Assembly: GCA_016201015.1 (NCBI GenBank)
Contig: JACQDQ010000192.1
Location: 1 to 36,692 of the forward strand
DNA length: 36,692 nt
Source of the DNA: Pseudomonadota bacterium
GTDB taxonomy: Bacteria > Pseudomonadota > Alphaproteobacteria > CACIAM-22H2
Reading direction: 5' to 3'
Translations under genes and position numbers: made by a program
Part shown: positions 1 through 36,692 of the stretch, piece after piece
Layout of the letters: every line of letters begins with the position of its first letter
Numbering within the stretch: the stretch's first letter is position 1
Notes under the pieces: generated by a model
The model's database searches: none
Seen by the model: only the letters and a program-made list of their open reading frames with translations
What the model was told of the DNA's origin: nothing

Positions 1-750
1 CACGGCCGGGTCAACGGCGCGCAGTTTCCCGGCCTCGAGCATTTCGTCGAGCTGCCGGTGGTCGTCTATCACAAGATTCCGACCGGGTTCATTTACAGCC
101 ACGCGCGCCGCATCAACGATCTCGTCACCATCCGCTTCCACGACCACTTCACGCCGAACATGGCGCAGAACGGCGGCATGTTCCAAAACTTCATGCAGCC
201 GAAGGTGTTCGGCCGCACCAGCCTGACCAAATGGGTGGTGCCGGTCGACAGCACCAACAGCCGCAAATTCGGCTGGCGCCACTTCAACGACCGCGACGAG
301 ACGCTGCGCCAGGGCAAGCGCGACGAGGTCGGCTGGGAGTCGGTCGACTTCTACGGCCAGACCGCCGATCGCGCTTACGAGGAGCGGCAGCGCAACCCCG
401 GCGACTGGGAAGCCTGGACCGGCCAGGGCCCGATCAACGTCCACCAGCGCGAGTACCTGGCGACGACGGACGAGGGCGTCGCCATGCTGCGCGGCAAGCT
501 CAAGCGCGACATCAAGCTGGTCGGCCAGGGCAAGCCGATCGCGCGGCCGCAGGGCACGCCGCAGAAGCCGGTGCCGACCTATGGCGGCGACACCATCCTG
601 CGCGTGCCGAAAAGCAACGTCGACGACCGCAAGCTGATGGCAGAGCTGCAGCGCGAGGTGGCGAAGGTCTATTTCGCCGCCGACAAATATGTCGGCGAGG
701 ACCGCGCGGCCTACATCAAGCGCGAGGTCGGCAAGCGCTTCCCGGCCTGA
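1..750 (+). CDS. Rieske ring-hydroxylating oxygenase alpha subunit, C-terminal part (5' end outside window)
   Basis: The frame is open from the first base to the TGA at 748-750, so only the C-terminal ~249 residues are present; the Rieske domain and true start lie upstream. The visible part resembles the catalytic (alpha-C, helix-grip) domain of phthalate/phenoxybenzoate-type Rieske non-heme-iron oxygenases. Supporting stretches are LTKWVVPVDSTNSRKFGW, typical of the active-site wall, and a tail with NVHQREYLATTDEGVAMLRGKL, like the conserved C-terminal helix that ends in MLR. Such enzymes use electrons from a reductase or ferredoxin and O2 to hydroxylate aromatic rings or demethylate. The next gene is a Rieske ferredoxin, which fits as electron donor. 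The substrate cannot be told from this fragment. The family call is firm; the subfamily is inferred. Confidence 0.82.
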   Translation, partial: HGRVNGAQFPGLEHFVELPVVVYHKIPTGFIYSHARRINDLVTIRFHDHFTPNMAQNGGMFQNFMQPKVFGRTSLTKWVVPVDSTNSRKFGWRHFNDRDETLRQGKRDEVGWESVDFYGQTADRAYEERQRNPGDWEAWTGQGPINVHQREYLATTDEGVAMLRGKLKRDIKLVGQGKPIARPQGTPQKPVPTYGGDTILRVPKSNVDDRKLMAELQREVAKVYFAADKYVGEDRAAYIKREVGKRFPA

Positions 751-800
751 TGCGCCGCCTGTCGACATCCCTTGCGCTGGCGGCCCCGCTGACGCCATGA
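750..800 (+). other. possible 16-codon ORF coupled to the oxygenase stop
   Basis: An ATG overlaps the oxygenase stop codon (TGATG at 748-752) and opens 16 codons reading MRRLSTSLALAAPLTP before a TGA. The start looks like a signal peptide (two Arg, then Leu/Ala). A second short frame from the ATG at 797 reads MIPGAAAAAAEASL and runs into the ferredoxin start region. This could be a decayed secretion-signal gene, a tiny coupled peptide, or chance in Ala-rich GC DNA; chance is most likely. Confidence 0.15.
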
Positions 801-852
801 TCCCCGGCGCGGCGGCGGCGGCCGCCGAGGCATCATTGACTAGGGGTCATAT

Positions 853-1185
853 GTGAGCGAGACGACGAGCGTGGAGTGGCACCTGGCCGTCAAGGCCGGC
901 GCGGTGGCCGAAGGCGAGGCCAAGCAGGTGGAGATCAAGGGGCAACTGATCGCCGTATGCAATATCGGCGGCACCTATTACGCCATCTCCGACGTTTGCA
1001 CGCATGAATTTGCCTGTTTCACCGACGGGTTCATCGACGGCGAGGAAGTGGAGTGCCCGCTGCACCAGGCCCGCTTCCACATTCCAACCGGCAAAGTGCG
1101 GTGCGCGCCGGCGACCGAGGACGTGCGCACCTTCCCGGTGAAGCGCGAGGGCGACGACATCTTCGTCGGCATCGGCGCCGGCTGA
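853..1185 (+). CDS. Rieske-type [2Fe-2S] ferredoxin
   Basis: This 110-aa soluble protein has the full Rieske cluster signature: C49-T-H51 and C68-P-L-H71, where two Cys and two His bind the [2Fe-2S] cluster. Length matches ferredoxins of three-component ring-hydroxylating dioxygenases (BphF/NdoA/CarAc type), which carry electrons from a flavin reductase to the terminal oxygenase. The chosen start is GTG at 853; the ATG at 851 in another frame is followed at once by TGA. It lies 102 bases after the oxygenase gene and 5 bases before the next gene on the same strand, so it probably serves the upstream oxygenase. No reductase gene is visible. NirD-like nitrite reductase small subunits share the fold, but the context favours a dioxygenase ferredoxin. 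Confidence 0.9.
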   Translation: MSETTSVEWHLAVKAGAVAEGEAKQVEIKGQLIAVCNIGGTYYAISDVCTHEFACFTDGFIDGEEVECPLHQARFHIPTGKVRCAPATEDVRTFPVKREGDDIFVGIGAG

Positions 1186-1190
1186 GACCC

Positions 1191-1607
1191 ATGGCCACGC
1201 TCTTCGTCGCGCGCAGCCTGACGCTGCAGAGATGGGCGGCCGAGGTCGGCCTCACCAAGCACGTCTACAAAGTCGGCCTCGCCGACGGCAAGGCGGAGGA
1301 TGCGGTGAAGGCGCTCAACGACGCCGCGCATGCCGGGGTGAACGACTGGAAGCTGCTCAAGAAGCAGGACATCGACCCGGCGGACGCGGCGGCGCCGTTG
1401 GATCGTCTGGCCCAACGGCAGAAGATGGTCGACCCCGGCTATTATCCGAAAATCCGCGGCGCCACCGGCTTGGTCAAGGTGAAGATCGCCAATGTCGCGA
1501 GCCAGATGCTGGTCAGGCAGGCCCTCGGCGGCGCCGACGCGACGCCGGCGAAACCCAAGCCGGCCGATATCGCCGCCTATCTGATCGGCAACGCGCTGGG
1601 CGGCTGA
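1191..1607 (+). CDS. uncharacterised 138-aa protein in the Rieske oxygenase operon
   Basis: I do not recognise this family. The ATG at 1191 lies 5 bases after the ferredoxin stop, so the two genes are almost certainly co-transcribed and perhaps translationally coupled. The frame continues open further upstream, but that would overlap the ferredoxin. The protein is soluble-looking, with no signal peptide or membrane segment. It has charged helical stretches (GKAEDAVKALNDAAHAG), a DPGYYPKIRGATGLVKVKI stretch and a Pro/Lys-rich linker (ATPAKPKPAD) near the C terminus. Cys is absent and it has two His, so a metal or Fe-S cofactor is unlikely. The operon position suggests an accessory role with the oxygenase, but no function can be assigned. 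Confidence 0.75.
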   Translation: MATLFVARSLTLQRWAAEVGLTKHVYKVGLADGKAEDAVKALNDAAHAGVNDWKLLKKQDIDPADAAAPLDRLAQRQKMVDPGYYPKIRGATGLVKVKIANVASQMLVRQALGGADATPAKPKPADIAAYLIGNALGG

Positions 1608-1622
1608 ACCGCGGCCGCGCCG

Positions 1623-2231
1623 CTAACTCCGGCGCACCAGGGCGAGACCGATTCCGGCGCCGATGAACAGGCCGCCGCTCAGGCGATTGAGCAGCCGTCC
1701 ACTGACGTTGAAGACGCCGCGCGCGCGGCCGGCGAGGCAGGCCCAGGCGCTGTCGAGCAACGCTGCAATGACGACGAACGTCACCGCCAGCAACGCGAGC
1801 TGCGCGGCGGGATCGCCGGCCGCATCGATGAACTGCGGCAGGAACGCCGCGTGAAACAGCATCGTCTTCGGATTTGACAGCGAGACGACGAAGCCGCGCC
1901 ACATCAGCGGCGGCGCCGCCGGCGCGGCCGGCTGTTCCATGTTGTCCGGGGCGGCGCGCCACTGGCGCACGCCGAGATAGACGAGATAGGCGACCCCCGC
2001 CCAGCGCAGCCATTCGAACCACTGCGACAGCAGGATCAACAGCGCCGTCATTCCCAGCACGGTGACGGCAACCTGAATCGCCTGCGCCGCGCTGGTGCCG
2101 GCGACGGTGATCAAGCCGCTGCGCGTGCCGTGGCGGATGCTGGTGCCGACGATGACCGCGACATTGGGGCCGGGAATGAGAATGAGGATGGTGCTGGCAA
2201 GAACGAATGCAAGGTAAAGATTCAGCGTCAT
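1623..2231 (-). CDS. LysE/RhtB-family amino-acid exporter
   Basis: This 202-aa inner-membrane protein has the usual LysE/RhtB layout of about six hydrophobic segments. It carries the family motif near the N terminus: the first helix ends in IPGPNVAVIVGTSIRHGTRSG, and the central loop reads VSLSNPKTMLFHAAFLPQF (the family's NPK...FF.A.LPQF). LysE-type proteins export amino acids or other small metabolites. The ATG at 2231 was preferred to a longer frame because it is preceded on the minus strand by a GGGGGAC ribosome site at good spacing and begins directly before the first helix. It is convergent with the Rieske operon (15 bases between stops). It lies downstream of the oxidoreductase genes but has its own 80-base leader. 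Substrate unknown. Confidence 0.88.
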   Translation of the reverse strand: MTLNLYLAFVLASTILILIPGPNVAVIVGTSIRHGTRSGLITVAGTSAAQAIQVAVTVLGMTALLILLSQWFEWLRWAGVAYLVYLGVRQWRAAPDNMEQPAAPAAPPLMWRGFVVSLSNPKTMLFHAAFLPQFIDAAGDPAAQLALLAVTFVVIAALLDSAWACLAGRARGVFNVSGRLLNRLSGGLFIGAGIGLALVRRS

Positions 2232-2311
2232 GTCGCGTCCCCCGGCGCCGTGATCGACACCGAACAAACTACCTTATCGTGGCGCAGGCGGATAGGCCGC
2301 GTGCCGCGGCG

Positions 2312-3367
2312 CTACCTGAGCGCGGCGTTGACCTTGGCCAGCACCCCGGCGCCGGGGCACAGCTCGCGCTCGCCGAGCTCGTTCAACGGCGCGGCGACGG
2401 TGTTGAGACCGGCATGCAGATCGACCGGTTCGGGATCGACGAAGAGCAGTCCGGTGACGACCTCGCCGGCGGCCTGGCGCTGCTGCAGATAGGTCATCGC
2501 CGCAATGCGGTCGTGCGGATCATAGTTCGTGGCGAGCTTGCGCAGATGGAGGATCGAGCCGTCGTGCTGCACGACGGTCTCCATCGTGCCCGGCGCATAA
2601 TCGGCGGTGATCTCGGCGCGCGGCGACATGATGTCCAGGCGGTTTACCGCCTCGTTATGCTCGCGCACATAGTCGAAGCTCTTGGTCGAGCCGGGATGGT
2701 TGTTGAAGGCGACGCACGGGCTGATGACGTCGATGAACGCCGCGCCTTGATGCAGGATCGCCGCCTCGATCAGCGGCACCAGCTGCACCTTGTCGCCGGA
2801 GAAGCTGCGGGCGACGAAGGTCGCGCCGAGCTGCAGCGCCATGCCGATGAGGTCGAGCGGAGCGTCGGAATTCACCGCGCCGCGCTTGCTCTTGGAGCCG
2901 CGGTCGGCGGTGGCGGAGAACTGTCCCTTGGTCAGGCCGTAGACGCCGTTATTCTCGACGATATAGACCATGTTGACGCCGCGGCGCATGACGTGCGCGA
3001 ACTGGCCGAGGCCGATCGAGGCGGAATCCCCGTCGCCCGACACGCCGAGATAGATGAGATCGCGATTGGCAAGATTGGCGCCGGTGAGCACCGACGGCAT
3101 GCGCCCGTGCACGCTGTTGAAGCCGTGCGAGTTGCCGAGGAAGTAGGTCGGCGTCTTCGACGAGCAGCCGATGCCCGACAGCTTGGCGATGCGGTGCGGC
3201 GGCAGGTCGAGATCGAAGCAGGCCTGGATGATCGCCGCGCTGATCGAATCGTGGCCGCAGCCGGCGCACAGCGTCGAGACCGAGCCCTCGTAGTCCCGCC
3301 GCGTATAGCCGAGCTTGTTGGTCGGCAGCGCGGGATGATGAAGCTTGGGCTTGGCGATATAGGTCAT
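2312..3367 (-). CDS. korB: 2-oxoacid:acceptor oxidoreductase beta (TPP) subunit, KorB-like
   Basis: This 351-aa protein is the thiamine-diphosphate subunit of a 2-oxoacid:ferredoxin oxidoreductase. The TPP/Mg motif is seen as GDGDSASIG (111-119) with NN at 139-140. Four cysteines, C34 and C37 (CAGCGH), C68 (GIGCSS) and C218 (ISPC), match those that bind the [4Fe-4S] cluster in two-subunit enzymes of this family. It would decarboxylate a 2-oxoacid, probably 2-oxoglutarate, with CoA to give the acyl-CoA, passing electrons to the cluster. Its ATG overlaps the alpha-subunit stop in an ATGA, indicating translational coupling. Substrate preference (2-oxoglutarate, pyruvate, or branched or aromatic oxoacids) is inferred from overall likeness only. 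Confidence 0.9.
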   Translation of the reverse strand: MTYIAKPKLHHPALPTNKLGYTRRDYEGSVSTLCAGCGHDSISAAIIQACFDLDLPPHRIAKLSGIGCSSKTPTYFLGNSHGFNSVHGRMPSVLTGANLANRDLIYLGVSGDGDSASIGLGQFAHVMRRGVNMVYIVENNGVYGLTKGQFSATADRGSKSKRGAVNSDAPLDLIGMALQLGATFVARSFSGDKVQLVPLIEAAILHQGAAFIDVISPCVAFNNHPGSTKSFDYVREHNEAVNRLDIMSPRAEITADYAPGTMETVVQHDGSILHLRKLATNYDPHDRIAAMTYLQQRQAAGEVVTGLLFVDPEPVDLHAGLNTVAAPLNELGERELCPGAGVLAKVNAALR

Positions 3368-5205
3368 GACATCACCTTGCGCAGCGGCCTGACGTTGGCC
3401 GGATCGAGCTGGTCGGCGATCCGCCCGAGGATGAACCGGGCGGTGATCGGCGTGCCGTCGTAGTGGAGGACGGCGACGAGCTTGGCGGGATCGAGGCCGC
3501 CCTCGGCGAGCAGCAGCGTGCGCAGCTGCGCGTCGCGATTCTGCTCGACGACGAAGACTCGGTCATGCGCGGCGACGAAGTCGATCACCTCGTCGTGGAA
3601 CGGAAAGCCGCGCAGGCGCAGCGCATCGAGCGGCAGGCCGCGCGCCTCGAGGCCGTCGAGGGCCTCCGCCATCGCCGGGCTGGTCGAGCCGTAATAGAGG
3701 ACGCCGAAGCGGCTCGGCTGCTTGGCGGCGCGGCGCACCGGCCGCGGCACCAGGCTCTTTGCCGTCGTGAATTTCTTGAGCAGCCGCTGCATGTTGTCGG
3801 CGTAGGCGTGGCCTTCCTCGGTGTAGCGCGCATAGCGGTCGCGCGAGGTGCCGCGGGTGAAGAACGAGCCGCGCTTCGGGTGCGTGCCGGGATAGGTGCG
3901 GTAGGGAATGCCGTCGCCGTCGACGTCGAGATAGCGGCCGAAATCCTTGCCGGCCTCGAGATCGTCGTAGGTCATCACCTTGCCGCGGTCGTAGCGGCGC
4001 GCGTCATCCCAGGCGAGCGGCGCGCAGAGCCGCTCGTTCATGCCGATATCGAGATCGAGCATCACGAAGATCGGCGTCTGCAGCCGGTCGGCGAGGTCGA
4101 AGGCGAGCGCGCCGAACTCGAAGCATTCGTGCGGATCTTCGGGCAGCAGCAGCACGTGCTTGGTGTCGCCGTGCGAGGCATAGGCGCAGCACAGGATATC
4201 GCCCTGCTGCGTGCGCGTCGGCATGCCGGTCGACGGGCCCGAGCGCTGCACGTCGAAGACCACCGCCGGGATCTCGGCGAAATAGGCGAGCCCCAGGAAC
4301 TCCTGCATCAGCGAGATGCCGGGGCCGGACGTGGCGGTGAAGGCGCGGGCACCGTTCCATGCCGCGCCGATGACGATGCCGATCGAGGCCAGCTCGTCCT
4401 CCGCCTGGATGATGGCGGCGCGGTTCTTGCCCGTATCGCGGTCGACGCGGTAACGGCGGCAATGGCTGGCAAAGGCCTCGGCCAGCGACGAGGACGGCGT
4501 GATCGGGTACCAGGCGGCGACCGTGGCGCCGCCATAGACGCAGCCTAGCGCCGCGGCGCTGTTGCCTTCGAGGAAGACGCGGTCGCCGACCTTGTCGGCG
4601 CGCCGCACGCGCAGGCCGATCGGACATTCCAGGTTCTGCAGCGCCCAGTCGCGGCCGAGATGGAGCGCCTGCACGTTGGGCGCGATCAGCTTGTCCTTGC
4701 CCTTGAACTGCTCGCCGATGAGCCTCTCGACCTCATTGACGTCGAGATCGAGCACGGCCGACAGCGCGCCGACATACATGATGTTCTTGAACAGCTGGCG
4801 CTGGCGCGGATCGCTGTAGGTGCGGTTGCTGATCTCGGTCAGCGGCACGCCGATGATGTTGATGTCATCGCGAAACTTCGAGCGCGGCAGCGGCTTCGAC
4901 GAATCGTAGAACAGATAGCCGCCGGGCTCGATGCCGGCGACGTCCTGGTCCCAGGTCTGCGGGTTCATGGCGACCATGAGGTCGACGCCGCCCCGCGTGC
5001 CGAGATAGCCCGCCTCGGAGATGCGCATCTCGTACCAGGTGGGCAGCACCTGGATATTGGAGGGGAAGATGTTGCGCGGCGTGCACGGCACGCCCATGCG
5101 CAGGATCGCCTTGGCGAAAAGCTGGTTGGCGCTCGCCGAGCCGGAGCCGTTGACGTTGGCGAACTTGACGACGAAGTCGTTGATGCGTTCTAGCGGCTGT
5201 GGCAT
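3364..5205 (-). CDS. korA: 2-oxoacid:acceptor oxidoreductase, fused gamma-alpha subunit, KorA-like
   Basis: This 613-aa protein has an N-terminal gamma domain (about 1-190; N20-GSGSASANQ and a TRGG at 70-73) fused to the alpha pyrimidine-binding domain. That domain carries the hallmark YPITPSSSLAE (233-243) and a TSGPGISLMQE segment. Fused gamma-alpha subunits are typical of two-subunit KorAB enzymes. The ATG at 5205 was chosen because the homologous N terminus begins there; the open frame continues upstream only as a shadow of the preceding gene. The start lies 16 bases inside the end of the upstream FAD subunit gene, and the stop overlaps korB, so the three genes form one coupled unit. The C-terminal domain (about 480-613) should contribute to CoA and partner contacts by family analogy. 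Confidence 0.92.
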   Translation of the reverse strand: MPQPLERINDFVVKFANVNGSGSASANQLFAKAILRMGVPCTPRNIFPSNIQVLPTWYEMRISEAGYLGTRGGVDLMVAMNPQTWDQDVAGIEPGGYLFYDSSKPLPRSKFRDDINIIGVPLTEISNRTYSDPRQRQLFKNIMYVGALSAVLDLDVNEVERLIGEQFKGKDKLIAPNVQALHLGRDWALQNLECPIGLRVRRADKVGDRVFLEGNSAAALGCVYGGATVAAWYPITPSSSLAEAFASHCRRYRVDRDTGKNRAAIIQAEDELASIGIVIGAAWNGARAFTATSGPGISLMQEFLGLAYFAEIPAVVFDVQRSGPSTGMPTRTQQGDILCCAYASHGDTKHVLLLPEDPHECFEFGALAFDLADRLQTPIFVMLDLDIGMNERLCAPLAWDDARRYDRGKVMTYDDLEAGKDFGRYLDVDGDGIPYRTYPGTHPKRGSFFTRGTSRDRYARYTEEGHAYADNMQRLLKKFTTAKSLVPRPVRRAAKQPSRFGVLYYGSTSPAMAEALDGLEARGLPLDALRLRGFPFHDEVIDFVAAHDRVFVVEQNRDAQLRTLLLAEGGLDPAKLVAVLHYDGTPITARFILGRIADQLDPANVRPLRKVMS

Positions 5206-6977
5206 GCGGCCCCCGCATGTGTCATGTCGAGATAGTATTTCTGCATGTCCCAGGCTCCGGTCGGACAGCGCTCGGCGCACAGGCCGCAGTGCAGGCAGAC
5301 GTCCTCGTCCTTGACCATGACGCGGCCGGTTTTCAGGTCCTGCGACACGTAGAGGTCCTGGCCGGCGTTCTTCGCTGGCGCGCTCAGGCGCTGGCGTATA
5401 TCCGCTTCCTCGCCGTTCGGCGTGAAGGTGATGCAGTCCATCGGGCAGATGTCGACGCAGGCGTCGCACTCGATGCACAGCGTGTGGGCGAACACGGTTT
5501 GCACATCGCAGTTGAGACAACGCTGCGCCTCGGCAAAGGCGAGCTTCGGATCGAAGCCGAGCTCGACCTCCTCCTTGATATTGCGCAAGGTGATCGTCTG
5601 GTCCTTGAGCGGCACCTTGTAGCGCAGGTCGAGCGAGACGTCGTTGTCGTAGCTCCACTCGTGGATTCCCATCTTCTGGCTCATCACGTCGACCATCGGC
5701 GGCGGCCGCACGTGCACGTCCTCGCCCAGGCATAGCTTGTTGATCGAGATCGCCGCGTCGTGGCCGTGCGCCACCGCCCAGATGATGTTCTTGGGCCCGA
5801 ACGCGGCATCGCCGCCGAACAAGACGTTGGGCAGGCTCGATTGCATCGTCGCCGGATCGACCTTCGGCATGCCCCAGCGGTCGAACTCGATGCCGACATC
5901 GCGCTCGATCCAGGGGAAGGCGTTCTCCTGGCCGACCGCGACGAGCACATCGTCGCATTCCATATGAATTTCGGGCTCGCCGGTCGACACCAGGTTGCGG
6001 CGGCCCTTGTCGTCATACTTCGCCGCGACCTTTTCGAACATCATGCCGGTCAAGCGCCCGCCGGCATGGGTGAATGATTTGGGAACGAGGAAGTTATGGA
6101 TCGGGATGCCTTCGTGCATGGCATCCTCCTTCTCCCACGGCGACGCCTTCATCTCCTCGAAGCCGCTGCGCACGACGACGCGCACATCCTCGCCGCCGAG
6201 GCGCTTGGACGAGCGGCAGCAATCCATCGCCGTGTTGCCGCCGCCGAGCACGATGACCCGCTTGCCGATCTTGTTGATATGGCCGAACGAGACGCTGGCC
6301 AGCCAGTCGATGCCGACATGGATGTTGGCCGCCGCCTCCTTGCGCCCCGGCATGTCGAGGTCGCGGCCGCGCGGCGCGCCCGTGCCGACGAAGATCGCGT
6401 CGTAGCGCTCGGCGAGCAGCGCCTTGAAGCTGTCGATGCGGCGCCCCAGCCGCAGTTCCGGCCCCATGTCGACGATGTAGTTCACTTCCTCGTCGAGCAC
6501 GGTCTCGGGCAGGCGAAACTTGGGAATCTGCGTGCGCATCATGCCGCCGGCCCGCGCATCGCCATCGTAGATGACGACCTGGTAGCCGAGCGGCAGAAGA
6601 TCGCGCGCCACCGTCAGCGAGGCCGGCCCGGCGCCGATGAGGGCGACGCGCTTGCCGTTCCTGGTGCTCGGCGCCTTTGGCAGGAGGGAGCGGATGTCGT
6701 CCTTGTAGTCGGCCGCGACGCGCTTCAAGCGGCAGATCGCGACCGGCTCCTTCTCCACGCGACCGCGGCGGCAGGCCGGCTCGCAGGGGCGGTCGCAGGT
6801 GCGCCCGAGGATTCCGGGGAAGACGTTGGATCGCCAGTTGATCATGTAGGCGTCGCTGTAACGGCCCGCGGCGATCAGCCGGATATACTCTGGCACGGGC
6901 GTATGGGCGGGGCACGCCCACTGACAATCGACAACTTTGTGGAAGTAGTCGGCAACGCCAATATCGGTAGGCTTCAA
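5190..6977 (-). CDS. FAD/NAD(P)H oxidoreductase with GltD-type core and two 4Fe-4S motifs, electron-transfer subunit of the Kor complex
   Basis: This 595-aa protein has a GltD-like N-terminal Cys region (WACPAHTP and TCDRPCEPAC), an FAD dinucleotide-binding site (ALIGAGPASL, about 113-122), an NADPH site (VIVLGGGNTAMDCC) and a C-terminal double ferredoxin module. The module's Cys motifs are CIECDACVDICPMDC (501-515) and CLHCGLCAERCPTG (561-574). It probably moves electrons between NADP(H) and the KorAB iron-sulphur cluster or a ferredoxin. A similar three-part 2-oxoglutarate:NADP+ oxidoreductase is known from Azoarcus evansii. The start is a TTG at 6977 preceded by GAGGAG with 8 bases spacing; an ATG directly behind GAGGAG is out of frame and stops after two codons. 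First gene of the korCAB-like operon. Confidence 0.88.
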   Translation of the reverse strand: MKPTDIGVADYFHKVVDCQWACPAHTPVPEYIRLIAAGRYSDAYMINWRSNVFPGILGRTCDRPCEPACRRGRVEKEPVAICRLKRVAADYKDDIRSLLPKAPSTRNGKRVALIGAGPASLTVARDLLPLGYQVVIYDGDARAGGMMRTQIPKFRLPETVLDEEVNYIVDMGPELRLGRRIDSFKALLAERYDAIFVGTGAPRGRDLDMPGRKEAAANIHVGIDWLASVSFGHINKIGKRVIVLGGGNTAMDCCRSSKRLGGEDVRVVVRSGFEEMKASPWEKEDAMHEGIPIHNFLVPKSFTHAGGRLTGMMFEKVAAKYDDKGRRNLVSTGEPEIHMECDDVLVAVGQENAFPWIERDVGIEFDRWGMPKVDPATMQSSLPNVLFGGDAAFGPKNIIWAVAHGHDAAISINKLCLGEDVHVRPPPMVDVMSQKMGIHEWSYDNDVSLDLRYKVPLKDQTITLRNIKEEVELGFDPKLAFAEAQRCLNCDVQTVFAHTLCIECDACVDICPMDCITFTPNGEEADIRQRLSAPAKNAGQDLYVSQDLKTGRVMVKDEDVCLHCGLCAERCPTGAWDMQKYYLDMTHAGAACHSR

Positions 6978-7110
6978 CGCGGCATCTCCTCGGGCACTCG
7001 GCGAGCGGGGCTATAAATCGGCCGGACCGATGCGTCAACCGGCGCGAGCTGCCCCGTCGCGCGGTCTTGTGACCGTCGTCGTGGTCTGCCCGGAATCGCC
7101 AGACCATCCA

Positions 7111-7140
7111 ATTGGGCACCTTCGGACGGCTTGCTGTCAA
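7111..7140 (-). promoter_or_regulatory. candidate promoter for the Kor operon
   Basis: On the minus strand a perfect -35 hexamer TTGACA (7140-7135) is followed after 18 bases by CCCAAT (7116-7111), a weak -10 with three matches. It points toward the FAD subunit gene and would give a leader of about 125 bases. The -35 is strong; the -10 is doubtful. Confidence 0.35.
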
Positions 7141-7164
7141 GGGATGGTCGATGGTCCCCCACCC

Positions 7165-7180
7165 ATATTAATCCTAATAT
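7165..7180. promoter_or_regulatory. AT-rich inverted repeat, candidate operator
   Basis: ATATTA (7165-7170) and TAATAT (7175-7180) form a perfect 6-base dyad around ATCC, directly followed by TTTT. A further pair, GGGATG at 7141-7146 and CATCCC at 7190-7195, brackets it. The dyad sits just upstream of the minus-strand TTGACA, a position suited to an activator or an UP-like element. Function is inferred from position and base composition only. Confidence 0.35.
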
Positions 7181-7317
7181 TTTTAAGGACATCCCGGCCG
7201 GCGCAAACCTCGAAACGATCCGCCGTGTGTGGCCGACAGACAGCCAAACAGGCGTCGCACCGCCGGCAAGCGCCGCAACCATCATTCCCGAAAAACGGTC
7301 AGGAGCCTGAACCAAAA

Positions 7318-7346
7318 TTGAAATTCCCTGGCTCCGGCGTCATAGT
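7318..7346 (+). promoter_or_regulatory. candidate promoter for the aapJ-like gene
   Basis: TTGAAA (7318-7323) and CATAGT (7341-7346) are spaced by 17 bases and resemble a sigma-70 promoter (four matches in the -10). They lie 48 bases upstream of the ATG at 7395. No mapping data; matched by eye. Confidence 0.35.
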
Positions 7347-7394
7347 CGCGGCGCGGCGCAGGGCGGCAAACCACGAACCGGGAAGACAATTAGC

Positions 7395-8417
7395 ATGCAA
7401 AAGGCGAGCTTGATGCTGGTCGCAGCGGGTCTGGCGCATATCGTTGCCGGTCCGGCGACGGCCGGATCGCAACTTGACGCGATCCGGGCGCGCGGCCAGC
7501 TCATTTGCGGTGCCAGCGCCGGCGTGGCCGGCCTGTCGATCCCGGACAGCCAGGGCCACTGGAGCGGCTTTCATGTCGATCTGTGCAAGGCGTTTGCGAT
7601 CGCCATCTTCAACGATCCGAACAAGGTCAAATATGTGCCGCTGTCGACGCAGCAACGCTTCACCGCGCTGCAGTCGGGCGAAGTCGACGTCCTCTCGCGC
7701 AGCACCACCTACACCTTGACGCGCGATACGACGCTCGGCCTCAACTTCGCCGGCGTCACCTACTACGACGGCCAGGGCTTCATGGTGCGCCGCCGGCTCG
7801 GCGTGAAGAGCGCCACCGAGCTCAACGGCGCTTCGATCTGCGTGTCGCCCGGATCGACCATCGAGGTCAACCTCGCGGACTATTTCCGCGCCAAGAACAT
7901 GAAGTACGAGAGCGTGGTGATCGGCGAGCAGGACCAGATCGAGGCGGCGTTCTTCTCGGGCCGCTGCGACGTCTACACGAGCGACGCCGTGCAACTCGCC
8001 TCGGTGCGCGTCAAGCGCGGCGCCAGCCCGGACGACTACGTGATCCTGCCCGAGATCATCTCGAAGGAGCCGCTGTCGACGGCGCTGCGGCGCGGCGACG
8101 ACGAATTCGAGGCGATCCTCAAATGGTCGCTCTACGCGATGATCGAGGCCGAGGAGCGCGGCATCACCTCGGCCAATGTCGACGCCCACCTCAGAAGCGA
8201 GGATCCCGGCATCAAGCGCCTGCTCGGGGTGATACAGGGCAACGGCAAGGCGCTCGGCGTCGACGAGCGCTGGGCCTACGCCATCATCAAGCAGATCGGC
8301 AATTACGGCGAGGTCTTCGACCGCAACCTGGGCCAAGCGTCGGCGTTCAAGCTCAAGCGCGGACTCAACGAGCTGTGGACCAAAGGCGGGCTGATGTACG
8401 CGCCGCCGGTGCGGTGA
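7395..8417 (+). CDS. periplasmic amino-acid-binding protein, AapJ-like (orphan)
   Basis: This 340-aa secreted protein has an N-terminal signal peptide, with likely cleavage after the Ala-rich segment ending near residue 23 (PATAG), and a type-II periplasmic binding fold (SBP_bac_3). It resembles AapJ, the general L-amino-acid-binding protein of rhizobia: LDAIRARGQLICGASAG at the mature start, GFHVDLCKAFAIAIF, and EVDVLSRSTTYTLTRD. A pair of Cys (in LICG and DLCK) is conserved in the subfamily. No aapQMP permease or ATPase genes follow; the next genes are convergent. It may therefore deliver ligand to a transporter encoded elsewhere. The start at ATG 7395 fits the signal peptide; the ribosome site (GGGAAG) is weak and rather distant. 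Confidence 0.88.
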   Translation: MQKASLMLVAAGLAHIVAGPATAGSQLDAIRARGQLICGASAGVAGLSIPDSQGHWSGFHVDLCKAFAIAIFNDPNKVKYVPLSTQQRFTALQSGEVDVLSRSTTYTLTRDTTLGLNFAGVTYYDGQGFMVRRRLGVKSATELNGASICVSPGSTIEVNLADYFRAKNMKYESVVIGEQDQIEAAFFSGRCDVYTSDAVQLASVRVKRGASPDDYVILPEIISKEPLSTALRRGDDEFEAILKWSLYAMIEAEERGITSANVDAHLRSEDPGIKRLLGVIQGNGKALGVDERWAYAIIKQIGNYGEVFDRNLGQASAFKLKRGLNELWTKGGLMYAPPVR

Positions 8418-8456
8418 CGCAAGCTTGGCGCAGGTCCGGTCCCGGCGACCGCCGAT

Positions 8457-9144
<688 letters not shown>

Positions 9145-9164
<20 letters not shown>

Positions 9165-9879
9165 CCCGCGCGCCGCCGAGATACGCCGCGATCACCGCCG
9201 GATCCTGCACCACGGCTTCGGGCGTCGCATCGGCGATCTTCTCGCCGTGATGGATGACGACGACGCGGTGCGACACCTTCATGATCGCCTTGAGGACATG
9301 CTCGACCCAGACGATCGTGATGCCATCTTCGCGCAGCCGCTGGACCAGCAGCGACGCCTGATCGATCTCGGTCGGATTGAGGCCGCCCATCGGCTCGTCG
9401 AGCAGCAGCAGCCGCGGCCGGGTGGCGAGCGCGCGGGCGATCTCGAGCCGCTTCTGCTCCGCGAGCGTGAGGTCGGCCGCCGGCACGCCGATCTTGGCGC
9501 CGAGCCCGACCTTGTCGAGCACGAGCCGCGCCTCCGCCTCCGCCTCGCGGCGGCCACGGCGCCGCAGAAACGCCCCGAGGACGACGTTTTCGAGCACGTC
9601 GAGCTTGCGAAAGGGCTTGACGATCTGGAACGTCCGCGCGATGCCGCGCTTGGTCACCGCGTGCGGCTTCAGACCCACCAGGTCGCGCCCGGCGAACACG
9701 ATCCGGCCGGCCATCGGGCGCAAATATCCGGCGATCAAGTTGAAGGCGGTCGTCTTGCCGGCGCCGTTGGGGCCGATCAGGCCGAGGATCTCGCCCTCGG
9801 CGACGGTGAAGGAGAGATCGGTCACGGCGCGCACGCCGCCGAAATGGCGCGTCAAGCCGGAGACTTCGAGCAGGGCCAT
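9145..9879 (-). CDS. livG: branched-chain amino acid-type ABC transporter ATPase LivG
   Basis: This 244-aa ATPase has Walker A GPNGAGKT (36-43), Walker B LLLLDEPMGGLNP and the LivG-specific C-terminal end (GEKIADATPEAVVQDPAVIAAYLG). The ABC signature is unusual: it reads LTLAEQKRLEIARAL where LSYGQQ or LSGGQ is commoner. Similar variants occur in some HAAT ATPases, so this alone does not argue for loss of activity. It starts 7 bases after livM and overlaps livF by 20 bases, in line with a coupled transporter operon. It probably forms a heterodimer with LivF. Confidence 0.93.
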
Positions 9880-9886
9880 GGCCGCC

Positions 9887-10831
9887 TCAGCCGCGGCGCC
9901 CGAGCAAGAGGCCGATGCGCCCCCAGATCCCCTCGGGCAGGTAGCGAATGGTCAGCATCATGAACAGGCCATAGAAGATGAGGTGCCAGACCTGGAAGCG
10001 CTCGCGGAACACCTCCGCCAGGGTGACCAGAAACACGGCGCCGATCAGTGGCCCGGCCGCCGTCGCCAGGCCGCCGACGACGGCGATAAACACCATCTCC
10101 ACCGACAACGCGATCGAGAACACCGCGTCGGGATCGATGTAGCGGAAATAGATGGCATAGAAGCCGCCGGTGAGCGCCGTGAAAAACGCCGACAACGCGA
10201 GCGCGGTGACGTTGGTCCGCACGGTGTCGATGCCGACCGCCTCGGCGCTGTCGGGGTCCTCGCGGATGGCAAGCAGGTAGGCGCCGAAGCGCAGGCGGGT
10301 GATCGCCCAGGTGGCGCCGATCACGGCGACGACGATGGTGGCGATCATGACATAGAACGGCGTCTTGCTCTCCCAATCCACCGGCTGCCCGAGCACACGC
10401 AGCTCCGGCAGCGTCGTGATCAGCATCCCGACCGGCCCGTCGGTGAGCGTTTCCCAATTAATGGCGATGATGCGGATGATTTCGGCGACGGCGAGCGTCG
10501 CCAGCGAAAAATACGGGCCGCGCAGCCGGAAGCAGATGAAGCCGATCGGCAGCGAGACGAGCGCCCCGATCACGCCGCCCAGCACCAGGCCGTACCACGG
10601 CGCGAGGCCGAGCTTGAGATGGAAGATCATGGTCGCGTAGGCGCCGACGCCGAGGAACGCGGCATGGCCGAACGAAACCTGGCCGGCGAAGCCGCCGAGC
10701 AGATTCCACGCGGCGCCGAGCGCCGTCCACATCAGCACCATGATGGCGAGATGCATGAAGAACGTATTCGTCACCAGCCATGGCACGGCGAACAGCGCGA
10801 CGATGGCGAGCGCGACCAAGCCGCGGGTCAT
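9887..10831 (-). CDS. livM: branched-chain amino acid-type ABC transporter permease LivM
   Basis: This 314-aa polytopic inner-membrane protein has the LivM signature region: AAWNLLGGFAGQVSFGHAAF near residues 40-60, then RGPYFSLATLAVAEIIR and the coupling-loop segment AIREDPDSAEAVGID. The ATG at 10831 overlaps the livH stop in an ATGA; a longer open frame upstream is only a shadow of livH. With LivH it forms the translocation pore. Length is typical of the shorter LivM proteins that lack the extra N-terminal domain of the E. coli protein. Confidence 0.93.
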   Translation of the reverse strand: MTRGLVALAIVALFAVPWLVTNTFFMHLAIMVLMWTALGAAWNLLGGFAGQVSFGHAAFLGVGAYATMIFHLKLGLAPWYGLVLGGVIGALVSLPIGFICFRLRGPYFSLATLAVAEIIRIIAINWETLTDGPVGMLITTLPELRVLGQPVDWESKTPFYVMIATIVVAVIGATWAITRLRFGAYLLAIREDPDSAEAVGIDTVRTNVTALALSAFFTALTGGFYAIYFRYIDPDAVFSIALSVEMVFIAVVGGLATAAGPLIGAVFLVTLAEVFRERFQVWHLIFYGLFMMLTIRYLPEGIWGRIGLLLGRRG

Positions 10832-11694
10832 GACTTGCCGACCCCGAACAGACCCGCCGGACGCAGCAGCAGCACGAGCAGAAAGATGACGAAGCCGATC
10901 AGGTCCTTGTAGGCGACGGACACGTATACGGCGCCCAGAGATTCGATGATCCCGAGCAGGATGCCGCCGGCGATGGCGCCGGGAACCGAGCCGAGGCCGC
11001 CGAGGACCACGATCACGAAGCACTTGGCGACGAGAATCTCGCCGACGGTGGGATAGAGGTAGAGCGAAGGTGCGAGCAGCACGCCGGCCCCGCCGGCGAG
11101 CGCCGTGCCGAGGCCGAAGGTGATCGTCGCGGTCCGCTCGACATTCACGCCCATCAGCGCCGCCGCTTCCGCGTCCTGGCTGGTGGCGCGGATGGCGCGG
11201 CCCATGTCGGTGCGCGCGAGCAGCCAGTAGAGAGCGACGGTGATGACGATGGCGAGCCCGAACGAGATGGCCAGCGGGATCGGCACCGCGATGTCGAACG
11301 GGCGCAGCGGCATGACCGCATAGCTGAGCTTGATCGTGCGATAGTCGCCGGTCCACACGAACAGCGCGAGGTTGGCGATGAACAGCGACAGCCCGGCGGT
11401 GTAGAGCAGGGTGTTGAGCTCGCCGCCGAGCACCACCTTGCGCAGCAGAAAGCGATGGATCGCCATGCCGAAGAGGAACATCAAAGGCATCCAGACGACG
11501 ATCGACAGGAACGGATCGACCCGCGCCCCGACATGGGCCCAGAACGCGCCGTACATGCCGAGCATCACCAGATCGCCATGCGCCATGTTGATGATGCGCA
11601 TGACGCCGAAGACGACCGTCAGCCCGACGCCGATCATGGCGTAGAGCGATCCCGTCAGCACGCCGCTGACCAAGCTTTGGATCAGGGTTTCCAC
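10828..11694 (-). CDS. livH: branched-chain amino acid-type ABC transporter permease LivH
   Basis: This 288-aa permease has multiple hydrophobic segments and LivH hallmarks: GSLYAMIGVGLTVVFGVMRIINMAHG near the N terminus, the coupling segment IRATSQDAEAAALMGVN, and GGLGSVPGAIAGGILLG. The start is GTG at 11694, chosen because the homologous N terminus (METLIQSLVSG) begins there. I see no good Shine-Dalgarno sequence in front of it, and the 67-base gap to the binding-protein gene holds only a weak 5-base GC stem. Expression could be lower than that of the binding protein, as is common in such operons. Confidence 0.92.
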   Translation of the reverse strand: METLIQSLVSGVLTGSLYAMIGVGLTVVFGVMRIINMAHGDLVMLGMYGAFWAHVGARVDPFLSIVVWMPLMFLFGMAIHRFLLRKVVLGGELNTLLYTAGLSLFIANLALFVWTGDYRTIKLSYAVMPLRPFDIAVPIPLAISFGLAIVITVALYWLLARTDMGRAIRATSQDAEAAALMGVNVERTATITFGLGTALAGGAGVLLAPSLYLYPTVGEILVAKCFVIVVLGGLGSVPGAIAGGILLGIIESLGAVYVSVAYKDLIGFVIFLLVLLLRPAGLFGVGKS

Positions 11695-11761
11695 GGAAGG
11701 GGCCGCCCCGCCCCCTGCCGCCGGTTGAGCGGCGAGGGAGGCGGAGCGTTAAGGAACGGAA

Positions 11762-12988
11762 CTAGCGCTTGAGCGTCGGATCGGGGAACACGTAGGCGAC
11801 CTCGGCGTTGGCCTTCGGCCAGACATTGAGCAGCTTGCCGCCGCGCCATTGCGCCAGCACCGAGTGTTCGGGCGAGTAGATGTTCTGGTTGGTGTATTGG
11901 TCGCCGAGCGGGCCGGCCCAGTTGCCGAACTTCAGTTTGCCGAACACCGTGGTCAGCTCGGTCTTCAGCAGCGCCTGGCGTACGGCCTCGCGGTCCTCCT
12001 CGATCTTGCCGGTGAGCGTCGCCCGCTTGAGCGCGTCGGCGATGATGTAGATCGCGGCGTAACCCTCGACCTCGTGCTCCTTGGGATAGATGCCGTATTT
12101 TGCGTGGAACTTGTTGTAGAAGGCCTGCGTCGCGGCGTCGTTCGGGTTGCCCGACCATGCCGCCGAGGAATAGACGTTGTCGGCGAGCTGACTCAGCTCC
12201 TTGGCGAAGTCCTCGACGCCGAAGCCGCCGCCGAAGCCGACGATGGCGCGCGGCGTCACGCCGATCTCCTTGGCGTGGCGCGTCAACAAGATGGCATCGG
12301 TGGTGGCCACCGCGATCAGCAGCAGATAGTCGGGATTCGTCGCCTTGACCTTGGTCATCACCGGCTTGAAATCGAGGCTGTTCACCGGATAGGCCTCGTC
12401 GGCGACGATCGGCACGTTGCGCGACTTGAGGAAGGTCATCGCCGAATTGGCGATGGTCTTGCCGAACACCGTGTTGTCGTAGACGACGGCGGTCGATTTC
12501 GGCATCGCCCCGGGCACTTCGCTGATGAAGTTGTTGAACGCCATCGGGTAGATCGAGCCCGTCGGATTGTTGCGGAACACCCACTCGAAGCCCTTGGCGG
12601 TGATGATGTCGGCCGAGGGATGGTCGACCATGTACGGGGTCTTGAGTCGCTGCGCGACCGAGGCGATCTCGACCGCCTGGCCCGAGGCGCGGCCGCCGGT
12701 CAGCACCAGCACCTTCTGCTGCGTGATGAGCTTTTCGGCGACGGTGGCCGCGAGCGGGTTCTTGGCCTGATGGTCGTCGATGATCACCTCGAGCTTGCGG
12801 CCGTTGATGCCGCCGGCGGCGTTGATCTCCTCGGCGGCCAGACCGTAGGCCTTCTTGAACTTGTCGCCGAACGGCGCGTCCGGGCCGGTCATCGGTTGTG
12901 GCGCGCCGATCTTGAGCGTGTCCTGGGCGATTGCGGGGGCCGCAACCGCCAAAGCCGCTAAAACACCCAATGCCAGTGGCAAACGCAT
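11762..12988 (-). CDS. livJ: branched-chain amino acid-type periplasmic binding protein (LivJ/LivK-like)
   Basis: This 408-aa secreted protein has a signal peptide of about 22 residues (MRLPLALGVLAALAVAAPAIAQ) and a Peripla_BP_6 fold. Typical segments are KIGAPQPMTGPDAPFG, AAEEINAAGGINGRKLEVIIDD and the late WRGGKLLNVWP. It supplies ligand to the LivHMGF system encoded directly downstream. The ATG at 12988 is supported by an AGGGAGGG ribosome site and the signal peptide; upstream open frame is a shadow. HAAT binding proteins bind branched-chain amino acids but also amides, urea or aromatic acids, so the true ligand is open. Annotation as livJ reflects operon position, not proven specificity. 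Confidence 0.9.
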   Translation of the reverse strand: MRLPLALGVLAALAVAAPAIAQDTLKIGAPQPMTGPDAPFGDKFKKAYGLAAEEINAAGGINGRKLEVIIDDHQAKNPLAATVAEKLITQQKVLVLTGGRASGQAVEIASVAQRLKTPYMVDHPSADIITAKGFEWVFRNNPTGSIYPMAFNNFISEVPGAMPKSTAVVYDNTVFGKTIANSAMTFLKSRNVPIVADEAYPVNSLDFKPVMTKVKATNPDYLLLIAVATTDAILLTRHAKEIGVTPRAIVGFGGGFGVEDFAKELSQLADNVYSSAAWSGNPNDAATQAFYNKFHAKYGIYPKEHEVEGYAAIYIIADALKRATLTGKIEEDREAVRQALLKTELTTVFGKLKFGNWAGPLGDQYTNQNIYSPEHSVLAQWRGGKLLNVWPKANAEVAYVFPDPTLKR

Positions 12989-13122
12989 GAGCGAAACCCT
13001 CCCTGGTTGAAATGGCTGAATTTTATTCGGCCGGTTCTGGCGCCGGCGCTCGCCAAGCGCATCTAAACATCGAATATTTTCCCGTGCAAGCCTGCCCGTG
13101 GCGCCGGCACCTATGCGGACGG
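12989..13122. other. intergenic region upstream of livJ with a repeated 16-mer
   Basis: This 134-base gap should carry the livJ promoter. It has an AT-rich patch (13072-13081) in otherwise GC-rich DNA. It also holds a 16-base sequence, CCCGTGGCGCCGGCAC (13095-13110), that occurs again at 28243-28258, likewise between genes. Confidence 0.35.
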
Positions 13123-13527
13123 CTACGGAGCGATCAGCTCCACGGTCGGGAAATACGTGCGGTAGCGCGTCCTGTCGCGCGTAAGCAGACGATACCCGGC
13201 AACGGCGGCATGCGCGCCGATGTAGAAGTCGGGCAAGGGCGACCGACGAATGCCGCCTCGCCTGCGGTAGGAACGGAATACCTTGCCCGCCAGGAACGCG
13301 GCTTCGTAAGGCAGCATCTCGCGCCGGAAGATATTGGCCGGCATCGCCTCTTCGAGGTCCTCGACTTTGTCGAACCCGACCGAGACCTCGGCATAGATCA
13401 AGGGATTGATGACGAGCGTCGCGTCGTCGGTGGCCCTGGCGAGGGCCCCGCTTGACCAGCGACCCCACTGCCGATCATCGGTTGCGACATCGAGGATGAT
13501 GTTGCTGTCGACGAGGATGGCAATCAT
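13123..13527 (-). CDS. vapC: PIN-domain ribonuclease toxin, VapC family
   Basis: This 134-aa single-domain protein has the four acidic residues of a PIN nuclease in the expected order: D7 (LVDSNIILD), E47 (YAEVSVGF), D100 (PLPDFYIGAHA) and D118 (LLTRD). VapC toxins are Mg-dependent endoribonucleases, usually cutting tRNA or rRNA and so stopping translation. It overlaps the upstream vapB by 4 bases (ATGA), the usual coupling in type II toxin-antitoxin pairs. All active-site residues are present, so the toxin looks intact. RNA target unknown. Confidence 0.93.
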   Translation of the reverse strand: MIAILVDSNIILDVATDDRQWGRWSSGALARATDDATLVINPLIYAEVSVGFDKVEDLEEAMPANIFRREMLPYEAAFLAGKVFRSYRRRGGIRRSPLPDFYIGAHAAVAGYRLLTRDRTRYRTYFPTVELIAP

Positions 13528-13757
13528 GCGTCGCGCGTCAACGCCATGATCTCATCGGTCGACATTCGAACCGTCGCGCGGCCACGCAAGCGGGCGACAG
13601 CACGCTCGCCGCGGCTCGTCCCCTTTCCTATCTTGGCTCGGATGATGCGGACCGACTTCCCGTCGAATTTGAATTCGACTTCCGTCTCCGGCAGCAGTCC
13701 TGCCTGCTCGCGAATTCTGGCGGGAATGGTGACCTGGCCCTTCGACGTGATGCGCAT
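13524..13757 (-). CDS. vapB: AbrB/SpoVT-type antitoxin, VapB family
   Basis: This 77-aa protein has an N-terminal swapped-hairpin AbrB DNA-binding domain (MRITSKGQVTIPARIREQAGL, then EVEFKFDGKSVRI). A C-terminal tail (MSTDEIMALTRD) is suited to binding and blocking the VapC toxin. The ATG at 13757 is preceded by AAGAGG at workable spacing. It is the first gene of the vapBC pair and should repress its own promoter, with the toxin as co-repressor, through the palindrome at 13770-13791 just upstream. Confidence 0.93.
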   Translation of the reverse strand: MRITSKGQVTIPARIREQAGLLPETEVEFKFDGKSVRIIRAKIGKGTSRGERAVARLRGRATVRMSTDEIMALTRDA

Positions 13758-13769
13758 GGCGGCAACCTC

Positions 13770-13791
13770 TTACTCTGACATGTAAGAGTAA
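13770..13791. promoter_or_regulatory. vapBC operator palindrome
   Basis: TTACTCTGACA (13770-13780) is followed directly by TGTAAGAGTAA (13781-13791). The halves are inverted repeats matching at 10 of 11 positions. It lies 13 bases upstream of vapB. A minus-strand TTGACC at 13808-13813 sits 17 bases before TACTCT inside the palindrome, so repressor binding would cover the likely -10. Autoregulation by VapB is inferred from family behaviour. Confidence 0.75.
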
Positions 13792-13828
13792 TACATCGGC
13801 GATTTGCGGTCAAATTCCCGAACTGCCC

Positions 13829-14539
13829 TCATCCCCGCGGCAGGTGCCAGAGCAGGCTGCCCGACAGCGGCGTCCACCAGCCGGTCGGCAGCCCGGCGGT
13901 GCGCAGGCCGCGCCCCACCCATTCGTTGCAGGTCATGATCAGCGAGTAACGGCCGGTGCCGACGTAAAACGCATCGAACGGGCCATAGCCCATGCCCGGG
14001 TGCAGCAGCGGCCGCGCCTCCGCGCCGTCGGCGAACGACGCGCGCAGGAAGATGGCCAGGGCGTGATACTGCTCGCGCGCCAGCGCGAGACGCCGCACCT
14101 GTTCGCCTGTTTCGGGACGCATGATGTAGGTGACATGCGCGACGGCATCGCCCAACGACAGCATCGCCCGCACGCCGGTGCCGAGGCGGAAATCGGCAAG
14201 CGTCCGCGTGTTCATGTAGAAATCGCGGTCGCCCCAGCCGAACATGACGTGGGAAAGGCCGCCGATATCGGCCTTGAAGTGATCGGCCGGAAACTCGGCA
14301 CGCCAGTCGATGCCCTGGGCGGCAACCGGCACGACGAAGCTGGCGTGATAGCCCTTGGAGACGACGAAGATTTCGACGCCGCCCGCCGCCACGGCGCGCG
14401 TCCCGCCGGCCGGCAGCGCGCCGAGCGCCAGCGCGGCGCCGAGCCAGGCGAGCGCCAGCGCCGATGGCGCCACAAAAATTGCGAGCAGGGAGCGGTGCAG
14501 ACGACGGAGTCTTCGGGCGCGAGCGAAGCGGGTCGGCAT
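13829..14539 (-). CDS. DUF2459 (TIGR02117-type) protein
   Basis: This 236-aa protein has an N-terminal Arg-rich stretch, one hydrophobic segment (about 18-45) and then a family-typical periplasmic or surface domain. The markers of DUF2459 are visible: VVSKGYHASFVVPV, MFGWGDRDFYMNT and TCNEWVGRGLRTAGLPTG with WWTPLSG. The biochemical role of this family is not known; it was named from proteins found near urease genes, but there is no urease here. Conserved His, Cys and Asn (YH, TCN) could suggest a papain-like hydrolase active site, but that is speculation. It sits alone, in the same direction as vapBC but separated by the operator. ATG 14539 lacks a clear ribosome site. Confidence 0.85.
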   Translation of the reverse strand: MPTRFARARRLRRLHRSLLAIFVAPSALALAWLGAALALGALPAGGTRAVAAGGVEIFVVSKGYHASFVVPVAAQGIDWRAEFPADHFKADIGGLSHVMFGWGDRDFYMNTRTLADFRLGTGVRAMLSLGDAVAHVTYIMRPETGEQVRRLALAREQYHALAIFLRASFADGAEARPLLHPGMGYGPFDAFYVGTGRYSLIMTCNEWVGRGLRTAGLPTGWWTPLSGSLLWHLPRG

Positions 14540-14608
14540 GCGCGAAACGGTAGCAAAAATACGGTCGACACCATAACGCTGCCGCGAAAGGCCGAAGGCG
14601 ACGAGCCC

Positions 14609-16174
14609 CTACTTGGCCGGCGACAGTTCCATCGCCGTCGTGCGCTCGTCGTTGCGGGCGTTGTAGACCAGGCCTTTCTTCGTCGCCCAGATATTCACTT
14701 GGTGATGGAGCGGGATGATCGCCACGTCGTCCATCGCCAATTTCGTCGCCTCGCGGTAGAGCGCCTCGCGCTTCTCCGGATCGATGGCGGCAAGCGCCTT
14801 ATCCAGCAACGCATCGAATGCGGCGTTCGAGTAGAGCGAGCGGTTGGTGGCGCCACGGCCGCGGGCGCGGTCTTCGGTGGCGATCAGCGCGACCATCGGC
14901 GAATCGGGCTCGCCGGTGCCGGTGCCCCAACCCATGAGGCCGATGGAGAACTCGTTCCTGGCGCCGCGCGAGAAATACACTGCCGACGGCATTACCTCGA
15001 CCGCCGCCTTGACGCCGATACGCGACCACATCTGCGCGATCGCCTGCACGATCTTGTCGTCGTTGATGTAGCGGTCATTGGGCCCGTGGATGGTCACGCG
15101 GAAGCCGTCGGCATAGCCGGCCTCGGCCAACAGCTTGCGCGCGCCGTCAAGATCGTAGGGCGGCGGCTTGACGCCCGGGTCGTGGCCCATCGAGCCGGCC
15201 GGCAGGAACTGACCCGACGGCGCCGCCTGCCCGTTCATCAACTGGCGGACGATGGCGTCGCGGTTGACCGCCATCGACAGCGCGCGGCGCACGCGCAGGT
15301 CGCGCAACGGGTTCTTCGGCAGCCGGTTGCCATCATTGGCGAAGATAAACGGCGCATCGTCGCGCGCGTGATCGAGATGGAGATAGATGTTTCGCACACC
15401 CGGCTTGCTGGCCACGGCGAATTTCGCGTCGGCGGCGATCTTGCCGATATCGGTCGTCGGCACGGCATCGATTGCATCGACGTCGCCAGCCAGCAGCGCG
15501 GCGACACGCGCGCTGTCGTTGGGAATGATGCGGAAGGTGACACGCGTCCACGGCTGCCGCGGTCCCCACCAGGCATCGTTGCGCACCAGCACGATGCGGT
15601 CGGCCGGCACGAATTCGATAAACTTGTACGGGCCGGTGCCCACCGCGGCGCCGCCGGCGTTGAAATCGCCGGTCGATTTGCCGCTCGCATGCTTGCGGCT
15701 GATGATCGGCAGGCCCGCCATTTGGTTGGCCATCAGCGGGTAGGGCTCCTTCGTCTTCATCAGCAGCGTATGGGCATCGACGACAACGAGCGCGCTCACA
15801 TGCTTGGTGTAGATCGTGTAGCTCGATGGGCTGTTCACCACCGTCGGCACGCGCTCGAAGGTAAAGGCAACGTCGTCGGCGGTGAACGGCGAACCGTCGT
15901 GCCAGGTGACGCCCTGGCGCAGCTTCACTTCCCAGGTCAGGTCGTCGACCGGCCGCCACGACACGGCGAGGCCCGGGACGAGACGCTGGTTCTCGTCCTG
16001 ATGCACCAGCCGGTCGAAGATATGCGTGCCGATCGCGATGTTGGGTGTCAGATTCTGGTAGTGCGGATCGATCGAAGTGACGGCGGCAGCCAGACCGATG
16101 ACGATGTCCTTGGCCGGCGCCGGGGCGGCGCCGAGCGCCGCCAGGAGCAGTCCGACGATGCCGATCTTGCGCAT
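14609..16174 (-). CDS. ABC transporter periplasmic binding protein, peptide/nickel type (SBP_bac_5), orphan
   Basis: This 521-aa secreted protein has a signal peptide (MRKIGIVGLLLAALGAAPAPAK) and a DppA/OppA-type fold. Typical segments are LVPGLAVSWRPVDDLTWEVKLRQGVTWHDGSPFTADDVAFTFERV, GTGPYKF, and RDLRVRRALSMAVNRDAIV, followed by the C-terminal segment IIPLHHQVNIWATKKGL. It should bind oligopeptides or another small solute in the periplasm. No dppBCDF-like permease or ATPase genes are next to it, so it must work with a transporter encoded elsewhere. ATG 16174 was preferred because it begins the signal peptide and has GGGGAA ahead of it; the frame is open further upstream. It is divergent from the amidohydrolase (113 bases between starts), so the bound solute may be that enzyme's substrate. 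Confidence 0.9.
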   Translation of the reverse strand: MRKIGIVGLLLAALGAAPAPAKDIVIGLAAAVTSIDPHYQNLTPNIAIGTHIFDRLVHQDENQRLVPGLAVSWRPVDDLTWEVKLRQGVTWHDGSPFTADDVAFTFERVPTVVNSPSSYTIYTKHVSALVVVDAHTLLMKTKEPYPLMANQMAGLPIISRKHASGKSTGDFNAGGAAVGTGPYKFIEFVPADRIVLVRNDAWWGPRQPWTRVTFRIIPNDSARVAALLAGDVDAIDAVPTTDIGKIAADAKFAVASKPGVRNIYLHLDHARDDAPFIFANDGNRLPKNPLRDLRVRRALSMAVNRDAIVRQLMNGQAAPSGQFLPAGSMGHDPGVKPPPYDLDGARKLLAEAGYADGFRVTIHGPNDRYINDDKIVQAIAQMWSRIGVKAAVEVMPSAVYFSRGARNEFSIGLMGWGTGTGEPDSPMVALIATEDRARGRGATNRSLYSNAAFDALLDKALAAIDPEKREALYREATKLAMDDVAIIPLHHQVNIWATKKGLVYNARNDERTTAMELSPAK

Positions 16175-16287
16175 GACATTCCCCGTAGCCAGGACGCTTC
16201 GCCGCATAATATCGTGATAACGCTCCCGCACGAAGTTCCGGTCGTTTGTCATAGCAACTGCTCGCCCATTCATACGCAAGGACACCG

Positions 16288-17667
16288 ATGGACCTGCTCA
16301 TCAGCGACACCGTCATCGTCACCTGCGACGACCGGCGCTGCATCCTCGACCGCGCCGGCCTCCTCATCCGCGGCGGCCGCATCGCCGAGATCGGCGACAG
16401 CGCGACTCTCGCCAGGGCCCATCCCGGCGTGCCGCGCTTCGACGGGCGCGGCAAGGCGGTGCTGCCCGGCTTCATCAACAGCCACACGCACACCGTGCTC
16501 ACCGTGCTGCGCGGTACGGTCGAGGACATGTCGGGCAATGTCGTCTACGGCTACATGTCGCCGATCAGCTTCGTCATGGAGCCGGCGGAGCGCGCCGTGA
16601 TGGCGACGCTCGGCTGCCTCGAGGCGATCCGCTCGGGCACGACGACGCTGGTTGAGAATTTCCGCTTCACGCAATCCTTCGCGCCGGCGATGGTGCGGAC
16701 AGGGCTGCGGCTGTTCTTCAGCGAAAACTGCGCCGACGCGCTGCTGCTCAAGATCCGCCACGGCGAATACAGCTTCGACCGCGACTGGGGCAAGCAGTTC
16801 CTCGACCGCGCGACCGCCCTCATCGAGTCGCTGCACGACACCGCGGGCGGCCGCGTGCAGTGCCAAGTGGCCGCGCATGCGCCGGACAATTGCTCGCCGT
16901 GGATGCTGGGCGAGCTCAACGCGCTCGCCGCCCGGCACAAACTCACGCGCACGATCCATTTGGCGCAGAGCCCTGAGGAGATGCGCCAGGTGAAGGCGGC
17001 GCATGGCGGCACGCCGGCCGAGTATCTGCAGCAGCACGGCTGGCTCGCGCCCGATGTCGTCGCCGCGCACTGGACATTCTGTACCGAGGCGGATGTCGAC
17101 CTGCTCCAGGCGCACGGCGTGCACATGGCGCATTGCCCGGCCAATTCCTCGCGCCGCGGACCGCACCGCGCGCCGCTCGCCCGCATCCGCGAGCGCGGCG
17201 TCAACATCGCGCTGGGCACCGACAACATGACCGAGGACATGTTCCACGCGATGAAGATCGCCCTTATCCTCTATCGCGGCGCGCGCGGCGGCAGCGTCGA
17301 TCCGGCGCCGCAGGCGCTGCTCGACGGCGTCACGCGCAACGGCGCCGCCGCGCTCGGCCGGCTCCATGATCTCGGCACGATCGCCGTCGGCAAGCAGGCC
17401 GATCTCACGATCGTCGATCTCAATCGCGCCAGCCTGCGGCCGATCGTCAGCCTCGTCTCGAATCTCGTGCATTACGGCCATCCCGGCGTCGTCGACTCGG
17501 TCATGGTCGCCGGCGAGTTCGTCATGCGCGGCGGCAAGGTGCTGACTATCGACGAGGAAGCGGTGCTGCAAGAGAGCCAAGCCGTCGCCGAACGCGTGTG
17601 GACGCGCCTGTTGGCGCAAAGCCCCGACATCCCGCCGCCGGCCAATCTGCAATGGCTGGCGGCGTAA
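16288..17667 (+). CDS. amidohydrolase of the AtzA/TrzN/SAH-deaminase group, with Gln in place of the usual Glu
   Basis: This 459-aa cytosolic metal hydrolase has the HxH motif (NSHTHTV; H66, H68), further metal or active-site His at H224 (IHLAQ) and H261 (AAHWTF), and Asp at D312 (LGTDNMTEDM). It ends in the small beta-sandwich found in this family (VGKQADLTIVDLNRA). These enzymes hydrolyse or deaminate purines, pterins, triazines and related rings. In deaminases and chlorohydrolases the third His belongs to an HxxE motif; here it reads H-L-A-Q227, so a key acid seems replaced. Start ATG 16288 has AAGGA ahead. Divergent from the peptide-type binding protein and 1.4 kb from a purine permease. 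Substrate unknown. Confidence 0.88.
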   Translation: MDLLISDTVIVTCDDRRCILDRAGLLIRGGRIAEIGDSATLARAHPGVPRFDGRGKAVLPGFINSHTHTVLTVLRGTVEDMSGNVVYGYMSPISFVMEPAERAVMATLGCLEAIRSGTTTLVENFRFTQSFAPAMVRTGLRLFFSENCADALLLKIRHGEYSFDRDWGKQFLDRATALIESLHDTAGGRVQCQVAAHAPDNCSPWMLGELNALAARHKLTRTIHLAQSPEEMRQVKAAHGGTPAEYLQQHGWLAPDVVAAHWTFCTEADVDLLQAHGVHMAHCPANSSRRGPHRAPLARIRERGVNIALGTDNMTEDMFHAMKIALILYRGARGGSVDPAPQALLDGVTRNGAAALGRLHDLGTIAVGKQADLTIVDLNRASLRPIVSLVSNLVHYGHPGVVDSVMVAGEFVMRGGKVLTIDEEAVLQESQAVAERVWTRLLAQSPDIPPPANLQWLAA

Positions 17668-17691
17668 CGACGCCACGCCGCGGCGAATGGG

Positions 17692-18963
17692 TCAGGTCTT
17701 GGGCACTCGATCGGCCGGCGGCACGGCCGCTCCCTCCTCCGGCGGCCGCACGTTGCGGAACATCACGAGCAGCGCCAGATCGTAGACGGTCTTGAGCACG
17801 CCGGCGGCGACGAAGGGCCAGCCGAAGCCGCTGATGGCGAGCAGATAGCCGCCGAGCGACGGCCCCAAGGCGGAGGCCAGGCTGCGCGGCACGGCGGTGA
17901 GGCTCGCCGCCGCCGGACGCTCCGGCGGCGTGACGACGGCCATGACGTAGGACGTGCGGGTCGGCACGTCCATCTGCGACAGCAACCCGCGCGCCAGCAG
18001 CAAGGCGACGACGAGCCACAGGTCCTGTGCGAACGGCAGCGCGATCAGACACAGATTGGCCGGGATATGGCTGAAGACCATGGTCGCGACCAATCCGATC
18101 CGCGCCGCGATGCGCACCGCCAGCAGGAAGGAGATCGAGGCGAAGACCTGCGTCCAGAAGAAGAGCTGCGCCGTGCCGGCGACGGAGAAGGCGTAGCTGT
18201 CGAACAGCCAGAGCGCGAGCAGCGACTGGACGACCAGCCCGCCGGCGAATGCGTCGATGCTGAATAGTGCCGCGAGCCGCAGCACGATGCCGCGTGACGG
18301 CCCGAGCGGGACCGGCGGCGCGGCCCCGGCCGCCGGCGCCCCGACCGCCAGCCGGCGATAGATCAGGCCGGCGACGGCGCCGATGACGCCGTAGAGCAGA
18401 AAGATCGTCTGGAACACCGCCAGGCGCTGCGGCGCGGCCGTGCCGAACACCATGTCCGGCACCGCGGCGAGAAGAGTGCCCAGCGCGCCGCACAGCGTGC
18501 CGACTATGCTGTAGCGGGCAAACAGCGCCGTTCGATCGCGATCGGCGACGGTCTTGCTCAAGACGGCATGCTCGAGCGGCAGGAACACGCTCACATCGCC
18601 GGCCGACGGATTGAGCGTGCCGACGAAGGCGATGACGAGCAGCGGCCAGAACGCCTCCACCGTTGCGAAGCCGAGGCCGGTGGCGGCCATCAAGAGGCTG
18701 GCGGCGACCAGCAGCGTGCGGAGCGCAAACGATCCGCCGGCGAAGCCGACCAGAAGCGTGAGGACCGCCGAGCCGAGCAGCGTGGCCGTGGTCAGCAGGC
18801 CGACCGACACCGCATCGAAGCCGAGCAGCAGCAGATAGGCCGGCAACACCACGCTGACGCAGCCATCGGCGACCGCGCGCGATCCTCGCGCGGCCAGGAT
18901 CAGGACGGCGTCGGGGCTGGCGGAAATGGGGAGAATGCGCACGACGGCACCAGCATCGCGCAT
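17692..18963 (-). CDS. major facilitator superfamily (MFS) transporter
   Basis: This 423-aa inner-membrane protein has about 12 hydrophobic segments split by a charged central loop near residues 205-230. Family-like features include GLLTTATLLGSAVLTLLVGF in the second and third helices and a C-terminal half with PSLGGYLLAISGFGWPFVAAG. Early conserved loop residues are less clear than in sugar porters, so it may be a drug or metabolite exporter; the substrate is not predictable. The ATG at 18963 was chosen over a further upstream TTG at 19038, which would put the start within 12 bases of the divergent purine permease start. No strong ribosome site is seen for either. Confidence 0.82.
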   Translation of the reverse strand: MRDAGAVVRILPISASPDAVLILAARGSRAVADGCVSVVLPAYLLLLGFDAVSVGLLTTATLLGSAVLTLLVGFAGGSFALRTLLVAASLLMAATGLGFATVEAFWPLLVIAFVGTLNPSAGDVSVFLPLEHAVLSKTVADRDRTALFARYSIVGTLCGALGTLLAAVPDMVFGTAAPQRLAVFQTIFLLYGVIGAVAGLIYRRLAVGAPAAGAAPPVPLGPSRGIVLRLAALFSIDAFAGGLVVQSLLALWLFDSYAFSVAGTAQLFFWTQVFASISFLLAVRIAARIGLVATMVFSHIPANLCLIALPFAQDLWLVVALLLARGLLSQMDVPTRTSYVMAVVTPPERPAAASLTAVPRSLASALGPSLGGYLLAISGFGWPFVAAGVLKTVYDLALLVMFRNVRPPEEGAAVPPADRVPKT

Positions 18964-19049
18964 TTGCCGGCCGATTGACCAGTGCTCGCGGTAGCTGCAA
19001 GCCGTTCGCGACTCTGCTATGACTGTCCGGGGCAGCAAGGGGGGGAGCC

Positions 19050-20339
19050 ATGCTGGAACAACTGTTCAAGCTGCGCGACAACGGAACGACCGTACGCACC
19101 GAGGTGATCGCCGGCCTCACGACGTTCCTCACCATGGCTTACATCATCTTCGTCAACCCCGACATCCTGTCGAAGACCGGCATGGATTTCGGCGCGGTGT
19201 TCGTCGCCACCTGCCTCGCCGCCGCCTTCGGCAGCCTGTTCATGGGCCTCTACGCGAATTACCCGATCGCGCTGGCGCCGGGCATGGGCCTCAATGCCTA
19301 TTTCACCTTCGGCGTCGTGCTCGGCATGAAATATTCGTGGCAGGTGGCGCTCGGCTGCGTCTTCCTGTCCGGCATCCTGTTTTTCCTGATCAGCGTGTTC
19401 AAGCTGCGCGAGATCATCGTCAACGCCATTCCGCTGTCGCTCAAGCTGGGAATTGCCGCCGGCATCGGCCTGTTCCTCGCCATCATCGGGCTCAAGAACG
19501 CCGGCGTGGTCGTCGCCAGCCCGGCGACGCTGGTCACGCTCGGCGACCTCAAGGCGCCGGCGACCATGCTCGCCGCGCTCGGCTTCGTGCTGATCGTCGG
19601 CCTGAGCTATCGCAAGATAACCGGCGCGATCATCATCGCCATCCTGGTCGTCTCGGCGCTCGGCCTGCCGTTCGGCCTCACCCAGTTCAAGGGCATCGCC
19701 TCGGTCCCGCCGTCGATCGCGCCGACCCTGCTGCAGATGGACATCGCCGGCGCGCTGCATGTCGGCCTGGTCAGCATCGTCTTCGCCTTCCTGTTCGTCG
19801 ATCTGTTCGACAATACCGGCACATTGATCGGCGTCGCCCACCGCGGCGGCATGCTCGACAAGGACGGCAAGCTGCCGCGACTCGGCAAGGCGCTCGCCGT
19901 CGATTCCTCGGCCGCGATGGTCGGCGCCGCGCTCGGCACCTCGACCACGACGAGCTATATCGAGAGCGCGGCGGGCGTCGACGCCGGCGGACGGACCGGC
20001 CTCACCGCCGTGGTCGTCGGCCTGCTGTTCGTCGCCGCGATCTTCCTCGCCCCGCTCGCCGGGAGCATCCCCAGCTACGCCACGGCGCCTGCCTTGTTCT
20101 TCGTCGCCTGCCTGATGGCGCAGAGCCTCAAGGAGGTCGACTGGGGCGACGTGACCGAGTTCGCGCCGGCGATGGTGACGGCGATCACCATGCCGCTCAC
20201 CTTCTCGATCGCGCACGGCATCGGCCTCGGTTTCATCGTCTACGCCGTCGGCAAGATCCTCGGCGGGCGCGCCGGCGACGTGAACCCGGCGGTGTGGATC
20301 ATCGCCGCCGCCTTCGCGGTGAAGATCGCGATAACTTGA
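19050..20339 (+). CDS. NCS2-family purine permease, AzgA/PbuG-like
   Basis: This 429-aa polytopic protein has the AzgA-type hallmarks: TTFLTMAYIIFVNP at the first helix, ALAPGMGLNAYF, FVDLFDNTGTL in the substrate-binding helix and GTSTTTSYIESAAG shortly after. Members of this branch are proton symporters for adenine, guanine and hypoxanthine. The ATG at 19050 follows a very strong GGGGGGAG ribosome site. It is divergent from the MFS gene. Together with the amidohydrolase upstream this hints at purine or related heterocycle use, but no purine-catabolic enzyme proper is present, so the link is inference. Confidence 0.93.
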   Translation: MLEQLFKLRDNGTTVRTEVIAGLTTFLTMAYIIFVNPDILSKTGMDFGAVFVATCLAAAFGSLFMGLYANYPIALAPGMGLNAYFTFGVVLGMKYSWQVALGCVFLSGILFFLISVFKLREIIVNAIPLSLKLGIAAGIGLFLAIIGLKNAGVVVASPATLVTLGDLKAPATMLAALGFVLIVGLSYRKITGAIIIAILVVSALGLPFGLTQFKGIASVPPSIAPTLLQMDIAGALHVGLVSIVFAFLFVDLFDNTGTLIGVAHRGGMLDKDGKLPRLGKALAVDSSAAMVGAALGTSTTTSYIESAAGVDAGGRTGLTAVVVGLLFVAAIFLAPLAGSIPSYATAPALFFVACLMAQSLKEVDWGDVTEFAPAMVTAITMPLTFSIAHGIGLGFIVYAVGKILGGRAGDVNPAVWIIAAAFAVKIAIT

Positions 20340-20391
20340 GCCGACGGGCGGCCCGACCTGTCAGGGAGCGTGCAACGCGGAGAGCGGACGT

Positions 20392-21162
20392 TCACGTCCA
20401 GCCGGCATCGACGACGAAGTTCTGGGCCGTGCACATGCGGCTGTCGTCGGCGGCGAGGAACAGCACCATGCGGGCGAGGTCGGCCGGATAGAGCTTCTCC
20501 TTGAGGCACTGGTTCTCGGCGATCTGCCGCTCGCCATCGGCACCGAGCCACAAATCCACCTGGCGCTTGGTCATCACCCAACCGGGAACGACGGTGTTGG
20601 CGCGAATATGGTCGGGGCCGAAATCGCGGGCGAGGCCGCGCGTGAGGCCATGCACGGCGGCCTTGGCCGCGGTGTAGGCGGGCAGGCCGCCCTCCGCGTT
20701 CATCCAGCTGATCGAGCCGAAATTGATGATCGAGCCGCCACCGGCCGCCTTCATCTGCGGGATGATGGCCTGCGCGGCAAAGAACTGATGCCTGAGGTTG
20801 ACCGCCATGCGCTCGTCCCAATAGGCGACCGTCACGTCCGCCACCTTGTGGCGGTCGTCGTTCGCCGCGTTGTTGACCAGCACGCGGAACGGCCCGAGCT
20901 CGCGGCTGGCGTTTGCGATCGCCGCGCGCAACGCCTCGATGTCGCGCAGGTCGCAAGGGATGAACAGCGGCCGCGGCCAGCCGGCCTTGACGATGCGCTC
21001 GATGAGCGCGCTCGCGGCGCCGGCGGCGATGTCGACGAAGGCGACGCGCGATCGTTGCGCGCAGAAATGCTCGACGATGCTCTCGCCGATGCCCGAGGCG
21101 CCGCCGCTGATGAACACGGCACGATCCTTGAGGCTCGGATAGGTGGCGTACTGATCCAACAT
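20392..21162 (-). CDS. xylB: short-chain dehydrogenase, D-xylose 1-dehydrogenase (XylB)-like
   Basis: This 256-aa classical SDR has the NAD motif GGASGIG (20-26), NNAA at 97-100 and the catalytic S150, Y163 and K167 (AYTAAK). It closely matches my memory of Caulobacter crescentus XylB: YPSLK at the start, VLVNNAANDDRHKVADV, AYWDERMAVNLRH, INFGSISW and a final DAGW. XylB oxidises D-xylose to D-xylonolactone with NAD, the first step of the oxidative (Weimberg or Dahms) pathway. ATG 21162 follows AGGGAG. The neighbouring regulator and the aldose epimerase support a sugar-oxidation role. The exact sugar (D-xylose or L-arabinose) needs assay; later pathway enzymes are not in the window. Confidence 0.85.
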   Translation of the reverse strand: MLDQYATYPSLKDRAVFISGGASGIGESIVEHFCAQRSRVAFVDIAAGAASALIERIVKAGWPRPLFIPCDLRDIEALRAAIANASRELGPFRVLVNNAANDDRHKVADVTVAYWDERMAVNLRHQFFAAQAIIPQMKAAGGGSIINFGSISWMNAEGGLPAYTAAKAAVHGLTRGLARDFGPDHIRANTVVPGWVMTKRQVDLWLGADGERQIAENQCLKEKLYPADLARMVLFLAADDSRMCTAQNFVVDAGWT

Positions 21163-21183
21163 CGCTTCGGCTCCCTAAACAAT

Positions 21184-22014
21184 CTATCGCGGTGTGCGGC
21201 GTTCCTGCAGGGCGATGGCGCGGCGCACGTCCTTCTCCGAGCCGTCGATGAGTCGCACCATCGCCGCGCGCGCGGCATCCGGCTTGCGCTGGCGAATCGC
21301 CTGGAACACCGCGAAATGTAGCGGAAGTGAATGACCCTGTCCGGCCGGATTGGCATTCGACAGCTGGAAGCTGATGATCAGCGCCGTTTCGATCATCGCG
21401 CCGAGCGAGCGGATGAGATCGTTGCCCGAGGCCTGCAGGATCGCCTGATGGAAGCGCATATCCGGCGCGACGAAGTGCTCGCTGTCGTCGCCGGCCGCCC
21501 CCATGCCGCGAATGGCCTCGTCCATGCGCCGGAGATCGGCGGCACGCGCGCGCCGCGCCGCGAGAGCCGCGCCGGCCGGCTCGATGACGCGACGCAGCTC
21601 GAACAGATTCCCGACGAACGGCCCAACCGGCCCAACCGCGAGCTGCCAGGCAAGAACGTCGGGGTCGAGGAAGTTCCAGAATTCGCGCGGTCGCACGCGC
21701 GTCCCGGTTTTTGGCCGCGATTCGATCAGGCCTTTGCCGGCAATGATCTTGATGGCTTCGCGCATCGCCGTGCGGCTGACCTTTAGGCGGGCGCTCCACG
21801 CCTCCTCGTTCGGCAGCAGCACGCCGGGCTCGAGCGCGCCGCGCACGATCTGCTCGCCGACCAGATGCGCGACACGGCCATGCAGACTGCGGCGGGACAG
21901 GGTCCGCTCCTTGCCGTCCTCCGCGGAGCCAGGGCGGCGGCCATTGACGTCGCCGGCGGTGCGCAGCAGTTGACGGAGGTCGCTTTCGAGCGTCGTTGCC
22001 ACATTATTCCTCAT
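21184..22014 (-). CDS. GntR-family regulator, FadR subgroup (FCD domain)
   Basis: This regulator of up to 276 aa has an N-terminal winged-helix domain (about 45-110; PNEEAWSARLKVSRTAMREAIKIIAGKGLI) and a C-terminal FCD ligand domain. The FCD metal-binding residues are visible in DMRFHQAILQASGN and LPLHFAVFQAI. The linker WNFLDPDVLAW is typical of sugar-acid regulators such as DgoR. It is likely to sense a sugar acid or lactone and to control the xylB-like gene directly downstream (21 bases) and perhaps the divergent epimerase. The ATG at 22014 has no clear ribosome site. A GTG four codons later (22002) has GAGGA at 5 bases and may be the real start. FadR members usually repress. Confidence 0.9.
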   Translation of the reverse strand: MRNNVATTLESDLRQLLRTAGDVNGRRPGSAEDGKERTLSRRSLHGRVAHLVGEQIVRGALEPGVLLPNEEAWSARLKVSRTAMREAIKIIAGKGLIESRPKTGTRVRPREFWNFLDPDVLAWQLAVGPVGPFVGNLFELRRVIEPAGAALAARRARAADLRRMDEAIRGMGAAGDDSEHFVAPDMRFHQAILQASGNDLIRSLGAMIETALIISFQLSNANPAGQGHSLPLHFAVFQAIRQRKPDAARAAMVRLIDGSEKDVRRAIALQERRTPR

Positions 22015-22115
22015 ACGATAACATTCTTGTCGGTCGCCGCTGAAACGGCGTCAAGGGGGTGAGCGACGCCAGATCCCGGGGCGACCGCAATCGAGGCAGG
22101 GAGATTGTCGCCCGG

Positions 22116-23069
22116 ATGACTGCAGCCACAACCGACATCGTTACGCTGCGCAACGGGCGCGCGGGGCTGCACGTGGCGCCGGCCGTCGGCGGATCGATCG
22201 CTCGCTACTGGATCGAGGGCGATCGCCGCACCTTTGAATGGCTGCGGCCGGCGAGCCGGCAGGCCATCGCCGCGCGCGAAGCGGGTGAGATGGCGTGCTA
22301 CCCGCTTGTCCCGTTTTCCAACCGCATCCGCCAGGGGCGCTTCGACTTCGCCGGCCGGCGCGTCGAGCTGCCGCTCAATCAGTTGCCGGAGCCGCATGTC
22401 ACGCACGGCCATGGCTGGCAAAACCCATGGTCGGTGGCCGATGCCGGCGCCGACCACCTGACCATCGAATACGATCATGCGGCCGACGCCTGGCCCTTTC
22501 CCTACCGCGCGACTCAGCGCTTCAAGCTCGCTCCGGACGCGCTTTTCGTCGATATGGAAGTGGTCAATCGCGGCGCGGTCCGCATGCCGGTCGGCCTCGG
22601 CCTCCATCCCTATTTCATACGCACGCCGCTGTCCCGCCTGACGGCCGCGATCGAACGGATGTGGCGCACCGACGACGAGATAATGCCGATCGACCTCGTC
22701 GAGCCGCCTTCCGGCTTGCGCCAGTCGGAAGGCTTGGCGCTCGACGGCAGCGCGCTCGACAACTGCTTCACCGGCTGGCGCCGCAGGGCCGAGATCGTAT
22801 GGCCGGAGTGGAACGCGCACCTGACGCTGACCGCCGACGAGCCGCTGTCCTTTCTCGTCGTCTACACGCCGCCGGGCCAGGACCATTTCTGCGTCGAACC
22901 GGTGAGCCACTGCACGGACGCCTTCAATCTTGCCAACGCGGGGCGCAATGACACCGGGATGCTCGTGCTCGACCCGGGCGCGCGTTTGCAGACTCGCATT
23001 GCCTTCACTCCAGGTTTCGGCGGCGGCGCGAACGACGGCCGCAGCCGAAGGAACCGCAGCCCGTCGTAA
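22116..23069 (+). CDS. aldose 1-epimerase (GalM-like mutarotase)
   Basis: This 317-aa protein has the GalM-type beta-sandwich signature: PFSNRIRQGRF, HVTHGHGWQNPW (H97, H99), GLHPYF (H164, catalytic acid position) and HFCVEPVSHCTDAFN (E261, catalytic base position). It interconverts alpha and beta anomers of free sugars, which feeds the correct anomer to a sugar dehydrogenase such as the nearby XylB-like enzyme. The ATG at 22116 has AGGGAGA upstream; a GTG at 22059 would add 19 Arg-rich residues and is less likely. It is divergent from the GntR regulator and may be under its control. Confidence 0.88.
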   Translation: MTAATTDIVTLRNGRAGLHVAPAVGGSIARYWIEGDRRTFEWLRPASRQAIAAREAGEMACYPLVPFSNRIRQGRFDFAGRRVELPLNQLPEPHVTHGHGWQNPWSVADAGADHLTIEYDHAADAWPFPYRATQRFKLAPDALFVDMEVVNRGAVRMPVGLGLHPYFIRTPLSRLTAAIERMWRTDDEIMPIDLVEPPSGLRQSEGLALDGSALDNCFTGWRRRAEIVWPEWNAHLTLTADEPLSFLVVYTPPGQDHFCVEPVSHCTDAFNLANAGRNDTGMLVLDPGARLQTRIAFTPGFGGGANDGRSRRNRSPS

Positions 23070-23097
23070 CCTTGTCGTCTGAGAGGAGAGGACCACG

Positions 23098-24078
23098 ATG
23101 AAACGCACCTTGTTCGGCCTCGCTGCCGCAGCGGCGGCCTTGGCTCTGCTCGGCGCCGCCGTTCCGGCCGGCGCCCAATCGGTCGTCGTGTACAACGCGG
23201 TCAGCACCAAGCTGATGGACCGCTTCGTCGAGGAGTTCCAAAAGCTCACCCCCGGCGTCAAGGTCGAGGTGATCAACGGCGGCAGCGGCGAGCTGCTCAC
23301 CCGCATCCAGGCAGAAAAAGCGCGGCCGCGCGGCGACGTCTTCGTCGGGCCCGACGCCGACGTCTTCGACGCCGCGATCGACCTGTTCGAGAGCTACACC
23401 TCGAAGGAGGACGGCGCGTTCGACCGCGCCGCCGTGCACAAGGACCACAAATACTACGGCTTCTCGACCAACTTCCAGGCTTTCATGGTCAACACCAAGC
23501 TCATGCCGCTCGACAAGGCGCCGAAGAGCTGGACCGATCTCGCCAAGCCCGAATACAAGGGCAAGATCCTGATGGCCAACCCGGCGCAGTCCGGTTCGGC
23601 GTATTCGCAGATGCACCAGATCCTGATGCTCTACGGCTGGGATTTGATGACGAAGATCATCAACAACACCACCTTCGTCACCAGCTCGAAGCTCGCCTAC
23701 CAGAACGTCGCCAAGGGCGAGTTCCCGGTCGGGCTCACCAGCGAGTTCAACATCCTGGTGTCGAAGCTGGAGGGCTTCCCGGTGGAGGCCATCTATCCGA
23801 GCGACGGCACGGCGCTGATCATCGACGCCAACGGCATCATCAAGGGCGGCCCGAACCCGGACAATGCCAAGAAATTCCTCGACTTCATCAGCTCGAAGCA
23901 GGCGCATAGCATCCTCGTCGAGGTCGACAAGCGCCGCTCCGCCCGCCTCGACACGGCGCCGCCGCCCGGCCTGACCGCGGCCAAGGACATCAAGTCCTTC
24001 GCCTACGACTCGCTCGGCGCGGCAACGCAACGCAAGGCGAGTCTGGAGCGCTTCGACAAGATCTTCGCGAGCAAATAG
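23098..24078 (+). CDS. ABC transporter periplasmic binding protein, iron(III)-type (FutA/FbpA-like)
   Basis: This 326-aa secreted protein has a signal peptide of about 26 residues (MKRTLFGLAAAAAALALLGA, ending PAGAQ) and a type-II binding fold. Family traits are VVVYNAVSTKLMDRFVEEFQKLTPGVKVEV, GGSGELLTRIQAEKARPRGDVF and VEAIYPSDGTALIIDANGIIKG. Relatives bind ferric iron, 2-aminoethylphosphonate or other anions. The classical pair of metal-binding Tyr is not obvious, so iron is not certain. The ribosome site (GAGGAGAGGA) is strong. It is the first gene of a transporter cluster whose ATPase and permease follow after a phosphatase gene. A GC hairpin lies 32 bases after the stop. Confidence 0.87.
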   Translation: MKRTLFGLAAAAAALALLGAAVPAGAQSVVVYNAVSTKLMDRFVEEFQKLTPGVKVEVINGGSGELLTRIQAEKARPRGDVFVGPDADVFDAAIDLFESYTSKEDGAFDRAAVHKDHKYYGFSTNFQAFMVNTKLMPLDKAPKSWTDLAKPEYKGKILMANPAQSGSAYSQMHQILMLYGWDLMTKIINNTTFVTSSKLAYQNVAKGEFPVGLTSEFNILVSKLEGFPVEAIYPSDGTALIIDANGIIKGGPNPDNAKKFLDFISSKQAHSILVEVDKRRSARLDTAPPPGLTAAKDIKSFAYDSLGAATQRKASLERFDKIFASK

Positions 24079-24110
24079 CGCGCCACCCCGCTTCGCCCCC
24101 GCGGCGTGCA

Positions 24111-24129
24111 GGTCCGCCCGCCGCGGACC
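24111..24129 (+). terminator. GC-rich hairpin after the binding-protein gene
   Basis: GGTCCGC (24111-24117) and GCGGACC (24123-24129) form a perfect 7-base stem with a 5-base loop. An outer pair, GTGCA (24106-24110) and TGCAC (24136-24140), could extend it past a bulge. No T-run follows, so it is more likely a partial terminator or an mRNA-stabilising stem that lowers downstream expression relative to the binding protein. Confidence 0.4.
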
Positions 24130-24135
24130 GGCGCG

Positions 24136-24164
24136 TGCACTCGTCGCCCGACCTAGCCTATGAT
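24136..24164 (+). promoter_or_regulatory. possible internal promoter before the phosphatase gene
   Basis: TATGAT (24159-24164) matches the -10 consensus at five of six bases; 17 bases upstream lies TGCACT (24136-24141), a poor -35. It would allow the phosphatase and transporter genes to be expressed apart from the binding protein. Weak evidence. Confidence 0.25.
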
Positions 24165-24206
24165 CGACACCAGCCACGGTGCATCGCCTCCTGGGGGAGT
24201 TATGTC

Positions 24207-24281
24207 ATGAAACGCACGCCGGTCGTCCTTGTCGCCCTCGGCCTCTGCCTCGCCGGCAACTGCATCTTCTCGAGCTGGTGA
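24207..24281 (+). CDS. possible 24-aa hydrophobic leader peptide
   Basis: An ATG at 24207 with a strong GGGGGAG ribosome site (24193-24199) opens a 24-codon frame. It begins MKRTPVVLVALGLCLAG, continues NCIFSSW and ends in TGA at 24279-24281. The pattern of two basic residues and a hydrophobic core looks like a signal peptide or a tiny membrane or lipopeptide. Its stop overlaps the putative ribosome site (GTGAGG) of the phosphatase gene whose GTG start is 13 bases on, an arrangement suited to translational coupling. Alternatives are a decayed signal sequence or, after a frameshift, a secretion signal for the phosphatase. Not a recognised family. Confidence 0.4.
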   Translation: MKRTPVVLVALGLCLAGNCIFSSW

Positions 24282-24294
24282 GGCCACTGGCGCG

Positions 24295-25290
24295 GTGTTC
24301 GTTCAGGCATTCAGCGTCGGCAAGGACCCCGAGGCACCGGAGGCGAACGAGGACACCTATGTCGTCGTCCCCGGCCGGCTTTACGCGGTCGTCGACGGCG
24401 TGACCGACGCCACCGGGCGTCGCTATGACGGCGCCAGCGGCGGCCAACTCGCCGGGCGTGCCGTGGAGCAGGCGCTGCGCGAGCTTGCCGGCGAGGGCCG
24501 GCATCGCGACTTGACCACCGCGTCGCTGCTGGCGCGGCTCAACGCGGCCCTTCACGACACCTATCGCCGGCACGGCATCGCCGCGGCGGCCGGCACCCGC
24601 ATCGGCGCGACCCTCGTTCTCGTCGCCGATGCCGGCCCCATTCTGCGTTTCTTCGTCATCGGCGACAGCGGTTTGCGCCTCAACGGCCGCACCACCGTCC
24701 GCAATGAAATGGCGATCGACCGCATCTTCGCCGCGCTGCGGCAGCGTATCTATCGCCGGCTGCGTGCGGCCGGGGCCGACGAGACTGCCTGCGCCGCGGT
24801 CGCCCGCGCCGGCGTCTGCTTCGGCACCGACGCCGTGCGGCCGGAGATGGCGCCGTGGCTCGATGCCGCCGCGCTTGCCGAGCTCCGCGCCGCGACCCGC
24901 GCGCAGATCGCGGCCCAGCTTCCCGCCGTCGCCGCGGCTGATCTCGACCATCTGCTGGCGCGCGGCGTCGTCGGCGCCCAAGGCGACTACCGCAACCGCG
25001 CCGGGCACGCGCTCGGCTACGCCTGCCTCGACGGATACCCGGTGCCGCCGGAGCTGGTCGTGACCTTGGAGCGCCCCAAGGCCGAGACCGCGACGGTCGA
25101 GATGTTCACCGACGGCTATTTCCACCCGCCCGCCGGGTGCCGGCTCGCCGATTGGGAAGAGTCCTTTGCCGCGGTCGAGCGGCTCGATCCGACGAAGACC
25201 GAGGCCTATCCGGCCGAGAAAGGCAGCCTCGGCCGGGTGCGCACCGATGATCGTACCATCGTGATCTTGAGCCGCGACCCGCCATCGTAA
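24295..25290 (+). CDS. PP2C-like protein phosphatase within an ABC transporter operon
   Basis: This 331-aa protein carries PP2C (PPM) motifs in order: NEDTYVVVPGRLYAVVDGVTD (D34 in the metal-binding VVDG), IGATLVLVADAGPILRFFVIGDSGLRL, MFTDGYF and the final TDDRTIVIL. The three metal-binding Asp positions (VVDG, FTDG, TDDRT) are all kept, so it should be an Mn/Mg-dependent Ser/Thr phosphatase. A middle section (about 125-245) is longer than in small PP2C proteins and has no family I recognise. The GTG at 24295 begins where similarity starts; a TTG at 24229 would add 22 Ser/Ala-rich residues. It lies between the binding protein and the ATPase (47 bases before it), which is unusual. No partner kinase is seen. 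Confidence 0.75.
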   Translation: MFVQAFSVGKDPEAPEANEDTYVVVPGRLYAVVDGVTDATGRRYDGASGGQLAGRAVEQALRELAGEGRHRDLTTASLLARLNAALHDTYRRHGIAAAAGTRIGATLVLVADAGPILRFFVIGDSGLRLNGRTTVRNEMAIDRIFAALRQRIYRRLRAAGADETACAAVARAGVCFGTDAVRPEMAPWLDAAALAELRAATRAQIAAQLPAVAAADLDHLLARGVVGAQGDYRNRAGHALGYACLDGYPVPPELVVTLERPKAETATVEMFTDGYFHPPAGCRLADWEESFAAVERLDPTKTEAYPAEKGSLGRVRTDDRTIVILSRDPPS

Positions 25291-25337
25291 GCCGCCAACG
25301 CCGTATAGCATCGGCCAGTGACGAAGGATCGACCTGC

Positions 25338-26450
25338 GTGCCCGAACGCGATCTAGTCATCCGCAACCTGACCAAGCGATTTGCGGCTGCAGGCGGCGAC
25401 GTCGTCGCCGTCGACAGCGTCTCGTTCCAAGTGCGGGCGACCGAGTTCTTCACCATGCTGGGTCCGTCGGGCTGCGGCAAGACGACGACGCTGCGCATGA
25501 TCGCCGGCCTCGAATCGGCGTCGGCCGGCAGCATCGTCTTCGCCGGCCGCGACTTCACGTCGGTGCCGGCGCAGCAGCGCAATATCGGCATGGTGTTCCA
25601 GTCCTACGCCCTGTTTCCGCATCTCACCATCTTCGAGAACGTGGCCTATGGGCTGCGCCTGCGCCGCATCCCGGCAGCGGAACTCAAGCCGCGCATCGAG
25701 AAGATTCTCGACCTGCTGCAGCTCGGCGCGCTCGCCGGCCGCCATCCCGCCGACCTCTCCGGCGGCCAGCAGCAGCGCGTGTCGATCGCCCGCGCGCTCG
25801 TCTACGACCCCGGCATGCTGCTGCTCGACGAGCCGCTGGCCAATCTCGACGCCAAGCTGCGCGTGCTGATGCGCGAGGAGATCCGCCGCATTCAACGCCG
25901 GCTCGGCATCATGTCGCTCTACGTCACCCACGACCAGGAGGAGGCGATGTCGGTGTCGGACCGCCTCGCCGTGTTCAATCTCGGCCGCCTGATGCAACTT
26001 GGCACGCCGCAGGAAGTCTATGCCGCTCCGGCCTCGCTGTTCGTCGCCGATTTCATCGGCAAGGCGAATTTCTTTCCGGCGCGCCTCGCCGGCCGCGTCG
26101 GGGCCGGCGCCCGCGTCGCGCTGGCCGGTGGCGCGGAAATCGCGACGCCGCGCGCGATGCCGCTCGGCGCGGAAGAGGCGCCGCGCATTCCCGCCGGCTG
26201 CGACGCCATGCTGATGGTCCGCCCGGCCGCCATCGGGCTCGACGCGCGGGCCGGCGACGTGTCGTGCCGCATCGGCCGCGTCCAGTTCCTCGGCGGCATC
26301 ATCCGCTACACCGCGACGGCCGACGCCGCCTTGGGCGAGGTGACGATCGACGCGCAGCGGCCGGTCGATGGCGTCGGCGAGGGAGCCGCCGCCTGGCTGC
26401 GCCTCGCCGCCGCCGATGCCATCGTCTATCTCGCCGCGGGTCGCGCATGA
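25338..26450 (+). CDS. ABC transporter ATPase, FbpC/PotA type
   Basis: This 370-aa protein has Walker A GPSGCGKT (42-49), a Q-loop MVFQSYALFPHL, signature LSGGQQQRVSIARAL and Walker B MLLLDEPLANLD, then the H-loop YVTHDQEEAMSVSD. A C-terminal TOBE domain (about 250-370) is typical of iron, polyamine and phosphonate importers. It powers the permease encoded next and overlaps it by 4 bases (ATGA). The start is GTG at 25338, just before the conserved LVIRNLTKRF; GAAGGA lies upstream. Substrate class follows the binding protein and is not certain. Confidence 0.92.
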   Translation: MPERDLVIRNLTKRFAAAGGDVVAVDSVSFQVRATEFFTMLGPSGCGKTTTLRMIAGLESASAGSIVFAGRDFTSVPAQQRNIGMVFQSYALFPHLTIFENVAYGLRLRRIPAAELKPRIEKILDLLQLGALAGRHPADLSGGQQQRVSIARALVYDPGMLLLDEPLANLDAKLRVLMREEIRRIQRRLGIMSLYVTHDQEEAMSVSDRLAVFNLGRLMQLGTPQEVYAAPASLFVADFIGKANFFPARLAGRVGAGARVALAGGAEIATPRAMPLGAEEAPRIPAGCDAMLMVRPAAIGLDARAGDVSCRIGRVQFLGGIIRYTATADAALGEVTIDAQRPVDGVGEGAAAWLRLAAADAIVYLAAGRA

Positions 26451-28135
26451 AGGCCGATCCCTCCGCCCTACTCGCCCGCCGCGACTGGTTCCCCTACGCC
26501 GTCGGGGCACTGACAGTGGTTGCCGCGCTCGCTTTCCTCGTCTACCCGCTGGCCTACGCGATGTTCGGCGCCTTCATCAGGAACGGCGAGGAGGCGGCGA
26601 TCGAGAACCTGACGCTGGTCAATTTCGAGCGCTTCTTTACCTCGGCGAGCTACAAGCGCGCCTTGTGGAACTCGATCTTTGCCGGCGGGCTGTCGACCCT
26701 GCTTGCCGCCGCGCTGGCGCTGCCGATGGCCTACGCCGTGGCGCGCATTGCCATGCCGTTCCGCGCGCTCATCCTCGCCTTGTCGGTCGTGCCGCTGATC
26801 TCGCCGCCCTTCATCGGCGCCTATGCCTGGATCATCCTGCTCGGCAATAACGGCGTCATCAGCCAATTGCTGCGCACCTATCTCGGTATCGACCTGCCAT
26901 CGATCTACGGCCCATTCGGCGTCGTCTTCGCGCTGGCGCTCAGCTACTTCCCCTACGTCTTCCTCATCGTCCAGGGCGCGCTCGCCGCCGCCGACCCCTA
27001 CATCGAGGAGGCGGCGCGCGTCATGGGCGCGTCGCGCGCGCGCATCCTGCGCACGATCACGCTGCCGTCGATTCTGCCGTCGATCGCCGCCGGCATGCTG
27101 ATCGTCTTCATCAAGGCGGTGGGCGATTTCGGCGTGCCGTCGATCCTGGGCGGCGAGTTCCAGGTATTGCCGACGCTGATCTACTACCAGATCCACGGCT
27201 TCTTCAATTTGAACGGCGCGGCGGCGGTGGCCATGGTCAATGTCGCGCTCACCGTACTGGCCCTTGCCGTACTGGCGTGGATCGACCGCACCCGCAGCTA
27301 CGCGACGATCACCGGCACGGCGCGCGCCGCGCGGCGCGCCACCGGGCTCGGCGCCAGGCTGTTCGCCAATCTCTATTGCTGGCTGGTGCTGCTCGTCGCC
27401 ATCCTGCCGCAGGCCACGGTGGTCTTCTCCTCCTTCGCCGAAAGATGGGCCGGCACGCTGCTGCCCACCATCTACGGGCTCGATCATTACCGGCGCGTCA
27501 TGGCCAACCTGACGCAGCCGATCGTCAACAGCCTGATCCTGGCGGGCGCCGCCACCGCGGTTTGCATCGTCTTCGGCACGGTCACCGCCTATGCAACGAT
27601 CCGCGGCAAGGTGTTCGCCAAATGGGCGCTCGACCTCACCATCATGCTGCCCTTCGTGCTGCCGGGCCTGGTCGTCGGCGTCGCTTATCTCATCGCCTTC
27701 AACAGCGGCTGGCTGATATTGACCGGCACCGGACTCATCATCGTGCTCGCCTATTTCACGCGGCGCGTCGCCTTCATCTTCCGCTCGGTCTCCGCCGCTG
27801 TGTCGCAGGTGGATATGAAGATCGAGGAGGCCTCGACCATCTGCGGCGCCACATGGGGGCAAACCATGCGCCGCATCACGGTGCCGCTGATCGCGCCGGG
27901 AATTCTCGCCGGCGGCGTGCTGGTGTTCTCGACTCTCATCGGCGAAGTGAGCGCCACCGTGCTGCTCTATTCGGCCAGGTGGAAGACGATCTCGATCGCG
28001 ATCTACGAGCTCGTGCTCGGCGACGAGCTCTACAAGGCGAGCGCCGTCGGCACGATCGCCATCGTGCTGACGCTGCTGCTCGTGCTCGCGGCGAGCCGCC
28101 TCGCCGGCAAGAACATGGCCGACATGTTCCGCTGA
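26447..28135 (+). CDS. ABC transporter permease, fused two-domain FbpB/AfuB type
   Basis: This 562-aa polytopic protein has two permease halves, each with an EAA coupling loop. These read EEAARVMGASRARILRTITLP in the first half and EEASTICGATWGQTMRRITVP in the second. Two-domain permeases of this sort pair with FbpC-type ATPases in ferric-iron and related importers and form the whole pore as one chain. The ATG at 26447 overlaps the ATPase stop; a longer frame upstream is a shadow. The last helix and short cytoplasmic tail (LAGKNMADMFR) end the transporter operon. Confidence 0.92.
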   Translation: MKADPSALLARRDWFPYAVGALTVVAALAFLVYPLAYAMFGAFIRNGEEAAIENLTLVNFERFFTSASYKRALWNSIFAGGLSTLLAAALALPMAYAVARIAMPFRALILALSVVPLISPPFIGAYAWIILLGNNGVISQLLRTYLGIDLPSIYGPFGVVFALALSYFPYVFLIVQGALAAADPYIEEAARVMGASRARILRTITLPSILPSIAAGMLIVFIKAVGDFGVPSILGGEFQVLPTLIYYQIHGFFNLNGAAAVAMVNVALTVLALAVLAWIDRTRSYATITGTARAARRATGLGARLFANLYCWLVLLVAILPQATVVFSSFAERWAGTLLPTIYGLDHYRRVMANLTQPIVNSLILAGAATAVCIVFGTVTAYATIRGKVFAKWALDLTIMLPFVLPGLVVGVAYLIAFNSGWLILTGTGLIIVLAYFTRRVAFIFRSVSAAVSQVDMKIEEASTICGATWGQTMRRITVPLIAPGILAGGVLVFSTLIGEVSATVLLYSARWKTISIAIYELVLGDELYKASAVGTIAIVLTLLLVLAASRLAGKNMADMFR

Positions 28136-28161
28136 ACCACCGTCTCCTGACGTCGGAATTA

Positions 28162-28179
28162 ACCGCAGAGACCGCAGAG
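28162..28179. repeat. tandem 9-base repeat
   Basis: Two adjacent copies of ACCGCAGAG (28162-28170 and 28171-28179) follow TTA. Similar ACCGCAGAG/ACGCAGAG runs occur as dispersed intergenic repeats in many bacterial genomes, so this may be one degenerate member. Only two units are present here. Confidence 0.5.
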
Positions 28180-28241
28180 AGGCGTCGAGATGCAGTTTGC
28201 AATAGCCGTCGTTTGCGGGGCGGCGCGGCGTGGTTTCACGC

Positions 28242-28262
28242 TCCCGTGGCGCCGGCACGGGA
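28242..28262. terminator. possible hairpin after the transporter operon
   Basis: TCCCGTG (28242-28248) and CACGGGA (28256-28262) form a perfect 7-base stem around a 7-base loop, about 107 bases after the permease stop. No T-run follows, so intrinsic termination is doubtful; it might protect the mRNA end or belong to a small repeat family. Confidence 0.3.
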
Positions 28263-28411
28263 TACGAAGTTACTGAGCGGAAACGTCTTTAAGCCGGCGT
28301 CGCGCGCCCTTATGTGACTACCGCCGGCCGTCGGCCGCCCGCGCCTTCATGCGCGCGTTCCGTAGTTTCTCGACGCATTCCAGAAAACAGAAACCGAAAG
28401 GGAGCACCTCG

Positions 28412-29020
28412 ATGCGACTTTATTATTCCCCTGGCGCCTGTTCGCTGTCACCGCACATCGTGCTGCGCGAGGCGGGCCTGAAATTCGATCTCGAGCAGGT
28501 CGACCTCGCCAGCAAGAAGACCAAGGCCGGCGCCGATTATCGGCAGGTCAATCCCAAGGGCCAGGTCCCCACGCTGCAGCTTGACAGCGGCGAAATCCTG
28601 ACCGAGGGCCCGGCGATCGTGCAGTATCTCGGCGACCGCAAGCCCGAGGCGGGGCTCGTCCCGGCCGCCGGGACGATCGAACGCTACCGCGTGCAGGAGT
28701 GGCTGAACTTCATCACTTCCGAGCTGCACAAGGGCTTCACGCCGCTGTTCAAGGCGAACACGCCGGACGACTACAAGAAGATCGCCCGCGACAATCTCGC
28801 GGAGCGCTTCGGGCATCTCGACCGCCACCTCGCCGGCAAGCAATACCTCATGGGCGACCGTTTCACGGCTGCCGACGCCTATGCCTTCACCGTCGTCAAC
28901 TGGTCCAATTTCCAGAAGATCGACCTCGCGCCATGGCCGAATCTCAAGTCCTACATCGCCCGCGTCGCCGCGCGGCCGAAGGTACAGGAGGCGATGAAGG
29001 CCGAAGGCCTGATCAAGTAG
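28412..29020 (+). CDS. glutathione S-transferase, beta class
   Basis: This 202-aa protein has the beta-class GST start MRLYYSPGACSLSPHI with C10, the residue that contacts glutathione in this class, then NPKGQVPTL and EGPAIVQYL (the thioredoxin-like domain cis-Pro and Ser). The helical C-terminal domain has FTAADAYAFTVVNW with the N-capping box. It conjugates or reduces compounds with glutathione in the cytosol and may protect against oxidants or aromatic-breakdown by-products. ATG 28412 has AAGGGAG at good spacing; the frame upstream is open but lacks family likeness. Substrate unknown. Confidence 0.93.
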   Translation: MRLYYSPGACSLSPHIVLREAGLKFDLEQVDLASKKTKAGADYRQVNPKGQVPTLQLDSGEILTEGPAIVQYLGDRKPEAGLVPAAGTIERYRVQEWLNFITSELHKGFTPLFKANTPDDYKKIARDNLAERFGHLDRHLAGKQYLMGDRFTAADAYAFTVVNWSNFQKIDLAPWPNLKSYIARVAARPKVQEAMKAEGLIK

Positions 29021-29080
29021 GTCGCCGCGCAGCGCGCTCCCCCGCGCTGAAATCGCCGCGGGGGAGCCGTCGGCATGCCG

Positions 29081-30625
29081 CTAGGGGCGCGCCGCCCGAT
29101 ACGCGGCCGAGACCTTGCGCTGCTTGCCGCCGGGATAGGGGAAGCGCAGCGTAACCTCGGTACCGACACCGCGCGCGCTGCGTATCGAAATCGTGCCGCC
29201 GTGCAACTCGCAGTAGGATTTGACCAGCGACAAGCCGAGGCCGGCGCCTCCCGCCGGCCGTTTGGTGATGTCGCCGAGCTGCCGGAAGGGCTCGAGCGCG
29301 GTCGGGATGTCTTCCTCGGCCATGCCGACGCCCTGATCGATCACGCGAATGTGAACCCAAGACTCGTCGCGGCCGATGACGACGCTGATGGTCGAGCCGG
29401 AGCTTGAGAACTTGAGCGCATTGTCGACCAGATTGAAGATGCATTGCCGCACCATGCGCTCGTCGGCCTTGAATTCGATGGCGTCTACCGTCGCGTCGAA
29501 CTTGAGCGCGATGTCCATCGCCGCCGCCCTCGGCTCAAGGAGACGGAGCGACTGTTCGGTCAGCGACCGGAGTTCGATGCCGCCGATGGCGGCTTCGATC
29601 TTGCCGGCCTCGACGCGGGTCAGATCGAGGATGTCGTTGACCATGCCGAGGAGATGCAGCCCGCTATAGTGAATGTCCTTGCCAAAGGACACATAGCGCT
29701 TGTCGGGAATCGCACCGAAAAGCTCGTCCTTGATGATCTCGGCAAAGCCGATGATGGCGTTGAGCGGCGTGCGGAACTCATGGCTGAGATGCGCGAGGAA
29801 GCGGGACTTGGCAGCATTGGCGAGCTCGGCATGCTCGCGCTGCTTGCGCTCCGTGATGTCACGGGTGATCTTGGCATAGCCGGCCACCCGGCCCTGCTCG
29901 TCGCGAATGGCGTAAATGACGACATGCGCCGCGAACTGCGTGCCGTCCCGGCGGACGCGTTGCGCCTCCTCCTCGTAACGCCCGGTTTCGGCCGCAGCGT
30001 CGAGCGCCACGTGCGGCTTGCCGCTGCGCTGATCTTCCTCGGTGTAAAAGCGCGAGAAATGCTGCCCGATGACCTCGCCCGCGGCGTAACCCTTGATCCG
30101 CTCGGCACCGAGGTTCCAGCTCGTCACGATGCCGTTCGCATCGAGCATGTAGATCGCGTAGTCGGAAATTCCCTCCACCAGCAGGCGGAGGCGCCGCTCG
30201 CTTTCATGGAGCGCACGCTCGGTCTGCCGCGTCGTGGTGGCGTCGCGGACGATCATGGCGAAGCCGATAATCTCGCCGGCATCGTCGCACTGGGGATGGA
30301 TTGTCGCGTGGGTCGCGAGAACGGTGCCATCTTGGCGTACGCACTGGCGCGCCTCTTGATGCCTCCCGTGCTCCGCGGCAGCCTTCAGCGCCTTCAGCGG
30401 GTGCTCCGTCAGGCGGTCGGCTTTGGTGTGGAGCAGCGAGACGTGCCGGCCGATCACTTCGCCGGGCGCATAGCCGAAAATCGCCGTCGCGCCGGCGTTC
30501 CAGCTGCGAATCGTGCCGTCGAGGTCGATGAAATAGATCGCATAGTCGGTGAGCTCATCGACGAGCGTCCGGCAGAGTTCGCCGAATTGCCGCGGGCCAT
30601 TTCGGGCGGACAGGGTGGGTGTCAT
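29081..30625 (-). CDS. double-PAS sensor histidine kinase (orphan)
   Basis: This 514-aa soluble kinase has two PAS domains (about 20-135 and 145-258; DYAIYFIDLDGTIRSWNAG and DYAIYMLDANGIVTSWNLG are clear internal repeats). A HisKA dimerisation domain with SHEFRTPLNAI (H282) follows, then a HATPase with N box NLVDNALKFS, DQGVGM and GAGLGLSLV. There are no membrane segments, so it senses a cytosolic signal such as redox, a ligand or light; no heme or flavin residues stand out. ATG 30625 was chosen since GGGGAG precedes it; a TTG at 30649 would add 8 residues. No response regulator lies nearby. An unusual nested dyad sits 27-59 bases upstream. Confidence 0.92.
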   Translation of the reverse strand: MTPTLSARNGPRQFGELCRTLVDELTDYAIYFIDLDGTIRSWNAGATAIFGYAPGEVIGRHVSLLHTKADRLTEHPLKALKAAAEHGRHQEARQCVRQDGTVLATHATIHPQCDDAGEIIGFAMIVRDATTTRQTERALHESERRLRLLVEGISDYAIYMLDANGIVTSWNLGAERIKGYAAGEVIGQHFSRFYTEEDQRSGKPHVALDAAAETGRYEEEAQRVRRDGTQFAAHVVIYAIRDEQGRVAGYAKITRDITERKQREHAELANAAKSRFLAHLSHEFRTPLNAIIGFAEIIKDELFGAIPDKRYVSFGKDIHYSGLHLLGMVNDILDLTRVEAGKIEAAIGGIELRSLTEQSLRLLEPRAAAMDIALKFDATVDAIEFKADERMVRQCIFNLVDNALKFSSSGSTISVVIGRDESWVHIRVIDQGVGMAEEDIPTALEPFRQLGDITKRPAGGAGLGLSLVKSYCELHGGTISIRSARGVGTEVTLRFPYPGGKQRKVSAAYRAARP

Positions 30626-30651
30626 GCTGGCACTCCCCACGAACGTCAATC

Positions 30652-30684
30652 ATTGTTAATGGTCGGGCCCGATCTCTTAACAAT
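30652..30684. promoter_or_regulatory. nested inverted repeat upstream of the histidine kinase gene
   Basis: ATTGTTAA (30652-30659) and TTAACAAT (30677-30684) are perfect inverted 8-mers. Between them lies TCGGGCCCGA (30663-30672), a perfect 10-base palindrome; the two centres differ by only half a base. AT-rich arms around a GC core in GC-rich DNA suggest a regulator-binding site or a terminator for the upstream TAXI gene; no T-run follows on the minus strand. Confidence 0.5.
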
Positions 30685-30826
30685 AGATTAACGCCATCGC
30701 GCCGCGCGCTCGACCCCCGACGAGCATGGCTCGATGATGTTCATTGTCTGTTCAGGCCGCGCCACGGCGCAGCGAGCGGCCGCGGTGTCGCGGCTTCGAT
30801 CCACGTCGGGTAGCGGAAGTCCCGGC

Positions 30827-31786
30827 TCAGCGGACAAGGCCGACTTCATGCAGGTAGCGCAGCACCCCGGGGTGTATGAGTTCGAGCCGCGGCGCGGCGG
30901 CCACCGTGTTCGCCGCTTTCGTCTCGCGCGCCTGCGCCAGCCGCTTGGCCAGCGCCGCCTCCCCGCGATGCAGCGCGCGGGCCAGGCGATAGGCGACGTC
31001 GTCGGCGAGCGTCGGCCGCGCGAGAATGAAGCTCCACGATCCGACCGAGGCGATCGCCGTTTCTTGCCCGGCATAGCTGCCGGCCGGCACCGTCAGCGCC
31101 TTGAGGAAGCTGTGCTTGGTGCGAATGCGCGCCGCTTCGTCGGCGTCGGGTGCGATGAAGCGCGCACCGGCCGGATCCCGCGCCACGGCGGCGAAGCCAG
31201 GCCAGCCGGTGCCGCCGCCCCACAAAGCGGCGACGCGCCCGTCGATCACCATCGCCGGGCCGTCGCCGGCGCGATCGAGATACACCGCGAGAAAGTCCTT
31301 GTCCTGATCGAGACCGATCCCGTCGAGCACGTAGCGCGCGAGAATCACCAGGCCCGAGCCGCTGGCGCCGAACGCTACCGGCTTTCCCCGCAAGTCGGCG
31401 ATCGTCCGGTACGGGCTGTCGGCGCGCACCACGAACATGCCAGGCGTGGAATACATCGCGGCGATGATCTTGAGGCTGGCCGGCGGCCGGCCGATGCCCG
31501 ACAGTACCTCATACGCGACCTCGCCCTGCACCAGCGCGATATCGAGATCACCCGCTTCAAGCAGCGGCACGTTTTCGGTGCTGCCCTTGGTATTGCGCGG
31601 CTGGATCGCCAGCGACGGCTCTGTCTCATTGATCGTCTCGGCGACCGCCCCGCCGTAAAGCGGAAAGCCGCCGCCCGGCGTCGCCGTCCCGAGCACGATT
31701 GCCGTCTTCGGTTGGGCCGACGCAGCGCTGCCGACCATGGCTGTCCCCCCAATGATCGCCAGCAATAGTAACGCCGCGCGCCTCAT
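30827..31786 (-). CDS. TAXI-family TRAP transporter solute receptor (orphan)
   Basis: This 319-aa secreted protein has a signal peptide (MRRAALLLLAIIGGTAMVGSAASAQ) and the TAXI receptor pattern: VLGTATPGGGFPLYGGAVAETINE, the NTKGSTENVPLLEAGDLDIALVQGEVAYE segment and LRGKPVAFGASGSGLVILARYVL. TAXI receptors usually serve TRAP transporters with a fused DctQM permease, for glutamate or other acids. No permease gene is nearby. The last segment (LIHPGVLRYLHEVGLVR) is family-typical of the C-terminal helix. ATG 31786 starts the signal peptide and has GGTGGATGG ahead; ATG 31795 is an alternative. It lies 52 bases after the aldo/keto reductase gene and may be co-transcribed. Confidence 0.87.
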   Translation of the reverse strand: MRRAALLLLAIIGGTAMVGSAASAQPKTAIVLGTATPGGGFPLYGGAVAETINETEPSLAIQPRNTKGSTENVPLLEAGDLDIALVQGEVAYEVLSGIGRPPASLKIIAAMYSTPGMFVVRADSPYRTIADLRGKPVAFGASGSGLVILARYVLDGIGLDQDKDFLAVYLDRAGDGPAMVIDGRVAALWGGGTGWPGFAAVARDPAGARFIAPDADEAARIRTKHSFLKALTVPAGSYAGQETAIASVGSWSFILARPTLADDVAYRLARALHRGEAALAKRLAQARETKAANTVAAAPRLELIHPGVLRYLHEVGLVR

Positions 31787-31838
31787 CACGACCATCCACC
31801 GGCCACTCAACGGCGGCCCGCTGACATGCGCGACGCGT

Positions 31839-32783
31839 TCAGGCCTTGCCGGTGATGCGATCGATCTCGGCTTTGTCCTCGGCCGCCAGCTTCCAGCCGG
31901 TCGCCTTGACATTCTGTTCGAGCTGCTCGGGCTTGGTGGCGCCGGCGATGACGCTGGTCACGCGCGGCTGCCCCGCCAGCCACGAGAAGGCCAGCTCGAG
32001 CATGGAATGGCCGCGCTTGGCGCAGAAATCCTGCAGCCGCTCGACGACCGGCCAATTGGCGTCGGTCATGTAGCGCTCGGCGAGCCGCGGCGTCGTGGTC
32101 AGCCGCGCGCCTTCCGGCAGCGGCGCATTGCGCTTGTACTTGCCGGTGAGCAGGCCGCTGGCCAGCGGGAAAAATGGCAACAGCCCCATGCCATAGGTCT
32201 CCATCGCCGGAACCAGCTCGCGCTCGATGCCGCGCACGACCAGGCTGTATTCGTCCTGGCAGGAGATGAAGCTGTTGAGGCCGAGATGCTTGGCCGTCCA
32301 TTGCGCCTCGACCGCCTGCCAGCCCGGCAGATTGGAGCAGCCGATATAGCGGACCTTGCCCTGGCGGACGAGGTCGTCGAGGGCGCGCAGCGTCTCCTCG
32401 ATCGGCGTCAGCGGGTCGGATTGATGCTGCTGGTAGAGATCGATCCAATCGGTCTTGAGCCGCCTGAGGCTCGCCTCGACCGCCGACATGATGTAGCGGC
32501 GCGAAGCGCCCTTGAGCACGCCCGCGTCGTCCATCGGCATGCAGAACTTGGTGGCGAGCACGATGTCCTTGCGCCGCGCGCCGAGAACCTGGCCAAGTAA
32601 TTCCTCCGAGCCGCCGCGATTGCCGTAGGTGTCGGCGGTGTCGAGGAGCGTGATGCCGAGATCGAGCGCCTTGTGGACGACCTTGCGCGTCGCCTCCAAA
32701 TCGATGCGACCGCCGAAATTGTTGCATCCCAGCCCAACGACCGAGACGCGCAGACCGGACTTTCCGAGATTACGCAGTTCCAC
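31839..32783 (-). CDS. aldo/keto reductase
   Basis: This 314-aa TIM-barrel NADPH oxidoreductase has the catalytic tetrad D48, Y53, K79 and H120 (LDTADTYGNRGGSEELLG, LATKF, LYQQHQSD). Its C-terminal VTSVIAGATKPEQLEQNVKA contacts the cofactor phosphate by family analogy. It reduces aldehydes or ketones, in the general group of YhdN- or Tas-like enzymes; the substrate is not predictable. The start is GTG at 32783 with AAAGGG at 8 bases. It is the first gene of a possible two-gene unit with the TAXI receptor. Confidence 0.93.
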   Translation of the reverse strand: MELRNLGKSGLRVSVVGLGCNNFGGRIDLEATRKVVHKALDLGITLLDTADTYGNRGGSEELLGQVLGARRKDIVLATKFCMPMDDAGVLKGASRRYIMSAVEASLRRLKTDWIDLYQQHQSDPLTPIEETLRALDDLVRQGKVRYIGCSNLPGWQAVEAQWTAKHLGLNSFISCQDEYSLVVRGIERELVPAMETYGMGLLPFFPLASGLLTGKYKRNAPLPEGARLTTTPRLAERYMTDANWPVVERLQDFCAKRGHSMLELAFSWLAGQPRVTSVIAGATKPEQLEQNVKATGWKLAAEDKAEIDRITGKA

Positions 32784-32933
32784 TGCAAAGACCCTTTCTT
32801 GTGAAAAAGAATTGCGATCAATGGGCCACGATCATGCCACGGCCGGCGGGCGGCGCGTAAGGCCCCCGCACTTGCGCCGGCGGGGCGGCTGTACCATGCT
32901 CATCGTTTGAGGGACGGGCCGGGAGTCACCAAT

Positions 32934-33404
32934 ATGGCATCCTATACAATTTCCGTGAACGGCAATTCGCTCGCCGTCGACTCGCGCGATCCGGATCAGC
33001 CGCTGCTCTATGTTCTCAGGAATTCGCTGGGGCTCACCGGCGCCAAATTCGGTTGCGGCCTCGGCCAGTGCGGCGCCTGCACCGTCATCGTCGACGGCGA
33101 GGCGACGCGCTCGTGCCAGATGCCGGTCGCGGCGGCGGTGGGGCGCAAGATCACGACGATCGAGGGGCTGGGCGCGCCCGACAAGCCGCATCCGGTGCAG
33201 GCCGCCTTCATCGCCGAGCAGGCGGCGCAATGCGGCTATTGCACCAACGGCATGGTGATGACCAGCACCGCGCTGCTCGCCCGCAATGGCAAGCCGACAC
33301 TAGGTGAAGCCAAGGAGGCGCTGGCCGGCAATCTCTGTCGCTGCGGCACGCATCAAAGGATCTTGCGCGCCGTCATGCGCGTGGCAGGAAGGGTTGCGCC
33401 ATGA
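32934..33404 (+). CDS. [2Fe-2S] small subunit of a molybdenum hydroxylase (IorA-like)
   Basis: This 156-aa protein binds two [2Fe-2S] clusters. The plant-ferredoxin type is C41, C46, C49 and C61 (CGLGQCGACTV and SC); the helical-domain type is C100, C103, C135 and C137 (CGYC and CRCGTH). This is the electron-transfer subunit of xanthine oxidase-family enzymes such as isoquinoline 1-oxidoreductase. ATG 32934 has GGGAG at 8 bases. It overlaps the large subunit gene by 4 bases (ATGA). No FAD subunit or cytochrome gene follows, so the final electron acceptor is unknown. Confidence 0.95.
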   Translation: MASYTISVNGNSLAVDSRDPDQPLLYVLRNSLGLTGAKFGCGLGQCGACTVIVDGEATRSCQMPVAAAVGRKITTIEGLGAPDKPHPVQAAFIAEQAAQCGYCTNGMVMTSTALLARNGKPTLGEAKEALAGNLCRCGTHQRILRAVMRVAGRVAP

Positions 33405-35611
33405 CCGCGCTCCTCTCCCGCCGCACGTTGATCAAATCCGGCGGCGCCATGATCGTCGGCCTGTCGCTGTCCGGCCGCGGCCTCGCCCAGGTTCTGCCCG
33501 CCGCCGAGGCGGCGCTCGGCAAAACGGTGGATGCCGGCGAGCTCGACGGCTTCTTCGCCGTGCACGAGAACAACTCGGTCACGCTGTTCTGCGGCAAGGT
33601 CGATCTCGGCCAGGGCTTGCGCATCGCCATCCGCCAGATGGCGGCGGAGGAGCTGGGGATCGGCGTCGACCGCATCGCCATGGTCGAGGGCGACACGGCG
33701 CTGACGCCGGATCAGGGCGCCACCGCCGGCAGCAGCGGCATCATGCGCGGCGGCGTGCAAATCCGCCAGGCGGCGGCGACGGCGCGCGAGGCGCTGATCC
33801 GCCTCGCCGCGGAACGTCTAGGCCAGCCCGCCGAGGCGCTTGAAGCGGTGAACGGCGAGGTGCGGCCGAAGGCCGGCGGCAAGGGCGTCGGCTACGGCGC
33901 GCTCATCGGCAACAAACGCTTCGGCCTCAAGCTCGACGCCAAGGCGCCGCTCAAGGACCCCGGCACCTACGTTGTCGTCGGCAAGCCGTTGCCGCGGCCC
34001 GACGTGCCGGAGAAGGTGACCGGCCATCACACCTACGTGCACGATCTCAAGGTGCCCGGGATGCTGCATGGCCGCATCCTGCGTCCGCCCAGCATCGGCG
34101 CCAAGATCATCGAGGTGGACGAAGCCTCGATTCGCAATATTCCCGGCGCACAGGTCGTGCGGCTCAACGACTTCCTCGGCGTCGTGGCCGAGGAGGAATG
34201 GGATGCCGTGCAAGCCGCGCGCACGCTCAAGGCCCGCTGGTCGGAGAGCGCGACGCTGATCGGCCATGACGGCGTGCGCGATTGGATGCGCGCCGGCCCG
34301 TTCATGGCCGACGAGGGCCTGACCAAGAAGGGCGATGCCGGCGCCAGCCTCGCCGGTGCCGCGCAACGGGTTTCCGGCACCTATTACTGGCCGCTGCACA
34401 CGCACGGCTCGATGGGTCCGTCCTGCGCCGTCGCCGATGTGCGCGACGGCAAGGCAACGATCTGGAGCGCCTCGCAGGCGACGCACCGCCTGCGCCTGAC
34501 GCTGGCAAAAATTCTCACGCTGCAGCCCGAGAACGTGCGGGTCATCTATCTCGACGGCGCCGGCTGCTACGGCATGAACGGCCACGACGACGCCTCGGCC
34601 GACGCGGCGCTGTTGTCGAAGGCGCTCAGCCGGCCGGTGCGCGTCCAATGGATGCGCGAGGACGAGCATGGCTGGGACCCGAAGGGGCCGCCGCAGCTTC
34701 TGGCGCTCGAAGCGGCGCTCGGCGCGGACGGCCGCATCGCCGCCTGGCGCACCGAGATGTGGATACCGAAGGCGACCGCCGGCCTGCCCAACATCCCGCT
34801 GCTCGGGCCGGCCGAGGCCGGCATTGCGCAGGTCCAGGGCATCTCCACGGGCCTCATCAGCCAGAATGCCGGGCCGATGTCCTACAACGTGCCGAACGTC
34901 GAAGTGGTCGTGCACTGGCTGAAGGACTCGCCGTTGCGCCCGTCGAATATCCGGGCCCCCGGCAAGATCGCCAACTGCTTCGCCGTAGAGGGTTTCGTCG
35001 ACGAATTGGCCGCCGCGGCGAAGCGCGACCCGGTCGAGTTCCGGCTCGACGGGCTGTCCGATCCGCGCGGCATCGAAGTGCTGAAGCGGACGGCGGCGCT
35101 GCTCGGCTGGAAGCCCCGGCCGTCGCCGGGACCGGGCGGGCTCGGCCGCGGCATCGCCTATGTCCACTACAAGAACAACGAGACATATGTCGCCATCGGC
35201 ATGGAGGCCGAGGTTGACCGCGCGTCGGGCGCGATCCGCGTCCACCGCATCGCCTGCGCGCATGATTGCGGGCTGGTCATCAACCCCGATGCGCTGCGGC
35301 AGCAGATCGAGGGCAACATCCTGCAGACCTTGAGCCGCACGCTGTTCGAAGAGGTGACTTTCGACCGCGCCCGCGTCACCAGCGTCGATTGGGCGAGCTA
35401 CCCGATCCTCACCTTCCCCGACGTGCCGGCGGTGCTGATCGAGGTCATCGACCGGCCGCGCGAGCCGCCGCTGGGCGCCGGCGAGGCGGCGACGACGCCG
35501 GTTCCGGCGGCGCTGGCCAACGCCATCTTCGATGCGACCGGGGCGCGGCTGCGCAATGTTCCCTTCACGCCGGAGCGCATGAAGCAGGCGCTGGCGCGGG
35601 GGGCGGCGTGA
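33401..35611 (+). CDS. molybdopterin large subunit of a two-subunit molybdenum hydroxylase (IorB-like)
   Basis: This 736-aa protein begins with a twin-arginine signal (SRRTLIKSGG then a hydrophobic stretch ending GRGLAQ), so the enzyme is exported folded, with its cofactor, to the periplasm. Xanthine oxidase-family features follow: GKVDLGQGLRIAIRQMAAEELGI, GSSGIMRGGVQIRQAAA, AGCYGMNGHDDASADAALLSKAL and the late GAGEAATTPVPAALANAIFD with the likely catalytic Glu. IorB-like enzymes hydroxylate N-heterocycles or aldehydes. The family usual length (about 730-780) fits. Coupled to the Fe-S subunit. Substrate unknown. Confidence 0.93.
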   Translation: MTALLSRRTLIKSGGAMIVGLSLSGRGLAQVLPAAEAALGKTVDAGELDGFFAVHENNSVTLFCGKVDLGQGLRIAIRQMAAEELGIGVDRIAMVEGDTALTPDQGATAGSSGIMRGGVQIRQAAATAREALIRLAAERLGQPAEALEAVNGEVRPKAGGKGVGYGALIGNKRFGLKLDAKAPLKDPGTYVVVGKPLPRPDVPEKVTGHHTYVHDLKVPGMLHGRILRPPSIGAKIIEVDEASIRNIPGAQVVRLNDFLGVVAEEEWDAVQAARTLKARWSESATLIGHDGVRDWMRAGPFMADEGLTKKGDAGASLAGAAQRVSGTYYWPLHTHGSMGPSCAVADVRDGKATIWSASQATHRLRLTLAKILTLQPENVRVIYLDGAGCYGMNGHDDASADAALLSKALSRPVRVQWMREDEHGWDPKGPPQLLALEAALGADGRIAAWRTEMWIPKATAGLPNIPLLGPAEAGIAQVQGISTGLISQNAGPMSYNVPNVEVVVHWLKDSPLRPSNIRAPGKIANCFAVEGFVDELAAAAKRDPVEFRLDGLSDPRGIEVLKRTAALLGWKPRPSPGPGGLGRGIAYVHYKNNETYVAIGMEAEVDRASGAIRVHRIACAHDCGLVINPDALRQQIEGNILQTLSRTLFEEVTFDRARVTSVDWASYPILTFPDVPAVLIEVIDRPREPPLGAGEAATTPVPAALANAIFDATGARLRNVPFTPERMKQALARGAA

Positions 35612-35621
35612 CAGGCCCGCG

Positions 35622-36692
35622 TTAGCCGACCAACCCCGGCACCAGCTCGCCGCCCGCGTCGACGGTGAGCGTCGAGCCCTTGAAATCGCGGGCGCGGTCG
35701 ATGGGCTCAATCGCGCCGCCCAGATGCTTGGCCAGGAACGCCTCGGTGACGGCACGGAAGGCGATCTGATTCTCCGGGCGTGAGAAGCCGCCCCTGGGCG
35801 ATCAGGATCGGCCGGAACGCGCGGTCGATATGGGTAAGCGGCGAGCGCGCCTTGAGGAACGCTTGGCCTTCGTCGGTGTCGGGATCGCCCAGCCGGTTCT
35901 TCCACACGCTGAACCATGGACTCCAATAGGGTGGGATCGCCGCCATGAAGGTGAGCAGATTGGCGATGCCGAAGATGTCGACGATGCAGGCGAATGCTTC
36001 CGGCGTCTTGGTCGCCGCCGTCAGCGCCGAATACCCGCCGTAGCTCGCGCCATAGAAGCCGACGCGTTTGGGGTCGGCGATGCCGCGGGCGACCGCCCAA
36101 TCGACCGCGTCGATCAGGTCGTCGTGCATCTTGCCGCCCCACTCGCGATCGGCGGCGGTGACGAAGGCTTTGCCGAACCCGGTCGACCCGCGGTAATTGA
36201 CGCTCAGCACCGCGTAGCCGCGATTTGCGAGCCATTGATGCGTCGGCCAATAGCCCCATTGGTCGCGTGCGTAGGGGCCGCCGTGGATCGCCAGCACCAT
36301 CGGCGCATTCCTGGCGCCGGTCTCCGGCAGCGTGAGATAGCAAGGAATGGTGAGGCCGTCGCGCGCGCGGAAGCTGACCGCCTCGAGCGGCCGCAGCGCC
36401 ACGCCGTCGAGAGTCTTGCGTGCCTTGAGCAGCGGACGCAGACGCCGCGTGCCGCGATCATAGAGCGCGTATTCCGGGCTCGCCGTGTCGCGCTCGGAGT
36501 AGACGATGACTTTGCGGCCGTCGGCGCTGAACTGACTGAAGTAGAGGTCGCCCGCCGTGGCCGCACGGATCGCCTTCAAGTCGGCGGCAAAAGCGGGATC
36601 GACGGCGCGCCAGCGCTGGCGCTCGAACATGGCGCCGGCGGCGAGCGGCCGGCCCGATGCTCCCCTGACAACGAGTTCGTTGATATCGGCCT
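35622..36692 (-). pseudogene. S9 prolyl-oligopeptidase-type peptidase, 5' end outside window, broken by an internal deletion
   Basis: The frame is open from the right edge (ADINELVVRGASG...) into a typical S9 alpha/beta-hydrolase domain with LAIHGGPYARDQWGYWP, VNYRGSTGFGKAF and the nucleophile motif GFYGASYGGYSAL. At RPILIAQG (about 35797-35820) the reading stops making sense and runs as Arg/Pro-rich nonsense to a stop at 35707. The normal C terminus resumes in another frame as GFSRPENQIAFRAVTEAFLAKHLGG and ends with TAA at 35622. In this family about 35 residues, with the catalytic Asp (GxxDxRV) and His (DEGHGF), should lie between these points; here they are gone. It is a real pseudogene or a sequence error. 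Confidence 0.85.

Follow-up and report, generated by a model that had tools for sequence, protein, structure and literature searches.

A gene for a serine peptidase of family S9 (prolyl oligopeptidase family) lacks 104 nt that are present in its relatives, including the codons of the catalytic Asp and His, and continues behind the joint in another reading frame; the genome assembly contains no intact copy. The gene lies on the minus strand at the high-coordinate end of the analyzed stretch of 36,692 nt, here called the window, which is one whole contig, C380, of the genome G000 (5.33 Mb in 551 contigs). A recent inactivating deletion, or a strain allele carrying it, would explain this gene, and the probability that it is present in the cells is put at roughly 0.5.

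Structure of the gene at the contig end

The gene occupies positions 35622 to 36692, the last base of the contig, and continues past it, so that the window holds its C-terminal half while the 5' part lies off the contig. This half (35791..36692, minus strand) is in frame up to the joint. Its open frame at 36690..35791 contains the motifs HGGP and GASYGG, the latter with the Ser nucleophile of the GxSxGG pattern, and ends in RPILIAQG. The part before the joint matches PF00326 (Peptidase_S9) with 110.6 bits against a cut-off of 22.6 (E 1e-31), but only across profile positions 7-152 of 213, whereas the intact relative L037 covers positions 1-212. Based on this domain above the cut-off and on the N-terminal half found on contig C220, the gene is, by sequence, of S9 origin.

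The joint lies at 35789..35791. Directly after RPILIAQG, the sequence proceeds from 35789 downward with GGC TTC TCA in another frame for 55 codons, up to a stop codon at 35624-35622. This 3' remnant (35622..35789) translates as GFSRPENQIAFRAV...GLVG and is out of frame with the preceding part. If the first frame is read straight on, an unrelated tail of 27 residues results (35707..35790), ending with a stop at 35707. As far as the assembly goes, this anatomy is certain, and the coordinates given in the original prediction, which had described a frame-shifting deletion joining RPILIAQG to GFSRPENQ, are right.

Comparison with relatives

Relatives came from one scan of a genome collection that confirmed 135 candidates, of which the best 80 loci were used. 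The spacing between the QG before the joint and the GF behind it is exactly 35 codons in all 18 pattern-matched loci out of 19 (L037-L055); the remaining locus, L042, which reads LVAQG and was missed by the pattern, also has 35 codons according to its translation. In a BLAST comparison with L037, the piece before the joint ends at position 3901 and the piece behind it starts at 4006, leaving 104 nt missing. Since this is one nucleotide less than 35 codons, the frame changes at the joint. The loss of about 35 residues that had been estimated from knowledge of the family is thereby borne out by alignment to an intact homolog.

The 56-residue 3' piece alone has no Pfam match, and its identity therefore rests on the relatives. 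It is 82% identical to the L037 protein over 55 codons and is found with the C-terminus of L037 at an E-value of 5.5e-25; the match is not due to chance. Across the 300 residues that precede the joint, the gene is 72-74% identical to copies from Rokubacteria metagenome-assembled genomes (L037-L040) and 67% identical to the copy from Reyranella (L042). All of these copies have the C-terminus of about 55 codons in common with the gene, but unlike it they still possess the 35-codon stretch that encodes Asp and His.

The triad order Ser-Asp-His is described for S9 peptidases in PMC12871690. L037 matches solved S9 enzymes, namely the amino acyl peptidase 5l8s (E 1.5e-51), the prolyl oligopeptidase 7c72 (E 2.4e-31) and the acyl-peptide hydrolase 5yzm (E 2e-25), all of which span the stretch that is missing here. 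According to the relatives and to the alignment of L037 with structures such as 5l8s, the Asp codon falls within the missing 104 nt and the His codon lies at their edge, with at most one base remaining. The claim that two of three triad residues are lost thus holds. When aligned to L037, 77 of the best 80 of the 135 candidates show the full set of Ser, Asp and His; in two (L108 and L111) these positions hold Cys, Asp and Gln, and the alignment of one (L069) stops before the His. The same deletion was found in none of these 80 loci.

L108 and L111 (both 2080-4239) are full-length homologs from ANME-2/Methanosarcinales, with HEGP in place of HGGP in addition to Cys for Ser and Gln for His. The dN/dS between them is 0.23, and one of the two genomes holds a 77% paralog with Ser/Asp/His motifs. 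They may represent a conserved pseudo-peptidase.

Sequence at the joint

In the nearest relatives, the left side of the joint reads CAGGGGCTC... or close variants and the right side ...CACGGCTTC, where the window reads CAGGGGCGGCTTC. With the lost bases taken from the relatives and not from the organism itself, only one nucleotide, the C, is common to both sides. The chance of at least one shared base at a random joint is 0.48 at the given base composition. A short-homology deletion mediated by a GGGGC-like sequence, as originally suggested, is not supported by this single-nucleotide overlap as judged against the relatives. It also does not fit because a slip between the GGGGC-like motifs would leave the His codon and the frame intact, and both are lost here.

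Other copies and the second half of the gene

Neither a second intact copy of the gene nor, in a search across all contigs of G000, the missing segment itself was found elsewhere in the assembly, and the gene is single-copy. A paralog on C456 with 36% identity keeps the Ser/Asp/His motifs as GQSYGG, RDPRV and AGHGY. For another on C332 with 29% identity no triad motif was matched, although the pattern may not fit this sequence.

With the N-terminal half of L037 as query, the 5' half of the gene was located right at the beginning of contig C220, in an open frame at 2-787 on the minus strand, where it is 71% identical to query residues 1-244. In the S9 family, this N-terminal half forms a propeller fold. 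Mapped onto L037, the pieces on C220 and C380 leave about 87 nt of the gene uncovered. The start of the gene on C220 reads HRRQFLG, which we take to resemble a twin-arginine signal, and the peptidase is probably exported. On C220 (L121:1-6000), the 5' half lies behind GntR regulator-, DapA- and TRAP transporter-like genes of the same strand, named by eye. A check for common gene order, in which six genes of C380 were compared with the flanks of L037-L055, gave no match at an E-value of 1e-5.

Deletion or assembly artifact

A true deletion would have removed 104 nt from the gene in one step, taking out the Asp and His codons and shifting the final 55 codons into another frame. Of the triad, the encoded protein would retain only the Ser nucleophile, and it should be inactive. 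Such a deletion would be of an ordinary inactivating kind, presumably arising by end joining without meaningful homology, and it would be recent and either fixed or carried by the assembled strain. Compared with L037, dN and dS amount to 0.219 and 0.66 in the piece on C220, to 0.170 and 0.73 in the piece before the joint and to 0.112 and 0.60 in the piece behind it, and against the other six relatives tested the last piece likewise fares no worse than the whole gene. No further lesion or decay was seen in the flanks, for which even the nearest relative, at a dS of 0.6 or more, is too distant to gauge relaxed selection. Since protein constraint is similar on both sides of the joint, any inactivation would be recent; equally, undecayed flanks mean that the loss is either recent or not real. 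The original prediction, which had noted two well-conserved flanks and proposed a recent event or an assembly error, is supported in these points. The other genes of the contig that were scanned with Pfam appear intact (34 protein queries, among them the pieces of the S9 gene and two antisense open frames).

The alternative of an assembly artifact, in which a chimeric read or gap closure bridged a low-coverage stretch while the gene of the organism is intact, is a serious one, although its probability stays below an even chance. The main argument for it, and against a true deletion, is the proximity of the joint, at about 900 nt, to a contig end where the gene is interrupted a second time and loses a further 87 nt. 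The chance of a random site falling so near to either end is 0.05. Two short losses within 1 kb suggest that this spot was probably poorly covered and poorly assembled, and the vicinity of the gene-breaking contig end points to poor read support. The undecayed flanks and the fragmentation of the genome into 551 contigs also fit an artifact. In addition, PMC11017572, which treats false pseudogenes in bacterial assemblies, reports that assembly errors associated with low coverage account for many putative pseudogenes. The cases covered there resemble the present one in having a single lesion, undecayed flanks and a fragmented assembly, but they concern frameshifts and internal stops, whereas here 104 nt are lost.

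Several observations speak against an artifact. A joint with an overlap of one nucleotide needs reads that carry it, or else a scaffolding step or join that leaves no mark. The unmasked sampled contigs contain no runs of N and thus give no sign of a scaffold join across an N gap, and the missing segment lies on no other contig. The GC content of the missing stretch is 67-69% in four relatives, which is not extreme, and GC drop-out at this internal gap is accordingly not supported; for the gap between C220 and C380 it is high, at 71-77%.

A mixture of strains, with intact and deleted alleles in the population and an assembler that followed the deleted path and ended the contig close by, would account for the break in the contig as well as for a joint supported by reads. 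This is improbable since no contig carries an intact copy of the segment and a mixture of alleles usually interrupts a contig right at the variant. That a truncated or frame-shifting gene yields a product with a use of its own is hardly credible despite the kept Ser motif and the conserved flanks, because this form is common to none of the best 80 of the 135 relatives, part of the hydrolase domain is gone with the frame shifted, and frameshifting could not restore missing codons.

Whether a deletion or an assembly join, the event would be of an ordinary kind and of little importance beyond this genome. The case cautions against calling a gene at a contig end a pseudogene without reads when it is interrupted once by the border and once by a silent loss of 104 nt.

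Host and origin of the gene

For ribosomal protein S3, G000 shows 86% identity to Reyranella and 64-65% to four Rokubacteria, with a match in 10 of the 11 genomes compared, and the host is therefore most likely an alphaproteobacterium. RecA, a further placement marker, gave no match above the Pfam cut-off in G000, which is 96% complete, but was present in all 14 control genomes. This is probably due to an unbinned or missing contig.

In contrast to the S3 marker, the peptidase gene has higher identity to the copies from Rokubacteria (72-74%) than to the alphaproteobacterial one from Reyranella (67%). Among 22 other genomes of the order, no match was found at an E-value of 1e-60, while weak S9 matches exist. 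The Rokubacteria-like sequence together with the lack of a close match in the order suggests a possible horizontal transfer. The combined scenario of a horizontally acquired peptidase that was truly and very recently inactivated in this lineage is rather doubtful; if true, the gene would have been caught between gain and loss.

Additional observations

A scan for frame losses covered 240,449 bases, including four wholly masked contigs that account for 10,479 N. It returned many ordinary gene borders and a few candidates, and one of five inspected by eye looks like frame loss. This candidate is a solute-binding-protein-like gene, named by eye, in L139 with an apparent frame change without a stop around position 6057 on the minus strand. 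At 2312-6977, the window further contains a 2-oxoacid:ferredoxin oxidoreductase-like cluster, in what is likely an alphaproteobacterium, with the domains TPP_enzyme_C, POR/POR_N and Fer4/pyridine nucleotide oxidoreductase.
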